Shown here one piece after another: positions 1 through 64,000 of a stretch of 64,000 nucleotides of DNA (the stretch's first letter is position 1; every line of letters begins with the position of its first letter). The DNA comes from Pseudocoprococcus catus (GTDB lineage Bacteria > Bacillota > Clostridia > Lachnospirales > Lachnospiraceae): NCBI RefSeq assembly GCF_019734885.1, contig NZ_JAAXCM010000038.1:1-64000 (forward strand), given 5' to 3'. The translations under genes were made by a program, and so were the position numbers. The notes beneath the pieces were generated by a model. It saw only the letters and a program-made list of their open reading frames with translations, had not been told where the DNA came from and did not search any database.

Positions 1-810
1 ATCTTCTACTGCAACAACATCATATGCCTCTGCCATTTCATAACTCAGCTTATGTAAGAAATCTTTCCTCTGGTTTCGGATTTTTTCGTGACATAATGCA
101 ACACGTTTTTTCTGTCGGTAATAATTATTGCTTCCTTTCACGCAATGGGATAACTTTCTTTGTTCCCTTGCCAGCCGCTCCTCACTTTTTCTGAAGTATC
201 CTTCATTTTCCTTCTGTATATCTTCAGAAAACACAGCCATTCCATGCATTGCATAATCAATTCCCAGTATCTTTGCGTCTTCATAATCAAATTCTTCTGC
301 TTGGTTTTCACAGTCAGATTTTTCATATAATAGACTTGCATAATACTTTCCGGATGGTTCCATACTTATTGTTACAGATTTCAGGCAATATTTTTCTGGA
401 ATATCACGATGTTTTTTCATACGGATCCATTTCAACTTCGGTAGTTTTATCCGATGATCTTCTACCTGAATATTTCCATTGACCACATTTGTCGTATAGC
501 TTTTTCGGCTCCTGTGTTTTGATTTGAATTTTGGAAAGCCAATCTTTGGATTCCTGAAAAAATTCTTATATGCCTTTTCCAGATGCATCTGCACATTTGC
601 AAGTGCCAGGGAATCCACTTCTTTCAAAAATGGATATGTTCTTTTATACATCGCCGGTGTATTTCGCAGCATTTTTTTCGTTGCTTCATATTCCCGTATC
701 TTATCATTCAACATCTGATTATATAAAAAACGACAGCAGCCAAATGTTTTGGCGAGCAGGACTTCCTGTTCTCTGTTTGGATATATACGAAAACGGTAAG
801 CTATATTCAT
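1..810 (-). CDS. tnpB: IS200/IS605-family TnpB (partial, runs off left edge)
   Basis: An open frame starts with ATG at 810-808 and continues to base 1 without a stop (270 codons). The N-terminus matches the helix-turn-helix-like start of TnpB/IS1341 proteins (FRIYPN...). The first RuvC catalytic Asp is visible in GIDYA (about residue 185), and the second catalytic acid sits in VVAVED at the last two codons, so the zinc-finger part and third catalytic residue lie outside the window. TnpB proteins are RNA-guided nucleases carried by IS200/IS605 elements. The start overlaps the 3' end of tnpA by about 90 bp in another frame. Integrity of the complete gene cannot be judged. Confidence 0.9.
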   Translation of the reverse strand, partial: MNIAYRFRIYPNREQEVLLAKTFGCCRFLYNQMLNDKIREYEATKKMLRNTPAMYKRTYPFLKEVDSLALANVQMHLEKAYKNFFRNPKIGFPKFKSKHRSRKSYTTNVVNGNIQVEDHRIKLPKLKWIRMKKHRDIPEKYCLKSVTISMEPSGKYYASLLYEKSDCENQAEEFDYEDAKILGIDYAMHGMAVFSEDIQKENEGYFRKSEERLAREQRKLSHCVKGSNNYYRQKKRVALCHEKIRNQRKDFLHKLSYEMAEAYDVVAVED

Positions 811-1213
811 CTTTTTTCTCTCCCTGCGTCTCGATATAACTACGGATAACATCAATCGGTGCACCACCCGCTGTGAACAGGCAGAAACTTTGACTCCAGA
901 ATGCTTCCTTCCAAAGTCTTTCCCTGATCTGTGGATATTCCTTTTTTAACAAACGACTGCTTGCACTTTTATACGCATTGATAAATTTACTGAGTTCTGA
1001 TTTTGGCTGTGCCCGAAACATAACATGCACATGATCAACATCATGATTCCATTCTTCCAGTGTGATTCCATAATCAGGTGCAATACGTTCCCAGATCTCT
1101 TTTGCACGTTCCGAAATCGGATCATCTATTACTTTTCTTCGGTATTTTACAACCATGATCAGATGATAATACATCAAATATACTGAATGTGCATTATGAT
1201 CCATTTTGTCCAT
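719..1213 (-). CDS. tnpA: IS200/IS605-family Y1 transposase TnpA
   Basis: The 164-residue protein is a single-strand DNA transposase of the HUH/Y1 family. The metal-binding His-Val-His lies at residues 61-63 and the likely nucleophile is Tyr126 in the segment VIRSYIETQ. Family members are usually about 130-155 residues. The last 25 residues here fall in the overlap with tnpB and look like an unselected extension. The ATG at 1213 directly follows a 10-bp hairpin whose loop holds an AAAGGA-like ribosome site, which may limit translation. TnpA excises and integrates the element as single-stranded circles; with tnpB intact as far as seen, the element could be active. Confidence 0.9.
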   Translation of the reverse strand: MDKMDHNAHSVYLMYYHLIMVVKYRRKVIDDPISERAKEIWERIAPDYGITLEEWNHDVDHVHVMFRAQPKSELSKFINAYKSASSRLLKKEYPQIRERLWKEAFWSQSFCLFTAGGAPIDVIRSYIETQGEKKDEYSLPFSYISKQRTGSPARQNIWLLSFFI

Positions 1214-1247
1214 ATAATCAGTCCTTTCTATCCTTTCGACTGATTAT
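1214..1247 (-). repeat. Hairpin at tnpA start codon / probable IS end palindrome
   Basis: A perfect 10-bp inverted repeat (ATAATCAGTC at 1214-1223, GACTGATTAT at 1238-1247) has a 14-nt loop. It abuts the tnpA ATG and its purine-rich loop carries the ribosome site. IS200/IS605 elements have subterminal hairpins recognised by TnpA, and in IS200 a leader hairpin also represses translation. Either role fits; the exact element boundary is not resolved. Confidence 0.6.
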
Positions 1248-1345
1248 AGTATACCACACTTCGCACCGCAGAACAAGTGTTCTTTTTCTTTTTTCTGCAA
1301 TTCATCTCCCACCTGTAGAGGAAGGAGAATTCTTGCTAACTTTTG

Positions 1346-2614
1346 TTAAAAAATCTTATTTCCAGAGATATATTTATGTAGTAGATCTCCGTTCTCTGAC
1401 AAACAGATATATCGCTCTAACCGCTGTCTGAGGGTGAGGGCCTGTGGGTGCGGCATGCGGCTCTCATCGAGGACAAGGGCGTCAAGTTCGTATCCCGGTT
1501 CGAAACTGCCGACTTTGCCGAAGAAACTGCCGCCGGCTTTTGTTCCCATCCAGAAGATTTCTTCCAGGGTCAGCGGCTTCAGGTTCTGATCCAGCAGTCT
1601 CCAGACGAGCTTGGATACCTGTCTGGCCTCCATCATGGTTCTGAAGATGGAGAGTGTGGCACCTCCGGCTACGTCTGATCCAAGTCCCATATGCACGCCT
1701 ATATCCAGCCACTTTCTCACAGGGGCAATGCCGGATGCAATGTTCATATTGCACTGCGGACAATGGATCGCGTAGGTGTCATTGTCCTTCATCATCTGTA
1801 TCTCCCGTTCATCAGAGTACACACAATGTGCCATGATGGATTTTCTGCCGGGCGCTGCCAAGCCGGCATTTATGTAGGTACCCATATAGTTCTCTGAATC
1901 AGGGCACAGTTCCTTCACCCAGTCAATTTCACTGAGATTCTCGGATAAATGGGACTGGACCGCCAGATGGTTCTCAGAAGCGATCGCCCCAAGTCCCGTC
2001 ATCAGTGCATCGGTACAGCTCGGTGTAAAACGCGGGGTAATGATCGGACGGACATTATGAAATTGTTCCGACTGCATAAGCCATTCTCTGGTTGCTTCCA
2101 ATGAGGCTTCTGCACTTTCCTCACAATAATAATCCGGGCTGTTTCTGTCCATATTGACCTTGCCCACATAGCCCTTTAAACCGGAGGTCTCCAGGAGGGC
2201 CATCAATTTCAATGTAGCCGATGTATGGATCGTCGCAAATGCACAAAAACGTGTCGTCGGACTATACTTCAGATCCTGCACAAACATGCTGTATGCCTTA
2301 TCCGCGTAGGCCGGTTCTTTATAGCCGGATTCTTCCGGAAATGCATAGGTTTCCAGCCATTCCAGCAGTTCCATGTCCATTCCGAGACCTCTGTAAGCAT
2401 ACTGCGGTGCATGCACATGCAGATCGGACAATCCCGGAACAATCATATGCCCTGTGTAATCCAGCACTTCAAAATGCTGATACTTCTCCGGAATCTGTGT
2501 AAATACGCCCATTGATCTGCCGCCCTCACAGATCAGATACGCATCTTCATAGAGCCTCAATGTATCAGAAGTCTCACTGTAACAGATATCACCCTTCATA
2601 ATAAAATTGTTCAT
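1346..2614 (-). CDS. guaD: Guanine deaminase
   Basis: This 422-residue cyclic amidohydrolase converts guanine to xanthine and ammonia in the cytoplasm. Visible are the metal-binding HVH (about residues 66-68) followed by APQYAYRG as in GuaD, further His residues in SHLSEN and MAHCVYS, and the late Asp in GLGSDVAGG. The ATG at 2614 is preferred because GGGTGAT precedes it; in-frame GTG/ATG codons just upstream are possible starts. SsnA-type amidohydrolases are a related alternative, but a guanine-type purine riboswitch with its own promoter lies directly upstream, which strongly supports guanine as substrate. It sits after the xanthine dehydrogenase genes, whose enzyme would take the xanthine further. 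Confidence 0.9.
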   Translation of the reverse strand: MNNFIMKGDICYSETSDTLRLYEDAYLICEGGRSMGVFTQIPEKYQHFEVLDYTGHMIVPGLSDLHVHAPQYAYRGLGMDMELLEWLETYAFPEESGYKEPAYADKAYSMFVQDLKYSPTTRFCAFATIHTSATLKLMALLETSGLKGYVGKVNMDRNSPDYYCEESAEASLEATREWLMQSEQFHNVRPIITPRFTPSCTDALMTGLGAIASENHLAVQSHLSENLSEIDWVKELCPDSENYMGTYINAGLAAPGRKSIMAHCVYSDEREIQMMKDNDTYAIHCPQCNMNIASGIAPVRKWLDIGVHMGLGSDVAGGATLSIFRTMMEARQVSKLVWRLLDQNLKPLTLEEIFWMGTKAGGSFFGKVGSFEPGYELDALVLDESRMPHPQALTLRQRLERYICLSENGDLLHKYISGNKIF

Positions 2615-2729
2615 ACTCATCACCCATTTTCATTCAAGTCTGCTCCGATACTTCTGATCGGAATCGTTGGTAAGGTTTATTCAGGCGTATACAGAGTTCA
2701 GGCTGATATAACTGCTTACTATCCTTCTG

Positions 2730-2822
2730 ATAAACTATGAGAAACACGCTTCGCGAGTTTCTCAAGTTATCGCGGCAGTCGCCAAGGTCTCGTGCAAGCA
2801 CGGACTTTGGCTCGTTGCTCGC
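2730..2822 (-). repeat. Two-hairpin structured repeat R2, complete copy
   Basis: Between the riboswitch terminator and guaD, the minus strand carries two strong hairpins. The first pairs CCAAAGTCCGTG with CACGAGACCTTGG around a CTTG loop (one mismatch, one bulge). The second, 2730-2771, has a long stem around GAGAAAC/GTTTCTC. The first 25 bases (2798-2822), with the upstream TAAATAAAAAG-type run, recur at 61271-61307. Neither hairpin is followed by a T-run, so they are not terminators. Function unknown; an intergenic repeat or mRNA stabiliser is possible. Confidence 0.6.
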
Positions 2823-2824
2823 GT

Positions 2825-2938
2825 AAATAAAAAGAAAGGCCGCCGTACAAGCCGACTCTCCCGCCTTCGGGAATTATAGTCGACTGTTTACGGCAGCCGG
2901 TAGAAACGCTCAACCTGATTATGAACATATATAATCCA
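2825..2938 (-). promoter_or_regulatory. Guanine-type purine riboswitch with overlapping terminator (probable ON switch)
   Basis: The aptamer spans 2872-2938 on the minus strand. It has the purine-riboswitch core: P2 GUUCA/UGAGC with a GG-containing loop, J2/3 GUUUCUACC, L3 CCGUAAA identical to the classical guanine aptamer loop, P3 CGGCUG/CAGUCG, J3/1 with GACUAU, and P1 AUUAUA/UAUAAU. The base that pairs with the ligand is C (2879), which indicates guanine rather than adenine. A terminator follows at 2838-2898: GGCUGCCGUA pairs with UACGGCGGCC, inner stems close, and a U-rich run (2825-2837) comes next. Its 5' arm is the aptamer's own P3/L3, so the two folds exclude each other. I infer that guanine binding prevents termination and turns on guaD. 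Confidence 0.88.
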
Positions 2939-2949
2939 TTGATATATTT

Positions 2950-2978
2950 ATTTTACAGTTAATAAGTACTTCTGTCAA
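2950..2978 (-). promoter_or_regulatory. Sigma-A promoter of the riboswitch-guaD unit
   Basis: TTGACA (2978-2973), a 17-nt spacer, and TAAAAT (2955-2950) give a near-consensus promoter directly after the stop codon of the 2Fe-2S subunit gene. Transcription would start a few bases before the riboswitch aptamer. guaD therefore has its own transcript besides any read-through from the upstream operon. Confidence 0.8.
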
Positions 2979-2984
2979 CACCTA

Positions 2985-3437
2985 TTATGCCAGTGACTGA
3001 ATGGCATCCACCATAGCCTGATAGCCTGTACATCTGCAGATATTGCCGGATAAGCCGCGTCGGATTTCTTCCTCCGTGGGCTTCGGATATTTCTGAAGCA
3101 GTGCCACTGTAGACATGATCATGCCCGGAGAACAGAAACCGCATTGAACCGCACCATAATCCACAAAGGCCTTCTGTATCCTGGCCAGCTCCGGATGGGC
3201 CTCAACACCTTCAATGGTCATGACCTGACATCCCTCCGCCTGAACAGCCGGAAACAGACAGCTGTTGACACTTCTTCCATCTACCAGGACCGTGCAGGCA
3301 CCGCAGTCACCTTCGCCGCAGCCCTCTTTTGTGCCCGTCAAATGAAGAATATCTCTCAGCACCTTTAATAATGTGGCATCTTCAGGAATTTCTGTATGAC
3401 AGGCTTCTCCGTTTAAAATAAAATCTAATGTTCTCAT
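2985..3437 (-). CDS. xdhC: Xanthine dehydrogenase, 2Fe-2S subunit
   Basis: The 150-residue protein carries both iron-sulfur sites of molybdenum hydroxylase small subunits. The plant-ferredoxin type site has Cys40, 45, 48 and 60. The second site has Cys99, 102, 134 and 136 in QCGFCSPG and CRCTGY. It passes electrons from the molybdenum centre to FAD. The ATG overlaps the stop of the FAD-subunit gene (ATGA arrangement), so the two are translationally coupled. It is the last gene of the purine operon before the guaD promoter. Naming follows E. coli XdhC usage; substrate assignment comes from the purine context. Confidence 0.9.
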   Translation of the reverse strand: MRTLDFILNGEACHTEIPEDATLLKVLRDILHLTGTKEGCGEGDCGACTVLVDGRSVNSCLFPAVQAEGCQVMTIEGVEAHPELARIQKAFVDYGAVQCGFCSPGMIMSTVALLQKYPKPTEEEIRRGLSGNICRCTGYQAMVDAIQSLA

Positions 3438-4297
3438 TTTTCACATGCCTCCCATAATTCTCTTACAAGCTGCAGTACCACATTGTCTGCCACAGTTTTT
3501 CTATAACTTCCTGTTGCTCGAATATCATCAATCGGTGAAATATCCTCCGACAGGGCAATGGCAATTTCTTCATGAAGAGACTGCCATTTTTCTTCACTGC
3601 CCGGTCTTTTCCAGGCACGCAGCAATTCTTCTGTATGAAATGCACGAAGGGCTGTCGGGCCTGCTGAACCGACGGCGATGGCCAGGGTCGTTATTCTGCC
3701 CGCTTCCTTTTCCATATAAACGGCTGCATTGATGATTGAAATGGCCAGTGCATTCCTTTTGCCGACCTTCCTGAATCTTGCGGCACCCGTTTTGAATGGA
3801 ATGACAATTTCAGTCAGAATTTCCCCCTGATGGATAGCCGTTCGTCCCGGTCCCTTCATAAATCCGTTGATGGATACCATACGCTGACCGTTTTCTGCCA
3901 CAAGAACCAACACTGCATCCAGCGCCATCAGAACCGGCACGGTATCCGCCGCCGGAGAAGCTGACAAAATATTGCCGCCAATGGTTCCTCTGTTGCGGAT
4001 CTGGGGGCCGCCCACAAGGGATGCGGCCTCAGCCAGTGCATCCATGGCACCCTGTCCTCTGAAAGCATCTTCTATAAGGTCAAATGTTGTCAGACTGCCT
4101 ATATGCCAGCCGTCCTTCTCTTCTCTGATGCCTGACAGTTCTTTTAATCGATGCAGACTGACAATATCTCTGTCCAGATATTTGCCCTTTTCTCTGTCCA
4201 CATAGAGATTGGTAGCACCTGCACAGGCCACGCTATTGCCGGATGACAGCATCTGACAGGCCTCTGTTACTGTATTTGGAATCAGCATCTGTGACAT
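3434..4297 (-). CDS. xdhB: Xanthine dehydrogenase, FAD-binding subunit
   Basis: The 287-residue protein fits the medium FAD subunit of molybdenum hydroxylases. It shows an N-terminal CAGATNLYV segment like the family's first FAD loop and a second FAD-binding segment TIGGNILSASPAADT near residues 107-121. It transfers electrons from the 2Fe-2S subunit to the final acceptor. It lies 104 bp after a small membrane-anchored protein gene and overlaps xdhC by 4 bp. Separation of the Mo subunit gene (9699-11783) from this pair by the transporter genes is unusual but all lie on one strand. Confidence 0.9.
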   Translation of the reverse strand: MSQMLIPNTVTEACQMLSSGNSVACAGATNLYVDREKGKYLDRDIVSLHRLKELSGIREEKDGWHIGSLTTFDLIEDAFRGQGAMDALAEAASLVGGPQIRNRGTIGGNILSASPAADTVPVLMALDAVLVLVAENGQRMVSINGFMKGPGRTAIHQGEILTEIVIPFKTGAARFRKVGKRNALAISIINAAVYMEKEAGRITTLAIAVGSAGPTALRAFHTEELLRAWKRPGSEEKWQSLHEEIAIALSEDISPIDDIRATGSYRKTVADNVVLQLVRELWEACEK

Positions 4298-4401
4298 CTC
4301 TATCCCCCACTATCCTTTTTATTTTTTCGTCATCCTTCCATGACTCATATTTTATGCATTCTTTCAAAGCGCACTTTTTTCGCCGGACATCTGGTCGGCA
4401 G

Positions 4402-4938
4402 CTATTCCGTCCCGGATTCCGTTTCTTCATCTTCCGGATACTCTTGCTCTGTATCAAAATAACTCTTCAGATCATAGGTCACTGTATCAAATTTGTCCAG
4501 ATAGCTGCCGTCCAAAAAGTCATCAAAATCCTTGATATGCCAGTTGGAATCCTCATAAACAAGTCCCACTTCATAGACCATTCCCGGCAATCTGGCTGCC
4601 TGGGAATAATAAGCAGTGCCGGTTGTCCCGTCTTCATTGAGTTCTACTCTGTCATAATTAATAAAAAGCGGCGTCAGATACGGATAGGACCGTTCTTTCT
4701 TAAAAGCCCGGATAAACTCACTTTTATCCATAACCTTTCGGAAGTCATCTGTCATAAATTCATAAATAACCGCAGGATTCTCATACTGATAATCAATAGC
4801 CTCCGCATAGGCCATAGCTGCTTTCTCAGCGGAGACCTCAGAAGGTCCATCAGCTGCATGTTTCATACTGGTCACAACCGTTATACCCGCAATGATGACA
4901 ATCAGCAGTACGATGATGATTTTGGTTGTCTTCTTCAT
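4402..4938 (-). CDS. Small membrane-anchored protein of unknown function
   Basis: The 178-residue protein begins with a positively charged end and one hydrophobic segment (about residues 7-24), with no lipobox Cys, so it is probably anchored with the rest outside the cell. The soluble part has alternating helix and strand patterns (AMAYAEAIDYQYENPAVIYEFMTDDF...) like NTF2/SnoaL-type or DUF4878-type folds, and it ends in an acidic tail. It starts 2 bp after the transporter permease gene and lies before the xanthine dehydrogenase FAD subunit, so it is in the purine operon. I do not recognise a family with certainty. A role near the transporter is only a guess from position. Confidence 0.75.
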   Translation of the reverse strand: MKKTTKIIIVLLIVIIAGITVVTSMKHAADGPSEVSAEKAAMAYAEAIDYQYENPAVIYEFMTDDFRKVMDKSEFIRAFKKERSYPYLTPLFINYDRVELNEDGTTGTAYYSQAARLPGMVYEVGLVYEDSNWHIKDFDDFLDGSYLDKFDTVTYDLKSYFDTEQEYPEDEETESGTE

Positions 4939-4940
4939 TC

Positions 4941-5885
4941 CTATCGCTCCAATCGGGAATAAGGAATCGTATAAGCACTCGGGAATTCCGCCTTCTTGGA
5001 AGCAAAGATCAGCGCTGCAATGGTCATGATATACGGCAGCATCAGCATCAGCTGATTGGCCATATCAATGCCCAGGGCCTGAAGACGCATCTGAAGGGCA
5101 CTGGCAAAACCGAAAAGCAGCGCACCCCACATGGCTCTCACCGGCATGAAACGAGCAAAAATAACAACAGAAACGGCGATAAAACCACGGCCGCTGACAA
5201 TGGATTCTGTGAAAAGATTCATATAAGCAATAGACATAAATGCACCTGCTGCACCGGCATAAAGACCGCCGATGAGTACCGCTGCATAACGGACACCTGC
5301 CACACTGATACCCTTGGAATCTGCTGCGCGCGGATGCTCGCCCACGGCACGGATCTTTAACCCGAATGTTGTTTTTTCAAGGATAAACCATGTCACAAAT
5401 ACCATCACATAGCTGAGATAAACCAGAATATTATGCTGGAAGAAAATCTGTCCGATCACCGGAATAGATGATAATACCGGAATATTCACGGCTGCAAACG
5501 GTGTTACCTGAGGCGGCAGACTCTGTACACCAAAAAGGATACGATATACATAAACCGCTGTACCCGCACCAAGAATATTCAGGGCAATACCCGCGATGAC
5601 CTGATTGGCACGCATGGTGACTGAAAGCCATGCCATGATCAGACTCCACAGCATACCGAAAAACATACCTGACAAAAGTCCAATCCAGAGATTGCCAGTT
5701 TTATATGCTGCTGAAAAACCTGCGACGGCTCCGATCGTCATTGTTCCTTCTACACCCAGATTCAGAATACCTGCCCGCTGTGTATAAATCTGTCCCAGCG
5801 CTGGAAGAAGAATCGGTGTTGCCAGACGGATGGTTCCCGCCAGTAAACTCACTAAAAATCCTACTGTAAAAATACTGCTAAGCAT
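4941..5885 (-). CDS. nupQ: Nucleoside ABC transporter permease (NupQ/YufQ type)
   Basis: This 314-residue membrane protein belongs to the BPD_transp_2 permease family used by BMP-type nucleoside importers. It has about eight hydrophobic segments and the family stretch GVEGTMTIGAVAGF near the N-terminus. It overlaps the partner permease gene by 8 bp. Together the two permeases form the membrane channel for the ATPase at 6933-8456 and the lipoprotein at 8584-9681. Between purine deaminases and xanthine dehydrogenase, the likely cargo is purine nucleosides or bases. Confidence 0.9.
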   Translation of the reverse strand: MLSSIFTVGFLVSLLAGTIRLATPILLPALGQIYTQRAGILNLGVEGTMTIGAVAGFSAAYKTGNLWIGLLSGMFFGMLWSLIMAWLSVTMRANQVIAGIALNILGAGTAVYVYRILFGVQSLPPQVTPFAAVNIPVLSSIPVIGQIFFQHNILVYLSYVMVFVTWFILEKTTFGLKIRAVGEHPRAADSKGISVAGVRYAAVLIGGLYAGAAGAFMSIAYMNLFTESIVSGRGFIAVSVVIFARFMPVRAMWGALLFGFASALQMRLQALGIDMANQLMLMLPYIMTIAALIFASKKAEFPSAYTIPYSRLER

Positions 5886-6936
5886 CTTTTTTCCCCTTCC
5901 TCAGTAATTTCTGCGGCCATCCGAAATGAATCGCTGTTCTTGCAATAACAAAAACGATCACCAGGCCCTGAATAATATCTACAACAGAATATGGTACTTC
6001 TGTCATACGCTGCATGGTTGCACCGCCCACAAGAAGGGCTGAGAAAAAGAAGGAAGCGATCACAATACCCAATGGATTCAGACCACCAAGCAATGCGATG
6101 ATCGTTGCGATATCCCCGTAGCCGCTGGAAAGGCCTTCCAAAAGTCTGTACTGAACACCATACACTTCATTCCATCCAGCCAGACCGCAGAGTGCACCGG
6201 AAATCAGCATGGCCACCATGACTGTCTTCTTCACATTCACACCTGCATAGGTTGCGATCTTATCACCCTGTCCGATCAGATCAATCTTCACGCCCAGCTT
6301 TGTTCTCCAGAAGAAAAACATCATAAGAATAACAATGATTGCCACCACAATACCGCCGTGGATTCGCATCTGTGCAGAGAACAAAGGCAGATGATAGGCA
6401 TCCGGCAATACTTTTGACTGCGGGAAGCCGCCGCCGTCAGGATCCATCATCGGACCATAGACGAGAAATGCCAAAAAATAGGTTGCAATATAATTCAGCA
6501 TCAAAGTTGTGATAACTTCATTGGCATTAAAACAGTTTTTTAGCCAGGCTGCCAGCCCGCACCAAAGGGCACCGCCCAGAACAGACAATATCAGGGACAG
6601 CGGAAGTAAAATCACTGTCGGAAGTCCCAGATAAATACCTGGAAGAATGGCCAGAATCGCGCCAATGGTCAGCTGACCATTAGCACCGATATTCCAGAGC
6701 TGTGCCTTGTAAGCGATGGACATACCAAGTGCCATCAATGTCAGCGGAATCATTTTGACAAGGACTTCGGATATCCTGGCTTTAGAGCCAAGGGCTCCTC
6801 GAAACAGTGTTGTATATGCTTCTGCCGGGTCATTGCCTGAAATCCGTACAAGAATCGCACCCACTGCCAGTGCGAGAACAATCGTCAGTACCGCAATAAC
6901 AAATTGTTTGATACTGTTGATGATTTTTGAATTCAT
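5878..6936 (-). CDS. nupP: Nucleoside ABC transporter permease (NupP/YufP type)
   Basis: A 352-residue polytopic permease of the BPD_transp_2 family, longer than its partner by an N-terminal segment. The typical WNIGANGQLTIGAILA stretch is seen around residues 84-99. It overlaps the ATPase gene by 4 bp (ATGA) and the second permease by 8 bp, which shows tight translational coupling. It should pair with NupQ to form the heterodimeric channel of the importer. Confidence 0.9.
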   Translation of the reverse strand: MNSKIINSIKQFVIAVLTIVLALAVGAILVRISGNDPAEAYTTLFRGALGSKARISEVLVKMIPLTLMALGMSIAYKAQLWNIGANGQLTIGAILAILPGIYLGLPTVILLPLSLILSVLGGALWCGLAAWLKNCFNANEVITTLMLNYIATYFLAFLVYGPMMDPDGGGFPQSKVLPDAYHLPLFSAQMRIHGGIVVAIIVILMMFFFWRTKLGVKIDLIGQGDKIATYAGVNVKKTVMVAMLISGALCGLAGWNEVYGVQYRLLEGLSSGYGDIATIIALLGGLNPLGIVIASFFFSALLVGGATMQRMTEVPYSVVDIIQGLVIVFVIARTAIHFGWPQKLLRKGKKDA

Positions 6937-8456
6937 GCCTTTTCCTCCTGTTTGTGTCCCATCATCAGCATACCGATTGTATTTGTATCGGCGCCTGCCG
7001 GAAGGATACCCATTATTTTGCCGTCATAGATGACAGCGATTCTGTCCGAGAGCTGCAGGATTTCCTCAAGATCCGCAGATACAAGAAGAACTGCTGCACC
7101 ATCATTACGTGCATCCAGAATTTTCTGTCTGACATATTCCGATGCACCGATATCAAGGCCTCGTGTCGGCTGATTGGCAATAACCATCTCCGGATGATCA
7201 TCCAATTCTCTGGCCAGAATAACTTTCTGCTGATTACCGCCGGATAAGGCTCTTGCATGGTCTTCTCCGGAATTGGCCTTAATCTGATATTCTTTCTGAC
7301 ATTTATCCCAGTAGGCATCAATGGCCTTCTGATTCAGCAGCCCATTTTTTGAAAATGGCGCTTTGTGGAACTTCTTGATGATCAGATTCTTCTTAAGGCT
7401 CCAGTTCAGTGCCAGTCCGGTTGTCATTCTGTCCTCAGGAATATGGGAAATACCACTGTTGATATAGAAAACAGGCGGTTGATTGATCACTTCTTTTCCT
7501 TTAAAAAGGAACTGTCCGCCATCCGCTTTTCTAAGACCGGTCAGGACTTCACATAATTCCTTCTGTCCGTTGCCGTCTACACCGGCCAGACCGAGGATTT
7601 CTCCCTCATGAACAGTCAGATTGAAATCTGTCAGTGCCGGAAGTCCTTTGTCATTGCTGGCTGAAAGACCCTTCAGTTCCACTTTCACTGCTCCGGGAGC
7701 TTTCTTATTCTTGTCGAAATTAAACAGAACATCCCTTCCCACCATCATTTTCGTCAGTTCTTCTTTGGTTGTATGCTCATCAACCAGTTTGGATCCTATC
7801 AGCTCACCATCTCGTAAAACAGTGACTTCATCAACGATAGAAATAATCTCTTCCAGCTTATGGGTGATCAGAATGATTGATTTACCGTCCGCTTTCATAT
7901 GCCGCAGCATATCAAAAAGTACATTGGCCTCCTGAGGTGTCAGAACCGCTGTGGGTTCATCCAGGATCAATATATCTGCTCCCTGATAAATGGCTGTTAA
8001 AATCTCTACTCTCTGCTGCTCACCAACGGATAACTGCCAGATTTTTGAATATGGATCAATATTCATTTTGTATTTGTCTGCCAGTTCCTTCAGTTCCGTT
8101 GCAGTCTCCTTTGTATCAAGAAGAATGCCTCTTCTGGACTTTTTGCCCAGCATAACATTCTCCACAACTGTCATCGGTCTGGCCAACATAAAATGCTGAT
8201 GCACCATACCGATGCCGAGAGAGATTGCTTTTATCGGTGATGAAATTTCTTCTTTGCTGCCGTTAATATAAATATCACCGGCCTCCTGCTGATATAAACC
8301 ATACAGGATATTCATAAGTGTTGTCTTTCCGGCACCATTTTCTCCTAACAGACCATGGATTGAACCTTTCCTCAGATTGAAATCCACGTTGTCATTGGCT
8401 TTGACACCGTTAAATATTTTTGTTATTCCCTGCATACTGACTGCCAGATTGTCCAT
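6933..8456 (-). CDS. nupO: Nucleoside ABC transporter ATPase, tandem domains (NupO/YufO type)
   Basis: The 507-residue protein has two fused ATPase domains. The first carries Walker A GENGAGKTT, a degenerate signature LSVGEQQ and Walker B LILDEPTAVLTP. The second has the weak P-loop GVDGNGQKE and the signature LSGGNQQK. One strong and one degenerate site is normal for ribose/nucleoside importers. The start has AGGAGG 8 nt upstream. It follows the binding-protein gene after a 127-bp hairpin-rich gap and overlaps nupP. Confidence 0.92.
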   Translation of the reverse strand: MDNLAVSMQGITKIFNGVKANDNVDFNLRKGSIHGLLGENGAGKTTLMNILYGLYQQEAGDIYINGSKEEISSPIKAISLGIGMVHQHFMLARPMTVVENVMLGKKSRRGILLDTKETATELKELADKYKMNIDPYSKIWQLSVGEQQRVEILTAIYQGADILILDEPTAVLTPQEANVLFDMLRHMKADGKSIILITHKLEEIISIVDEVTVLRDGELIGSKLVDEHTTKEELTKMMVGRDVLFNFDKNKKAPGAVKVELKGLSASNDKGLPALTDFNLTVHEGEILGLAGVDGNGQKELCEVLTGLRKADGGQFLFKGKEVINQPPVFYINSGISHIPEDRMTTGLALNWSLKKNLIIKKFHKAPFSKNGLLNQKAIDAYWDKCQKEYQIKANSGEDHARALSGGNQQKVILARELDDHPEMVIANQPTRGLDIGASEYVRQKILDARNDGAAVLLVSADLEEILQLSDRIAVIYDGKIMGILPAGADTNTIGMLMMGHKQEEKA

Positions 8457-8480
8457 TTACAAATCCTCCTGTGTTTGAAC

Positions 8481-8567
8481 GTCCCTGTGTTTTTCAGAGA
8501 AGGGACACACAGCCCACGGGCTGTGCATCCATCTCCCATTGTCGGAATGGTTGTCTGCACTGCAGAC
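8481..8567 (-). other. Three hairpins between bmpA and nupO
   Basis: The gap between the binding-protein gene and the ATPase gene holds three inverted repeats: GTCTGCA/TGCAGAC (8553-8567), an 8-bp stem CACAGCCC/GGGCTGTG (8508-8525), and GTCCCT/AGGGAC (8481-8506). None is followed by a T-run. Such structures after a binding-protein gene often stabilise the upstream mRNA or partly stop transcription so that the binding protein outnumbers the membrane parts. That role is inferred. Confidence 0.55.
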
Positions 8568-8583
8568 ATGACTCCTGTTCTGA

Positions 8584-9681
8584 TTACTGAATATCTTCCG
8601 GCAGATAGTCTTTGATTTCACCAGACTGAAGTTTGGACCATGTATCCGCAATCACCTGCTTGTCATCGTCTGTCAGCCAGCCCTTAGGATCATTAATGTC
8701 TGCAATACCTAAACCATCATTTTCAGCATTGATCCAATAGTATCTGTCATCTTCTGCTCTGCCTTTGAATGTACCATTGTTGATATCATCAAAAACATTG
8801 GCAATAATGGCATCCCACTGATAAACAACACCTGATAATACATTGTTTTCAGCTAATGTCTTCTGGTCTGCTACGTTGCCGAGGCAGTACATATCTTTTT
8901 CAGCAGCTGCCTGAACAACACCAAGACCAATACCATCTCCTGAATGCCAGATAACATCCACGCCAGCGTCATACATACCGATAGCTGCTTCTTTTGCTCC
9001 GGCTGTATCTGTCCAGTCACCTGTGTAAACTTCCTGGATCTCGATATCAGGATTGATAGATTTCGCACCAGCCTTGAAGCCTTCATGACCACGTTTGATC
9101 TCGGAAGCATCTGCACCGCCGATAACACCGATCTTATTTGTCTGTGTTGCCAGTGCTGCGATCACACCCATTTCATAACCGCCTGCTTCAAGTTCTACAT
9201 CATAGATAGCTGTGTTATCCAGTGATTTGTAGCCTGTACCAAGCAGGAAATAGGTATCCGGATACTGAGCGCCAACTTTGACGATTGGCTCCATGAACTG
9301 GAAGCCATGACCAAAAATAACGTCATAACCCTGATCAGCAAAATCCATCAGTGCAGGTTCGATATCTGCAACTTCATAAACATTCTCAGTTACATTCAGG
9401 TCAATCTTGTCCGGATTGGCATCTGCATACTTCTTCATACCTTCATACATTGCCTGGTTGAAAGATACGTCATCTTTTTTGCCAGGAAGAATCAAAGCCA
9501 CTTTCAATTTCTTGCCTGCTGTCTCTGCTGAAGCTGTATCAGCTGTTGATTCTGCTGTTGTTGCAGCAGCAGATTCACCTGCTGCTGTCTCCTTTGAGGA
9601 TGAACTGCCGCATCCTGCAAAAGAACCGACAACCATGGCCAGTGTCAGAAGTCCTGCCATCCATTTGAGTCCTTTTTTCAT
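8584..9681 (-). CDS. bmpA: BMP-family nucleoside-binding lipoprotein
   Basis: The 365-residue protein is the extracellular substrate-binding part of the importer. It has a lipoprotein signal (MKKGLKWMAGLL...) with lipobox SFAGC, so Cys23 becomes the lipidated N-terminus. A Ser/Ala/Thr-rich linker follows (about residues 25-55), and the BMP/Med domain starts near KVALILPG. The segments GHGFQFMEPI and IGVIGG are typical of PnrA/BmpA proteins. It begins 17 bp after the xanthine dehydrogenase Mo-subunit stop. Purine nucleosides are the expected ligand from family and neighbours. Confidence 0.92.
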   Translation of the reverse strand: MKKGLKWMAGLLTLAMVVGSFAGCGSSSSKETAAGESAAATTAESTADTASAETAGKKLKVALILPGKKDDVSFNQAMYEGMKKYADANPDKIDLNVTENVYEVADIEPALMDFADQGYDVIFGHGFQFMEPIVKVGAQYPDTYFLLGTGYKSLDNTAIYDVELEAGGYEMGVIAALATQTNKIGVIGGADASEIKRGHEGFKAGAKSINPDIEIQEVYTGDWTDTAGAKEAAIGMYDAGVDVIWHSGDGIGLGVVQAAAEKDMYCLGNVADQKTLAENNVLSGVVYQWDAIIANVFDDINNGTFKGRAEDDRYYWINAENDGLGIADINDPKGWLTDDDKQVIADTWSKLQSGEIKDYLPEDIQ

Positions 9682-9698
9682 CTCTTTTCCTCCTTTGG

Positions 9699-11783
9699 CT
9701 ATTTCTTTAAGCCATTTAAAATAGTTTCTATATCGAAAGGCAAACTGGTCAATCTGCCTTCTGATACCTCATTAATTGCCGCAGCGATCGCCGGAGCGAT
9801 AGATACGGTGGATACCTCTGCAGCGCCCTTGACGCCCATCGGTCCCGACGGTTCATAACCATCCACATGCAGACTCTGAATCCGCGGCAAATCCATGGCC
9901 GTGGGCATCAGATACGTAGACATACTGTCATTGAGTAATCGTCCCTCTTTAAATTGACAATTCTCACCAAAGGCATAGCCCACAGACATAGCCACACCGC
10001 CTTGAATCTGTCCCGCCATCGCCAACGGATTGATAATTCTTCCTGCTTCCGTTGCTGCTGCAATATCCAGAAGCACTACCTGCCCTGTGACAGGATCCAC
10101 CCGAAGCTTCACAGCCTGGGCAATAAATGTATACATCGCATGCGGGAAACCGGCGATGGAAAAACTTTCCTCACTCTCAGGGAAATCTGCCTTTCCTGTT
10201 TCCATCTCGCCTTTTTTAAAATTCTCTATGGCATTGAGCATGGCATTGCCGCCGATAAATGTGGAACGGGAACCGGCCGTAGATCCGCAGTCCAATGTTC
10301 TGTCGGTATCTGCCATCACAAGGGAAACATTGTCAAAATCTGTCTCCAGAGCATCCGCCGCCATAGCCTGCAGTGCCGTCCGGCTTCCCTGTCCGATATC
10401 TACCAGACCAAGGAAAATTGTATAATGGCCATCTGCTTCTTCAATCTTCACCTCTGCCTGATCCGGAATATTCTTGCCGAGACCGCAGCTTAGGTGCCCG
10501 CCTGCAATGCCGTATCCGACATATGGATCCGTATTGTATTTTCTCTCCTGCCAGAGTTCAGACTGTTCGATCAGCTTCAGTGCCCCTTTAAAGTCCACGA
10601 AATGGCGCATTTTCTGTCCGACGCCGCCGTACATGCCTGTCTCAATACCATTCTTGTAACGGATTTCCAGCGGATCAATGCCTAAAAGTTTCGAAGCCCT
10701 GCTGATCAGAGATTCTGCCGCAAAAGCGCCCTGGGGTGCCCCAAAACCTCTCATGGCATGAGCCACCGGTTTATTGGTATAGCAGAGATGACTGCTGATC
10801 TTTACATTCGGAATATTGTACGGTCCTGCAAAATGCTCTGAAAAAAGGCTTAACACAGCCGGCCCCAGGCCGCCGTAAGCACCTGTATCCAGATAACCGC
10901 TGCCGTCAAAGGCCACCATCGTTCCGTCTTTCTTAAAGCCCATCTTCACATGCATATAGACCGCATGTCGTTTATAGGTTGTTGCCAGGGATTCCCGACG
11001 ACTGAAAATAAGCTTGCAGGGACGTCTCGTCTTAAATGCCGCAAGAGCCGTAAACAGCTGTGCGGTACTGCCGTCCTTACCGCCGAAACCGCCGCCAACA
11101 GTGGCTGCTACAATATGTACCTGATCTTCTGTAAGACCTGTAATATCACAGACCATTCTCAAATCATGAAAAACATTCTGTGTTGAAGAACAGACAAGCA
11201 GACGCCCATCCTCCTCAATTTTCGCCATGCAGGCGTCCGGCTCCATATAGCCATGGTCCTGTATCGGCGTATAAAAATCATCTTCAAGGATCAAATCACT
11301 CTCAGCAAACCCCTGTGCCACATTGCCTTTTTCGTTATCAAAACGAATCACATCATTCTCTGTATCGTCATGCACCCGGATACAGCCGGGTTTTGCTGCC
11401 ATCAATGCATCCGTGACAACCTGAAGGGGTTCGTACGTCACCTGCACCATTGCTGCAGCTGCCCTTGCTGCTTCTTCGGATTCAGCTGCCACAACAGCAA
11501 TGGCTTCACCAAGAAATCGTGCTTTATCCTCCACCAACAGCGGCTGATCCGGCAGAATGTCCTGAACATTGTTCTTCACAATGTCTTTCGCTGTAAAAAC
11601 CCAGGCCGTCTCAGGCACCTTCGATGTATCGATATCCAAAACCCTGGCATGGGCATACGCTGATCGGACAATCGCCAGATGCAGCATATTTTTCTCATAA
11701 TAATCTGCCGCATACACCGCTCTGCCGGTGGCCTTGTCCATGCCTTCCACGCGGCCCCGGCCTTTTCCCGTGTAACTTTCCAT
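9699..11783 (-). CDS. xdhA: Xanthine dehydrogenase, molybdenum-binding subunit
   Basis: The 694-residue protein has the two domains of molybdenum hydroxylase large subunits. It shows the N-terminal GKGRGRVEGMDKATGRAVYA region, the cofactor motif VGGGFGGKD (about residues 230-238), AMRGFGAPQ, and near the C-terminus VKGAAE with the expected catalytic Glu position (GVGE in most homologues). It is somewhat short for the family (about 750). With XdhB and XdhC it would oxidise hypoxanthine to xanthine and on to urate. The ribosome site lies within the end of the adenine deaminase gene 1 bp upstream, so the two are coupled. Confidence 0.9.
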   Translation of the reverse strand: MESYTGKGRGRVEGMDKATGRAVYAADYYEKNMLHLAIVRSAYAHARVLDIDTSKVPETAWVFTAKDIVKNNVQDILPDQPLLVEDKARFLGEAIAVVAAESEEAARAAAAMVQVTYEPLQVVTDALMAAKPGCIRVHDDTENDVIRFDNEKGNVAQGFAESDLILEDDFYTPIQDHGYMEPDACMAKIEEDGRLLVCSSTQNVFHDLRMVCDITGLTEDQVHIVAATVGGGFGGKDGSTAQLFTALAAFKTRRPCKLIFSRRESLATTYKRHAVYMHVKMGFKKDGTMVAFDGSGYLDTGAYGGLGPAVLSLFSEHFAGPYNIPNVKISSHLCYTNKPVAHAMRGFGAPQGAFAAESLISRASKLLGIDPLEIRYKNGIETGMYGGVGQKMRHFVDFKGALKLIEQSELWQERKYNTDPYVGYGIAGGHLSCGLGKNIPDQAEVKIEEADGHYTIFLGLVDIGQGSRTALQAMAADALETDFDNVSLVMADTDRTLDCGSTAGSRSTFIGGNAMLNAIENFKKGEMETGKADFPESEESFSIAGFPHAMYTFIAQAVKLRVDPVTGQVVLLDIAAATEAGRIINPLAMAGQIQGGVAMSVGYAFGENCQFKEGRLLNDSMSTYLMPTAMDLPRIQSLHVDGYEPSGPMGVKGAAEVSTVSIAPAIAAAINEVSEGRLTSLPFDIETILNGLKK

Positions 11784-11784
11784 G

Positions 11785-13545
11785 TTACGCCTCCGTCTCT
11801 ACGATCATATCAATAATCTGATGGCCCAGTACATCAATCAGGCCAAAATCTGTCAATCCCAGTTCCGGCACTGTCGGAAGAGAAATAAAGGATAACGACA
11901 TAAATGGTGCTTTCATCGGGCATCCCATCTTCTCAACTGCTCCATTCATTTCATCCATCCGCTTCATCACTGTTTTCGCTGGAAGAGTGGACATCAGACC
12001 GCCAAGAGGCAATGCCAGTGCGTCAACCACCTGTCCCTCCACTGCCGAAACAAAACCGCCGTGAAGTTCCTGAAGCTTTTCGACGCAGACAGCCATATCC
12101 CTGTCATTGGTTCCCACCACAACAATATTGTGATGATCATGAGAAACCGAAGCTGCCAGAGCTCCCTGTTTCAGTCCAAAACCATGCACCAGAGCTGTAG
12201 AAACACGGCCATTTTTGCCGTATCGTTCGACAACAGCCAGCTTCAGAATATCTCTGTCCACATCCGCTGCAATCTGTCCTTCCTTGACATCCATCCACTC
12301 AAAGATCTCTTTATTAATAATCTGGTCCTTGATCAAATCAATGACACGGCATTTGGCACGTTTGCCCTCAGAATGGATGATAAACTTCTCCGCTGAAAAA
12401 TCTGCACCAATATGAACGGTATCAAATAACTTCTCAGGATAAGCTTTCTCAGGCACCGGACGGGCACCATTCTCGTCTGCCACAATACGTCCGCTCTTTA
12501 ACACAAGCTTCGGCTTCATGGTTGTCAGATCATCAATCAGAAGAATATCGGCGAAACGTCCCGGTGCCACTGAACCGATTTTGTCTTCCAGGCGAAAATG
12601 CTTGGCCGCATTGATGGTTGCCATCTGAATCGCCTGTACAGGGTCCAGTCCCAATTCAATGGAACGCTTCACATTGTAACTGATATGGCCTTCCTTGAAA
12701 ATATCGTTGACATGCTTGTCATCTGTACAAAACATCATATTGTCTGTCGGCAGATTGTTCTTCACAATACCCGGCACCAGTGTATCTACATTGCGTTCAC
12801 TGCTGCCTTCACGGATCAACGGCATAATACCAAGTCTCAGGCGTTCTAACAGCTCTTCATAATAAACTGATTCATGGTCATCACTAAGATGTCCGGCTGC
12901 GTAAACATTCAGATCATCCACACCCAGTCCAATGGCATGGCCATTACAGATCTTGCGTCTGTTCAGGCTGGCCAGTACCTTTTCTAAATATTCTTCCTTC
13001 GTACCAAGGACTTTGGAAGGATCCAGTTCACCAAGGCTCACTGCCTCATCCAGTTCCAGCAGCTGCGTTACTTCCTCAACCCCCAGCACACCGCCTGTTG
13101 TCTCAAGTCCAGGCGCTGTAGGTACTCTGGAAGGGATCTCAAGAAGCAGTCTGAAAGGCAGCTTCTCTGAATCCTTGATCATTGCCAGCAGACCGTCAAT
13201 ACCTGCCACGTTGGCAATTTCCATGGCATCCACACAAAGTGTTGTTGTTCCCCATGGAATAATCACCTCACCCAGAGCTTCCGGTGTCAGAAGCGTCGTC
13301 TCGATATGAATATGGGAATCTATAAGGCCCGGAACAGCATAAGCACCCGCGCCGTCAATCACCTGATCCGCCTCTGTTTCAACACAGCCAACAGCCACGA
13401 TTCTTTCATTATAAATACCGATGGAGGCCGGATAAATCTCCCGCGTAAAAACATTCACCAGCTGGATATTGTCAATACGCACATCCAGTTTACGTGTGCC
13501 TTTTGAAGCCTCCAGTTCTGTTTTCATAATTGCTGCTGTATACAT
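11785..13545 (-). CDS. ade: Adenine deaminase
   Basis: The 586-residue protein matches bacterial Ade, which hydrolyses adenine to hypoxanthine and ammonia. It has the amidohydrolase start with HIHIET after GLIDS, the CTDDKH motif in the middle, and a C-terminal domain containing SHDHHNIVVVG with the His pair typical of Ade. AGGAG lies 7 nt before the ATG. It is the first structural gene after the GntR regulator and feeds hypoxanthine to xanthine dehydrogenase. Confidence 0.93.
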   Translation of the reverse strand: MYTAAIMKTELEASKGTRKLDVRIDNIQLVNVFTREIYPASIGIYNERIVAVGCVETEADQVIDGAGAYAVPGLIDSHIHIETTLLTPEALGEVIIPWGTTTLCVDAMEIANVAGIDGLLAMIKDSEKLPFRLLLEIPSRVPTAPGLETTGGVLGVEEVTQLLELDEAVSLGELDPSKVLGTKEEYLEKVLASLNRRKICNGHAIGLGVDDLNVYAAGHLSDDHESVYYEELLERLRLGIMPLIREGSSERNVDTLVPGIVKNNLPTDNMMFCTDDKHVNDIFKEGHISYNVKRSIELGLDPVQAIQMATINAAKHFRLEDKIGSVAPGRFADILLIDDLTTMKPKLVLKSGRIVADENGARPVPEKAYPEKLFDTVHIGADFSAEKFIIHSEGKRAKCRVIDLIKDQIINKEIFEWMDVKEGQIAADVDRDILKLAVVERYGKNGRVSTALVHGFGLKQGALAASVSHDHHNIVVVGTNDRDMAVCVEKLQELHGGFVSAVEGQVVDALALPLGGLMSTLPAKTVMKRMDEMNGAVEKMGCPMKAPFMSLSFISLPTVPELGLTDFGLIDVLGHQIIDMIVETEA

Positions 13546-13554
13546 AACTTTCTC

Positions 13555-14280
13555 CTATATCTTCTTTCGCAGTATTTTATGGCTGAGAATGCCGTCCACA
13601 TAATATTCCCTGGAATACAAAAGCGGTTCTCCCATAAAGCTGTATCCAATCTCATCCATATATAAAAGCGGTGCCTGCCTGTCCACATTCAAAATCTCTG
13701 CCAGATTCTCACCGGCTGCAACCGCCCGGATCTCCGTCAGATCCATATAAATCTCCTGTTCACAGCACTGTTCAATAAACTTAAACACCGGCTCCTTAAG
13801 AAGCTTGATATCATAGCCCTCTTTGGCATTGGCCTCCGCAATATAATCCATACAGTAAATCGCCGGCCGTCCATCTGCTGTTACAAGACGTTCCGAAATC
13901 AGCACCAGATCACCTTCTTCTATATGAAGTTTTGCAGCTACTTCCTTCTCCGCAGGTATCTTGTCAATACGCTCAATCTTCATATCCGACACATAACCGG
14001 CATCCGAGACCATCTCAAGAAACTCTTTCTCAAGATCCATTCTTGTGGTTGCATTCAGAATATGCGGATTCACAATCGTTCCCACGCCATGCTTCCGACT
14101 GATAAATCCTTCCCTTTCCAAAGCGGAAAGGCAATCTCTGATCAGTGTCCGGCTGACCCCCATCTCCTTGGCCAAAGTCAGCTCCGGCGGCAGCTTTCTG
14201 CAATTTGCATAGCAGCCCTCTCTGATCTCATGGAGCAACCGCTGTGTAATTTCTTCAGACAGCAGATTTCCTTCACTCAT
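13555..14280 (-). CDS. GntR/HutC-type transcriptional regulator
   Basis: The 241-residue protein has a winged helix at residues 8-70 (LPPELTLAKEMGVSRTLIRDCLSALEREGFISRKHGVGTIV in the family pattern) and a C-terminal UTRA ligand-binding domain. It heads the purine operon, 9 bp before ade. A tandem GGTCRTACC operator candidate covers the start of its own promoter (14329-14352). I infer that it represses the whole purine operon and is released by a purine or nucleoside; the ligand is unknown. Confidence 0.9.
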   Translation of the reverse strand: MSEGNLLSEEITQRLLHEIREGCYANCRKLPPELTLAKEMGVSRTLIRDCLSALEREGFISRKHGVGTIVNPHILNATTRMDLEKEFLEMVSDAGYVSDMKIERIDKIPAEKEVAAKLHIEEGDLVLISERLVTADGRPAIYCMDYIAEANAKEGYDIKLLKEPVFKFIEQCCEQEIYMDLTEIRAVAAGENLAEILNVDRQAPLLYMDEIGYSFMGEPLLYSREYYVDGILSHKILRKKI

Positions 14281-14328
14281 GTTCTATTTCCTTCCTAAAA
14301 ATCCCCGTTAATTAAGTCATAGAAAATT

Positions 14329-14352
14329 GGTACGACCTATATAGGTATGACC
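14329..14352 (-). promoter_or_regulatory. Tandem operator at the purine operon promoter
   Basis: On the minus strand two copies of GGTCRTACC, each an inverted GGT/ACC pair, are separated by TATATA-like spacer. At the centre is the perfect 12-bp palindrome ACCTATATAGGT (14335-14346). The site lies just downstream of the -10 box, where a bound repressor would block initiation. The GntR protein encoded next is the likely binder. Confidence 0.7.
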
Positions 14353-14363
14353 TATTTTTGTAT

Positions 14364-14392
14364 AGTATACTTTTTTTCAATAAAACTGTCAA
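14364..14392 (-). promoter_or_regulatory. Promoter of the gntR-ade-xdh-nup operon
   Basis: TTGACA (14392-14387), 17-nt spacer, TATACT (14369-14364) on the minus strand. Start of transcription falls inside or just before the tandem operator. No other strong promoter was seen until the guaD promoter 11.4 kb downstream. Confidence 0.8.
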
Positions 14393-14622
14393 TATCTCTT
14401 TGTATTAAATGACATTTTCTATAATAGAATAGCAATTTTCTATAAATATATTTTAATCATGTCGTCATTTTAATCATGTTGTATTTTAAAAATCTTCAAA
14501 AATAATTACTTTTTTCACAAATTACCTTTGCCATAAAATACATCCAATGTTATACTAACAATTGTCTTGAATTAGTTTACTATTCAACAAATAAATTGCT
14601 GCGAAATCAGTACCATACGAAA

Positions 14623-14760
14623 CAATGAACAAATGAACAGCTCACAGCAGGTGCTTCCACTACGGCCGGCACTTAGATGGTGTCCTTTACCATCTTATGT
14701 GCCGCTGCCAGTAGTGGGCAACGCGAGTGTGCCTGCTGTGAGCTGTTCATTTGTTCATTG
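14623..14760 (+). repeat. Palindromic structured element, copy A
   Basis: The outer arms 14623-14651 and 14732-14760 are perfectly complementary over 29 bp. Inside come TGCTTC, a 6-bp helix (CACTAC/GTAGTG), GGCCGG, a third helix CGGCAC/GTGCCG with TTA/TTAT bulges and GATGG/CCATC, a T-rich loop, CTGCCA, and GGCAACGCGAGTGTG. These core motifs recur in copies B-F. Imperfect pairing continues outward to about 14591-14796. The element ends just upstream of the ribosome site of the MATE gene and has the same orientation. Confidence 0.85.
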
Positions 14761-14817
14761 TTGTGATAAACTTTTTTTCGCAGCTCAAAAATTTATGAAA
14801 GAAATGAGGAATCTTTT

Positions 14818-16194
14818 ATGACAACAACTACTCACCCGATGGCGGACAAACCCGTCGGACAATTGCTGCGCCAGTTTGCTGTTCCAAGTATTATTGCCAT
14901 GCTGGTCAGCTCTCTTTACAACATTATCGACCAGCTGTTTATCGGCCAGAGCATTGGTCTTCTTGGCAATGCTGCCACGAATATTGCTTTTCCGCTGACA
15001 CCCACCTGCGTTGCCTTCAGCCTGATGTTTGGTATCGGCGGTGCCGCCCGTTTTAATCTGGCTATGGGAGCCGGACGAAAAAAAGAAGCCGCTGCCTATA
15101 TGGGCAACGCACTACTGATGCTTGTTTCCTGCGGTATTGTACTCTGTATCATTGTCCGACTTTTTCTGACACCGATGCTTCTGCTTTTTGGTGCTACCGA
15201 TCAGGTTCTTGATTATGCCAGGACTTATACCGGCATTACTTCACTTGGATTTCCTTTCCTGATTCTTGCCACTGGCGGCGGTCATCTGATCCGTGCCGAC
15301 GGCAGTCCGCAGTTCTCCATGATCTGCAATCTGGTGGGGGCTATCGTCAATACAGTTCTTGATGCATTGTTTATCTTCGGTTTTCATATGGGTATGGCTG
15401 GTGCAGCTTATGCAACCATTATCGGTCAGATTATCTCAGCACTTCTTGTAATCCGTTATATGTGTCACTTTAAAACAGTACCCCTGCATCTGAGTGAATT
15501 AAAACCAAAAGCCGATTATATCATGCACATCGTTCTGCTTGGCACCTCACCCTTTATTAATCAGATCGCCATGATGATCGTGCAGGTTGTCATGAATAAT
15601 TCCCTGAGTTATTACGGTGCACTTTCATCCTATGGCAGTGAGATTCCGCTGGCCTGTTCCGGCATCATCGCCAAGGTCAATATGGTGCTTTTCTCCATGA
15701 TCATCGGTATCTCCCAGGGCATGCAGCCAATCGCCAGTTACAACTATGGTGCCGGTAATTACGGACGGGTGCGTAAAGTTTTGAATCTAGCCTTAAAAGC
15801 AGGTTTTGTGATCTCGATCATCTCTTTTCTGCTGTTCCAGCTCCTGCCAAGACAGATTATCAGCCTGTTCGGCAGCGGCAGTGAAGATTATTTTACCTTT
15901 GCTGAAGAATATTTCCGTATTTATCTGTTCTTCACCTTTGTGAACTGTCTTCAGCCTATTGCCTCCAACTTCTTTACAGCTGTAGGTAAAGCTCAGAAGG
16001 GTATTATCCTGTCACTGACAAGGCAGATTCTTTTTCTGCTGCCCTTAATTATCCTGCTGCCGTATATCATGGGAATTGACGGTATTATGTACGCCGGTCC
16101 ATGCGCCGATCTGGCAGCAGCCCTGCTGTCCATTTATCTTGTTGTCAAAGAAGTGAATATTCTTAAACAGAAAGAAGCGATACACACTCAATAA
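14818..16194 (+). CDS. MATE family efflux transporter
   Basis: A 458-residue protein with about twelve hydrophobic segments and the typical MATE halves (VPSIIAMLVSSLYNIIDQLFIGQSIG near the N-terminus; GMQPIASYNYGAGNYGRV in the middle). Such proteins export cationic drugs or metabolites using sodium or proton gradients. A GAGGA site precedes the ATG. It is transcribed divergently from the purine operon, with structured element A in its leader. The substrate cannot be told. Confidence 0.92.
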   Translation: MTTTTHPMADKPVGQLLRQFAVPSIIAMLVSSLYNIIDQLFIGQSIGLLGNAATNIAFPLTPTCVAFSLMFGIGGAARFNLAMGAGRKKEAAAYMGNALLMLVSCGIVLCIIVRLFLTPMLLLFGATDQVLDYARTYTGITSLGFPFLILATGGGHLIRADGSPQFSMICNLVGAIVNTVLDALFIFGFHMGMAGAAYATIIGQIISALLVIRYMCHFKTVPLHLSELKPKADYIMHIVLLGTSPFINQIAMMIVQVVMNNSLSYYGALSSYGSEIPLACSGIIAKVNMVLFSMIIGISQGMQPIASYNYGAGNYGRVRKVLNLALKAGFVISIISFLLFQLLPRQIISLFGSGSEDYFTFAEEYFRIYLFFTFVNCLQPIASNFFTAVGKAQKGIILSLTRQILFLLPLIILLPYIMGIDGIMYAGPCADLAAALLSIYLVVKEVNILKQKEAIHTQ

Positions 16195-16216
16195 CTTTAT
16201 ATAGAAGATAAAAAAA

Positions 16217-16264
16217 CTGCCAGCGGCAGTGAAAGCCTTAAAAGACTTTCCTGCCGCTGGCATC
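16217..16264. terminator. Bidirectional terminator overlapping the rpoN 3' end
   Basis: GCCAGCGGCAG (16219-16229) pairs with CTGCCGCTGGC (16251-16261), and GAAAG with CTTTC. A-runs and T-runs flank both sides. It serves the convergent MATE and rpoN genes. The right arm lies within the last codons of rpoN (DASGRK), so coding and terminator sequence are shared. Confidence 0.85.
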
Positions 16265-17614
16265 TTTAATTTCCATTGCCTCACGATACTTGGCAACGGT
16301 ACGTCTTGATATCTTAACACCTCTCTCCGCCAGCTTCTCAGACAAAATTCTGTCACTGTACGGTTTCTCGTGGTTCTCATCCGCAATGATTTCTTTCAGA
16401 AGATTCTTGGCTGTATCAGCTGTTGCCGCATTCTCATTACCGGTCTTGCTGATGGCACCAATAAAGAAATAGTTCATCGGAAAAATTCCCCATGAGCACT
16501 GAAGATACTTATCCTTCACTGCCCGGCTGACTGTGGATTCATGGATTCCTACCATCTCAGCCACATCCGCCAGTTTCAAAGGTCTCAGATACCCCGGACC
16601 ATATGTAAAGAAACGTTCCTGTACATCCACAATACACTTGGAAACATTCATCAGCGTCACATTTCTCTGTGAAACACACTGCATCACCCATTCTGCCTGT
16701 TTCACCTTTGTTGTGACATAATCCTTCGTCTCCTTGTCATTGCCTGCCTTTAACATGTTGCGGTAATATCCGTTAATAGACATCTTCGGATACATATATT
16801 CATTCAGCAAAATCTCATAATAATCCTTCAGCTTCACAACCGTTACATCCGGTGTAATATATTTCAGATTCTCTCTGGAACTGAAACTATTGCCCGGCTT
16901 CGGATTCAATTCACGGATCACTTCCATCGCCTGAAGCACATCATCCACTGTCGCCTTCAGCTTCCTTGCAATCTGAGGCAGCTGGTTCTTACCAAGCTGT
17001 TCCAGGTAATCCGCCGCAATCTTCCTGGCAATCGTATCTTCAATCTTCTGACGATCCATCTGAATCAAAAGGCACTCACTGAGATTCCTTGCGCCCACAC
17101 CGGCCGGTTCCAGACTCTGAACAACCTGAAGCATCCGGGCTACTTCATCCTCTTCTGTCTCCAACTGGGCAGCAATCTGCTCTGTTTCTTCCGTCAGATA
17201 ACCTCTGGAATCCAGCAGATCGATCAGATACTCCGCAATTGCCTGCTCCCTATCAGTTAAAGGAATAGTCACCAACTGACTGATCAGGTACTCCGCCAAA
17301 TCTTCCCCTCTGTTGTCACTGACATTCCACATCTCCTGATTGTCATCATCATCACTGCTGTACTCTTCGGAATAATAGACGCGATTCTGTTCGTCGCTGC
17401 TTGCCAGCCACTCCAGCTTCTTCTGAAGTTCTGCATCCCTTTCTGATTGCCCGGTCTTATCATACTTCTCTTCTATATCAACAACGGGATTCTCTACCGC
17501 CAGTTCCTTAAGATAAGTGTCCAGTTCCTGTGCACTCATTTGAAGAATTTCTGTCGACTGAATCATTCGTTGTGATAATCCGAGAGTCTGAGTAACTTCC
17601 ATTTTCAGATCCAC
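16238..17614 (-). CDS. rpoN: RNA polymerase sigma-54 factor
   Basis: The 458-residue protein has the three regions of sigma-54. These are the Gln/Leu-rich activator region at the N-terminus (LGLSQRMIQSTEILQMSAQEL), an acidic linker, the core-binding domain, and the DNA-binding C-terminus with the RpoN box in RRTVAKYREAM. The GTG at 17614 is chosen because GGGAGG lies 7 nt before it; an upstream in-frame start has no such site. No sigma-54 activator gene is in the window. Confidence 0.92.
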   Translation of the reverse strand: MDLKMEVTQTLGLSQRMIQSTEILQMSAQELDTYLKELAVENPVVDIEEKYDKTGQSERDAELQKKLEWLASSDEQNRVYYSEEYSSDDDDNQEMWNVSDNRGEDLAEYLISQLVTIPLTDREQAIAEYLIDLLDSRGYLTEETEQIAAQLETEEDEVARMLQVVQSLEPAGVGARNLSECLLIQMDRQKIEDTIARKIAADYLEQLGKNQLPQIARKLKATVDDVLQAMEVIRELNPKPGNSFSSRENLKYITPDVTVVKLKDYYEILLNEYMYPKMSINGYYRNMLKAGNDKETKDYVTTKVKQAEWVMQCVSQRNVTLMNVSKCIVDVQERFFTYGPGYLRPLKLADVAEMVGIHESTVSRAVKDKYLQCSWGIFPMNYFFIGAISKTGNENAATADTAKNLLKEIIADENHEKPYSDRILSEKLAERGVKISRRTVAKYREAMEIKDASGRKVF

Positions 17615-17976
17615 ATTAGTTCCTCCCTTATTTAACAATAACACTCTTTCATTTATTCATTATAATCTATTTACCGTCAAAATGCCACATAAAACCGCAT
17701 GATCTTATCAATTTCATCAAAACACATCGCTTTTTTCCTTTTCCTCGCTGAAGTTCATCTGTCCCTGGTCATTCTGATCTTTGTCAATTTTGTTTTTCTC
17801 TTTTAAATTTCATCTCATATTTTAGATATAATTGCCTATTGTTTTTTATTGTTCATTTTTTGTCAATCCCTTGTTTTTAGAAGCTTTACACATATTTTAC
17901 GCATCGTCTTTATCCATTTTTATTGATATTATTCATTTTAAGTATAATTCTATTCCATTTTATCAAAAAAGATGTA
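17615..17976. other. AT-rich gap between rpoN and the CoA-transferase gene
   Basis: No ORF with a ribosome site, no hairpin with a T-run and no repeat from the families described here was seen. The stretch is very rich in T on the plus strand. It separates divergent genes, so it must hold the rpoN promoter, but I could not choose a convincing one. Confidence 0.5.
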
Positions 17977-18005
17977 TTTACAAATTGTATGATTTTACAT
18001 ATAAT
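17977..18005 (+). promoter_or_regulatory. Promoter of the CoA-transferase gene
   Basis: TTTACA (17977-17982), 17-nt spacer, TATAAT (18000-18005). The gene behind it has a perfect AAGGAGGA ribosome site and biased codons, which agrees with strong expression. Confidence 0.8.
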
Positions 18006-18068
18006 AAAGGTGTATCGACATGTATCTTTTATTTCTAAAAGATAATGATAAAAAGGAGGAACTTTAAA

Positions 18069-19592
18069 ATGGCAAAATTAATGACAGCCGAAGAGGCAGT
18101 AAAAGCCTATATCAAAGACGGTATGACAATCGCTACTAATGGTTTTGTTGGTGCAGTACAGCCAGAGGGCATGATGAGAGCGATCCAGAAATCATTCCTT
18201 GAAGAAGGTACACCAAGAGACCTCACACTTGTACATGCAGCTGGTCAGGGCGGCGGTGCAGACGCTGAAGGTAATGTGGTAGGACAGGTTAACCACCTTG
18301 GCGAAGAAGGTCTTCTTAAGAAGATTATTGCTGGTCATTATTCACTGGCTCCAAGAATCCAGAAACTTGCTCTTGAAAATAAAATTGCTGCATATAATAT
18401 GCCACAGGGCTGTATCTCTGAATTATTCCGTGAGATTGCAGCAGGCAGACCTGGTCTTTTAACTCATGTAGGTCTTAACACATTCGTTGACCCTGATCTT
18501 GAAGGCGGTATGCTGAATGACAAAGCACGTGAAGAAGGCAGCTATGTTAAGAAAGTCAACTTCAACGGCGAAGAAAAACTGTTCTACCCTAGCTTCCCTA
18601 TCGATGTAGCACTTATCCATGCATCTTATGTTGATACACAGGGTAACTGTTCTCTTGAAGAAGAAGGTACTCTTGCAGATATCCTTCCAATCGCTCAGGC
18701 TGCTTACACATCAGGCGGTAAAGTTATCGTTACTGTTGAGAAGAGCCACTATGTTGAATATGGTTCTCTTGATACACGTTTTGTTCAGGTTCCTGGTATC
18801 TATATCGCAGCAATCGTTCTTGTTGACAGCGACTGCGCTAAACAGACAAATGGTTCTTACCACAATGAAGCTTTCTCAGGTGAGAAGAGAATCCCTATGT
18901 CTGCTATGGAACCAATGAAGATGAATGCTCGTAAGATCATTGCTCGTCGTTGTGCAATGGAACTTAAAGCTGGTGCTGTTGTTAACCTTGGTATCGGTAT
19001 GCCGGAAGGTGTTGCTAATATCGTAGCAGAAGAAGGCATCGAAGGTATGGTTCTTACAACTGAGTCCGGTACAATCGGTGGTGTTCCTGCTTCAGGCGGA
19101 GACTTCGGTGTTACAACTAACCCGGATACAATCCTTCATCAGAGCTTCCAGTTCGACTTCTATGATGGCGGCGGTCTTGATATCGCTTTCCTTGGTCTTG
19201 CTCAGTGCGATAGCCATGGTAACATCAACGTATCCAAGTTCGGTCCTAAGATCGCAGGCTGCGGTGGTTTCATCAACATTACTCAGAACACTCCTGTTGT
19301 AGTATTCTGCGGTACTTTCACAGTTAAAGGCAAGAACAAATTCCTTAAAGATGTTGAACAGATCACATTCTCAGCTGACTTCGCTAACAAGACAGGTCAG
19401 AAGGTTCTCTATGTAACAGAATGCTGCGTATTCAAACTTACAAAAGAAGGCGTAGAACTGATCGAAGTTGCTCCGGGTCTTGATATTGAGAAAGATATCC
19501 TTGCTCATATGGACTTCAAACCTATCATTAAAGATGTAAAGGTTATGGATGAAAGAATCTTCAAAGATGAGATCATGGGTCTTGCTAAATAA
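18069..19592 (+). CDS. Propionate/acetyl CoA-transferase-like protein
   Basis: The 507-residue protein fits the fused alpha/beta family I CoA-transferases such as propionate CoA-transferase (Pct). The first half has GFVGAVQPEGMMRAI and the second half AVVNLGIGMPEGVA, with the likely catalytic Glu in TTESGTIGG (about residue 320). Such enzymes move CoA between acyl-CoA and acetate, propionate, lactate or butyrate in fermentation. The start is the ATG 8 nt after AAGGAGGA. Codon choice (CTT, GGT, ATC, GTT) is more biased than in neighbours, typical of abundant enzymes. It is a single-gene unit between a promoter and a strong terminator. The exact substrate pair is uncertain. Confidence 0.87.
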   Translation: MAKLMTAEEAVKAYIKDGMTIATNGFVGAVQPEGMMRAIQKSFLEEGTPRDLTLVHAAGQGGGADAEGNVVGQVNHLGEEGLLKKIIAGHYSLAPRIQKLALENKIAAYNMPQGCISELFREIAAGRPGLLTHVGLNTFVDPDLEGGMLNDKAREEGSYVKKVNFNGEEKLFYPSFPIDVALIHASYVDTQGNCSLEEEGTLADILPIAQAAYTSGGKVIVTVEKSHYVEYGSLDTRFVQVPGIYIAAIVLVDSDCAKQTNGSYHNEAFSGEKRIPMSAMEPMKMNARKIIARRCAMELKAGAVVNLGIGMPEGVANIVAEEGIEGMVLTTESGTIGGVPASGGDFGVTTNPDTILHQSFQFDFYDGGGLDIAFLGLAQCDSHGNINVSKFGPKIAGCGGFINITQNTPVVVFCGTFTVKGKNKFLKDVEQITFSADFANKTGQKVLYVTECCVFKLTKEGVELIEVAPGLDIEKDILAHMDFKPIIKDVKVMDERIFKDEIMGLAK

Positions 19593-19622
19593 TAAGCCAT
19601 ACATAACAGTATGAATCCTTTT

Positions 19623-19655
19623 AGCCGGTATGCTTGATGCATACCGGCTTTTTTG
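19623..19655 (+). terminator. Rho-independent terminator of the CoA-transferase gene
   Basis: An 11-bp perfect stem AGCCGGTATGC/GCATACCGGCT with a TTGAT loop is followed by six T. Confidence 0.95.
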
Positions 19656-19697
19656 ACATCATATACTATTCTAAAATGATCATGGAGACTTTATGCC

Positions 19698-20474
19698 ATG
19701 AAACACTCCCTTTCACTCTTTCTGAAAACAGGCTGCACAGTCTGCACGCTTCTGCTCCTCTCTCTGGCTGTCTTTCACTTTTTCAAGCCATCCCTTTCCT
19801 CACTTCCCGTCTTCGCAAGGTTTGAACGCAAATTGCCCATTTACTGTGTGGACACCGACAAACCGCAGGTTGCTCTATCCTTTGATGCGGCCTGGGGCAA
19901 TGAGGATACTGAAACCCTGCTTTCCATTCTCGACAAATACAATATCAAAACCACATTTTTTATGACGGGCGGATGGATCGAATCTTATCCCGAAGATGTA
20001 AAGAAAATTGCTGCAGCAGGTCATGATCTTGGAAACCATTCCGAAAATCATAAGCAGATGTCACAGCTCCCTTCCGATGACTGTATCGCTGAGATTCAAA
20101 AACCACACGATAAAGTCAAAGAACTAACCGGAACAGAAATGACACTTTTCAGGCCGCCTTACGGTGACTACAACAACACATTGATCGAATCTGCCAACGC
20201 TCTCGGCTACCATGTGGTCCAATGGTCTGTGGATAGTCTGGACTGGAAAGACTACGGCGCTGACAGCATCGTGGACACCGTATTAAACCACAAAGCACTT
20301 GGAGACGGCGCTATCATCCTGATGCACAATGGTGCCAAATACACAAAAGATGCATTGGAGCGTGTTATCACAGGTCTTCAGGACAAAGGGTATGAAATCG
20401 TCCCGATCTCCCAGCTGATCTACTCAGAAAACTATCATATGGACAATACCGGGCGCCAATTCAAAGACGAATAA
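19698..20474 (+). CDS. Polysaccharide deacetylase, PdaB-like
   Basis: The 258-residue protein has an N-terminal hydrophobic anchor (about residues 8-30) followed by a NodB domain. Motif 1 is SFDAAWG, as in PdaB-type sporulation deacetylases, motif 2 is HSENH, and motif 3 is RPPYGDYN. It probably removes acetyl groups from peptidoglycan or another surface glycan outside the membrane. A role in spore cortex is suggested by the PdaB-like motif 1, though spore genes are not otherwise in view. GGAG lies about 11 nt before the ATG. Confidence 0.88.
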   Translation: MKHSLSLFLKTGCTVCTLLLLSLAVFHFFKPSLSSLPVFARFERKLPIYCVDTDKPQVALSFDAAWGNEDTETLLSILDKYNIKTTFFMTGGWIESYPEDVKKIAAAGHDLGNHSENHKQMSQLPSDDCIAEIQKPHDKVKELTGTEMTLFRPPYGDYNNTLIESANALGYHVVQWSVDSLDWKDYGADSIVDTVLNHKALGDGAIILMHNGAKYTKDALERVITGLQDKGYEIVPISQLIYSENYHMDNTGRQFKDE

Positions 20475-20594
20475 ACTGGATTTTTGCCTCAAAATGTATT
20501 ATACTATTTACTGAATATACCATGCATTTGCGAAATTTTTCGGATAATAATCAGGGAAATGTTTTGCAATGACGAATAAGATGAGGTGAAGGAA

Positions 20595-21647
20595 ATGAGC
20601 GTTACACGCCGCAAATTCGGCAAAACCAAAGATGGTGAGCCTGTCACATTATATACGATTACCAACAAAATGGGAAACTCCGTTTCCATTATGGATTACG
20701 GTGCCACTGTTCAGTCTATCAATATTGTAGACGCCGAGGGTGAAGTTATCGACTGCTGTCTCGGTTACAGTACAGTTGCAGAATACGAAGAACACACAGA
20801 CTTCATGGGGGCCTGTATCGGCCGCGTGGGCAACCGCATCGGCGGAAGCAGTTTTTCTCTGAACGGCCAGACTTATACACTGGCAGCCAATGAGGGTGAA
20901 AACCATCTCCATGGCGGTTTGAAGGGTTTTGACAAGCAGATGTTCAAAGCCAGGATCGACAGTGATGATACCGTTACTTTCGGCCGTATCTCCCCTGACG
21001 GCGAAGAAGGTTATCCCGGTGAATTTATGTTCATCGTCAGCTATACATTTGATGACTGTGACAATTTTGTTATGAACTACACAGGCTGGAACAACTCTGA
21101 GACACTGGATACCATTGCCAGCATCACAAACCATACTTATTTTAACCTTTCCGGAGAAGATGCCGGCTCTGTTCTGGATCATACACTGGAGCTCTACGCT
21201 TCTTCTTTCACGGAGGTTGATGAACATCTGATCCCAACCGGGAAACTTTTAGACGTTGAGAATACACCTTTTGACTTCCGTAAAGGCAAAACCCTTGGTC
21301 AGGATATCAACGCCGATCATCCGCAGCTGAAACTGGCCGGTGGCTATGACCACAACTTCTGCATTGACGGCGATGGCATGCGTCCATGCTGCACACTCAT
21401 GTCCCCAAAGACACGACTTAAGATGTATGTCAGCACAGATATGCCCGGTGTTCAGATCTACACCGGCAACTTCATCTCCGAATCAGAAGGCAAAGCCGGT
21501 ACAGATTACCATCACCATGACGGCATCGCCATTGAGACACAGTTCTACCCTGATGCGCTCAACCATCCGGAATTCCCGTCACCGGTACTGAAGCCTAGAA
21601 AAGAATATCGCTATACAACCGTGTACCAATTCTCAGCCGACGAATAA
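20595..21647 (+). CDS. galM: Aldose 1-epimerase (galactose mutarotase)
   Basis: The 350-residue protein has the mutarotase fold motifs: GRVGNRIGG, ENHLHGG with one catalytic His, NHTYFNL with the other, and a C-terminal IAIETQ with the catalytic Glu. It interconverts alpha and beta anomers of aldohexoses. The ATG at 20595 is preferred because GAGGTGAAGGA lies before it; a GTG 9 nt upstream is in frame. No galactose operon surrounds it. Element B lies 52 bp after the stop. Confidence 0.92.
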   Translation: MSVTRRKFGKTKDGEPVTLYTITNKMGNSVSIMDYGATVQSINIVDAEGEVIDCCLGYSTVAEYEEHTDFMGACIGRVGNRIGGSSFSLNGQTYTLAANEGENHLHGGLKGFDKQMFKARIDSDDTVTFGRISPDGEEGYPGEFMFIVSYTFDDCDNFVMNYTGWNNSETLDTIASITNHTYFNLSGEDAGSVLDHTLELYASSFTEVDEHLIPTGKLLDVENTPFDFRKGKTLGQDINADHPQLKLAGGYDHNFCIDGDGMRPCCTLMSPKTRLKMYVSTDMPGVQIYTGNFISESEGKAGTDYHHHDGIAIETQFYPDALNHPEFPSPVLKPRKEYRYTTVYQFSADE

Positions 21648-21699
21648 AACGCTTCGTACGGCTGAATAATTGATGGAGCGCTTCCATATTTATCAACAA

Positions 21700-21840
21700 C
21701 GAACTTTAAAGGAGCTTATCCCATACAGGCCCGCTCTCGCTGCCAGCACCTAGCAACAGTACATAAGGCAGTACAAAACACTGCCTAAGTACCGGCTGGT
21801 GCTGAAGCACCTGTGTGGGATAAGCTCCTTCTAAAGTTCG
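21700..21840 (-). repeat. Palindromic structured element, copy B
   Basis: Arms 21700-21729 and 21810-21840 pair over 30 bp with one bulge and one G.T pair. Read on the minus strand, the core has TGCTTC, helix AGCACC/GGTGCT, GCCGG, CTTAG, helix GGCAGT/ACTGCC, CTTATGTACTG, TTGCTA and GGCAGCGAGAGCGGG. Further pairing continues outward, including the perfect ATGGAGCGCT/AGCGCTCCAT at 21673-21682 and 21857-21866. It lies in the convergent gap between galM and the transketolase pair. Confidence 0.82.
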
Positions 21841-22021
21841 TTACTTTTGTCTATGCAGCGCTCCATTTATGATTTAAGCAAACAAATAGATGAACCGTTT
21901 CCGGTATTTTACCAAAACTATCAGCTTGTTCGTAGGCGGTTTATCTATTACTGCTAAAAATCTGCTTAATATAAATGCTTCGCGCTTAATATACAAAGAT
22001 AGCACGGTCTAATAACTTGAA

Positions 22022-22163
22022 AATGGAATTAAAATGAGTCTACTCACACAAGTGCTTCATCGTTGGCCGGTCCTTAGGCGGCGTCTTTTGCCGCCTTATG
22101 TACCGTTGCCAAACGATGGCAGTACAAACGTGCTTGTGTGAGTAGACTCATTCTAATTCCATT
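22022..22163 (+). repeat. Palindromic structured element, copy C
   Basis: Arms 22022-22052 and 22133-22163 pair over 31 bp with one mismatch. The core carries TGCTTC, helix ATCGTT/AACGAT, GGCCGG, CTTAG, helix GGCGGC/GCCGCC around GTCTTTT, CTTATGTACCG, TTGCCA and GGCAGTACAAACGTG. An imperfect palindrome extends to about 21977-22208, for example GCTTCGCGCT against AGCGCGAAGC. It sits 50 bp from the transketolase stop and 181 bp from copy B, in opposite orientation to B. Confidence 0.85.
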
Positions 22164-22213
22164 ATAAGTACTCTAAACCGTACTTCGTTTATCTATTAGC
22201 GCGAAGCCACTTT

Positions 22214-23152
22214 CTATAACCAGGCTTTGATCTTAGCATAGATGCCTGCTGCATCCAGGCCGTACTTCTCCAGCAGTTTGACTGCCGGGCCGGATTCGCC
22301 GAATACATCGTTCATGCCGATCTTCAGTACTTTCACTGGTTCTCTCTCGCATAATACATCGCAAACTGCGCTGCCGAGACCACCGATGACGGAGTGCTCT
22401 TCTACTGTTACGATCTTGCCTGTCTTCTTGGCTGCTTCTGCAATTAAATCAGCATCGATTGGCTTGATTGTATGGATATTGATAACCTGTGCATGGATGC
22501 CCTCTTCTTCCAGCTTAGCTGCTGCCATCAGAGATTCATTGACACAAAGGCCTGTTGCCACGATTGTCAGATCCGTGCCTTCCTTTAAGACAACACCCTT
22601 GCCGATCTCAAACTTGTAATCCGGACGATCATTAATCACAGGCACTGCCAAACGGCCAAAACGCAGATAAACCGGCCCCTGATGCTCATAAGCAGCCTTT
22701 ACAGCAGCTCTTGCTTCAACATCATCAGAAGGATTGATCACAACCATGCCCGGGATTGTACGCATCAACGCGATATCTTCGTTGCACTGATGAGTAGCAC
22801 CGTCTTCACCAACAGAGATACCGGCATGAGTAGCACCAATCTTCACATTCAGATGCGGATAGCCGATACTGTTTCTGATCTGTTCAAAAGCACGGCCCGC
22901 TGCAAACATTGCAAAAGAGCTTGCAAACGGTACTTTGCCAGTTGCAGCAAGACCAGCTGCGATACCCATCATATTGCACTCAGCAATACCGCAGTCGATA
23001 TGTCTTTCAGGAAATTCCTTCTTAAAAATACCTGTCTTGGTTGCTTCAGCAAGGTCAGCATCCAGAACGACAACCTCTTCATGTTCCTTGCCAAGCTCTA
23101 CCAGAGCATGACCATAGCTTTCTCTTGTAGCGATTTTCTTTACTTCTGACAC
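22214..23152 (-). CDS. tktB: Transketolase, C-terminal subunit
   Basis: The 312-residue protein contains the pyrimidine-binding domain (GIAECNMMGIAAGLAATG with the catalytic Glu of TPP enzymes) and the C-terminal transketolase domain. Many Firmicutes encode transketolase as two chains; this one overlaps the N-terminal chain gene by 13 bp. The complex moves two-carbon units between sugar phosphates in the pentose phosphate pathway. A DXP-synthase-like split enzyme is a less likely alternative. Confidence 0.92.
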   Translation of the reverse strand: MSEVKKIATRESYGHALVELGKEHEEVVVLDADLAEATKTGIFKKEFPERHIDCGIAECNMMGIAAGLAATGKVPFASSFAMFAAGRAFEQIRNSIGYPHLNVKIGATHAGISVGEDGATHQCNEDIALMRTIPGMVVINPSDDVEARAAVKAAYEHQGPVYLRFGRLAVPVINDRPDYKFEIGKGVVLKEGTDLTIVATGLCVNESLMAAAKLEEEGIHAQVINIHTIKPIDADLIAEAAKKTGKIVTVEEHSVIGGLGSAVCDVLCEREPVKVLKIGMNDVFGESGPAVKLLEKYGLDAAGIYAKIKAWL

Positions 23153-23979
23153 AGTGCTTCACCTGCTTTCTCTAATTCATCCATAGCGATGGCATACTCT
23201 TCGTCATTCGGAGCCTTGCCATGCCATCCGGCTTTATTCTCCATGAAAGATACGCCTTTGCCCTTCACACTCTTCAGAATGATGGCTGTAGGCATACCCT
23301 TTGTCTCTCTTGCTTCCTTGAAAGCAGCTCTTAATGCCTCAAAATCGTGGGCATCCACATCTGCGATCACATGGAAATTGAAAGCTTCAAACTTCTTGTC
23401 AATCGGATATGGTGAGCAGACATCTGCAATATTGCCATCAATCTGAAGGCCATTGTTGTCAACGATCACAACCAGATTGTCCAGCTTGCGGTGGCCGGCA
23501 AACATGGAAGCCTCCCAAACCTGTCCTTCCTGGATCTCACCATCACCCAGTAATGTATAAACACGATAGTCATCATGGCTGAGCTTAGCTGATAAAGCCA
23601 TGCCGACTGCCGCTGAAATTCCCTGTCCTAATGAACCTGAAGACATATCAACACCCGGAATATGCTTCATATCAGGATGACCCTGAAGATAAGAACCGAT
23701 GTGACGCAGTGTCTTCAGATCTTCTACAGGGAAATAACCTCTCTGAGCCAATACAGAATAAAGTCCAGGTGCAGTATGACCCTTAGACAGAACGAAACGG
23801 TCTCTGTCTGCTTTCTTAGGATCTGCAGGATCAATATTCATCTCCTCGAAATACAAATACGTAAATACGTCTGCTGCCGATAAGGAACCGCCCGGATGTC
23901 CTGCCTTTGCAGAATGTACCGATGTTACAATCCCCTTGCGGACTTCATTGGCAATTTTCTTTAATTCAATAACGTCCAT
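23140..23979 (-). CDS. tktA: Transketolase, N-terminal subunit
   Basis: The 279-residue protein is the TPP-diphosphate-binding half of transketolase. The motif GDGEIQEGQVWEA...VVIVDNN holds the magnesium ligands, and SLGQGISAAVGMA is also typical. It must combine with the chain encoded at 22214-23152. AGGAGG is seen upstream of the ATG. No other pentose phosphate gene is adjacent; rpe lies 26 kb away. Confidence 0.93.
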   Translation of the reverse strand: MDVIELKKIANEVRKGIVTSVHSAKAGHPGGSLSAADVFTYLYFEEMNIDPADPKKADRDRFVLSKGHTAPGLYSVLAQRGYFPVEDLKTLRHIGSYLQGHPDMKHIPGVDMSSGSLGQGISAAVGMALSAKLSHDDYRVYTLLGDGEIQEGQVWEASMFAGHRKLDNLVVIVDNNGLQIDGNIADVCSPYPIDKKFEAFNFHVIADVDAHDFEALRAAFKEARETKGMPTAIILKSVKGKGVSFMENKAGWHGKAPNDEEYAIAMDELEKAGEALCQK

Positions 23980-24057
23980 TTTTACCTCCTATGTGCGCTT
24001 TTCTATGGCACTAATTATCAATCAGGCAACTTCCACTATACCACATCCGCCGCCGAA

Positions 24058-25512
24058 TTAAAAGCTGTTTTCCGATTTTAAAAGAAATTTCTTCTTTCTG
24101 TCAATCATTTCATCAATTCGCTCAATATAGTCTTTGACACTCTTGACATTTTCCACACGCTCAATGCGATGACCATCTCCGCTGTTAAAAACAAATTTTG
24201 AAGATGCGCCGGCTCCAAGCGCCAGAATCGTCTGCTTCTCCTCCATGATCAGAATATTATAAAGGCCCTCACAGCCCTTTCTGGCATAACCTACATTCTC
24301 AAGATTACCTGCAATATTTTTCTGGCGATACAGATAATAGGGCTCTGCCCCGATAGCCAGGGCTCCTTCATGGCTGATTCCGATCATACGGTTTACTTCA
24401 TCAGCCCCTGCAACAGGGAACTGCTCTCTGTTCTGGTTGAGGAAAGCTGCCCTCTTTAATGCCAGGGAATGCACTGTCACACTGTCCGGTGCCAGGTTCA
24501 CAATTTCATCCATGGTCCGCTGCATATGCCTGCCCGTCTCTCCAGGAAGACCTGCGATCAAATCCATATTGATATTGGTAAATCCAGCCTTTCTGGCCAT
24601 ATGAAAAGCCTTCTTAACCTCTTCTGTCGTATGTCGCCTGCCAATGAGATCCAGCGTCTCCTGATTCATCGTCTGAGGATTGATCGAAATACGGTCAATA
24701 CGATGCTTTCTCAGCACCTGCAGCTTATCCTCAGTTATGCTGTCAGGCCTTCCGGCCTCCACCGTTTTCTCACTGACATGATCCAGATCAAAATATTTTT
24801 CCAGACAGGTCAGCAGTCGATCCATCTGCAGTGCCGACAGAGACGTCGGTGTACCTCCGCCCATATAAAATGTCAGAAGCTTTCTGTCTCCCATCATTGT
24901 GGATGCAGCTTCGATTTCTTTGCACAATGCATCCAGATAATTGTCCACCTGCTTCTCCCAGACCAATAACGGATAAGATGAAAAAGAACAGTAGGCGCAA
25001 ATGGAAGGGCAAAAAGGAATGCCTACATACAGGCTGAATGTATGATCATAATCACAGTTCTTTAAAACCTCTGCCTCATTTTCTGCCACCACCGCACACA
25101 GCTCTGCTTTCTCATCAGAAACAAGATAAGTCTCCTTCAGATACCGAATGGCATCTCCTTTGGAGGCACCTTTTTCATACATCTCCATGGGCAGCTTCGT
25201 TGGCCGAATACCCGTCAATGTTCCCCATGGCAATGTCATTCCGGTATATTCAGACAGAATATGATATACTAGATTCTTGATATCATTTCTTCCGAGACGG
25301 TAATCTTCAAAATGACAGTCCCCTTCTTTTTCAAGACATTGCCCTTTGTTATCTTTTAAACTTAATGATGTGTAGTTGTCCGTATAACGGACATCCAAAC
25401 AGACATCCCACTCCTTCGCATTCAGGACAATCTTATCTCCATAAAAGAAAGCCATCAGCAGTGAACGGATATCATTCTCATAATCCCTTCGATTCATATA
25501 TAATGCAATCAT
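24058..25512 (-). CDS. hemZ: Coproporphyrinogen dehydrogenase-like radical SAM protein HemZ
   Basis: The 484-residue protein has an N-terminal domain of about 150 residues as in HemZ, then a radical SAM core with Cys-x3-Cys-x2-Cys in FCPSICAYCSF, MGGGTPTSL and a HemN-like C-terminal part. HemZ/HemN-type proteins are annotated as oxygen-independent coproporphyrinogen oxidases, although many HemN-like members are haem chaperones. No other haem gene is in the window. It lies downstream of the MBL hydrolase gene, as in many Lachnospiraceae. Confidence 0.88.
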   Translation of the reverse strand: MIALYMNRRDYENDIRSLLMAFFYGDKIVLNAKEWDVCLDVRYTDNYTSLSLKDNKGQCLEKEGDCHFEDYRLGRNDIKNLVYHILSEYTGMTLPWGTLTGIRPTKLPMEMYEKGASKGDAIRYLKETYLVSDEKAELCAVVAENEAEVLKNCDYDHTFSLYVGIPFCPSICAYCSFSSYPLLVWEKQVDNYLDALCKEIEAASTMMGDRKLLTFYMGGGTPTSLSALQMDRLLTCLEKYFDLDHVSEKTVEAGRPDSITEDKLQVLRKHRIDRISINPQTMNQETLDLIGRRHTTEEVKKAFHMARKAGFTNINMDLIAGLPGETGRHMQRTMDEIVNLAPDSVTVHSLALKRAAFLNQNREQFPVAGADEVNRMIGISHEGALAIGAEPYYLYRQKNIAGNLENVGYARKGCEGLYNILIMEEKQTILALGAGASSKFVFNSGDGHRIERVENVKSVKDYIERIDEMIDRKKKFLLKSENSF

Positions 25513-25572
25513 TCAAATCCTCCAATAAAACAGGCCTTTAAGTTATTTGTCTTCTTCTAAAACTGAGATAAA

Positions 25573-25610
25573 GCTGCTGCAAAACCGACATTCATCAGTC
25601 CTGCAGCAGC
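25573..25610 (-). terminator. Hairpin after the MBL hydrolase gene
   Basis: GCTGCTGCA and TGCAGCAGC form a 9-bp stem with a 20-nt loop. The minus-strand sequence behind it is T-rich but broken, so termination is likely but not certain. Confidence 0.6.
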
Positions 25611-25640
25611 CTCCTCAATTCTCATTCATTCAATTCTAAA

Positions 25641-26270
25641 TTAGAAAAACGGATTGTACTGTTTCTCGTATCCGATGCTTGTCACACTGTCATGTCCCGG
25701 ATAAACCTGCACATCATCCGGCAGGACAAATAACTGCTCCTTCACGGAACGAACAAGCTGTGACATACTGCCTGTAGGAAAATCTGTACGCCCGATGGAG
25801 CAATGGAACAGTGTATCACCACTCATCAGCACCTTCTCCTCAGGCAAATAATAGCAGACACCGCCCTTTGTATGTCCAGGTGTATGCAGCACAATGATAT
25901 CCAGACCTGCCAGTTTCAGATGCTCGCCATCCTTCACATAGATGTCTGCCTGTGTTGTATAAATCTGACCGATCATGCCGCTCATATTCAGAGAAGACTG
26001 TTTCAGAACATCCTCTTCCTCCTCATGGGCATAAACAGGTACATTGTATCTCTTTTTCAGCTCATTCAGTGCCATAATATGATCAAAATGACCGTGCGTT
26101 AAAAGAATTGCCTTCAAAGTACAGACATTCTCTTCGATCACATTGCTGATTCTCAGCGCATTGTCCGCAGGATCAATAAGAAGTGCTTCCTTTGTCTCCT
26201 TGTTTATAATGAGGTAGCAATTGGTTGCAACCATACCAAGTGTCATTGATTTAATCTCTATCTGACCCAT
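25641..26270 (-). CDS. MBL-fold metallo-hydrolase (glyoxalase II-like)
   Basis: The 209-residue protein has the metal-binding motif THGHFDH, a later HTPGHTKGG, SGDTLF and a C-terminal GHD, the metal ligand set of glyoxalase II-like hydrolases. It is a small cytoplasmic enzyme whose substrate is unknown. It lies 17 bp after relA, an order common in Clostridia (recJ-apt-relA-MBL-hemZ). Confidence 0.9.
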   Translation of the reverse strand: MGQIEIKSMTLGMVATNCYLIINKETKEALLIDPADNALRISNVIEENVCTLKAILLTHGHFDHIMALNELKKRYNVPVYAHEEEEDVLKQSSLNMSGMIGQIYTTQADIYVKDGEHLKLAGLDIIVLHTPGHTKGGVCYYLPEEKVLMSGDTLFHCSIGRTDFPTGSMSQLVRSVKEQLFVLPDDVQVYPGHDSVTSIGYEKQYNPFF

Positions 26271-26287
26271 TCTCTGCTCCTTATTCT

Positions 26288-28600
26288 TTAGCCAGTTGTT
26301 CTGGCGATATCATACACGCAGTCCAGACTGCGAAGTTTGTCTATAATCTTATTCAGGGCATACTTGCCGTTAATATCAAAACTGATATTGATAGTCGCTG
26401 TATTGTTCTTGCCTGAGCGGCTGGACATAGCTGTTACATTGATGTCACGCTCAGAAAATACCTGTGCGATCTGGATCAATACACCAACGCCATCATGCAC
26501 ATAAACATTCAGCTCTGCTTTGTAAAGACCGCCTTTGCCTTCTGCTGTGCTGTCCTGCCATTCTGCATCAATGAGACGCTGTCTCTCGATCTCAGACAAA
26601 TGCAGCATATTCACACAGTCTGTACGATGAATCGATACACCTCTGCCGCGTGTAATAAAACCGACAATTTCATCTCCCGGCACAGGATTGCAGCATTTGG
26701 AAAAACGGACTGCCACATCATCAATACCCTTGACGATAATGCCACTCTTGCTGCCCTTCTTATGAGGTTCTACAGCTGCAGACGGCTTCTGCTTCATCTC
26801 TGTCATCTGTGTCAGCAGCTGCTTATCTGTCATCTCTCTGGATTTCTTCTTCTGGTATTCTTCAAGCAGCTTGTTGATAACCTGACCTTCCTTCAGACCA
26901 CCGTGTCCCACTGCTGCATTGACTGCATCCCAGTCACGGAAACCGTACTTGCGGATGACCTTCTCCATAAATTCCGGTTTCAGAAGATTGCCGAGGACAA
27001 TTTCCTTGGCCTTGCAGTAACGGTTCAGAAGATCCTTACCCCGGATGATATTCTCTTCTTTGAACTCTGTCTTAAACCACTGATTGATCTTGTTCTTGGC
27101 CTGAGTACTCTTGACAATACTCAGCCAGTCACGGCTTGGTCCCTTGGAATTGGCTGATGTAAGAATCTCAACACGGTCACCGTTCTTGATCTCATAATCA
27201 ATATTCACAAGCTTGCCGTTGACTCTGGCACCTACCATCTTATTGCCCACCGCTGAATGAATGCTGTATGCAAAGTCGATGGGTGTAGAACCTGTCGGAA
27301 GATTCTTGACATCACCTGCCGGTGTAAAGCAATAGACGCTGTCAGCAAAAAGGTTCAGGTCATTCTTCAGAAGGCTCATGAATTCCTTATTGTCCGACAT
27401 ATCTGTCTGCCATTCCAGAATCTGGCGCAGCCATGTCAGCTTCGCTTCCTCGCTGTCTTCCACATTCTTGGCATTCGGGTCTTCCTTGTACTTCCAATGG
27501 GCAGCAATACCATACTCAGCTGTCCTGTGCATATCAAATGTACGGATCTGGATCTCAAAAGGCTGACCGTTCGGTCCGATCAGTGTTGTATGCAGAGACT
27601 GATACATGTTCTGCTTCGGCATCGCAATATAATCCTTGAAGCGGCCGGGAATCGGCTTATACATCTCATGGATGATACCAAGGGCTGCATAACAGTCCTT
27701 CACGGTATCCACAATAATACGAACCGCAAACAAATCATAAATTTCATCCAGTGTCTTGTCCTGATTCACCATCTTCTTGTAGATACTGAAGAAATGTTTG
27801 ACACGTCCGTTAACCTGTGCCTTGATACCGCTCTCCACCATATGCTGGCTGACTTCTTCCACAATGGCATCTACAAATGCCTGACGCTCACTTCGCTTCA
27901 GGTTGATCTGTCTGGCCAGATCATAATATACTTCCGGCTCCAGATATCTCAGTGACAGATCATCCAGTTCGATCTTAATCTTGGAAATACCAAGTCTCTG
28001 AGCGATCGGTGCATAGATATCCATGGTCTCTCTGGCCTTCTCCTTCTGCTTCGCAGGCGTCATATACTTCAATGTACGCATGTTGTGCAGACGATCCGCC
28101 AGCTTGATCAGGATAACTCGAATATCCTTCGCCATGGCCAGAAACATCTTTCTCAGATTCTCTGCCTGAATCTCTACTTTATCCTTGGAATAAGATAACT
28201 GACCCAGCTTTGTAACACCGGATACGATCAGTGCGATCTCTGCACTGAATTCCCGGGTAATATCTTCCTCTGTCATGATGGTATCTTCAACTACATCATG
28301 AAGAAGTCCGCCGACGATGGTCTCCTTATCAAGCTCAAGATCCGCCAGAATCAAAGCCACACAGAGCGGATGGATAATATAAGGTTCTCCGGACTTACGC
28401 AACTGCCCCTTGTGGGCATTGTTGGCAATATTGTAAGCCTTCTCGATCATACTGATATCATCTGAAGGATGATATTCCTTCACTTTATTGATCAGACGCT
28501 GATACAGCACCTCCGGTGATTCGAAATCCTGTGTATGAATGAGCTCCTGTTCCTCAAACTGCTCTTCCGTGCCCATTACTTCTTTTTTATCGTCCTTCAT
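26288..28600 (-). CDS. relA: Bifunctional (p)ppGpp synthetase/hydrolase Rel
   Basis: The protein of about 770 residues has an intact HD hydrolase domain (LLHDVVEDT), a synthetase domain with YDLFAVRI, YQSLHT and FEIQIRT, then TGS (VYCFTPAGDVKNLPTGSTPIDFAY), a zinc/helical part (SKCCNPVPGDEIVG) and a C-terminal ACT domain. It makes and degrades the stringent-response alarmones at the ribosome. The ATG at 28600 is preferred: it follows an AGAGGA site and lies just after the apt stop, while the frame extends upstream into apt. Confidence 0.93.
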   Translation of the reverse strand: MKDDKKEVMGTEEQFEEQELIHTQDFESPEVLYQRLINKVKEYHPSDDISMIEKAYNIANNAHKGQLRKSGEPYIIHPLCVALILADLELDKETIVGGLLHDVVEDTIMTEEDITREFSAEIALIVSGVTKLGQLSYSKDKVEIQAENLRKMFLAMAKDIRVILIKLADRLHNMRTLKYMTPAKQKEKARETMDIYAPIAQRLGISKIKIELDDLSLRYLEPEVYYDLARQINLKRSERQAFVDAIVEEVSQHMVESGIKAQVNGRVKHFFSIYKKMVNQDKTLDEIYDLFAVRIIVDTVKDCYAALGIIHEMYKPIPGRFKDYIAMPKQNMYQSLHTTLIGPNGQPFEIQIRTFDMHRTAEYGIAAHWKYKEDPNAKNVEDSEEAKLTWLRQILEWQTDMSDNKEFMSLLKNDLNLFADSVYCFTPAGDVKNLPTGSTPIDFAYSIHSAVGNKMVGARVNGKLVNIDYEIKNGDRVEILTSANSKGPSRDWLSIVKSTQAKNKINQWFKTEFKEENIIRGKDLLNRYCKAKEIVLGNLLKPEFMEKVIRKYGFRDWDAVNAAVGHGGLKEGQVINKLLEEYQKKKSREMTDKQLLTQMTEMKQKPSAAVEPHKKGSKSGIIVKGIDDVAVRFSKCCNPVPGDEIVGFITRGRGVSIHRTDCVNMLHLSEIERQRLIDAEWQDSTAEGKGGLYKAELNVYVHDGVGVLIQIAQVFSERDINVTAMSSRSGKNNTATINISFDINGKYALNKIIDKLRSLDCVYDIARTTG

Positions 28601-28622
28601 ATTGCCGTCATCCTCTTCTGTC

Positions 28623-29147
28623 TTATTTGCCTTCGTAGATAATCGCTGAGTCAATATCATAGCCGTTCAGTTTTTCACGGCCTTTCAGGCCTGCCAGTTC
28701 CATGAGGAAGACACACCTCACGACTTCTCCGCCAAGTTCTTCCACCATCTTGATAATGGCTTCTGTTGTACCGCCTGTAGCAATCAGATCATCAATGATC
28801 ACAACCTTCTGTCCGGGCTGAATGGCATCCTTATGTATCTCGATAGTCGCAGTGCCGTACTCAAGGTCATAAGTCTGGCTGATTGTTGCTCTAGGCAGCT
28901 TGCCTTTCTTTCTGACAGGTACAAAAGCCTTATGCATATTGTAGGCAATTGGTACACCAAAAATAAATCCGCGTGATTCAGGACCGAGAACAATATCGAA
29001 ATCAACGCCTTCTAACTTCTTCTGCATCTGGTCGATGGCCATATGCAGTCCATCTGCGTCCTGCAAAACACTGGTAACATCTCTGAAAATGATCCCTTTC
29101 TCAGGAAAATCAGGGATACTCTTGACATACTCTTCTAATTTCTTCAT
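28623..29147 (-). CDS. apt: Adenine phosphoribosyltransferase
   Basis: The 174-residue enzyme joins adenine and PRPP to give AMP. It shows FPEKGIIFRDVT near the N-terminus, GPESRGFIFG and the PRPP-binding motif VVIIDDLIATGGTT. The ATG at 29147 follows AAGGAG by 11 nt; a GTG 9 nt upstream is too close to that site. Adjacent relA and recJ are a widely conserved arrangement. It opposes the adenine deaminase further left by salvaging rather than degrading adenine. Confidence 0.94.
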   Translation of the reverse strand: MKKLEEYVKSIPDFPEKGIIFRDVTSVLQDADGLHMAIDQMQKKLEGVDFDIVLGPESRGFIFGVPIAYNMHKAFVPVRKKGKLPRATISQTYDLEYGTATIEIHKDAIQPGQKVVIIDDLIATGGTTEAIIKMVEELGGEVVRCVFLMELAGLKGREKLNGYDIDSAIIYEGK

Positions 29148-29261
29148 AAAACTCACTGCTCCTTCTATGATAATTATATTGAATATTTATTCCTTAAATC
29201 TGACGCAGCTGCAACGGTACGCAGCAGTCACGTATAAATTTAATTATAACAATAAATGATT

Positions 29262-31355
29262 CTATTGAAAAGCCCCGAAATCGACAAAATACGTCCTGTA
29301 CCACAATGAATCCACTAATTTTGCTGTTTTCCCAAGAAACATTTCATAATGAAGGTAAGGCCCGGATGTCTCCACCCGCATCAATCCCAGTTCCTCAAAA
29401 ACATACAAAGCCTGCATCAACATAAATATATGTTCTTCCGCCGAATGTATGCTGTCGAAAGGAATATCGTCCATCAGGAATCCCCCTTCTGAGTCACTCC
29501 CCTGCTTTTTTGCCTGCATACGAAGATACCGGAATACTTGATTACACCATGATCTGTCGGTCTTTTCCCTGCTGTCACAGTACTTTTTGTAGTCATCTGT
29601 CACATGCCGAAGTGAAAAATAAGTCATCAGCTTTTCAATCTTCTCCTCCCTGAAAACTTTGACATCTTTCAGGATCATCTGAGGATACTGTCTGTCCATA
29701 TAATAATTTATATCCAGATTACCTGCAATTGAAACCTCCATTCCGGCCGAATAATACTCCGCCATAATGCTCCGGCGAAATCCAACTGTGCCAAGACTTC
29801 GCCGGTGATCCATAATCTTCATCCGAAGTGTTGCACCATCCGCACCGATTTTCCTGACCTCACTCAATTGTCCCGAAATCTCTGCCAGCGGTTCCGGCAT
29901 ATCCTGACCGAAAGGTTCCATTCGCTGGATCAGTTCAATGAGTTCCACCGTGACCTCTGACGGTTTCAGCCTTAACTCAGGACGCTGGACAGGTACCAGC
30001 ATCTGACTGTCCATATGTATTTTAGCATATTCATTCAGCCTTCTGGCCAATTCCGGCACATTCTCCGCTTTCAGCGACATTCCCGCCGCTGCTGCATGAC
30101 CGCCAAATTTGATCATCAGGTCACTGCATGTGCAGAGCGCATCAAATAGATTAAAGCCCTCAATACTTCTTGCCGATCCCTTCGCCACGCCATCTTCAAC
30201 AGACAGAAGAATATTCGGTCTGTAATACATATCCTTGATCCTTGAAGAAACAATGCCGATTACACCATGATGCCAGCCCTCACCGGCCACCACCATCACC
30301 CGGCTATTTCTGATTGCATCAGATGCCTCGATCCGGTCTGTCACTTGTTTTAAAATCATCTGCTCCGTTTCCTTGCGATGACTGTTCTCCACCTCCAGTT
30401 CAGCTGCAATTGTTGCTGCCTCCTCTTCATCTCTCGTCGTAAACAGACGAACGCCTCTTTTGGCATCCCCCATACGCCCACCGGCATTCAGCCTTGGTGC
30501 AAGCCCGAAACCGATAAATCCACTGGTTATCTTGCGCTTAAAGTCATATCCGGCACTTTCCAGCAATTTGCCAAGTCCCATATTGGCAGGGTATTTCATC
30601 CGCTTAAATCCTTCACTGACAATGATCCGGTTTTCATCATACAATGGTACGATATCTGCCACTGTGCCGACCGCCGCAAGCTCCAGGTATTCTGTAATAT
30701 CCGTCTGATCATTTCTGTAAGCTTTCAGTCCCTGTACTAATTTATAAGACACACCGCATCCCGCCAGGTAAAGAAAGGGATAAGTTTCCCCAGGCTGCTT
30801 TGCATCCACAACCGCCACAGCCTCCGGAAGCTCTTCCTGGCACTCATGATGATCTGTAATAACCACATCCATTCCCAGGGATTTTGCCAATCGGCACTCC
30901 ACTATCGCCGAAATACCCGTATCCACCGTCACCATCAGCTTTGTTCCCGTCTCAGCCAGCATACGCACTGCATGCTCATTCAGCCCATATCCCTCTGACA
31001 TACGGTCCGGCAGATAATAATTCGCATCTGCTCCTGCTTTCGTCAGATACAGATACAAAATACTGGTAGCTGTAATACCGTCCACATCATAATCCCCGTA
31101 AATCGTTATCTTCTCACGAGTATCCATAGCCTGGCTGATCCGGCAAACTGCTGCCTCCATCCCCTTCATCAGAAATGGATCGTACATATTCTTCTCTGAA
31201 GGATAAAGGAACCTCTGTGCCTCTTCTTTATTATGTACACCTCTGGCCATCAGTAACCCCGCAAACACCTCTGGATACTCGGTCTCTGCTGCCAGCTGCT
31301 TCACTCTATCACTTTCCTGCTCTACAAACTCCCATCTATAACTCTCCGGAACCAA
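29262..31355 (-). CDS. recJ: Single-stranded-DNA-specific exonuclease RecJ
   Basis: The protein of about 697 residues has the DHH phosphoesterase motifs DYDVDGITAT, DTGIS and ITDHHE, and the DHHA1 motif GGHAAAAG. RecJ degrades single-stranded DNA 5' to 3' in recombination and repair. The open frame continues upstream into structured element D, but the TTG at 31355 has a perfect AAGGAGG 7-8 nt before it and is taken as the start. The leader of the gene is thus the D palindrome. Confidence 0.9.
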   Translation of the reverse strand: MVPESYRWEFVEQESDRVKQLAAETEYPEVFAGLLMARGVHNKEEAQRFLYPSEKNMYDPFLMKGMEAAVCRISQAMDTREKITIYGDYDVDGITATSILYLYLTKAGADANYYLPDRMSEGYGLNEHAVRMLAETGTKLMVTVDTGISAIVECRLAKSLGMDVVITDHHECQEELPEAVAVVDAKQPGETYPFLYLAGCGVSYKLVQGLKAYRNDQTDITEYLELAAVGTVADIVPLYDENRIIVSEGFKRMKYPANMGLGKLLESAGYDFKRKITSGFIGFGLAPRLNAGGRMGDAKRGVRLFTTRDEEEAATIAAELEVENSHRKETEQMILKQVTDRIEASDAIRNSRVMVVAGEGWHHGVIGIVSSRIKDMYYRPNILLSVEDGVAKGSARSIEGFNLFDALCTCSDLMIKFGGHAAAAGMSLKAENVPELARRLNEYAKIHMDSQMLVPVQRPELRLKPSEVTVELIELIQRMEPFGQDMPEPLAEISGQLSEVRKIGADGATLRMKIMDHRRSLGTVGFRRSIMAEYYSAGMEVSIAGNLDINYYMDRQYPQMILKDVKVFREEKIEKLMTYFSLRHVTDDYKKYCDSREKTDRSWCNQVFRYLRMQAKKQGSDSEGGFLMDDIPFDSIHSAEEHIFMLMQALYVFEELGLMRVETSGPYLHYEMFLGKTAKLVDSLWYRTYFVDFGAFQ

Positions 31356-31398
31356 AAAAGCACCTCCTTCGTCCGACAATTGCTCTTTTGTTTTTAGA

Positions 31399-31537
31399 GA
31401 GCGCAGCAATTAGTTAATACACAGCAGGCTCACTCGCGTTGCCCAGCATTGGCAGCGGTACTAAGACGCTAAAAAACAGCGTCTAAGGACCGGCCATGCT
31501 GGAAGCACCTGCTGTGTATTAACTAATTGCTGCGCTC
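31399..31537 (-). repeat. Palindromic structured element, copy D
   Basis: Arms 31399-31428 and 31508-31537 are perfectly complementary over 30 bp. On the minus strand the core has TGCTTC, helix CAGCAT/ATGCTG, GGCCGG, CTTAG, helix GACGCT/AGCGTC around a T-run, CTTAGTACCG, CTGCCA and GGCAACGCGAGTGAG. The outer palindrome reaches about 31373-31563 (CCGACAATTGC against GCAATTGCCCGG). It stands directly before the recJ ribosome site, in the same direction as recJ. Confidence 0.85.
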
Positions 31538-31732
31538 ATCCAAGGGAATATGCAATTGCCCGGTCTTCAAATCAAAACTCCATAACTCCTCAAATCCTAA
31601 AATAAATATATCCTATCCCGCCGTCCGTGTCTAAGCTTTCTTTATGAAAGGACTTTCTGCACTGCGGCTGTCTTTTCTGCTTTTCGATATACTTGAACTG
31701 CTGATTGGGCAATTCAGGTTTACTTTGAATAT

Positions 31733-31872
31733 AATGTATCAAACTGGCGAATTCAAAAGCAGGTGCTTCTGATGCGGCCGGTACTTAGGCGCTGTCTTTT
31801 AGCACCTTATGTACCGATGCCAGCATCAGGCAGTGCAAACGTGCCTGCTTTGAATCGCCAATTTGATACATT
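31733..31872 (+). repeat. Palindromic structured element, copy E
   Basis: Arms 31733-31763 and 31844-31872 pair with two single-base bulges and one G.T or mismatch. The core has TGCTTC, helix TGATGC/GCATCA, GGCCGG, CTTAG, helix GCGCT/AGCAC around GTCTTTT, CTTATGTACCG, ATGCCA and GGCAGTGCAAACGTG. The surrounding palindrome is the longest seen, roughly 31637-31961, and includes the perfect 16-bp pair CTGCTGATTGGGCAAT/ATTGCCCAATCAGCAG and the secDF terminator. Confidence 0.85.
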
Positions 31873-31922
31873 ATTCGAAAAGCAACGCATTGCCCAATCA
31901 GCAGTCAAAAATATCTAATCAG

Positions 31923-31951
31923 AAAAGACTGCCGTAGTGCAGCAGTCTTTT
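31923..31951 (-). terminator. Terminator after secDF
   Basis: AAAAGACTGC (31923-31932) pairs with GCAGTCTTTT (31942-31951), with a T-rich end on the minus strand, 16 bp after the secDF stop. A degenerate mirror of the same sequence lies near 31640-31680 as the far arm of the palindrome around element E. Confidence 0.8.
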
Positions 31952-31966
31952 CACAAAGAAATATAT

Positions 31967-34138
31967 TTATTTTTTCTTACCTTTCATAACAGCCCAGATC
32001 GTACCTGAAATGAATACTGATGAGAATGTACCTGCAATGATACCGGCCATCATCGGCAATGCAAATTCTTTAATAGAAGTTACGCCCATGATGTAGATCA
32101 GTAATACCATGATCAATGTTGTCAGAGAAGTATTGATACTTCTGGACAATGTCTGGCTGATACTTGTGTTGACAATTTCTTCTGTTGTTGCCTTCACCAT
32201 TGTATGTGAGTTTTCACGGATACGGTCATATACAACGATGGTTGCATTGATAGAGTAACCGACGATTGTCAGCATACAAGCAATAAATGTTGTACCTACA
32301 GGGATTCTTGCAATTGAGTAAACAGCAAGAACGACAAGTACATCATGGAGCAATGCGATGATCGCACCTGCACCAAACTTGATATCTCTGAATCGAACCC
32401 AGATATAGATCATGATAAAGATACCTGCGATAATGACGGAAAGGATCGCGTTTGTACGCATCTCACCGCTGATTGTACCACTGATATTCTCTTCAGTGAT
32501 ATCAGATTGCTCAAGAGCGTACTTCTCCATTAAGGCGTCCTTAACAGCTGCACGGTGCTCAGAATCAAGAACAGGCGTCTTGATAACGATTTCAGGTGAA
32601 CCGGATACATTCTGGAACTGAATATCAGTTGTACCCGCTTCGCTTTCAAAGAGTTTTCTTAAATCATCTTCATCAGAACCAGGGACTTCAAGATAATCCT
32701 TGAAATTGACAGTCATGGCTGTACCGCCTGTAAAGTCCAGACTGTAATTCAGCGCTTTATTACCTGCAGAAGCATGAACACCCATGCTGACGAAACCTGC
32801 ACAAATACAGATTACGGCGATCACATAAGTGATCTTCTTCATGCCACAGAAATTCTTAACCTTTGCTTCCTTCTGTTTACCGTAGAATTTGGCATCTTTA
32901 AAACCGATGCCATATAATGCCATCAGCACGAATCGTGTAATAACAAGGGCTGTAAACATGGAAAGGACAATACCAAGGGCCAGTGTAATGGCGAAACCTT
33001 TGATTGTACCTGTACCCTTGAGATACAGAACTGCTGCTGCAATTAATGTCGTAATATTACCATCGATAACGGCTGAAAGTGCCTTGCCGAAACCAATCTT
33101 GATGGCTTCACGTACATTCTTGCCTGCTGCGATTTCTTCTCTAATTCGCGTAAAGATAATGACATTGGCATCCACCGCCATACCGACGGAAAGGATGATA
33201 CCGGCGATACCCGGAAGTGTCAGTGTCACATCCAGACCATTCAGGAAACAGAGCATTGCTGCCACATAAAGAAGCAGTGCAAGGGCTGCTGCCACACCAG
33301 GAATCCAATACACGACCATCATAAACAACATAACGATTGCAAGACCGATGGCACCTGCCATCAAACTTGTCTTAACCGCTTCATCACCTAACTTGGCGCT
33401 GACAACTTTGGAACTGATCTCATTCAGCTGGAGCTTCAGAACACCGGCACGAATGGTTGTGGCCAGAGAATTCACATCATCATAAGTAAAATTACCTTCG
33501 ATGACACACTGACCATTTGTAATCGCCTGATTCACAGTCGGATAGCTGATGATCTTGCCATCATAAATGATGTAGATCGGTTTGCCGATATTTCTTGCTG
33601 TTGCTTCTGCAAATGCTTTGGCACCTTCGTCTGTGAACATCAGAGAAACCACGTATTGTGTGTTGCCATAGCTGTCTTTCTGGGATGTGGCCTGAGCACT
33701 CTTGATGCCTTCGCCGCCCACAACTTCACAGTAACCATCTAATACTTCCTTGCCTGTTGCAGCATCGGACTTTGCTTCACAGAAACTGATAGAACCGGGA
33801 TTGCCCAGTTCAGAGAGAATCTTCTCTGCATCATAAACACCAGGAATATCAACGTTGATACGGTTTGTACCTTCCTGATAAACTTCTGCTTCTGTACTCC
33901 ATGCCTCTACTCTCTGCTGAAGCTTGTAAACGGTATCGTTCATATCTTCAGCGGATGGATTATCTTCGTCTGCTTCGTAAGTGATGTTGACACCACCTGC
34001 AAGGTCAAGACCAAGCTTAATGTTTTTGGCTGTACCGATATGATCCTTGCCATATCCGTATGCAGATACATAACTGCAGGCTGCGATCATCAGAACAACC
34101 ACGATCAGCACAAGCCAGCTTTTCTTCTTACTCTTCAT
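31967..34138 (-). CDS. secDF: Fused protein translocase subunits SecD-SecF
   Basis: The protein of about 723 residues contains both SecD (GLDLAGGVNITYE near the start, large extracytoplasmic domain, then VDANVIIFTRIREE) and SecF (LDFTGGTAMTV, then TIVVYDRIREN), with about twelve membrane segments. It assists protein export with SecYEG. The ATG at 34138 has AAGGAG 9 nt upstream, inside the end of scfB; an ATG 21 nt earlier has none. In this block it follows the SCIFF peptide and its maturase. Confidence 0.93.
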   Translation of the reverse strand: MKSKKKSWLVLIVVVLMIAACSYVSAYGYGKDHIGTAKNIKLGLDLAGGVNITYEADEDNPSAEDMNDTVYKLQQRVEAWSTEAEVYQEGTNRINVDIPGVYDAEKILSELGNPGSISFCEAKSDAATGKEVLDGYCEVVGGEGIKSAQATSQKDSYGNTQYVVSLMFTDEGAKAFAEATARNIGKPIYIIYDGKIISYPTVNQAITNGQCVIEGNFTYDDVNSLATTIRAGVLKLQLNEISSKVVSAKLGDEAVKTSLMAGAIGLAIVMLFMMVVYWIPGVAAALALLLYVAAMLCFLNGLDVTLTLPGIAGIILSVGMAVDANVIIFTRIREEIAAGKNVREAIKIGFGKALSAVIDGNITTLIAAAVLYLKGTGTIKGFAITLALGIVLSMFTALVITRFVLMALYGIGFKDAKFYGKQKEAKVKNFCGMKKITYVIAVICICAGFVSMGVHASAGNKALNYSLDFTGGTAMTVNFKDYLEVPGSDEDDLRKLFESEAGTTDIQFQNVSGSPEIVIKTPVLDSEHRAAVKDALMEKYALEQSDITEENISGTISGEMRTNAILSVIIAGIFIMIYIWVRFRDIKFGAGAIIALLHDVLVVLAVYSIARIPVGTTFIACMLTIVGYSINATIVVYDRIRENSHTMVKATTEEIVNTSISQTLSRSINTSLTTLIMVLLIYIMGVTSIKEFALPMMAGIIAGTFSSVFISGTIWAVMKGKKK

Positions 34139-34142
34139 GCCT

Positions 34143-35507
34143 TTATTCTCCTTCTTCATCTGCCGCAGCAGCTTTAATCATAATTGCACATTCCACTCTC
34201 TTACGCATCAGCTCGCATCCCACATCATACGCATCTGTGATCGAATGATGGAAATTCCATGAGTTGGCAGCACAGCCGCCGCTGCAGTAGAATTTTGCGA
34301 AACAATTCGTGCATTTATCCTTGGCATAAATATTGCAAAGCTTGAATTCATCACGGATATCTGTCTTGACAACACCATCCCAGACATTACCCATCAGGAA
34401 TTCATCCTGACCGACAAACTGGTGACATGGATATAAATCCCCCCAAGGTGTCACAGCAAGATATTCTGTACCTGAACCGCATCCTGATAAACGTTTGGCA
34501 ACGCATGGACCGCCTTCCAGATCGATCATAAAGTGGAAGAAATTGAAATGCTTGCCTGCACGGTCTCTCTTCACTATTTCCTTCGCCAGCAGATCATACT
34601 GCTCGCAAAGTTCCGGAAGATCTTCCTCCTGAATCGCATATGGCTCAGATGCAGGTGCAACAACAGGCTCAACAGAAATCTGCTTGAATCCTTTATCCGC
34701 AAGACTCAGCACATCTGCCGCAAAATCTTTATTGAAATGTGTAAATGTACCTCTGACATAGTAATTTGTCTGATGTCTGCTTTCAGCAAACTTCTCAAAC
34801 TTCGGCATGATCAGATCATAGCTGCCGCTGCCGTTGCGGAACGGACGCATCTTGTCATGAACTTCCTTACGTCCATCAACACTCAGAACAACATTCGCCA
34901 TCTCTTTATTGCAGAATTCCATAATCTCATCATTAAGCAGAACGCCGTTCGTTGTCAGTGTAAATCTGAAATTCTTGTCATGGAGCTTCTCCTGCTCACG
35001 GCCATACTGAACGAGACGCTTAACAACATCCCAGTTCATCAAAGGCTCACCGCCAAAGAAATCCACTTCCAGATTGCGCCTGTTGCCTGAATTGGCAATC
35101 AGGAAATCCAGTGCCTGTTTGCCCACTTCATAGCTCATGATGGCACGTCGGCCGTGATACTCGCCTTCTTCTGCAAAACAATAGCGGCAGGCAAGATTAC
35201 AGTCATGGGCGATATGCAGACATAACGCCTTGACAACTGTCTTTCTCTTCTTGAAATCAATAATATAATCTTTATAAATATCTTCTGTAAAAAGGCTTTC
35301 TTCTTTAATTAAAGTCTCAATCTCTTCAAAAGCTTCTTCTATATCTTCCTTCGGATACTTTGAAGCAAGCATTTCCATGATCTCAGACTTCTCATGGCCT
35401 TCATATAACTCAATGATATCGTAAACCACATCGTCAACCACATGGATGGCACCGCTGTTGATATCCATGACTATATTGTAACCATTACTCTTATACTGGT
35501 GAATCAC
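34143..35507 (-). CDS. scfB: SCIFF ranthipeptide maturase, radical SAM/SPASM protein
   Basis: The 454-residue protein has an N-terminal peptide-recognition (RRE-like) domain. It is followed by a radical SAM core with Cys-x3-Cys-x2-Cys in CNLACRYCF, and by a C-terminal SPASM region rich in Cys (GCGSGTEY, YPCHQF, CTNCFAKFYCSGGC). The family (TIGR03974) installs thioether bonds between Cys and Thr of the SCIFF precursor. The precursor gene lies 177 bp upstream at 35685-35828. The end overlaps the secDF ribosome site. Confidence 0.94.
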   Translation of the reverse strand: MIHQYKSNGYNIVMDINSGAIHVVDDVVYDIIELYEGHEKSEIMEMLASKYPKEDIEEAFEEIETLIKEESLFTEDIYKDYIIDFKKRKTVVKALCLHIAHDCNLACRYCFAEEGEYHGRRAIMSYEVGKQALDFLIANSGNRRNLEVDFFGGEPLMNWDVVKRLVQYGREQEKLHDKNFRFTLTTNGVLLNDEIMEFCNKEMANVVLSVDGRKEVHDKMRPFRNGSGSYDLIMPKFEKFAESRHQTNYYVRGTFTHFNKDFAADVLSLADKGFKQISVEPVVAPASEPYAIQEEDLPELCEQYDLLAKEIVKRDRAGKHFNFFHFMIDLEGGPCVAKRLSGCGSGTEYLAVTPWGDLYPCHQFVGQDEFLMGNVWDGVVKTDIRDEFKLCNIYAKDKCTNCFAKFYCSGGCAANSWNFHHSITDAYDVGCELMRKRVECAIMIKAAAADEEGE

Positions 35508-35684
35508 TTACATTCTCCTAACTCTCTTATTCTACTTTATAACTATGCAGCTGCTGGAAATCAACTGTCATAAATTCCTGACCTCGAATAGTCAAAACAC
35601 TCCTTCAACATGAACAAGCAGCGATTTAGAAATCCTAAACCGCTGCTCATAATATTGGCTGAATCAATCAGCAATCAGATCTGA

Positions 35685-35828
35685 CTATTTGTTGTTCTCG
35701 CAGCTCTGATTACCTACTGTACAGGAAGTCTTGCATGCAGACTGACAAGAAGTCTGGCACTCGCCGCATCCGCCTTTGACCATACTCTGTTTCATAGATC
35801 TGGTGTTCAATGATTTGATACGTTTCAT
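35685..35828 (-). CDS. scfA: SCIFF ranthipeptide precursor (six Cys in about 45 residues)
   Basis: A 47-residue peptide starts at ATG 35828-35826 behind a GGAGGAG site and stops at 35685. It begins with the conserved leader MKRIKSLNTRS and then has six Cys (residues 21, 24, 28, 32, 36, 43), with Thr/Ser between them. This is the hallmark of the SCIFF family found in nearly all Clostridia. The maturase ScfB is downstream. The mature product is a thioether-bridged peptide; its role is not settled, with quorum-like signalling proposed for some ranthipeptides. Confidence 0.95.
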   Translation of the reverse strand: MKRIKSLNTRSMKQSMVKGGCGECQTSCQSACKTSCTVGNQSCENNK

Positions 35829-36028
35829 TATGTACTCCTCCTTCAATTATGAACTTGAAATATTATAACATACTCATTTTCATTTTTAAAGCTCTTTTTG
35901 AAAAGATACATGCATTATATCAAATAATTTCTATTTTTTTACTAAATCCGGCCCATTCTCTGTGTAAAACAACGCTTTTTCTTCCTTCATCTCAACTGAA
36001 AAACTGCCGGACCATTTTCAAAATCCGC

Positions 36029-36415
36029 TTATCCAAGCATTCCTCCCAGCATCCCGCTGCCAAGACACAGCAATACAAAAGGCAGACAGAACTGCCATTC
36101 CGAAGCAGCTATACATCCGGAAGCCACTGAGATCAGGCATAGTGTAACATAGTATAAAGTTCCCAGAGCCAGCCCCCACAGAAAGCGTCTGTATCCGATT
36201 CGATGACCGGCATAAATACCACCGATCAAAACCGCCAGTACAACCACTACGTACACCGAAACACGGATTCTGTTCTGTCCCTCACCCGCTGCATAGAAAA
36301 TCAACGACGCAAGCACTATGCCCACAGCTGAAACCATCACACTGATCAGCCAGGCAGCTGCCATCACGCGAACAATCTCCACCTCACCGGACACCGCACC
36401 CAACTTCTTTTCCAT
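36029..36415 (-). CDS. TIGR04086-like small membrane protein
   Basis: A protein of about 128 residues with four hydrophobic segments (roughly residues 18-42, 52-68, 80-98, 107-125), consistent with the TIGR04086/YrzE family of Clostridia membrane proteins. GGAGGGG precedes the ATG at 36415; an adjacent GTG is possible. These genes often lie near the SCIFF-secDF or yajC region. No function is known. Confidence 0.7.
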   Translation of the reverse strand: MEKKLGAVSGEVEIVRVMAAAWLISVMVSAVGIVLASLIFYAAGEGQNRIRVSVYVVVVLAVLIGGIYAGHRIGYRRFLWGLALGTLYYVTLCLISVASGCIAASEWQFCLPFVLLCLGSGMLGGMLG

Positions 36416-36542
36416 CACAACCCCTCCGCAATCAACTGCTGTCCATAGAATATATGCCCTGCATCCGTCAAAAAGACATCTGGCTTTTTACCCCCAAATG
36501 TCATACAATAAGAATAAGCCTGATAAATATCTCTTTATATCA

Positions 36543-36588
36543 GCTGCCAGTGTAAGGCAGTGCGAGCGGCCTGCGTTGCAATGGCTCG
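36543..36588 (+). repeat. Truncated copy F of the palindromic element (3' half)
   Basis: The sequence shows only the right half of the core: GCTGCCA, a would-be helix strand GTGTAA, GGCAGTGCGAGCG and CCTG, followed by what should be the right arm. No complementary left arm is present upstream. It ends 33 bp before the PHP gene start and has the same orientation as that gene. Confidence 0.65.
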
Positions 36589-36621
36589 TTTTTTCACAAC
36601 GTCAATTTGAAAGGAGAACTT

Positions 36622-37455
36622 ATGGATAGAATCGATTTACACACTCACTCTACTGCTTCTGACGGCAGTATGACCCCTTCAGAGCTTGTTCGCCATGCCG
36701 CGTCCTGCGGTCTGCGTGCAGTTGCTTTGACGGACCACGATACCACTGTGGGTCTTAGCGAGGCCCAACAGGAAGCCAATGAAGCCGGCATTGAACTTGT
36801 TCACGGCGTTGAACTGGCCACCTGGCAGGACAAGACAGAACTTCACATTGTCGGACTTGATATCAATGAACGTGATCCGCAGTTTCAGGATGCCATGGCA
36901 CTCATGCAGCAGATTCGTGAAGACCGCAACAATCAGATGATTGCCCGCATGCAGGCTGCAGGTGTGGATATCACCCCTGAAAAACTTCATGCCAAAGAAG
37001 GCACCGGTGTCTTAACCCGTGCCAACTTTGCCGGTTATCTATTGTCTGTTGGTTTTGTCAAAAGCATCAAAGAAGCCTTTGACCGCTATCTTGGTGATGG
37101 CAAACCTTTCTACATTCCGCGTACTAAGACATCACCCAAAGATGCCATTGAGCTTATCAAACAGGCTGGCGGCATTCCCGTTCTCGCCCATCCGATGCTC
37201 TATAAGCTCGGCAAAGACACCCTCGAGAAATATGTCAGGATGATGACCGACTGGGGACTGGAAGCCATAGAAGTCTACTACTCCACCAATACCCCTTCCG
37301 ATGACCTTTATCTCAGCCATCTGGCTAACCGTTATCACCTCAGGTATTCCGGCGGTTCAGATTTTCACGGTACTTATAAACCGCATATCCAAATCGGTAC
37401 CGGCAAAGGCCGTCTCGTCGTTCCTTATGATATTCTTGAGAAACTTAGAGCCTGA
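36622..37455 (+). CDS. PHP-domain metal-dependent phosphoesterase
   Basis: The 277-residue protein has the PHP motifs DLHTHSTASDGS, LTDHDT, HGVEL and a late GGSDFHG. It resembles YciV/TrpH-type enzymes that act on nucleoside 3',5'-bisphosphates or 5' ends of RNA. The ATG at 36622 lies 6 nt behind AAAGGAG; an upstream in-frame TTG overlaps that site. The leader contains fragment F of the palindromic family. Confidence 0.88.
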   Translation: MDRIDLHTHSTASDGSMTPSELVRHAASCGLRAVALTDHDTTVGLSEAQQEANEAGIELVHGVELATWQDKTELHIVGLDINERDPQFQDAMALMQQIREDRNNQMIARMQAAGVDITPEKLHAKEGTGVLTRANFAGYLLSVGFVKSIKEAFDRYLGDGKPFYIPRTKTSPKDAIELIKQAGGIPVLAHPMLYKLGKDTLEKYVRMMTDWGLEAIEVYYSTNTPSDDLYLSHLANRYHLRYSGGSDFHGTYKPHIQIGTGKGRLVVPYDILEKLRA

Positions 37456-37475
37456 CCCAATACGCCGGCAGCTGT

Positions 37476-38258
37476 TTAGTGGTCTAACACGGCAATGTCA
37501 CCAATGCCGTTGCATACCAGTCTCGGTCTATACGGAAATTCCTCAATCATCCCCGGTGTTGTCACCCCTGACAGCACCAGAACCGTATCCAGACCGGATT
37601 CGATACCCGCAACGATATCTGTATCCATACGGTCTCCGATGATGGCTGCATCCTCTGAATGCACCCCGAGGATCCTGAGTCCTGTACGCATCATCAGAGC
37701 ATTCGGCTTGCCCACATAATAAGCCTGTTTGCCTGTGGCCAGTTCAATCGGTGCCATCAATGCCCGGCAGGCCGGAACGATGCCGCCTTCCACAGGACCG
37801 GTCAGGTCATAATTCGTACCGATCAGGCGGGCACCTTCATTGACAAATCTTGTTGCTTTGACAATATGGTCATAGCAATAATTATCCGCTTCACCGATGA
37901 TCACATAATCCGGATGGATTTCATTCACTGTAATACCGGCATCATACAGGGCATTCTGAAGGCCATGTTCGCCAACCGCATAAGCTGTTGCCTCCGGTGT
38001 CTGTGTTGAAATAAATGCTGCCGTTGCCAGTGCACTTGTATAAAAATGGCTCTGATCCACATCAAGTCCCATCCATTCCAGTTTCTTTTGCAGCTCCTTC
38101 GGTGTGTAGCGGCTTGAATTCGTCAGAAAAAGGAATTCCTTCTTCTCCTGATACAGCCATTCCACAAACTCCTTTGCTCCCGGAAGCAGACGGTTGCCAT
38201 GATAGATCACACCATCCATATCAATAATAAAACCTTTTTTTGCTCTTAACTGTTCCAT
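37476..38258 (-). CDS. HAD-IIA family hydrolase (NagD/AraL-like)
   Basis: The 260-residue protein has the HAD motifs DMDGVIYHG (nucleophile Asp), LTNSS and IIGDRMDTDI, with the class IIA cap between motifs II and III. Such enzymes dephosphorylate sugar phosphates, nucleotides or glycolytic by-products. It converges with the PHP gene, 20 bp apart, without a clear terminator. The substrate is unknown. Confidence 0.9.
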   Translation of the reverse strand: MEQLRAKKGFIIDMDGVIYHGNRLLPGAKEFVEWLYQEKKEFLFLTNSSRYTPKELQKKLEWMGLDVDQSHFYTSALATAAFISTQTPEATAYAVGEHGLQNALYDAGITVNEIHPDYVIIGEADNYCYDHIVKATRFVNEGARLIGTNYDLTGPVEGGIVPACRALMAPIELATGKQAYYVGKPNALMMRTGLRILGVHSEDAAIIGDRMDTDIVAGIESGLDTVLVLSGVTTPGMIEEFPYRPRLVCNGIGDIAVLDH

Positions 38259-38392
38259 ATGAACCTCCTTCCCGCCGGTTCATACTATACCGGCCGTTCA
38301 ACTTTTTAACACTTTATCTACCAGTTATATTATAAACTGATTTTAACAACATACTATCAATCCAAGCTAAAGATAATGTAAAAAAAATGTAA

Positions 38393-38427
38393 AAGGTGCG
38401 GAAATCAATCTCTGATCTCCGCACCTT
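38393..38427 (-). terminator. Terminator after yajC
   Basis: AAGGTGCGGA pairs with TCCGCACCTT around a 15-nt loop and is followed on the minus strand by TTTACATTTTTTT. It closes the tgt-yajC unit. Confidence 0.85.
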
Positions 38428-38452
38428 CGCGCAATCTCTGATAATTCTTCAA

Positions 38453-38770
38453 TTATTCTTCTTCGTTCGTTTTCTCAACGCTGACAATAGCTTCTTTCTG
38501 CATTGGAATACGGCAATGTCTGTCACTGCCGAACTCAACGATAACAACATCTTCTGCGATATCGATAACCACACCGTAGAATCCGCTTGTTGTCAGAATG
38601 CTGTCGCCAACTTCAAGGTTTGCAATCATGGCATCCATGGATTTCTGACGTTTCTTCTGAGGACGTACAGAAAGGAAATACATTAAAATTGCAAATACAA
38701 CAACGTATGCAATCAGAATAAAGATAGCGTTGCCGCCTGTTCCTGATAATACAACTGGTAAAAAGTTCAT
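38453..38770 (-). CDS. yajC: Preprotein translocase subunit YajC
   Basis: The 105-residue protein has one N-terminal membrane segment, then FLSVRPQKKRQK and the soluble YajC domain (LEVGDSILTTSGFYGVVIDI). It associates with SecDF in export. It lies 13 bp after tgt, the usual tgt-yajC order, while secDF is 4 kb away. Confidence 0.92.
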   Translation of the reverse strand: MNFLPVVLSGTGGNAIFILIAYVVVFAILMYFLSVRPQKKRQKSMDAMIANLEVGDSILTTSGFYGVVIDIAEDVVIVEFGSDRHCRIPMQKEAIVSVEKTNEEE

Positions 38771-38783
38771 TAGATTTTCCTCC

Positions 38784-39917
38784 TTAATCTTCTTTACTTA
38801 AAAAGCCTTCCAGTTTGGACTTCTTAAATTCACTGTATCTGTGTTCCCTGATAGCGAGACGGATCTCCTCCATCAAATGGTTATAGAAATACAGATTATG
38901 CAAAACACACAAACGCATGCCCAGCATCTCTTTGGCCTTCAGCAGATGTCGGATATAAGCTCTTGTATAATTGCGGCAGGCCGGACACTGACAGCCTTCT
39001 TCAATCGGTCTGGCATCCAGCTCAAACTTCGCATTAAAAAGATTCAGCTTGCCATGATTCGTATAAACATGACCATGCCGTCCGTTTCTTGATGGATATA
39101 CACAGTCAAAGAAATCAATACCTCTGTCTACACCTTCCAGAATATTGGCCGGTGTACCTACCCCCATCAAATAGGTTGGCTTATTCTGAGGCAGTTCAGG
39201 GACAACCTCGTCAAGGATCCGATACATCTCCTCATGGGTCTCGCCCACTGCAAGACCGCCCACTGCATAACCATCCAGATCCAGCTCCCGGATCGCACGG
39301 GCATGGTTCACACGGATATCTGCATAAGTGCCGCCCTGGTTAATACCAAAAAGCAGCTGATGCGGATTCACGGTTCCTTCTGCTGCATTCAGTTCCTGCA
39401 TCTTCTTCTTGCATCGCTCCAGCCATCTGGTTGTACGGTTAACTGAGTTGATCATATACTCTCTTGTGGCTGGATAAGGTGCACACTCGTCAAAGGCCAT
39501 GGCAATGGTAGAGCCAAGGTTGGACTGAATCTGCATACTCTCCTCCGGGCCCATAAAAATCTTATGGCCATCAATATGTGACTGGAAATAAACGCCTTCC
39601 TCCTTGATCTTGCGCAGGCCCTTCAGGGAAAATACCTGAAAGCCGCCGGAATCAGTAAGGATCGGTCTGTCCCAGTTCATAAACTTGTGCAGGCCGCCGA
39701 GCTGTTTCACAATTTGGTCTCCGGGACGAACGTGAAGATGATAGGTATTGGACAATTCAACCTGTGTACCGATCTCCTTCAGATCTGTGGTAGCCACCGC
39801 ACCCTTGATAGCTGCAATGGTACCCACATTCATAAAAACAGGTGTCTCAATGACACCATGTACGGTTTCCATATGTGCGCTCTTTGCTCTGCCGTCTGTT
39901 GCAACGATTTGATACAT
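38784..39917 (-). CDS. tgt: Queuine tRNA-ribosyltransferase
   Basis: The 377-residue enzyme exchanges guanine 34 of certain tRNAs for a queuine precursor. It shows the catalytic Asp in TDSGGFQVFSL, the second in FDCVYPSRNGRHG, and the zinc site CQCPACR...HN near the C-terminus. Length and motifs are standard. It forms an operon with yajC. Confidence 0.95.
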   Translation of the reverse strand: MYQIVATDGRAKSAHMETVHGVIETPVFMNVGTIAAIKGAVATTDLKEIGTQVELSNTYHLHVRPGDQIVKQLGGLHKFMNWDRPILTDSGGFQVFSLKGLRKIKEEGVYFQSHIDGHKIFMGPEESMQIQSNLGSTIAMAFDECAPYPATREYMINSVNRTTRWLERCKKKMQELNAAEGTVNPHQLLFGINQGGTYADIRVNHARAIRELDLDGYAVGGLAVGETHEEMYRILDEVVPELPQNKPTYLMGVGTPANILEGVDRGIDFFDCVYPSRNGRHGHVYTNHGKLNLFNAKFELDARPIEEGCQCPACRNYTRAYIRHLLKAKEMLGMRLCVLHNLYFYNHLMEEIRLAIREHRYSEFKKSKLEGFLSKED

Positions 39918-40015
39918 ATACTCACCTTTATCTTAATTATTGTATAAAAAAGCGTTATATCTAGTATAACTGTAATTGATTTATTTATCAACTAAAAAAT
40001 ACAGAAAACAGAAAA

Positions 40016-40041
40016 AAACTGCTGCACTCCCGCAGCAGTTT
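40016..40041 (-). terminator. Terminator after the HPr-like gene
   Basis: A 10-bp stem AAACTGCTGC/GCAGCAGTTT with a 6-nt loop is followed by a T-run on the minus strand, 30 bp after the stop of the HPr-like gene. Confidence 0.92.
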
Positions 40042-40070
40042 CTTCTCTTACAATTCATTCTCTTCTTCAT

Positions 40071-40298
40071 TTACTGAACAGCGTATTTTGCCAATACGGT
40101 GTTAAATCCGACATTTTCTCCGCTGTAGCAGACTCTGAGCTGATTTCTCAGATCCAGACTGAGAATACCAAGCAGGGATTTCGCATCCAATGCAATCCTG
40201 TTAAAATAAACATCAATATCAAAATCACACTCTGAAGCAGCCTTAACAAATTCCTTGGCGGCTTCTACACTGTTTAATACAATATTCTTTTCATTCAT
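40071..40298 (-). CDS. HPr-like protein lacking the phospho-histidine
   Basis: The 75-residue protein keeps the second half of HPr, including the regulatory serine in DAKSLLGILSL, which matches the Ser46 region. The active loop normally reading GxHARPA is shortened and has no His. It therefore cannot relay phosphate in sugar transport, but could act like Crh as a Ser-phosphorylated partner of CcpA. The ATG at 40298 has AAGGAGG 8 nt upstream. It stands alone between tgt and aroC, and a cre-like palindrome lies 160 bp before it. The regulatory role is inferred. Confidence 0.8.
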   Translation of the reverse strand: MNEKNIVLNSVEAAKEFVKAASECDFDIDVYFNRIALDAKSLLGILSLDLRNQLRVCYSGENVGFNTVLAKYAVQ

Positions 40299-40460
40299 TT
40301 GACCAACCTCCTTGGATTGGATTATTTTTATCACACATCAAAATGAATGTCAAATTTTCAAATCACACTATGATTGAAAGTTTTTGTATACTCCGCTTGA
40401 TAAATGTCGTGTTATTGCGTCGTTTTATGGCATGATTTTCACTATTTTGTGAACATTTTG

Positions 40461-40474
40461 TGGAAACGTTTCCA
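40461..40474. promoter_or_regulatory. cre-like palindrome
   Basis: TGGAAACGTTTCCA is a perfect 14-bp palindrome close to the CcpA operator consensus TGWAARCGYTWWCW. It lies in the divergent gap between the HPr-like gene and aroC. CcpA or another LacI-family regulator could bind it; which gene it serves is not clear. The rest of this 360-bp gap shows no further structure. Confidence 0.55.
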
Positions 40475-40658
40475 ATTCTTTTATATGTCGCATAAAATTA
40501 CACCTGACTTCTCGTTGAATTTCCATAAAATTCGAAATGACTTTCTTGCTTTACCTTGCGAATTTCTTCTATATCTATTATAATGGATGCCATACGACTT
40601 CAATATTCATGAGGTTTTCATCATTAATCCATATGAACTCAGGAGGTTTAAAACATAT

Positions 40659-41762
40659 ATGGCTGGATCAACATTTGGTAATCAGTTTAAAATCACAACA
40701 TGGGGCGAATCCCACGGCAAGGCAGTGGGTGTTGTCATCGATGGCTGCCCTGCCGGTCTTCCGCTTACTGAATCCGATATCCAATATTATCTGAATCTGC
40801 GCAAGCCCGGTCAGTCCCGCTATACAACACCACGAAAAGAGGATGATGCCGTAGAGATCATGTCCGGTACCTTTGAAGGCAAGACAACCGGAAGCCCTAT
40901 TTTTCTCATTGTTTTCAATAAGAATGCCCGCTCATCCGATTATTCCGACATTGCCCGCTACTACCGTCCGGGACATGCAGACTATACATTTGATGCCAAA
41001 TACGGCTTCAGAGACTACCGGGGCGGCGGCCGTTCATCCGCCCGTGAAACCATTGGCCGTGTAGCTGCCGGGGCCGTTGCCATGAAATTACTTGCCGAAT
41101 GCGGCATTGAAATCTGTGCTTTTTCCAAAGCCATCGGCCCGGTTTCCATTGATCCGGCAAAATTTAATGCAGAGGAAATTTTCAACAATCCGGTTTACAT
41201 GCCAGACGCAGATGCAGCTTCCGAAGCTGAAGCTTTCATTGCAGAACAGATGAAGAAACAGGATTCCTGCGGCGGTATCATCGAATGCCGTATTCATGGT
41301 ATGCCTGCCGGCATCGGTGATCCGGTTTTTGAAAAGCTGAATGCTAATTTGGCCAAAGCAATCTGTTCCATCGGTGCTGTCAAAGGCTTTGAGATCGGTG
41401 ATGGTTTTTCTGCTGCCAAATCTCAGGGTTCTGTGAATAATGATGCCTTTACAACCGATCATGCCGGTCATATTACAAAGGCTACCAATCATGCCGGCGG
41501 TATCCTGGGCGGTATGAGCGACGGTTCCGAAATCATCTTCCGGGCTGCTGTCAAACCGACGCCGTCCATCTCCCAAACACAGCACACTGTCACCCGGGAA
41601 GGCGAACCCATCGATATACAGATCAAAGGCCGCCATGATCCCATCATCGTTCCAAGAGCTGTTGTGGTAGTTCAGTCCATGGCCGCCCTTGTTGTCATCG
41701 ATGCCCTTATGCAGAACATGACCGCCCGGGTTGACTATCTGAGGGACTTCTATAAAAAATGA
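40659..41762 (+). CDS. aroC: Chorismate synthase
   Basis: The 367-residue enzyme makes chorismate from EPSP using reduced FMN. Motifs include TTWGESHGKAVG, the RPGHADY region, GGGRSSARET with the conserved GGRSSARET stretch, and GGISDG-like GGMSDG. The ATG at 40659 follows AGGAGG; the frame extends further upstream without a site. No other shikimate genes are adjacent. Confidence 0.95.
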   Translation: MAGSTFGNQFKITTWGESHGKAVGVVIDGCPAGLPLTESDIQYYLNLRKPGQSRYTTPRKEDDAVEIMSGTFEGKTTGSPIFLIVFNKNARSSDYSDIARYYRPGHADYTFDAKYGFRDYRGGGRSSARETIGRVAAGAVAMKLLAECGIEICAFSKAIGPVSIDPAKFNAEEIFNNPVYMPDADAASEAEAFIAEQMKKQDSCGGIIECRIHGMPAGIGDPVFEKLNANLAKAICSIGAVKGFEIGDGFSAAKSQGSVNNDAFTTDHAGHITKATNHAGGILGGMSDGSEIIFRAAVKPTPSISQTQHTVTREGEPIDIQIKGRHDPIIVPRAVVVVQSMAALVVIDALMQNMTARVDYLRDFYKK

Positions 41763-41841
41763 TTTTTTTAGTTAGATTTCCCTGACTGCATCTTGATGAA
41801 TAACACAATACCTGCATTGCGAAACTTCAAAGTCTAAAAAA

Positions 41842-41887
41842 GATGAACCAATTAGCAGCTTCAAAAACAGGTGCTAATTGGTTCATC
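41842..41887. repeat. Short perfect palindrome G, possible relic of the element family
   Basis: GATGAACCAATTAGCA (41842-41857) and its exact complement (41872-41887) flank a 14-nt loop that contains GCTTC and CAGG, motifs also found at the arm/core junction of copies A-E. Imperfect pairing extends to about 41817-41912. It may be an internally deleted copy, or an unrelated bidirectional terminator-like palindrome between convergent aroC and the PspC gene. Confidence 0.5.
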
Positions 41888-41914
41888 TCGTTTTAACTTG
41901 GAAAGTTTCGCCCG

Positions 41915-42130
41915 TTATTCTGCATCAATGATGTCATCATCTTCCGGTATGATCACTGCTGCAATGATATACAGGATAATTCCTGTACCGCCGGCCAGTG
42001 ACAATGCCGCCCAGATCAAACGGATAATGGTAGGATCAATACCAAGTAATTCTCCGATACCGCCGCATACACCTGTCAGCATCTTATTCGTTCTGGACTT
42101 AACCAATTTCATCTTTCTCAAATCATTCAT
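41915..42130 (-). CDS. PspC-domain membrane protein
   Basis: A protein of about 71 residues with the PspC pattern KLVKSRTNKMLTGVCGGIGELLGIDPTIIRL and one membrane segment, ending in an acidic tail. PspC domains take part in envelope stress responses or act as small membrane regulators. The ATG at 42130 is preferred over an upstream start because GCGAGGTG precedes it. Confidence 0.88.
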   Translation of the reverse strand: MNDLRKMKLVKSRTNKMLTGVCGGIGELLGIDPTIIRLIWAALSLAGGTGIILYIIAAVIIPEDDDIIDAE

Positions 42131-42166
42131 TCTATTCACCTCGCAAATTTCACCGTAAGCCAACGC

Positions 42167-42820
42167 TTAAGTTTGACAACGCAGATACGGAATAACATCC
42201 GTCAGTGAATCTGCCTTTGCGTAAAGTATCTTCGACAGCTTCTCATCCGGCTGTGTAAGATCCGGTACCATGATGGGCAGACATCCCGCTCTGTAAGCAG
42301 CCATCAATCCATTGGGCGAATCCTCCAGTGCGATGCAGGCTTCCGGTTTCTCACCGATGCACTTGCAGGCATACCGGTACACATCCGGCATCGGTTTGCC
42401 ATGAGGCACCATGGCGGTGCTGATAATCTGGTCAAAGTAATCCAGAAGTCCTGCTTCATCCAGATACGTCATCGCCTTGGTCTCGCCACTGGCTGTTGCA
42501 ACCGCCGTCTTAAAATAGTGGCTCTTCAGATAACGCAGCAATTCCTCTGCCCCGGGCTTTATCTCCACAGGATGTGTCTCCATATACGCATTCATCAGCG
42601 CCTTGCGCCTGTTTCTCACACCATGATAGTCAAAATCCTGTCCGAAGATTTCTTTCATCATCGGCTCAGCAAATTCCGGTGCCATGCTTCTAAGCATCAG
42701 ACTGTGTTCCATTTTCCAGTCATAACCGGCCTCACAGCCGGCTTCCATCCAAAAATGACAATATATCTTCTCCGTATCAAGTAGAATTCCATCCATGTCA
42801 AAAATGACGGCTCTTATCAT
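42167..42820 (-). CDS. HAD-family phosphatase (beta-phosphoglucomutase-like)
   Basis: The 217-residue protein has FDMDGILLDTE with both catalytic Asp, the alpha-helical cap, TASGE (motif II) and ALEDSPNG (motif IV). It overlaps the LysA-like gene by 4 bp and so belongs to the TrmB-LysA operon. Phosphatase or phosphosugar mutase activity on an unknown substrate is expected. Confidence 0.9.
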   Translation of the reverse strand: MIRAVIFDMDGILLDTEKIYCHFWMEAGCEAGYDWKMEHSLMLRSMAPEFAEPMMKEIFGQDFDYHGVRNRRKALMNAYMETHPVEIKPGAEELLRYLKSHYFKTAVATASGETKAMTYLDEAGLLDYFDQIISTAMVPHGKPMPDVYRYACKCIGEKPEACIALEDSPNGLMAAYRAGCLPIMVPDLTQPDEKLSKILYAKADSLTDVIPYLRCQT

Positions 42821-44097
42821 TCATTACCATCCTTAAACCGATCAAATAATCCTGTATAATCAAAGGTTGCAAAGTAATCCATAGGTGTCTCGGCTCTTCT
42901 GATCAGTTCTGTTGAACCATCTTCCTTCAGCAGAACTTCCGCAGAACGAAGCTTGCCGTTATAGTTATAGCCCATTGAGAAGCCGTGAGCGCCTGTATCA
43001 TGGATAATAATATAATCACCCATATCAATCTTCGGCAGCATTCTGTTGACTGCAAACTTATCGCTGTTCTCACAGAGACCGCCGGTAACATCATACATAT
43101 GGTCACAAGGCTCGTTCTCCTTGCCTGCCACTGTAATATGATGATAAGCACCATAGATGGCCGGACGCATCAGGTTTGCTGCGCAGGCATCCAGACCGAT
43201 ATATTCTTTGAAAATGTGTTTCTCATGGATGGCTGTTGCGATCAGATGTCCATAAGGCGCCAGCATAAAACGTCCCATCTCTGTAAAGATAGCCACATCA
43301 CCCATACCTGCAGGAACAAGAATCTCATCGTAAACCTTGTGAACACCCTCACCGATGACTTCGATATCATTCGGTGTTTCGTCCGGTGAATAAGCAACGC
43401 CTACACCGCCTGACAGGTTAATGAACTTGATATCCGCCCCTGTCTCTTCATGCAGCTCAACAGCGGTCTTGAAAAGGATCTTGGCCAGTGCCGGATAATA
43501 ATCATTGGTCTTGGTATTGCTTGCCAGGAATGCATGAATGCCGAAATGCTTCACACCCTTGGATTTCAGATACTTGAAGCCCTCTGTCAGCTGTTCACGG
43601 GTAAAACCGTATTTTGCTTCTCCCGGTACATCCATGATGGCTGTACTGATCTTGAAATCACCGCCTGTATTGAAACGACAGCATACTGTCTCAGGAAATT
43701 CGCCCACATTTTCTTCAAAATATTTCAAATGAGTGATATCGTCAAAATTAATAATGACACCCATATCCTTGGCATAGGCATATTCATCGGCCGGTGTCAC
43801 ATTGGATGAAAACATGACGTCGTGTCCTGTAAAACCGCAGGCCTTCGCCATCATCAGCTCAACCTTTGTTGCACAGTCAAGACCACAGCCCTCTTCCTTC
43901 ATAATCTGCAGGATTGACGGGTTTGGTGTCGCCTTAACAGCAAAATACTCCTTGAAGCCTTTATTCCATGAAAATGCTTTATATACCTTTCTTGCATTCT
44001 CTCTGATACCCTTCTCATCATAAAGGTGAAAAGGTGTAGGATATTTCTTCACAATTTCGTCTAACTGCTCTTTTGTCACAAAAGGTACTTTCTTCAT
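42817..44097 (-). CDS. lysA: Diaminopimelate decarboxylase-like PLP enzyme
   Basis: The 426-residue protein is a fold-III PLP decarboxylase. The PLP lysine is in FAVKATPNP, a glycine loop in NLSGGVGVAY, and the substrate Cys region in GGLCENSDKF, close to the CESGD of LysA. Meso-diaminopimelate decarboxylation to lysine is likely, but related carboxynorspermidine or amino-acid decarboxylases cannot be excluded. It lies in an operon with a TrmB regulator (1-bp overlap upstream) and a HAD phosphatase, an unusual setting for a lysine gene. Confidence 0.82.
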   Translation of the reverse strand: MKKVPFVTKEQLDEIVKKYPTPFHLYDEKGIRENARKVYKAFSWNKGFKEYFAVKATPNPSILQIMKEEGCGLDCATKVELMMAKACGFTGHDVMFSSNVTPADEYAYAKDMGVIINFDDITHLKYFEENVGEFPETVCCRFNTGGDFKISTAIMDVPGEAKYGFTREQLTEGFKYLKSKGVKHFGIHAFLASNTKTNDYYPALAKILFKTAVELHEETGADIKFINLSGGVGVAYSPDETPNDIEVIGEGVHKVYDEILVPAGMGDVAIFTEMGRFMLAPYGHLIATAIHEKHIFKEYIGLDACAANLMRPAIYGAYHHITVAGKENEPCDHMYDVTGGLCENSDKFAVNRMLPKIDMGDYIIIHDTGAHGFSMGYNYNGKLRSAEVLLKEDGSTELIRRAETPMDYFATFDYTGLFDRFKDGNE

Positions 44098-44810
44098 TAT
44101 CTATTACTTCCTTTCTCCTGCTGCCCCAGCTCAATGAGCCGGATCTGGCGGCTTAATGACTGTTTAAATAAATCAATCAGATTCTTCTTGCCTGAATACA
44201 GGCAGGAACAGCTGTCATTCTCTGACAGGTCACCTGTCAGGACATGGGTTGAATCGGATATCAGGCCAATCTGACCGTTCTCTATGTGATCACTGTGATA
44301 GATGATCGCCCCAGCCAGTTCAAAAACGGGTTCCGTGATCAATACCACCTTAATCTCATGGCTGACAAGTACTTCCAGCTTCTCTCTGAACATCTCAAGC
44401 ATAGATGCTGTGCCTGTCATATAAATTCTGTACTGTGCCTGATCCAGCATCCGGACAACTTTCTGGCAGATACTCTGAAAACCGCTGATGGTAATATAAG
44501 CATCATCTTCCCTCTGACGCCTCGGCTGTTCCTTCACAAGCCGGTCAGACAACCCCTTCAGATATTCCAGCTTGCTGCCGCAAAACTCCTCAGGATCCAC
44601 CGGCACATAATGTGTCGGCGTGCCCTCTGCCACATGAGCTGCGCCCTTATCAACCAAAGCTGCCAGCGCCGTATACGTATTGGATCTTGACACTCCGGAT
44701 ACTTTGGCTGCTTCATAGCCGGTCATCATGCCCTCTGATAATAATGCATAATATATGGCAGATTCCTGTCTTGTAAGACCAAACTGCATCAGATCTTCAA
44801 TGTAAGCCAT
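44097..44810 (-). CDS. TrmB-family transcriptional regulator
   Basis: The 237-residue protein has an N-terminal winged helix (GLTRQESAIYYALL...SRSNTYTALAALVDKG) and a C-terminal phospholipase-D-like sensor domain typical of TrmB/Sugar-sensing regulators. It is the first gene of a three-gene unit with the LysA-like decarboxylase and the HAD phosphatase. A short palindrome overlaps its transcription start and may be its own operator. Confidence 0.88.
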   Translation of the reverse strand: MAYIEDLMQFGLTRQESAIYYALLSEGMMTGYEAAKVSGVSRSNTYTALAALVDKGAAHVAEGTPTHYVPVDPEEFCGSKLEYLKGLSDRLVKEQPRRQREDDAYITISGFQSICQKVVRMLDQAQYRIYMTGTASMLEMFREKLEVLVSHEIKVVLITEPVFELAGAIIYHSDHIENGQIGLISDSTHVLTGDLSENDSCSCLYSGKKNLIDLFKQSLSRQIRLIELGQQEKGSNR

Positions 44811-44827
44811 CTCGCTATCACCTGGTA

Positions 44828-44841
44828 TTCCTTTCTAGGAA
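44828..44841. promoter_or_regulatory. Operator candidate before the TrmB gene
   Basis: TTCCTTTCTAGGAA has complementary ends (TTCCT/AGGAA) and lies between the -10 box and the ribosome site, at the expected start of transcription. Autoregulation by the TrmB protein is inferred. Confidence 0.45.
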
Positions 44842-44842
44842 C

Positions 44843-44871
44843 ACTATAATACACCTATCTCCAAAAGTCAA
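44843..44871 (-). promoter_or_regulatory. Promoter of the trmB-lysA-HAD operon
   Basis: TTGACT (44871-44866), 17-nt spacer, TATAGT (44848-44843) on the minus strand. Confidence 0.7.
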
Positions 44872-44959
44872 TAGCTCCCACAATTTCTGAAGATCAAATT
44901 TTATCATTTATCTATATTATCATTTATCTATACAACACCATTTTCCATGCAGAAAAGAA

Positions 44960-45000
44960 AAAGACTGCTGTATCCACCAAAGTGAAAGGCAGCAGTCTTT
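44960..45000 (-). terminator. Terminator after ilvE
   Basis: AGACTGCTG pairs with CAGCAGTCT around a 19-nt loop; the minus strand continues with TTTTTCTTTTCT. Confidence 0.88.
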
Positions 45001-45020
45001 AGACTTATACGTTCAATTGA

Positions 45021-46046
45021 TTACATAATTTCATGGATCCAGCCTTCAGGTGCTTCGATCTTACCATACTGGATGCCTGTTAATGTATCATATAACTTCT
45101 GGGTAATAGGTCCCATCTTCTCCATACCGCTTGGGAAGCAGATTTCCTTGCCGTGGTCAACAACCTTGCCGACAGGGGAGATAACAGCTGCAGTACCGCA
45201 AAGGCCGCATTCTGCAAAATCTTTCAGCTCGTCCAGTCTGACTTTTCTTGTTGTAACCTTGAGACCAAGGTAATGCTCTGCTACATAAACAAGTGAACGT
45301 CTTGTGATTGAAGGAAGAATGGAATCAGAAAGAGGTGTTACGATTTCATTGTCCTTTGTAACGAACAGGAAGTTAGCACCGCCTGTTTCCTCTACATAAG
45401 TTCTTGTGCCCGGATCAAGGAACAGATTCTCATCAAATCCATTCGCATGAGCTGTCACATTCGCATGCAGGCTCATTGCATAGTTCAAGCCAGCTTTGAT
45501 GTGACCTGTACCATGAGGTGCAGCACGGTCGAAATCGCTGACACAGATTGTGATTGGCTTAGCGCCTTCATGGAAATAAGGGCCTACAGGTGTACAGAAC
45601 AGTCTGAACTGATATTCCTGAGCCGGTTTAACACCGATAACAGGGCTGGATGCAAACATATATGGTCTTAAATAAAGTGTTGCACCACTGCCGTAAGGCG
45701 GAACCCATGCTTCATTGGCCTTTACAACCTTCTCAACTGCCTCAACGAATCTTTCTCTTGGGAAAGGCGGCATTTCCATACGCTCTGCGGAGTGATACAT
45801 ACGGTCTGCATTCAGATCGGAACGGAATGTTACGATTCTTCCGTCTGCTGTCTCATATGCTTTCAAACCTTCGAATACTTCCTGACAATACTGCAGGATA
45901 CCTGCACATTCATTCAATACAACCGTCGGTGAGTCTGACAAATATCCTTCCTGCCATTTACCATCTTTATAATCAGCTACATATCTGTAATCCGTGGTAT
46001 GATATGCAAAACCGATATGCTTCCAGTCAAGATTTTTCTTTTCCAT
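45021..46046 (-). CDS. ilvE: Branched-chain amino acid aminotransferase
   Basis: The protein of about 341 residues is a class IV PLP aminotransferase. It shows GTGHIKAGLNYA with the PLP lysine, RPYMFASSP, the phosphate-binding ENLFLD and a C-terminal GTAAVISPVG. It catalyses the last step of Leu/Ile/Val synthesis or the first of their breakdown. The ATG at 46046 is chosen because GGAGG lies before it, within the codons of an upstream ATG. A leader with three hairpins precedes it. Confidence 0.93.
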   Translation of the reverse strand: MEKKNLDWKHIGFAYHTTDYRYVADYKDGKWQEGYLSDSPTVVLNECAGILQYCQEVFEGLKAYETADGRIVTFRSDLNADRMYHSAERMEMPPFPRERFVEAVEKVVKANEAWVPPYGSGATLYLRPYMFASSPVIGVKPAQEYQFRLFCTPVGPYFHEGAKPITICVSDFDRAAPHGTGHIKAGLNYAMSLHANVTAHANGFDENLFLDPGTRTYVEETGGANFLFVTKDNEIVTPLSDSILPSITRRSLVYVAEHYLGLKVTTRKVRLDELKDFAECGLCGTAAVISPVGKVVDHGKEICFPSGMEKMGPITQKLYDTLTGIQYGKIEAPEGWIHEIM

Positions 46047-46102
46047 TGATAATGCCTCCATTCGTGTAAAATCCAGGTCGAATATCTATGTGGCCCGGAG
46101 CT

Positions 46103-46200
46103 GAATTCGAATCTGCATCAACAGCGCAGATACATTTCATATTCGAATTCCTGCGCATCCCTGCGCAGCTTATAACAGATGAAATATCTTCCATCTGTTA
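46103..46200 (-). promoter_or_regulatory. Three-hairpin structured leader before ilvE
   Basis: Three stems follow each other on the minus strand: TAACAGATG/CATCTGTTA (46173-46200), CTGCGCA/TGCGCAG with a 4-nt loop (46151-46168), and the perfect GAATTCGAAT/ATTCGAATTC (46103-46150) enclosing an inner ATCTGC/GCAGAT hairpin. The last stem ends 57 nt before the ilvE ATG. There is no T-box sequence and no T-run, so it is neither a T-box leader nor a plain terminator. Function unknown. Confidence 0.55.
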
Positions 46201-46227
46201 TCCCTCAACGAACCAATTATAATCTCA

Positions 46228-46749
46228 TTATTTCAATAAATCAACAATTTCTTTTAATTTTGTCTTGCGAACATACATTTTAAAGCAATATTCCAGATCA
46301 AAATAGGTTTTTTCCTCACTGTCAGCAGCAACAACCCACTCAGCATCCTCATCCAGATTCGGGAACCACGTATCCGCCTGATAACTATAATCCATGCAGG
46401 TCACATGGGCCACATCACAGTATGGCAGCAGCTGACGATAAATGCTCTCGCCGCCGATCACATAGATATCGTTGGTATCGTATTTCTTCAATTCTTCCAG
46501 TGCCTCTTCAATGCTGTGAACAATAATGGCATCCTTCGCCTTATAAGTATGATCCCCGGTGATCACAATATTGGTCCTGTTCTTTAATGGCAGCCCATTC
46601 GGAAAACTCTCCAGTGTTTTACGTCCCATCACCACAACTTTGCCTGTGGTCGTCTCCCTGAAATACTTCATATCTTCCGGAATGCTGTTCAAAAGCTTAT
46701 TCTGGTAACCAATGCCCCAGTTCTTGTCTACTGCAACAATCAGATTCAT
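46228..46749 (-). CDS. folA: Dihydrofolate reductase
   Basis: The 173-residue enzyme has the DHFR N-terminus NLIVAVDKNWGIGYQNKLL, VVMGRKTLESF and IYVIGGESIYRQLL. It regenerates tetrahydrofolate with NADPH, as needed after the thymidylate synthase reaction. It follows thyA by 65 bp, the usual pair. Confidence 0.94.
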   Translation of the reverse strand: MNLIVAVDKNWGIGYQNKLLNSIPEDMKYFRETTTGKVVVMGRKTLESFPNGLPLKNRTNIVITGDHTYKAKDAIIVHSIEEALEELKKYDTNDIYVIGGESIYRQLLPYCDVAHVTCMDYSYQADTWFPNLDEDAEWVVAADSEEKTYFDLEYCFKMYVRKTKLKEIVDLLK

Positions 46750-46814
46750 TCTGTTTCCTCCTAAATTTGGAATCGCCTCGCAGCCCAGACCACCAGGGAT
46801 TCCCGCTCATTATT

Positions 46815-47663
46815 CTAAACCGCAATCGGGATGTTCTTGATCTGCGGTCCCGTTACATAATTCTCAATCATAATATCCTTTGTTGTAAAATCATAGAAAT
46901 TCTTAATCTCCGGATTCAATTTGAATGTCGGTGCCGGATGCGTTTCCCTGCTGATGAGCTCCTCGATCAGCGGAATATGCCGGTCATAGATATGTGCATC
47001 CGCAATCACATGTACCAGTTCACCCACCTGCATATCACATACCTGTGCCAGCATATGCATCAATACTGAATACTGTACCACATTCCAGTTATTGGCCGCC
47101 AGTACATCCTGCGAACGCTGATTCAGGATAGCATTCAGCACCAACTTGTCATCTCCCGGTTTCTTCGTTACATTAAATGTCATACTGTAGGCACAAGGAT
47201 AGAGATTCATTTCATGAAGATCCTGATGCACGTAAATATTGGTCATGATACGGCGGCTGTATGGATTGTTCTTCAGATCATAGATCACTCTGTCCACCTG
47301 ATCCATCATGCCTTCTTTGTACTGATGCTTCACACCCATCTGATAACCGTATGCCTTGCCGATGGAACCATTCTCATCTGCCCACTCATCCCAGACCGTA
47401 CTGTTCAGATCATGAATATTATTGGACTTGCGCTGCCAGATCCACAACATCTCATCCGTTGCACTCTTGATAGCTGTCTTTCTAAGCGTCAGTGCCGGAA
47501 ACTCCTTAGAGAGATCATACCGGTTCACAACACCAAACTTCTTCATTGTATAAGCATAACTGCCGTCCTCCCACTTCGGACGAACCTTCTCGCCCTCCGT
47601 ACTGCAGCCGTTATCAAGGATATCCCTGCACATATTAATAAACACCTGATCTGCGTAGCTCAT
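46815..47663 (-). CDS. thyA: Thymidylate synthase
   Basis: The protein of about 282 residues methylates dUMP to dTMP. It has the catalytic Cys in YPCAYSMTF (usual form PCH), NQRSQDVLAANNWN and HVIADAHIYDRH. The ATG at 47663 (MSYADQVF) follows an AGGTG site and is preferred to an upstream in-frame start. It forms an operon with folA. Confidence 0.93.
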   Translation of the reverse strand: MSYADQVFINMCRDILDNGCSTEGEKVRPKWEDGSYAYTMKKFGVVNRYDLSKEFPALTLRKTAIKSATDEMLWIWQRKSNNIHDLNSTVWDEWADENGSIGKAYGYQMGVKHQYKEGMMDQVDRVIYDLKNNPYSRRIMTNIYVHQDLHEMNLYPCAYSMTFNVTKKPGDDKLVLNAILNQRSQDVLAANNWNVVQYSVLMHMLAQVCDMQVGELVHVIADAHIYDRHIPLIEELISRETHPAPTFKLNPEIKNFYDFTTKDIMIENYVTGPQIKNIPIAV

Positions 47664-47935
47664 AAAACACCTGCCACTCAAAATTTTATTATACCTGTTC
47701 ACATCGAGACATTGCAGTGTATATTTTTCTTTGAGTGGATGCTCCTTTCTTCAAATCCTTCTATATTCCTGCCTCAATTTTTCTTTTTTATTATAAAGCA
47801 GATAATTGCCGAATTCAACAATATTCTCACCCAAGTCTGCAAATTCACAACTTGTGCAATTTGCCATTTTCCCATAGCTTTTAACGTTATTTTATGTTAA
47901 AATATATTAAATTGTCAAAAAAGGAGAAGTATATT

Positions 47936-49018
47936 ATGATTCATACTTTAGATACGATTATGAGTGAATATTATCAGAGAGTTGATATATATAAGAAGAT
48001 GCAGCATGATGTGGAGGATATCATCAATACCCTGATCGAAGCCCATCAGATCAAGATTTCTACGATGTCTCTCAGAATCAAATCTGAACAGGCACTGCGC
48101 AATAAGATTATCTCAAAGGATAAATATCATCATCTTGAAGATATCACGGATGTTCTCGGATGCCGTATTCTGACTCTGTTTGAGTCCGATGTAGAACGCA
48201 TTCTTGAGCTGCTGGAGGATACCTTTGAAGTCTGTGAAATTGTCGACAAAAGAAAAAAAAGCAAACATAACCGCATTGAGTTCGGTTACAGCTCCGTCCA
48301 TATGGTCGTGAAATTCACCGATGAACGCTGCAAGCTTGTTGAATACCAGAAATATCAGGATATCCGTTTCGAAATCCAGCTCCGTACCGTACTTCAGCAC
48401 GCATGGGCCGAAGTCGAACATGGTCTCGGTTACAAATCCTATTACGAACCGCCGATGGATATCAAGCGCAAACTGAACCGCCTGGCCGGTACACTTGAAA
48501 TACTGGACGAAGAATTCGAAGCCATCCGTTATGAGATCACTCTTTATAATCAGAGCATGAACAAGGTTGAGAAGATTCTCAAAACAGATATCAATAAGGA
48601 ATCTCTCACCGCCTTTGCGGACAAAAGCGAACTCCTTCAGGAGATGGTCAAACAGGTGGCTGACAAATACCACTTTACCATTGTTCATGACCCGGCCATT
48701 TTCAGCCAGCAGCGCCTTGTCGCCAAGCTGAATTTCTATGGGTATCAATATATCCATGAATTAAATGATGACATGCAGCAATACCAAAAATCTATTCTTG
48801 CCATCGGAGAAGAACTCTCCCGGAAGATCAACTATGACATCACATCCATCAATTACTACAGCCCGATTCTCTGGTTTTCCTTCATACCGGTCATCAAAAA
48901 CCTGCTGGCCGAACGAGATGCCTCATCAGAGAATATCATTGACGATGTTATCCTGGAAGCTTTCAAGATGAACAACGGTTCCATCTTCAACTTCTTCATG
49001 GAACATCACCTGCAGTAA
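47936..49018 (+). CDS. RelA/SpoT-domain (p)ppGpp synthetase-like protein with C-terminal extension
   Basis: The 360-residue protein has a RelA/SpoT synthetase domain at about residues 40-190: MSLRIKSEQALRNK, EDITDVLGCRI, GYSSVHMVVKF and FEIQLRTVLQHAWAEVEH. No HD domain or TGS/ACT is present. About 160 further residues follow with no recognised domain. Small alarmone synthetases are usually about 210-250 residues, so this is long. The full Rel is encoded at 26288-28600, so this would be an auxiliary synthetase or a toxSAS-like enzyme. The ATG at 47936 follows AAGGAG. Confidence 0.85.
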   Translation: MIHTLDTIMSEYYQRVDIYKKMQHDVEDIINTLIEAHQIKISTMSLRIKSEQALRNKIISKDKYHHLEDITDVLGCRILTLFESDVERILELLEDTFEVCEIVDKRKKSKHNRIEFGYSSVHMVVKFTDERCKLVEYQKYQDIRFEIQLRTVLQHAWAEVEHGLGYKSYYEPPMDIKRKLNRLAGTLEILDEEFEAIRYEITLYNQSMNKVEKILKTDINKESLTAFADKSELLQEMVKQVADKYHFTIVHDPAIFSQQRLVAKLNFYGYQYIHELNDDMQQYQKSILAIGEELSRKINYDITSINYYSPILWFSFIPVIKNLLAERDASSENIIDDVILEAFKMNNGSIFNFFMEHHLQ

Positions 49019-49049
49019 AACAGAGTGCAGTTTTGGCTGCGGAAGTTTT

Positions 49050-49796
49050 TTAATCGCGGCTTTCTATAAGGAATGCCATGCCTTCTTCAATATTGATAAA
49101 GCCTTCTTCTGCTTCCAGTTCGTTGCTTACGCAAAGGCTTTCTCCGAAATATGTGGTATGTCTTTCCAGAGGATATTTAAAGCCGCGAAGTGTCACGCCT
49201 TTTAATGCCCGGGTGATTGGGATCAGCGATACAAAGTCACCAAACTGGTCTTTTTTCTTCAGTGTATAACTGCCTTCCAGAAGACGGATTTTGTTGTTTT
49301 TATCCACAATAACGCCTTCCACACCAGCTGCTTTTGTCTGAGCCAGCAGCTGCATATTGGCCAGCATATGATCCGCTCTTGTACCGGTAGCACCAAGGAG
49401 CCAGATTTCAGAACGGGTATTCATCGAATCCTGCATTGTCTTCTCATTCTGATGCTCATCGCAATCATCCTCCGCATCTGCCTCTTTTCCGTTTTCTGCA
49501 AGACGGATGGCCAGCTTTAATGCAATATCCGTGTCTGTATAGTCTTTCTCCGGGTTAAATCGGTGAACTTCAATATCTTCTCTGTCCAGATAATTTTCCA
49601 AAATATTCGGTGATATTGTATCAAAATCTCCCACCAGATGATCAAAATGGCACTGGATTTCAGGATTTCTCTCCACTTTATCCCAAAATGCAAGGGCACC
49701 ATCCACCACGATCATGTGATCAAATTTTTCTTTTTGCAATAATGAGAGGGCAAAACTCTCATCAATTCTGCCCCCTGTAATAATCAGAATCCTCAT
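49050..49796 (-). CDS. thiN: Thiamine pyrophosphokinase
   Basis: The 248-residue protein transfers pyrophosphate from ATP to thiamine. It has HLVGDFDTISPN, KDYTDTDIALKLA and GATGTRADHMLANM, then the C-terminal beta domain. An acidic/polar insertion of about 28 residues (EADAEDDCDEHQNEK...) lies between the second and third motifs, making it longer than the usual 210. It ends the priA-to-thiN cluster, as in many Firmicutes. Confidence 0.92.
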   Translation of the reverse strand: MRILIITGGRIDESFALSLLQKEKFDHMIVVDGALAFWDKVERNPEIQCHFDHLVGDFDTISPNILENYLDREDIEVHRFNPEKDYTDTDIALKLAIRLAENGKEADAEDDCDEHQNEKTMQDSMNTRSEIWLLGATGTRADHMLANMQLLAQTKAAGVEGVIVDKNNKIRLLEGSYTLKKKDQFGDFVSLIPITRALKGVTLRGFKYPLERHTTYFGESLCVSNELEAEEGFINIEEGMAFLIESRD

Positions 49797-49808
49797 TCTC
49801 TATCCTAC

Positions 49809-50477
49809 CTATTTCGTATACTGTGTCATAATAGCCTTGAATGCATGGACATTTTCAGTGATATCGCCACCGAAGATTTTGGAACCGGACACAATCACAT
49901 TGGCACCGGCTTCAAGAACCATACTCAGATTTTTTGTATCCACACCACCGTCAATCTCAATATCCGTCTGAAGACCCTTTTCCTCCAGAAGGTGACGGAG
50001 TGTAAGAATCTTACCCGTCATGGCCGGAATATAGCTCTGTCCGCCAAAGCCCGGATTCACCGTCATCAGAAGAATCATATCCAGATCTTCCAGCACATAA
50101 TCAAGCACCGAGAGCGGTGTTGCCGGATTTAAAGCTACACCGGCCTTCACACCCAGACTGTGGATCAGCTGGATTGTTCTGTGAAGATGCTTACAGGCTT
50201 CCGCATGAACAACAATGATATCTGCACCGGCTTTTGCAAACTCCGGAATCAAAAGATCCGGATTCTCGATCATCAGATGCACATCAAATACTTTGTCAGT
50301 GCATTTGCGGATACTCTTGATCACCGGAATACCAAAAGAAATATTCGGCACAAAAGCACCATCCATAACATCAATGTGAATATAATCCGCACCAGCCTGA
50401 TCAGCTGTCTGAATATCTTCTCCCAGTTTGCTGAAATCCGCTGATAAAATTGACGGTGATAACTTTAATTCGTACAT
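49809..50477 (-). CDS. rpe: Ribulose-phosphate 3-epimerase
   Basis: The 222-residue TIM-barrel enzyme shows LSADFSKLGED, HIDVMDGAFVPNIS, VNPGFGGQ and IEIDGGV. It interconverts ribulose 5-phosphate and xylulose 5-phosphate in the pentose phosphate pathway. It lies 2 bp after rsgA and 12 bp before thiN. Confidence 0.95.
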   Translation of the reverse strand: MYELKLSPSILSADFSKLGEDIQTADQAGADYIHIDVMDGAFVPNISFGIPVIKSIRKCTDKVFDVHLMIENPDLLIPEFAKAGADIIVVHAEACKHLHRTIQLIHSLGVKAGVALNPATPLSVLDYVLEDLDMILLMTVNPGFGGQSYIPAMTGKILTLRHLLEEKGLQTDIEIDGGVDTKNLSMVLEAGANVIVSGSKIFGGDITENVHAFKAIMTQYTK

Positions 50478-50479
50478 AA

Positions 50480-51358
50480 TTAGTACCTCCTCTGACTCGC
50501 CAGTTCTTCATAAAATGATTGATAATTCTCATAGCGTTCATTGCTGATCTCCCCGGAGGCAACGGCTTCCTTGACCGCACAATCCGGTTCATTCAAATGA
50601 TTGCATCCATTAAAACGACATTTTTCAAAATAAGGCTCAAATTCCGGATAATAGTACTTCAAATCTTCTTTGTCCCAGCCTTCCAGATAAAGAGTACTGA
50701 ATCCCGGCGTATCCATCAGATATGTATCATTCCCAATGGAAAAAAGCTCTGAATGACGGGTTGTATGCCGTCCGCGCTTAATCTTCTCGCTGACTGCCCC
50801 TGTGGCCATCTCCGCATCCGGATACATGGCATTGGTCATAGATGACTTGCCGACACCGGATGGTCCTGCCATCACCGTTGTTCTGCCATTTAGAAGCTCC
50901 CGTATCTGCTCCAGACCTTCCTGCTGCTTCACACTGACCGTCAGCACCTTACATCCGCTGCCGCGATAAATACCGCAAAGTTTCTCCAATTCTTCTCCGC
51001 TGACCAATTCCCGCTTATTAAAACAAATGATGGTCGGCAGTTCCTGCTTCTCCATCATGAGCAAAAAGCGGTCCAGCAGCCCCAGATTCGGGGCCGGCTG
51101 TGCCGCTGCAAAAATGATCATCGCCTGATCCACATTGGCTGACGCCGGGCGGATCAAAGCATTTCGTCGGGGAAGAATTTCTGTTATATTACCTTTCATG
51201 CCCGCTTCATCCAAGCTGTCAAGCAGGACATCATCTCCCACAAGGGGCTTGATCTTCCGGTTTCGGAAGATCCCCTTCGCCTTGCATTCGTAGATGCCTC
51301 TGCCTCCCACATGGACATAGTAGAAACCGGCAATACCTTTAATAATCTTGCCCTTCAT
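50480..51358 (-). CDS. rsgA: Ribosome small-subunit-dependent GTPase RsgA
   Basis: The 292-residue protein has the circularly permuted GTPase order: an OB fold at the N-terminus, CFNKREL (G4), GPSGVGKSSM (G1), DTPGFSTL (G3), then a zinc-binding C-terminus CRFNGCNHLNEPDCAVKEA. It helps mature the 30S subunit. Between the Ser/Thr kinase gene and rpe, its place is conserved. Confidence 0.95.
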   Translation of the reverse strand: MKGKIIKGIAGFYYVHVGGRGIYECKAKGIFRNRKIKPLVGDDVLLDSLDEAGMKGNITEILPRRNALIRPASANVDQAMIIFAAAQPAPNLGLLDRFLLMMEKQELPTIICFNKRELVSGEELEKLCGIYRGSGCKVLTVSVKQQEGLEQIRELLNGRTTVMAGPSGVGKSSMTNAMYPDAEMATGAVSEKIKRGRHTTRHSELFSIGNDTYLMDTPGFSTLYLEGWDKEDLKYYYPEFEPYFEKCRFNGCNHLNEPDCAVKEAVASGEISNERYENYQSFYEELASQRRY

Positions 51359-51372
51359 ATCATCCTCTTTAA

Positions 51373-53541
51373 TTAATCAAAATCCACCTCATAAGAAGCA
51401 TACTGAATACCGTTAATATATGCGTAAACGCTGCCGCTTCCCGCAGAAGAACTTGTCGTGGTGACAGAACCCGGAAGACTCTCTTCTGTTGCATACTGAT
51501 CGTAAACAGTCTCACTGGATCCATCCGGTTTATAAACAACAACTGTTACCTGACCTTCTGAGTAGGTATCCGAATTACCATTACCGTCTACAATTTCCGC
51601 ACCAAACGGATTCTCGATTGAAATAGAAGCCGTGTAAGAGGACACTTTGCTTCCAAGACTCACTGTCAGTGTAATGGATGTCCCTTCTTCCACAGATTGA
51701 CCGGAGCCAATACTCTGATTCATGACTTCACCTTCAGAAACACTGTCACTGTAATCACTTGATTTGCCATCATAAGTCAGACCTGCATCCTTGATCATGG
51801 AAATGGCTGTATCAAGATCATAGCCAATGACATATGGTACAGTGACATATTTCGTCTCCTTGCCTTTACTTGCAACAATTGTGACTGTATCCCCTTCAGC
51901 TACCTGACTGCCTGCCTCCGGTGATGTTCTGATAACCTCATTCTTGTCAACAGAATCACTGTCTTCAAATTCAAGGCTGACCTTCAATCCATCATTCTCC
52001 AGCTGGGACTGTGCCTGATCATAATCCATACCTGCCACATCATCCAGTTTGAAAGTTTCCTTTCCTGTACTGATATAGATGGTAACCTGTGTATGCACAT
52101 CTGTCTTCACACCGGCAGCCGGTGACTGGTCGTAAACCTGCCCCTCCGGTACATCGTCTGAAGAACCTTTCTGGACACTCACACCAAGTCTCAGCTTATT
52201 CAATGCTGCCTTTGCCTGAGTTTCTGTCATATTGAACAGATCCGGTACAATAACAACTTCCGCATTGCTGCTTGCAGGTGCAGTTTCAGAAACAGATTCT
52301 GTAGATACTGATTGTGTATCTGACTCCTTCTTGTTATGACTGCCGCCAAAGAAACCGGCTGCATGACCGATGATAAAGAAAATAATCACTGCAAGAATGA
52401 TGAATCCACCGATACCAAGTACCATCATTACTTTGTTCAATGCCGGATTAACTTCATCATCATCCTCTTCATCATTATCAAAATCATCATCCTCTTCAGG
52501 ATCACTCTTCTTTGCTGGACGTTTTCTGGAATCCGACTTCTGAACCGGCTTCTGAACCGGCTGCTCTTCATCTTCTTCTGTCATGCCGTTCAATGTTTCT
52601 TCCGTCACATCACTCAGGCTGTGGTGCAATGATGCTGTTTTCAGAGAATCGATATCATTGTCCTTCATAACAATGGTCCTTCCCTCAGGCACTGCTCCCG
52701 GAATAACAACATACTCACCATCAGGATGAGTCAGAACCTTTCTCAGGTCTGCAATCAGCTCTTTTGCAGAAGCATATCGTCTCTCAGGCTTCTTCTGCGT
52801 ACACTTCAGAATGATCTTCTCGAAGCTGACCGGAATAGATGGTTCCAGTTTTCTCGGAGGTACCATCTCACTCTGGATATGCATCAGTGCAACCGCCACA
52901 TTGGTCTCACCCTCAAAAGGTACACGGCCGGTGACCATCTCATACATGGTAATACCAAGGGAATAGATATCACTTCGCTCATCACTATAGCCGCCTCTGG
53001 CCTGTTCCGGCGAAATATAGTGCACCGTTCCCGCAGCTGTGGTTGTCACGGTGGTTGAATCTGCCACCTTCGCAATACCGAAGTCTGTCACCTTAACCTT
53101 ACCGTCACGGGACATAATGATATTCTGCGGTTTGATATCTCTGTGGATAATCCTGTTCTCATGAGCCGCACTGAGACCAGATGCAATCTGTACTGAAATA
53201 TTCAGTGCTTCTCTGATATCCAGCTTACCCTTCATATCAATATAGTTCTTCAGGGTAATACCCTGTACCAGTTCCATAACGATAAAATAAACACCATCAT
53301 CTTCACCGACGTCGTAAACACTGACAATATTCGGATGAGACAGCCCTGCCGCGGACTGAGCCTCCACCCTAAACTTCTTAACGAATGTTGCATCAGTACT
53401 GTATTCCTGCTTTAAAACCTTGATGGCAACCAATCGGTTCAATACATGATCCTTCGCCTTGTAGACATCCGCCATGCCACCCGATCCGATCTTCGCTATA
53501 ATCTCGTATCTGTTGATTACATAACTGCCTGGCACTAACAT
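51373..53541 (-). CDS. prkC: PASTA-domain Ser/Thr protein kinase PrkC
   Basis: The 722-residue protein has a cytoplasmic kinase domain (residues 1-275; VAIKVLK, HRDIKPQNI, DFGIAK). A charged linker with an acidic run follows, then one membrane segment (about residues 380-400) and three extracellular PASTA repeats (about 440-640) that bind muropeptides or lipid II. A C-terminal Ser/Thr-rich beta domain of about 80 residues comes last. It overlaps the prpC phosphatase gene by 7 bp. It controls growth, wall synthesis and germination in related bacteria. Confidence 0.94.
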   Translation of the reverse strand: MLVPGSYVINRYEIIAKIGSGGMADVYKAKDHVLNRLVAIKVLKQEYSTDATFVKKFRVEAQSAAGLSHPNIVSVYDVGEDDGVYFIVMELVQGITLKNYIDMKGKLDIREALNISVQIASGLSAAHENRIIHRDIKPQNIIMSRDGKVKVTDFGIAKVADSTTVTTTAAGTVHYISPEQARGGYSDERSDIYSLGITMYEMVTGRVPFEGETNVAVALMHIQSEMVPPRKLEPSIPVSFEKIILKCTQKKPERRYASAKELIADLRKVLTHPDGEYVVIPGAVPEGRTIVMKDNDIDSLKTASLHHSLSDVTEETLNGMTEEDEEQPVQKPVQKSDSRKRPAKKSDPEEDDDFDNDEEDDDEVNPALNKVMMVLGIGGFIILAVIIFFIIGHAAGFFGGSHNKKESDTQSVSTESVSETAPASSNAEVVIVPDLFNMTETQAKAALNKLRLGVSVQKGSSDDVPEGQVYDQSPAAGVKTDVHTQVTIYISTGKETFKLDDVAGMDYDQAQSQLENDGLKVSLEFEDSDSVDKNEVIRTSPEAGSQVAEGDTVTIVASKGKETKYVTVPYVIGYDLDTAISMIKDAGLTYDGKSSDYSDSVSEGEVMNQSIGSGQSVEEGTSITLTVSLGSKVSSYTASISIENPFGAEIVDGNGNSDTYSEGQVTVVVYKPDGSSETVYDQYATEESLPGSVTTTSSSAGSGSVYAYINGIQYASYEVDFD

Positions 53542-54275
53542 TCGTTCACCTCCTCAATCTGCGGTTCGATCACAATCGCTGTAATATTGTCGTATCCGCC
53601 ATTTTTCTTTGCTTCATCTATAAGAATCTTCACTGAATCCTCCACATTATTGGCATTAATCACATCAAATAATCTGTCATCTTCAATCATATTGGACAAA
53701 CCATCCGAGCACATCAGCACCTTATCTCCCGGCTTCAGATCTACTTCAAAAAAGTCCGCCTTCACATCCTGGGACACACCGACAGCTCTGGTAATCACAT
53801 TCTTCTCCGGATGATTTCTAGCCTGCTCCTTCGTCAATTCACCAGCTCGCATCATAGCAGCCACATAAGAATGATCTTCTGTCACCTGATTGATCTCATG
53901 ACCGATCAGATAAAGTCTGCTGTCACCTACATTGGCTACATAAAGCTGTCTGTCTTCAGAAAAAGCCACAACCATGGTCGTTCCCATGCCTGCCAGTTCC
54001 TCATTCTCAAAAGATTTCTCAAGAACCTTCTGATTCGCCATGGCAATTCCCTCATCCATCACACGGATCAGATTGGTTGTCTCAGTATGACTGATGTAAG
54101 CAAGGAATGTCTCTATCGCATATCTGGAAGCATAATCGCCGGCCTGATGCCCGCCCATTCCATCTGCAACAATAAATAAATTCGGAAACGGCCCGATCGG
54201 AGTCATTGAACAGAAGTATCCATCCTGATTCATCGTCCTCACGCAGCCAATATCTGTTCCGGCATACGCCCGCAT
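53535..54275 (-). CDS. prpC: PP2C-family protein phosphatase PrpC
   Basis: The 246-residue protein has the PP2C metal motifs in VADGMGGHQAG, VGDSRLY, CSDGLSNM and GGYDNITAIV. It removes phosphate from substrates of the partner kinase. The genes overlap by 7 bp and rlmN ends 1 bp upstream. Confidence 0.94.
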   Translation of the reverse strand: MRAYAGTDIGCVRTMNQDGYFCSMTPIGPFPNLFIVADGMGGHQAGDYASRYAIETFLAYISHTETTNLIRVMDEGIAMANQKVLEKSFENEELAGMGTTMVVAFSEDRQLYVANVGDSRLYLIGHEINQVTEDHSYVAAMMRAGELTKEQARNHPEKNVITRAVGVSQDVKADFFEVDLKPGDKVLMCSDGLSNMIEDDRLFDVINANNVEDSVKILIDEAKKNGGYDNITAIVIEPQIEEVNEC

Positions 54276-54276
54276 A

Positions 54277-55338
54277 TTATCCCTCCCTCTTCACTGACTG
54301 TTCCATATATTTCTTTCTTAACTGTCCACAGGCAGCCTGTATATCTCTGCCCATTTCCCTTCTTATAGTAACATTTCTTCCATATTTTTCAAGCATATTT
54401 TTAAATTTCAGTACAGCATCTGCTTCTGTCTGGCGATAATCCCTCTCTTCAATAGGATTGACCGGGATCAGATTGATATGACAATTCATCCCCTCCAGTA
54501 AGGCCGCCAGTGCTTTCGCATCCTCTCTGCTGTCATTGACACCCTTTACAAGGCTGTACTCAAAAGTGATTCTCCGGTTATTCTGGCTATAATAATACCG
54601 GCATGCCTTTAGTATTTCTTCTATACTATATGTATTGGCAATCGGCATCAGTTCACGGCGCTTTTCATCATTGACTGCATGAAGTGAAATTGCCAGTGTA
54701 ATCTGCATCTTCAGATCCGCCAGCTCATAAATCTTCGGCACAAGGCCGCATGTAGATACTGTCACATTGCGCTGGCTGATATCCAGCCCCGGCGCATGGG
54801 TCAGGATCTCAATCATGCGTACAAGAGCATCATAATTGTCCAGCGGTTCTCCTGTACCCATGACAACCACATTGGAAACTCTCTCTCCGGAATCCTTCTG
54901 GATCTGATAAATCTCATCCAGCATCTCTGATGCCAGCATCTGACGCTCCAGTCCTCCCAGTGTGGAAGCGCAGAAACGGCATCCCATCCTGCATCCGACC
55001 TGTGAAGAAATGCAAACTGAATTGCCGTGTTTGTAATGCATCAATACACTTTCAATAATACGGTCATCGGATAATTTAAAAAGATATTTTGCCGTACCAT
55101 CTATCGCCGAAACATATTTCTCAACAATTTCCAGATGCGTCAGTACACACCGTTCTGAAAGCTTCTTTCGCAAATCCTTCGACAAATTGGTCATCTCATC
55201 AAAAGAATCCACAAGGCGCACATGCATCCATTCATAAATCTGCTTGGCACGGAACTTTTTCTCACCCAGCACTTCTGTTATAAAAACTTCCAATTCCGAA
55301 AGAGTCATTGACTTGATATCTGTTTTTTCGTTTAACAC
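54277..55338 (-). CDS. rlmN: 23S rRNA/tRNA adenine C2-methyltransferase RlmN
   Basis: The protein of about 353 residues is a radical SAM methylase with Cys-x3-Cys-x2-Cys in CRMGCRFCAS, MGTGEPLDNYD and the conserved second Cys in AACGQL. It methylates A2503 of 23S rRNA. The GTG at 55338 overlaps the rsmB stop (GTGTTAA) and has GGAGG 7 nt upstream; the longer upstream frame is rsmB sequence in another frame. Confidence 0.93.
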   Translation of the reverse strand: MLNEKTDIKSMTLSELEVFITEVLGEKKFRAKQIYEWMHVRLVDSFDEMTNLSKDLRKKLSERCVLTHLEIVEKYVSAIDGTAKYLFKLSDDRIIESVLMHYKHGNSVCISSQVGCRMGCRFCASTLGGLERQMLASEMLDEIYQIQKDSGERVSNVVVMGTGEPLDNYDALVRMIEILTHAPGLDISQRNVTVSTCGLVPKIYELADLKMQITLAISLHAVNDEKRRELMPIANTYSIEEILKACRYYYSQNNRRITFEYSLVKGVNDSREDAKALAALLEGMNCHINLIPVNPIEERDYRQTEADAVLKFKNMLEKYGRNVTIRREMGRDIQAACGQLRKKYMEQSVKREG

Positions 55339-56702
55339 TTCATTCCTCCGTCCTGGCTGCGCCTGAACCGCGCAATAAAAAAGCCATCTGACTGATACTG
55401 CCCCGGCAGTATCTGGATCCATCCATCTTTCGTCTGTTCACTGTGAACAACAGCCGGTACGTACGCATCCATACTCTCCAGATGAAATGGAAAATGTTCA
55501 GAAAACCAATGCATATTTTCTTCATTCTCAGCCTTTGAAACCGTACAGGTACTGTAGATCAGAACCCCTCCCGGCTTAACATACCGCTGTACAACTGTAA
55601 GAATCTCTCTCTGAAGCGCAGCAAGGGCTGCAATCTTCTCCGGTGTCACAGACCGTTTAATGTCGGCTTTTCTTCCCATCACGCCAAGTCCGGAGCAAGG
55701 GAGATCCGCCATGACAATATCTGCTTTAGCCTCATCCTCCGGATAAAATTCAAGGGCATCTTTGACTTCTGCTGAAACATTTGTCAATCCTGTTCTCAAA
55801 AGATTCTCCCGAATTCTGATCACCTTAGCTTCTGTCAGATCTCTCGCTGACACATGTCCGCTTTCATGCAGAAGATCCGCCATATGCATGCTCTTGCCTC
55901 CCGGCGCCGCACAGACATCAATGATAGTCTCCCCACCGGCAATACCAGCTGCCGCAGCTGCCAGCATGGCACTCTCATCCTGTACAACAATCTGTCCATC
56001 CGCAAATGCATCCACATTGCCAAGATAATCATACCCGGAAATATGCAGTGCCTCCGGCAGGATACATCCCGGTTCCGTCTGCAGACCTTCCGCAGCCAGA
56101 GCCTCTTTTACATTCTCTGTATTCTGTGGATTCCGCACACGGACAGAGGTCTTCTGGTCATCCAGCATGGCCTGTCCCATTTTGGCGGTTGTCTCAAAAC
56201 CGTATTCCTGAAGCCACATGGACGCCAGCCATTCCGGCATGGAATAGCGCATGGACAGACAGGCTGCCGGTTCCCTGTCCGCATCCGGATAACGGATGTT
56301 GTCCTTATTGCGGGATATATTTCTCAAAACACCGTTGACAAAACCGGACAGATTCTTAAGCCCCCTCTTTCTGGCAAGCTTCACTGCTTCATCACAGGCT
56401 GCCGCGTCAGGAATATGATCCATTTTCAATATCTGATAAACCGACATTCTGAGGATGATTTTAATAGGCGGTTTGATTTTATTCAACCGGACACTGGAAA
56501 ACTGACGGATCACGCCATCCAGAAAAATCTCATATTCCAGTGTTCCCCTGAAAAGCCGACTGATAAAAGCTCTGTCCCGTTTATCCAAATACTGGTATTT
56601 CATCAGTGTCTGGGATAACAGAATATGAGAAGGTGTATTCTCCTTCTCAATACTCATCAGCATATCATAAACAATGGCGCGTGTATTCAAATTATCTGCC
56701 AT
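55332..56702 (-). CDS. rsmB: 16S rRNA cytosine-967 C5-methyltransferase RsmB
   Basis: The 456-residue protein has an N-terminal NusB-like domain (about residues 1-140) and a C-terminal SAM methyltransferase with VCAAPGGKSMHMA, DLPCSGLGV and YSTCTVSKAENE holding the catalytic Cys. It is between yugP and rlmN, the usual Firmicute order. Confidence 0.94.
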   Translation of the reverse strand: MADNLNTRAIVYDMLMSIEKENTPSHILLSQTLMKYQYLDKRDRAFISRLFRGTLEYEIFLDGVIRQFSSVRLNKIKPPIKIILRMSVYQILKMDHIPDAAACDEAVKLARKRGLKNLSGFVNGVLRNISRNKDNIRYPDADREPAACLSMRYSMPEWLASMWLQEYGFETTAKMGQAMLDDQKTSVRVRNPQNTENVKEALAAEGLQTEPGCILPEALHISGYDYLGNVDAFADGQIVVQDESAMLAAAAAGIAGGETIIDVCAAPGGKSMHMADLLHESGHVSARDLTEAKVIRIRENLLRTGLTNVSAEVKDALEFYPEDEAKADIVMADLPCSGLGVMGRKADIKRSVTPEKIAALAALQREILTVVQRYVKPGGVLIYSTCTVSKAENEENMHWFSEHFPFHLESMDAYVPAVVHSEQTKDGWIQILPGQYQSDGFFIARFRRSQDGGMKC

Positions 56703-56713
56703 ATCTAACTCCT

Positions 56714-57418
56714 TTATCGATCATTGTCCCTGAAGCCGCGGGTCAGGATCAGCAGACGCAGCAGCTGCAGGATCATTGATGCCGCACTGGCCACATAAGT
56801 CAGAGCTGCCGCACCAAGCACCTCTTTGGCATAACGGTTCTCATCGCCATGCAGAACACCTGAAGATTCCATGATCTTCAGTGCTCTGGAAGATGCATTC
56901 AATTCCACAGGAAGTGTTACCAGATGAAAGGCCACAACTGCCACAAAAAGCCAGATACCGATATTGATCAGAAGACTGCTGCCGCCCAGTAAAATCCCGA
57001 TGATGATCAGCGGCCAGCTGATGCCGGCACCGAAATTAGCAACCGGCACAAGGGCTGCACGGATCTTCAGCGGTGCATAATTCTCCTGATGCTGGATGGC
57101 ATGGCCGCATTCATGGGCTGCAACACTGACGGCTGCAACACTGTTGGAACCATACACTGAATCCGACAAACGCAGCGTTTTTGAAGACGGATCATAATGG
57201 TCTGTCAAATCTCCGGAAATTCTGGCGATCCCCACATCATAAATACCTGCCTGATGCAGGATCCGTTCCGCTGTCTGAGCGCCTGTCAGTCCGCTCAATG
57301 AACGCACTCTGGAATATCTGCTGAAAGTCGATTTGACCTTTGTGGATGCTGCCAGTGACAGCAGTACACCAATAATGATTAAAATATATGTTGGATCAAA
57401 ATACATGGGATAATACAT
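56714..57418 (-). CDS. yugP: Zinc metallopeptidase, YugP family membrane protein
   Basis: The 234-residue protein has an N-terminal membrane segment, the zinc motif HECGH in AAHECGHAIQH, and two or three further membrane segments in the C-terminal half. YugP-type proteins are neutral zinc metallopeptidases of unknown substrate. It sits between fmt and rsmB as in related genomes. Confidence 0.92.
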   Translation of the reverse strand: MYYPMYFDPTYILIIIGVLLSLAASTKVKSTFSRYSRVRSLSGLTGAQTAERILHQAGIYDVGIARISGDLTDHYDPSSKTLRLSDSVYGSNSVAAVSVAAHECGHAIQHQENYAPLKIRAALVPVANFGAGISWPLIIIGILLGGSSLLINIGIWLFVAVVAFHLVTLPVELNASSRALKIMESSGVLHGDENRYAKEVLGAAALTYVASAASMILQLLRLLILTRGFRDNDR

Positions 57419-57441
57419 TCAGTCACTTCCATTCTGTTTTG

Positions 57442-58386
57442 TTATTCGTTGTCAAAACGTGTTCCTTTTTCAATGGTATAGCCATTCAGGAAAGCAGCGA
57501 TATCCATTCTCTTCTTGCCCTGAAGCTGCACACTCTTAACAGAAAGTGCTCCGACACCGGTCTGAATAATCAGACAGTTCCTTGTCACCTCTGCTACTTC
57601 TCCGTATTCACAGCCATAGTTTCTGTCAAGGACTTCTGCTTCCCAGATTTTTAATGTTTTGCCGTCAATATAAGTATACGCACTCGGCCATGGATTTAAG
57701 CCGCGGATCAGGCGTTCAATCACAACTGCCGGCTGATTAAAATCAATATGTCCTAATTCTTTGTCCAGCATACGTGCATATTCACCGGCCTGACTGTCAT
57801 CCTGCTTCTCAGGCACAATAGTTCCCGCTTCCAGTCCGATCAATGTCTTCTCCAGCAGTTCACCTCCGACTGTCGCAAGCTTATCATGAAGGCTGCCGCC
57901 TGTTTCCTTCGGATCCATCGGGATCTCAGCCTTTAAAAGCATATCGCCGGTATCCAGTCCTACATCCATCAGCATCGTTGTGACACCCGTCACCTCTTCA
58001 CCATCAATAATAGACCACTGGATCGGTGCTGCCCCACGGAATTTCGGAAGAAGTGAGGCATGCACATTCACACAGCCGAGTCTTGGAATATCCAGTATTT
58101 CCTTTGGTAAAATCTGGCCAAAAGCCACAACAACGATCACATCCGGCTGCATATCACGCAGTGTCTGAATAAATTCAGGCTCCTTTCTGATGCGGACCGG
58201 CTGATAAACCGGCAGATCATGGGCCAGGGCACATTCCTTCACCGGTGAATAAATCACTTTCTTGCCGCGGCCTTTGGCCTTGTCAGGCTGAGTGACAACA
58301 GCAGTTACTTCTATTCCCATATCAATCATCTTCTGCAGCGTAGGTACTGCAAAATCAGGTGTTCCCATAAATACAGCTTTCATCAT
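57442..58386 (-). CDS. fmt: Methionyl-tRNA formyltransferase
   Basis: The 314-residue enzyme formylates initiator Met-tRNA. It has FMGTPDFAVPTL, VQPDKAKGRG-like TQPDKAKGRG, NVHASLLPKFRGAAPIQ with catalytic Asn and His, and a C-terminal OB-like domain. It lies 8 bp after def, its functional partner. Confidence 0.95.
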   Translation of the reverse strand: MMKAVFMGTPDFAVPTLQKMIDMGIEVTAVVTQPDKAKGRGKKVIYSPVKECALAHDLPVYQPVRIRKEPEFIQTLRDMQPDVIVVVAFGQILPKEILDIPRLGCVNVHASLLPKFRGAAPIQWSIIDGEEVTGVTTMLMDVGLDTGDMLLKAEIPMDPKETGGSLHDKLATVGGELLEKTLIGLEAGTIVPEKQDDSQAGEYARMLDKELGHIDFNQPAVVIERLIRGLNPWPSAYTYIDGKTLKIWEAEVLDRNYGCEYGEVAEVTRNCLIIQTGVGALSVKSVQLQGKKRMDIAAFLNGYTIEKGTRFDNE

Positions 58387-58394
58387 TCCGCCTC

Positions 58395-58874
58395 CTAATT
58401 TTCGTCTTCCTCTGCATAGCTCACTTCATTGAGAGGGCCTTCCACTTTTTCAATATATAAATGACCATCCAGATGATCAAATTCATGACACATTGCTCTT
58501 GCAAAAAGGCCATGGCCTTCCACTTCAATCGGGTTCAGATGTTCATCAAAAGCGACTGTCTTCACATATTCCGGTCTGCGGACAATACCGCTCTTACCCG
58601 GCACGCTTAAGCATCCTTCATCGCCCACCTGCTCACCGGCTATCTCAACGATCTTCGGATTAACAAAAACATATGGTCCCTCGCCTACATCAATTACGGC
58701 AATACGGCGAAGAACACCAACCTGAGGTGCTGCCAGTCCGACACCCTCCGCTGCATACATTGTCTCCAGCATATCCTGCACCAGTTCCTGAAGATGTGGT
58801 GTCATCTCTTTGACTTCCTTACAAACCTTACCAAGAACAGGGTCACCTTCATAACGTAATTTTCTAATAGCCAT
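58395..58874 (-). CDS. def: Peptide deformylase
   Basis: The 159-residue metalloenzyme removes the formyl group from new proteins. The three motifs are GVGLAAPQVG, EGCLSVPG (metal Cys) and HEFDH (metal His pair with catalytic Glu). Length is standard. It lies between priA and fmt. Confidence 0.95.
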   Translation of the reverse strand: MAIRKLRYEGDPVLGKVCKEVKEMTPHLQELVQDMLETMYAAEGVGLAAPQVGVLRRIAVIDVGEGPYVFVNPKIVEIAGEQVGDEGCLSVPGKSGIVRRPEYVKTVAFDEHLNPIEVEGHGLFARAMCHEFDHLDGHLYIEKVEGPLNEVSYAEEDEN

Positions 58875-58936
58875 TTTTCAACACTCCTTTAAAAACTGCT
58901 TCCTTCGTTAACTATCTGTGCAAGCCGTCCAAAAAC

Positions 58937-61177
58937 TTATTGCTCACGCAGATCAAAAGTAAAATATATATTTTGGAACTGCTGCGACCACTTCAGATAT
59001 CCTTCCAGAAAATCCCTGAGCCGTATCAATTCCTTACTATCCTGATGTTTCATATATAATGTATAGCGATACAAATCTCTGGCCCGGGTAATACTTGCCC
59101 GGGATGGGCCGATAAATTCGACACCGTCAAAGTCTGCCTCAGTGGCTATCTCCCTCAGTTTCTTCACTGCCAGCGCAGCCTCCTGATCACTCTCGCCCTC
59201 TGCCAGCAGCACCATCATCTGCCTGTCCGGCGGATAATGCAGCATTTGTCTAAACCGGATCTCCTGACTGTAAAAGCTGTCATAATCCTGGGCAGCTGCT
59301 GTCTGTATACAATAGTGTTCCGGCTGATAGGTCTGAATAATCACCTGCCCCGGCCGATTACCTCTTCCGGCTCTGCCCGCCGCCTGGGTCAGCAGCTGAA
59401 ATGTTCGTTCTGAGGACTGATAATCTCCGGCAAACATCGATAAATCTGCTGCCAGGATCCCCACAAGCGTCACGTTGGCAAAATCATGTCCTTTGACAAT
59501 CATCTGTGTACCAATAAGAATATCTGCTCCGCCCTCTGAAAAGGTCTGAAGGATCCTTCCCATATCATCTTTGCCGGATGTGGTATCTCTATCCATTCTG
59601 AGAATCCTTGCCTCCGGAAATGTATTCTGAACAAATTCTTCCACTTTCTGGGTTCCGACGCCAAAGCCTGCAATATACGGCGAACCGCAGGAAGGACAAA
59701 CTCTTGGCACAGGCTGTTCACTGCCGCAGTAATGGCATTTAAGCAAATGATGATGGTGCACGGTCATAGACACATCACAATGGCTGCACTTCATCACATA
59801 ACCACAGCTTCTGCAGGAAACAAATCCCGCATATCCCCGGCGGTTTAAGAAAAGCATCATCTGTTCACCGCGCTTTAAACAATGCTCCATGGCCTCCTGA
59901 AGGGAACAGCTTAAAATTCCTCTGTTCTTCATTCGGAACTCTTTCCGCAGATCCACAACCTGTACATCCGGAAGCCGGCTGCCTGCTCTGGCCCGATGCG
60001 TCATTCTGTGAAGACCGATTCTTCCATCCAGGGCTTTCTGATAATCTGCCACCGCTGGTGTCGCAGATCCCATCACCACCAGGGCACCGGCCATACTGGC
60101 TCTCCGTGCGGCCACTTCCGCCGCATGATACCTTGGAACCGTCTCGCTTTTGTAGGCGGATTCATGTTCCTCATCGATGATGATCAGGCCCAGCCTGTCA
60201 AAAGGTGTAAAAAGTGCAGATCTGGGACCGATCATAATAGAAGCTTCTCCTCTTTTGGCCCGCATATACTGGTCATATCGTTCCCCGGCGGAAAGCTTTG
60301 AATTCATGATCGCAATCTGACTGCCAAATCTGTCATAAAATCTTGAAACCGTCTGTAACGTCAATGAAATCTCAGGAATCAGAACAATAACCTGCCTGCC
60401 TTCACTCAAGGTCTTCTCCATCAGAGACATATAAACTTCCGTCTTGCCGCTTCCCGTGATGCCATACAGAAGATGAATGCCGCTTTCCTCTGTCCAGTGT
60501 TCCCGGCAAATAGCTGCATTCTTCCATATACCCTCTACAGCCTGCTGCTGTTCCTCATTCAGGCAGACCTCCTGCCATCCCTTCAGCTTCTGCTTCACAG
60601 GATCTCGGTAAATCTGTGATGTCTCTTCACGGATCACACCGGTCTGAAGGATTGCTTTCATCGTCGCCGATGATATCTGCAAAACACCTGTCACTGTTTC
60701 CTTTGTCAGATGTTCTTCACGCAATATCGCCTCCAGAAATCTGACCCTGGCCTTCTCACGCCTGTTCTTCCTGCTCTTGTCAAGCAGCTGCTGTGCTTTC
60801 TCTCTGTCTGCGAGAAAATAAGTCACTCTTTTGACTTCCTTTACCGACTTCTTAATAGGTAGCACCGTCTTCAATGCCTGGGCCATGGTACAGCCATACC
60901 ATTCATGCATCCAGTCTGCCAGGGCAATCAGCTGCCCCGTTGCCGCCGGTGCCTTTGTCACTTCCAAAATATCCTTGATCTTCGTCTCATCATAGGATGG
61001 CGAATTGCCAACACCAACAACGAAAGCCTGCCGTCTGCGGTTTCCATTGCCAAAAGGTACACTGACCTGACAGCCTACCGTCACCGCATCCAACATTTCC
61101 TCCGGCACACGGTACTGGAAAATACGATCCAGACTGCTCACGGATATATCCACAATCACATCTATATAAACCGCCAT
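58937..61177 (-). CDS. priA: Primosomal replication helicase PriA
   Basis: The protein of about 746 residues restarts stalled forks. It has the N-terminal 3' DNA-binding domain, Walker A GITGSGKTEVYM, DEEHE, then zinc-binding Cys clusters (CRSCGYVMKCSHCD and CHYCGS...CPSCGS) inside the helicase core, and QAAGRAGRG. The ATG at 61177 is preferred because AAGGG lies upstream; a GTG 6 nt earlier is possible. It is the first gene of the priA-def-fmt cluster. Confidence 0.94.
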   Translation of the reverse strand: MAVYIDVIVDISVSSLDRIFQYRVPEEMLDAVTVGCQVSVPFGNGNRRRQAFVVGVGNSPSYDETKIKDILEVTKAPAATGQLIALADWMHEWYGCTMAQALKTVLPIKKSVKEVKRVTYFLADREKAQQLLDKSRKNRREKARVRFLEAILREEHLTKETVTGVLQISSATMKAILQTGVIREETSQIYRDPVKQKLKGWQEVCLNEEQQQAVEGIWKNAAICREHWTEESGIHLLYGITGSGKTEVYMSLMEKTLSEGRQVIVLIPEISLTLQTVSRFYDRFGSQIAIMNSKLSAGERYDQYMRAKRGEASIMIGPRSALFTPFDRLGLIIIDEEHESAYKSETVPRYHAAEVAARRASMAGALVVMGSATPAVADYQKALDGRIGLHRMTHRARAGSRLPDVQVVDLRKEFRMKNRGILSCSLQEAMEHCLKRGEQMMLFLNRRGYAGFVSCRSCGYVMKCSHCDVSMTVHHHHLLKCHYCGSEQPVPRVCPSCGSPYIAGFGVGTQKVEEFVQNTFPEARILRMDRDTTSGKDDMGRILQTFSEGGADILIGTQMIVKGHDFANVTLVGILAADLSMFAGDYQSSERTFQLLTQAAGRAGRGNRPGQVIIQTYQPEHYCIQTAAAQDYDSFYSQEIRFRQMLHYPPDRQMMVLLAEGESDQEAALAVKKLREIATEADFDGVEFIGPSRASITRARDLYRYTLYMKHQDSKELIRLRDFLEGYLKWSQQFQNIYFTFDLREQ

Positions 61178-61270
61178 ATCCACCGCCCTTACACTCAGAC
61201 TACTACATAAATAGCATAATCCATTACATTATAGCATAATTGACATAAAGTAGGCAAATTATATTTCCAG

Positions 61271-61307
61271 GCACGGACTTTGGCTCGTTGCTCGCATAAA
61301 TAAAAAG
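61271..61307 (-). repeat. Partial copy of structured repeat R2
   Basis: This segment matches 2798-2834 in all but one or two of about 37 bases. As at the first site, it begins directly at the T-run of a terminator. The two hairpins of the full copy are missing here: the sequence diverges after GTGC. Confidence 0.75.
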
Positions 61308-61471
61308 AGCCATTACAAAATACACCACTTTATTTTGCAATGGTTCTTTTCAAAAAGAAAATAACATCCTTATTCCGTTGTGATTCGTTGAACCCGGCAA
61401 GAGACAACTTGATTCAATCAATTAAGGAGATTCGATGCTTTCGCATCTTCAACTGGTACTACCAGTTGATA
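61302..61471 (-). ncRNA. Probable independent structured small RNA
   Basis: A promoter at 61477-61505 and a terminator at 61302-61350 define a transcript of about 170 nt with no convincing ORF. It begins with two perfect hairpins, CAACTGG/CCAGTTG and GATGC-GAAA-GCATC (a GNRA loop), followed by TCTCCTT, which is complementary to ribosome-binding sites. A long imperfect hairpin closed by CCTTA/TAAGG then precedes the 19-bp terminator stem. I do not recognise the family; it is not an obvious 6S, SRP, tmRNA or known riboswitch. The 390-bp gap between fadR and priA holds nothing else. Confidence 0.6.
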
Positions 61472-61476
61472 CACCT

Positions 61477-61505
61477 ATTATATAATGTTCTCCCCTTTTT
61501 GTCTA
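61477..61505 (-). promoter_or_regulatory. Promoter of the small RNA
   Basis: TAGACA (61505-61500), 17-nt spacer, TATAAT (61482-61477) on the minus strand, starting about 70 bp after the FadR-type regulator stop. Confidence 0.7.
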
Positions 61506-61573
61506 TGGTTTTGCTTGGCCTCTTGTTGACTCTTTGTTGACTTGCAGAATTCAACATTCACAGCAACGATGTA

Positions 61574-62299
61574 CTAGGTATCCAAATTTTTACAAATGTA
61601 AACAAAATGTTCATCCAGCGCTTTCTTGCCAAGTTCAAGATCTCTGCTGCAGATCGCCTCCACAAGACGTCTGTGGATTCCCTGAAATGCAATGGAATTC
61701 CGCTCATCTGTCATAATCTTGGAACGTGTCTCACGAATAAAATTATCCATGATCTTGGCCAGTGCAAGATAATTGGCAATAACAAGGCGATTGCCGGAAG
61801 CCTCTACAATTGTATAATGGATCATCTTATCATTCAGCACCTGCTCTTCCTCATCCTGACTGTTCTCAAGAATATCAAGGTTCTTCTGCAGTTTCTCGAT
61901 CTGATCCTTTGTAATATTGTCCATGGCCAGCACAACCGCCTGGAATTCAACGGCATATCTGAATTCACGGATCTCATTATAAGTCATCTTCTCCAACGCA
62001 TACATCATAGTCATCACCTGTACAAGCGTTTTATCGAAATGATCTGCAATATAATTGCCAATACCATGCTGACTGGATATCACACCGATGACTTCAAGAA
62101 TTCGGATGCCTTCTCTGACAGAATTTCTGCTGACAGACAGCATCTGGGACAGTTCCCTCTCTGAGGGCAGTTTATCTCCCACTTCAAAATGGCCATCCAG
62201 AATATTGCTCTCTATATAATCAATAACCTTTTCATAAGCCTTTTCATATACTTTCTCCAAGGCCTTCCCCTGCCTTTCCCTGTAATTAATGGGCTTCAA
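61574..62299 (-). CDS. FadR/GntR-family transcriptional regulator
   Basis: The 241-residue protein has a winged helix (residues 25-90; KLPSERELSQMLSVSRNSVREGIRILEVIGVI) and an all-helical FCD effector domain with metal-ligand-like His residues (FRYAVEF, HYTIVEASGN, HRRLVEAI). Its gene overlaps the HAD phosphatase gene by 14 bp. FCD regulators usually sense organic acids or sugar acids; the target is unknown. Confidence 0.9.
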   Translation of the reverse strand: MKPINYRERQGKALEKVYEKAYEKVIDYIESNILDGHFEVGDKLPSERELSQMLSVSRNSVREGIRILEVIGVISSQHGIGNYIADHFDKTLVQVMTMMYALEKMTYNEIREFRYAVEFQAVVLAMDNITKDQIEKLQKNLDILENSQDEEEQVLNDKMIHYTIVEASGNRLVIANYLALAKIMDNFIRETRSKIMTDERNSIAFQGIHRRLVEAICSRDLELGKKALDEHFVYICKNLDT

Positions 62300-62939
62300 A
62301 AAAAGCGGTCAGCTCATCAACGGTATGTACAATGTAATCCGCACCGGCTGATTCGAGTTCTCCGTGATGTGCATAACCGTAATAAACTCCCAATTTATCA
62401 ATCTGATTCTTACCTGCGCCCACCATATCATGGAGCCTGTCCCCGATCATCAAAACCTCCGGCTTCTGTTTCTCCTGAATCTCAAGCTGTCTGAGTGCTT
62501 CTGTGATAACTTCACCCTTATCTGTCCGGCGGCCATCCAGTTCACTGCCCACAACTACATCAAAATACGGAAGTAATTCATATCTTTCAAGAATACGTTT
62601 CGCATAAACGCCGGGCTTTGAAGTTGCCAGTGCGATCTTCCTGCCCTGTGCTTTTAATGTCGAAAGCAACTCTGCTATCCCCGGATAAACACCGTTCTCA
62701 AAAATACCGATATCCGAAAAACGTTCACGATATTTCTTCAGTGCCATATGCCCCTGCTCATCATCCAGATGATAATACTTCTGAAAAGATTCCAGAAGAG
62801 GCGGTCCGATAAAATCTACCAGTTCCTCTGTATCCGCCTCAATCCCGAAATACTTCAGCGCATACTGTACGCATTTTGTAATTCCCTCTTTCGGGTCTGT
62901 CAATGTGCCATCCAGATCAAAAAGAATATATCGGTACAT
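62286..62939 (-). CDS. HAD-family hydrolase, phosphoglycolate phosphatase-like
   Basis: The 217-residue protein has FDLDGTLTDPKEGI (both catalytic Asp), TSKPG (motif II), and MIGDRLHDMVGA (motif IV), with a small helical cap. It resembles Gph/PgmB-like phosphatases. Its start overlaps the murD stop by 1 bp and its end overlaps the regulator gene, so the three form one unit. Confidence 0.9.
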   Translation of the reverse strand: MYRYILFDLDGTLTDPKEGITKCVQYALKYFGIEADTEELVDFIGPPLLESFQKYYHLDDEQGHMALKKYRERFSDIGIFENGVYPGIAELLSTLKAQGRKIALATSKPGVYAKRILERYELLPYFDVVVGSELDGRRTDKGEVITEALRQLEIQEKQKPEVLMIGDRLHDMVGAGKNQIDKLGVYYGYAHHGELESAGADYIVHTVDELTAFFEAH

Positions 62940-64000
62940 TATGCCTCCTCCAATACAAGTTTTACAAATGCCTCTCCCCGGGCCTCAAAATTCTTGAAAA
63001 TACCATAGCTGGCAGCAGCCGGAGACATGACACAGCAGCAGCCTGGGCGACAAAGCTGCTTGGCCAGTGCCACAGCACCATCCAGATGATAAACCAGCTT
63101 GATCCTGCCTGCATCTTTGAATTCCGGATAATACTTGCTGATCTCCTCAAAAATACGCTTGCCCGTTGCCTCCATCAAAATAATATTCGGCACGCTGCAC
63201 TCGTTCAGGAACTGGATCAATTCGCTGTAATCTATGCCGCGATCCATACCACCAATCAATACCGCATCCGTATCCGGCAGACTCTTCAATGCCTGAATCG
63301 TTGTATCGCAGATTGTAGAAATTGAATCATCGTAAAAACGAATACCGCAGGCATCCCCGATATACTGCAGACGATGCGGCAGCGGATTGTATGTCATCAG
63401 TGCTTTTGAAAAAGCTTCATCACTGATATCATACATTCTGCATACAGCATAGGCAAAAGCAATATCCACATAGTTGTGATGACCGATGAGACGGATTTTA
63501 TCAGTCGGGATCTGATAAACATGTCCCTCTATGCAAATAGCTGCATCCGTCAGTAAAACATCTGCCGTTGTCGTCTCATGCCCTGTCTCATTTCTGTCAC
63601 ATACAGCGACCAAATGACCCTTATACACATTCTCCGCCGGAAGGTTATCCACATTGCAGATCAGAACATCTTCTTCCTTCTGCGGTCTGTAAATATTCTC
63701 CTTGGCAGCTACATATTTCTCCATGGTGCCGTAATGATCCAGATGTTCCTCATGAATATTCAGGAGCAGTCCCACATGCGGTGCACAAGTCACATATTCC
63801 AGCTGATGACAGGAAAGCTCACATACGATCAGCGTATGATCATTGATCTGGTCCAGCATATCAAACATCGGAATACCAATATTCCCGACCAGTACACAAT
63901 CATGACCTGTCTCTTTTAATATATGGAAGATCATCGTTGTCGTTGTACTCTTGCCCTTTGTTCCGGTGATGCCGATACACTGACGGCCGAAACGTCTGAA
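62939..64000 (-). CDS. murD: UDP-N-acetylmuramoylalanine-D-glutamate ligase (partial, runs off right edge)
   Basis: The frame is open from the stop at 62939 to the end of the window (353 codons), so the N-terminal domain is missing. The ATP-binding loop GTKGKSTTT lies at 63940-63970, followed by GNIGIP, ELSCHQLEY, NIHEEHLDHYGTMEKY and a late DDSISTICDTT, the order of MurD. It adds D-glutamate to the peptidoglycan precursor. An internal ATG at 63934 is not the true start because the P-loop lies upstream of it. MurD-like proteins of other function are a smaller possibility. Confidence 0.85.
   Translation of the reverse strand, partial: FRRFGRQCIGITGTKGKSTTTTMIFHILKETGHDCVLVGNIGIPMFDMLDQINDHTLIVCELSCHQLEYVTCAPHVGLLLNIHEEHLDHYGTMEKYVAAKENIYRPQKEEDVLICNVDNLPAENVYKGHLVAVCDRNETGHETTTADVLLTDAAICIEGHVYQIPTDKIRLIGHHNYVDIAFAYAVCRMYDISDEAFSKALMTYNPLPHRLQYIGDACGIRFYDDSISTICDTTIQALKSLPDTDAVLIGGMDRGIDYSELIQFLNECSVPNIILMEATGKRIFEEISKYYPEFKDAGRIKLVYHLDGAVALAKQLCRPGCCCVMSPAAASYGIFKNFEARGEAFVKLVLEEA

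Follow-up and report, generated by a model that had tools for sequence, protein, structure and literature searches.

A predicted guanine ON riboswitch before a putative guanine deaminase gene of Pseudocoprococcus catus, with likely counterparts in Lachnospiraceae

Introduction

How does a sensor known as the textbook OFF switch come to stand before a gene of guanine breakdown? In the window, a stretch of 64,000 nucleotides from Pseudocoprococcus catus (contig NZ_JAAXCM010000038.1), a guanine-type aptamer precedes guaD on the minus strand, and the original prediction, made from the letters of this DNA, held that ligand binding should block termination and switch the gene on. Sequence comparison and computed folds make it probable that the locus is a transcriptional guanine ON riboswitch. 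The sensor itself is known; its wiring as an ON switch for purine breakdown, apparently throughout the family, was not found described in the openly licensed literature. If such family-wide use is real, the pathway would determine in which direction the switch works, and rewiring behind an unaltered sensor would be easy. Gut bacteria would then have a candidate direct regulator of purine degradation, and synthetic biology a source of natural guanine ON parts.

The sensor and the genes around it

The covariance model RF00167 is matched in the leader over the full length of the model, at 59.5 bits (E 9.6e-8; the gathering score is 37). The match has the following parts, placed by the RF00167 alignment and, for the discriminator, also by the letters.

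2857..2954 (-), purine riboswitch aptamer of the guanine type
2937-2930/2878-2871 (-), helix P1
2926-2922/2912-2908 (-), helix P2
2907-2899 (-), junction J2-3
2898-2894/2886-2882 (-), helix P3
2893-2887 (-), loop L3
2879 (-), discriminator C (C74)

The core motifs are GUUUCUACC, CCGUAAA and GACUAU with C at the discriminator position, just as the original prediction had read them, and all its coordinates hold when checked on the letters. C74, U51 and U22 and the standard J2-3 and J3-1 of guanine-I aptamers are present, GUUUCUACC and GACUAU align without insertion, and the pocket residues and the L2-L3 GG/CC contact are fully retained. An adenine riboswitch, which requires U74, is ruled out by the C at 2879, and a guanine-II or xanthine-II variant, compared with the description in PMC9295807, by the lack of J2-3/J3-1 insertions and of U51G. 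This aptamer is the only purine riboswitch found in the 3.6-Mb genome.

Which genes could such a sensor control? The neighbourhood on the minus strand reads as follows, from the far end of the cluster towards guaD.

11785-13545 (-), adenine deaminase
9699-11783 (-), molybdopterin subunit of xanthine dehydrogenase (XDH)
8584-9681 (-), BMP-type binding protein
6933-8456 (-), ABC ATPase
5878-6936 and 4941-5885 (-), permeases
4402-4938 (-), gene without assigned product
3434-4297 (-), XDH FAD subunit
2985-3437 (-), XDH Fe-S subunit (xdhC-like), ending at 2985
2950..2978 (-), sigma-70-type promoter TTGACA-17-TAAAAT, just past the xdhC-like stop codon (consensus match only)
1346..2614 (-), guaD, guanine deaminase homologue (TIGR02967, Amidohydro_1), downstream of the riboswitch

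The cluster at 2985..13545 (-) thus comprises purine catabolism and uptake, with a GntR-type regulator at its far end and guaD at its end. The guaD product matches TIGR02967 with E 2.4e-97 and 326.5 bits, which is under the cut-off of 375.4 but makes this by far the best family, and the purine-catabolic context supports its assignment as a putative guanine deaminase. The gene probably starts at the ATG at 2614, with GGGTG upstream, while an in-frame GTG at 2623 is possible. The promoter at 2978-2950, also foreseen, has 11 of 12 consensus matches and is the best site of the region, where promoter-like matches overall are not above chance (14 against 11.8 expected). Since the riboswitch lies between the cluster and guaD with no terminator between, it would gate transcription from its own promoter as well as read-through.

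Two mobile or repeated elements adjoin guaD. An IS200/IS605-type Y1 transposase gene lies directly downstream (719-1213, -), and a dispersed two-hairpin repeat occupies 2731-2828 (-) within the guaD leader, right after the riboswitch U-tract. Elsewhere in the genome some 50 complete or incomplete copies of this repeat match, and several of them follow U-runs or terminators immediately. It also occurs with 92-97% identity in fecal phage records (L204, MT835472.1, 301-408; MT835784.1, 17926-18028), of which the one inspected carries no annotation.

Could the natural inducer be a purine other than guanine, such as hypoxanthine, xanthine, a nucleoside or 8-oxoguanine, acting through the same ON layout? 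The common guanine aptamer favours guanine over hypoxanthine and xanthine by a factor of only about 10 (PMC9295807), one guanine-type aptamer of C. difficile reportedly prefers xanthine (PMC11477304), and xanthine dehydrogenase and adenine deaminase genes surround the locus. Yet at each known pocket position the aptamer has the residue typical of the guanine class, and guanine is the predicted substrate of the guaD product, which leaves another inducer unlikely; we infer that guanine is the ligand.

How the predicted terminator consumes the aptamer

Downstream of the aptamer, and partly inside it, lie the parts of a three-part hairpin.

2889..2898 (-), outer 5' arm GGCUGCCGUA, that is the P3 5' strand and L3 (letters, leader fold, family comparison)
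2838..2847 (-), outer 3' arm UACGGCGGCC (letters, leader fold, family comparison)
2878..2885 (-), middle 5' arm AGUCGACU, overlapping the P3 3' strand, J3-1 and the discriminator C (letters, leader and growing-transcript folds)
2850..2857 (-), middle 3' arm AGUCGGCU (letters, leader and growing-transcript folds)
2858..2873 (-), nucleating hairpin UUCCCG-AAGG-CGGGAG, its 5' side overlapping the P1 3' end (leader and growing-transcript folds)
2829..2837 (-), U-tract UUUCUUUUU (letters)

The outer helix pairs 2898-2889 with 2847-2838 over 10 bp, exact except for one U-G, and is followed by the U-tract. It had been recognised from the start as a terminator using the P3/L3 strand, but the structure was understated, as a middle helix (2885-2878 with 2857-2850, 8 bp) and the nucleating hairpin (2873-2868 with 2863-2858, 6 bp) belong to it too. 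Of 2000 shuffled versions of the 32-nt stretch, 19 equal the outer helix taken alone; the whole leader folds with -46.9 kcal/mol (z -3.9), and none of 200 shuffles was equally good. Because the hairpin consumes P3/L3, the P3 3' strand with J3-1, and the end of P1, aptamer and terminator are mutually exclusive, as expected of an ON switch.

Most described guanine riboswitches are OFF switches, in C. difficile all four of them (PMC11477304), and so is the common class (PMC9295807); an ordinary OFF switch before guaD would need a terminator that is made of downstream sequence only and forms when the aptamer has bound its ligand. It is very improbable here: with the aptamer held folded, the rest makes no more than a weak hairpin, in which part of the U-tract is paired, the stretch downstream of the aptamer folded alone does no better than shuffles, and the xpt-type OFF layout, which is present in relatives, is clearly different. 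A downstream-only terminator was accordingly rejected after scan, constrained fold and comparison with shuffles, and neither leader scan nor folding found a second strong terminator before guaD besides the three-part hairpin, as had been predicted. The dispersed repeat was also considered as source of the terminator and rejected, as its other copies start at TTTACG after the U-tract and have unrelated flanks.

How would an ON switch of this kind operate? In folds of the growing transcript the aptamer is the minimum-energy structure up to 2863, followed by a stepwise takeover by the terminator hairpin, which when finished beats the aptamer fold by 18-20 kcal/mol. Because of this difference guanine could not reverse the outcome at equilibrium, and control would have to be kinetic, settled during elongation as in pbuE. 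RNA polymerase would start at 2978-2950 or read through from the xdh genes, and the aptamer would be made first, since until about 2863 it is the most stable structure the transcript can form. In the absence of ligand, the UUCCCG/CGGGAG hairpin would nucleate at the distal end of P1, and the terminator would then displace step by step P1, J3-1, the P3 3' strand and last L3 and the P3 5' strand, so that the polymerase would terminate at the U-tract without reaching guaD. If guanine is bound, the invading strand would be held off by P1, the junction and the L2-L3 contact until the polymerase has passed, guaD would be made, and the substrate guanine would thereby induce its own deaminase.

Wiring of purine aptamers in Lachnospiraceae

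Is the ON layout an exception of this locus? Purine aptamers were collected from 64 of 299 Lachnospiraceae genomes, 81 loci in all, and grouped by downstream gene; a locus was called ON when the best helix adjoining the U-tract starts inside the aptamer and OFF when it starts after it. Altogether 46 loci were ON, 15 OFF and 20 undecided; as the classifier takes the best helix, ON calls are somewhat inflated, shuffled downstream DNA being called ON in 8.4% of cases. By downstream gene the calls (ON/OFF/undecided) are as follows.

guaD: 18/2/9
xpt or BMP lipoprotein: 1/9/0
FAD oxidoreductase: 10/1/6
xanthine dehydrogenase molybdopterin subunit: 4/1/0
MATE transporter: 3/0/0
adenine deaminase: 1/0/0
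NCS2 permease: 4/1/5
other genes: 5/1/0

The wiring differs between guaD and xpt/BMP loci (Fisher p = 3.5e-5), albeit this p is optimistic, since the loci share descent and are not independent. Native pairing averages -14.1 kcal/mol against -8.2 kcal/mol when downstream parts are swapped between ON loci and the partner search is redone for each swap. Moreover, changes in P3/L3 are matched in the terminator 3' arm (A-U to G-C at positions 8, 9 and 12, U-A to C-G at 11), and the locus of the window has compensatory A-U to G-C changes at three P3 positions. The predicted pbuE-like layout therefore gains from mutually exclusive pairing that recurs with compensatory changes at most classifiable guaD aptamers, while xpt/lipoprotein loci are OFF; the idea of an ON case among OFF switches stands as to the wiring but not as an oddity of one locus, the layout being common in Lachnospiraceae. 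That the locus is a constitutive attenuator with a relic, non-switching aptamer and a far too stable terminator would fit the energy excess of the finished hairpin, but is the least probable reading in view of the fully kept pocket and L2-L3 GG/CC contact, the three-strand covariation in relatives and the fact that known kinetic ON switches are likewise terminator-dominated at equilibrium.

Even before guaD, ON control does not always work by termination: the family set includes nine guaD loci in which no terminator was recognised and two with a stand-alone hairpin. The proposed search of other genomes for aptamers before guaD was fruitful: among named genomes of Lachnospiraceae and neighbours, 40 of 60 guaD loci have a purine aptamer upstream, and where it lies within 400 nt, 27 of 36 are without a terminator accepted by the classifier. 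In many Mediterraneibacter the aptamer stands about 55 nt from the guaD start codon without a terminator, which implies another platform there, perhaps a translational one. At six loci (L099, L101, L110, L118, L130, L140) the guaD start-codon region (AUGAAUCUAU) can pair with the J1-2/P2 5' part of the aptamer, a possible translational ON arrangement, but the pairing energies do not stand out against control segments taken from these genes, and for the named loci the start position is offset. The 30 top-scoring loci of a class-wide draw, mostly from other Clostridia and biased to high-scoring aptamers, comprise 12 OFF, one borderline ON and 17 undecided, none of them before guaD.

C74 is present at every parsable locus, while position 73 is variable, some ON loci having U, C or G there. 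Compact purine aptamers, mostly ON-wired, were seen at L077, L085, L092, L102, L104, L105, L107, L111, L117, L121 and others, several with U, C or G for A73 and 6-nt L3 loops, for which altered specificity is possible. At 17 loci the aptamer precedes a FAD-dependent oxidoreductase gene (Pyr_redox_2/FAD-depend_C), a candidate purine-catabolic gene (L078, L081, L086, L088, L096, L098, L103, L108, L114, L116, L122, L123, L125, L128, L137, L147, L148). L011 has divergent purine riboswitches at 2456-2551 (-) and 2844-2939 (+), one before guaD and the other on the opposite strand, and L012 is alike.

Judged by sequence, ON-wired guanine aptamers stand throughout Lachnospiraceae before guaD and before genes for xanthine dehydrogenase, transporters and FAD oxidoreductases, the guaD locus described here being one clear member. 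Whether they form a guanine-induced purine-catabolic regulon is about an even bet: a compact guanine-aptamer lineage with short L2/L3 and, in part of its members, U, C or G in place of A73 would have been rewired by at least two terminator layouts (P3/L3; J3-1/P1) before guaD, xanthine dehydrogenase, transporters and the FAD oxidoreductase, some members perhaps with shifted ligand preference.

Comparison with known riboswitches

The 8-oxoguanine riboswitch of Paenibacillaceae, reportedly described in PNAS in 2023, is said to be a guanine-riboswitch variant that acts as ON switch before 8-oxoguanine deaminase; it would resemble the guaD switch in controlling the deaminase of its own ligand, but differs in its altered pocket and ligand, the guaD aptamer being canonical. 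The B. subtilis pbuE adenine aptamer has U74 and its gene encodes an efflux pump, whereas the guaD aptamer has C74 and guaD encodes a degradative enzyme. In layout the two are alike: the pbuE switch is ON, its terminator forming at the expense of P1 and P3 from a nucleator hairpin beyond P1 (PMC7707468), and before guaD the terminator 5' arm likewise lies inside the aptamer and excludes P1 and P3.

Described guanine-I switches are OFF (PMC9295807; PMC11477304), and the openly licensed literature yielded no paper in which a guanine-I aptamer switches on guaD or a catabolic regulon. The xpt-type guanine OFF riboswitches (RF00167) share aptamer family and pocket with the guaD switch but have the opposite wiring and serve the opposite pathway, salvage and uptake. 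ON purine switches are nevertheless already known or predicted, namely pbuE, xanthine-II and guanine-II. A report of 2022 described xanthine-II with an ON layout at purine degradation genes, guanine-II, predicted to be ON, at phosphoribosyltransferase genes, and a nucleoside-sensing ON variant (PMC9295807). Guanine-II of Paenibacillus is like the guaD switch guanine-sensing and predicted ON, but it has J2-3/J3-1 insertions and precedes phosphoribosyltransferase genes, whereas the guaD aptamer has ordinary guanine-I junctions. Xanthine-II shares the scaffold, ON-type overlapping terminators and purine-degradation genes, and is set apart by U51G and junction insertions, both absent from the guaD aptamer.
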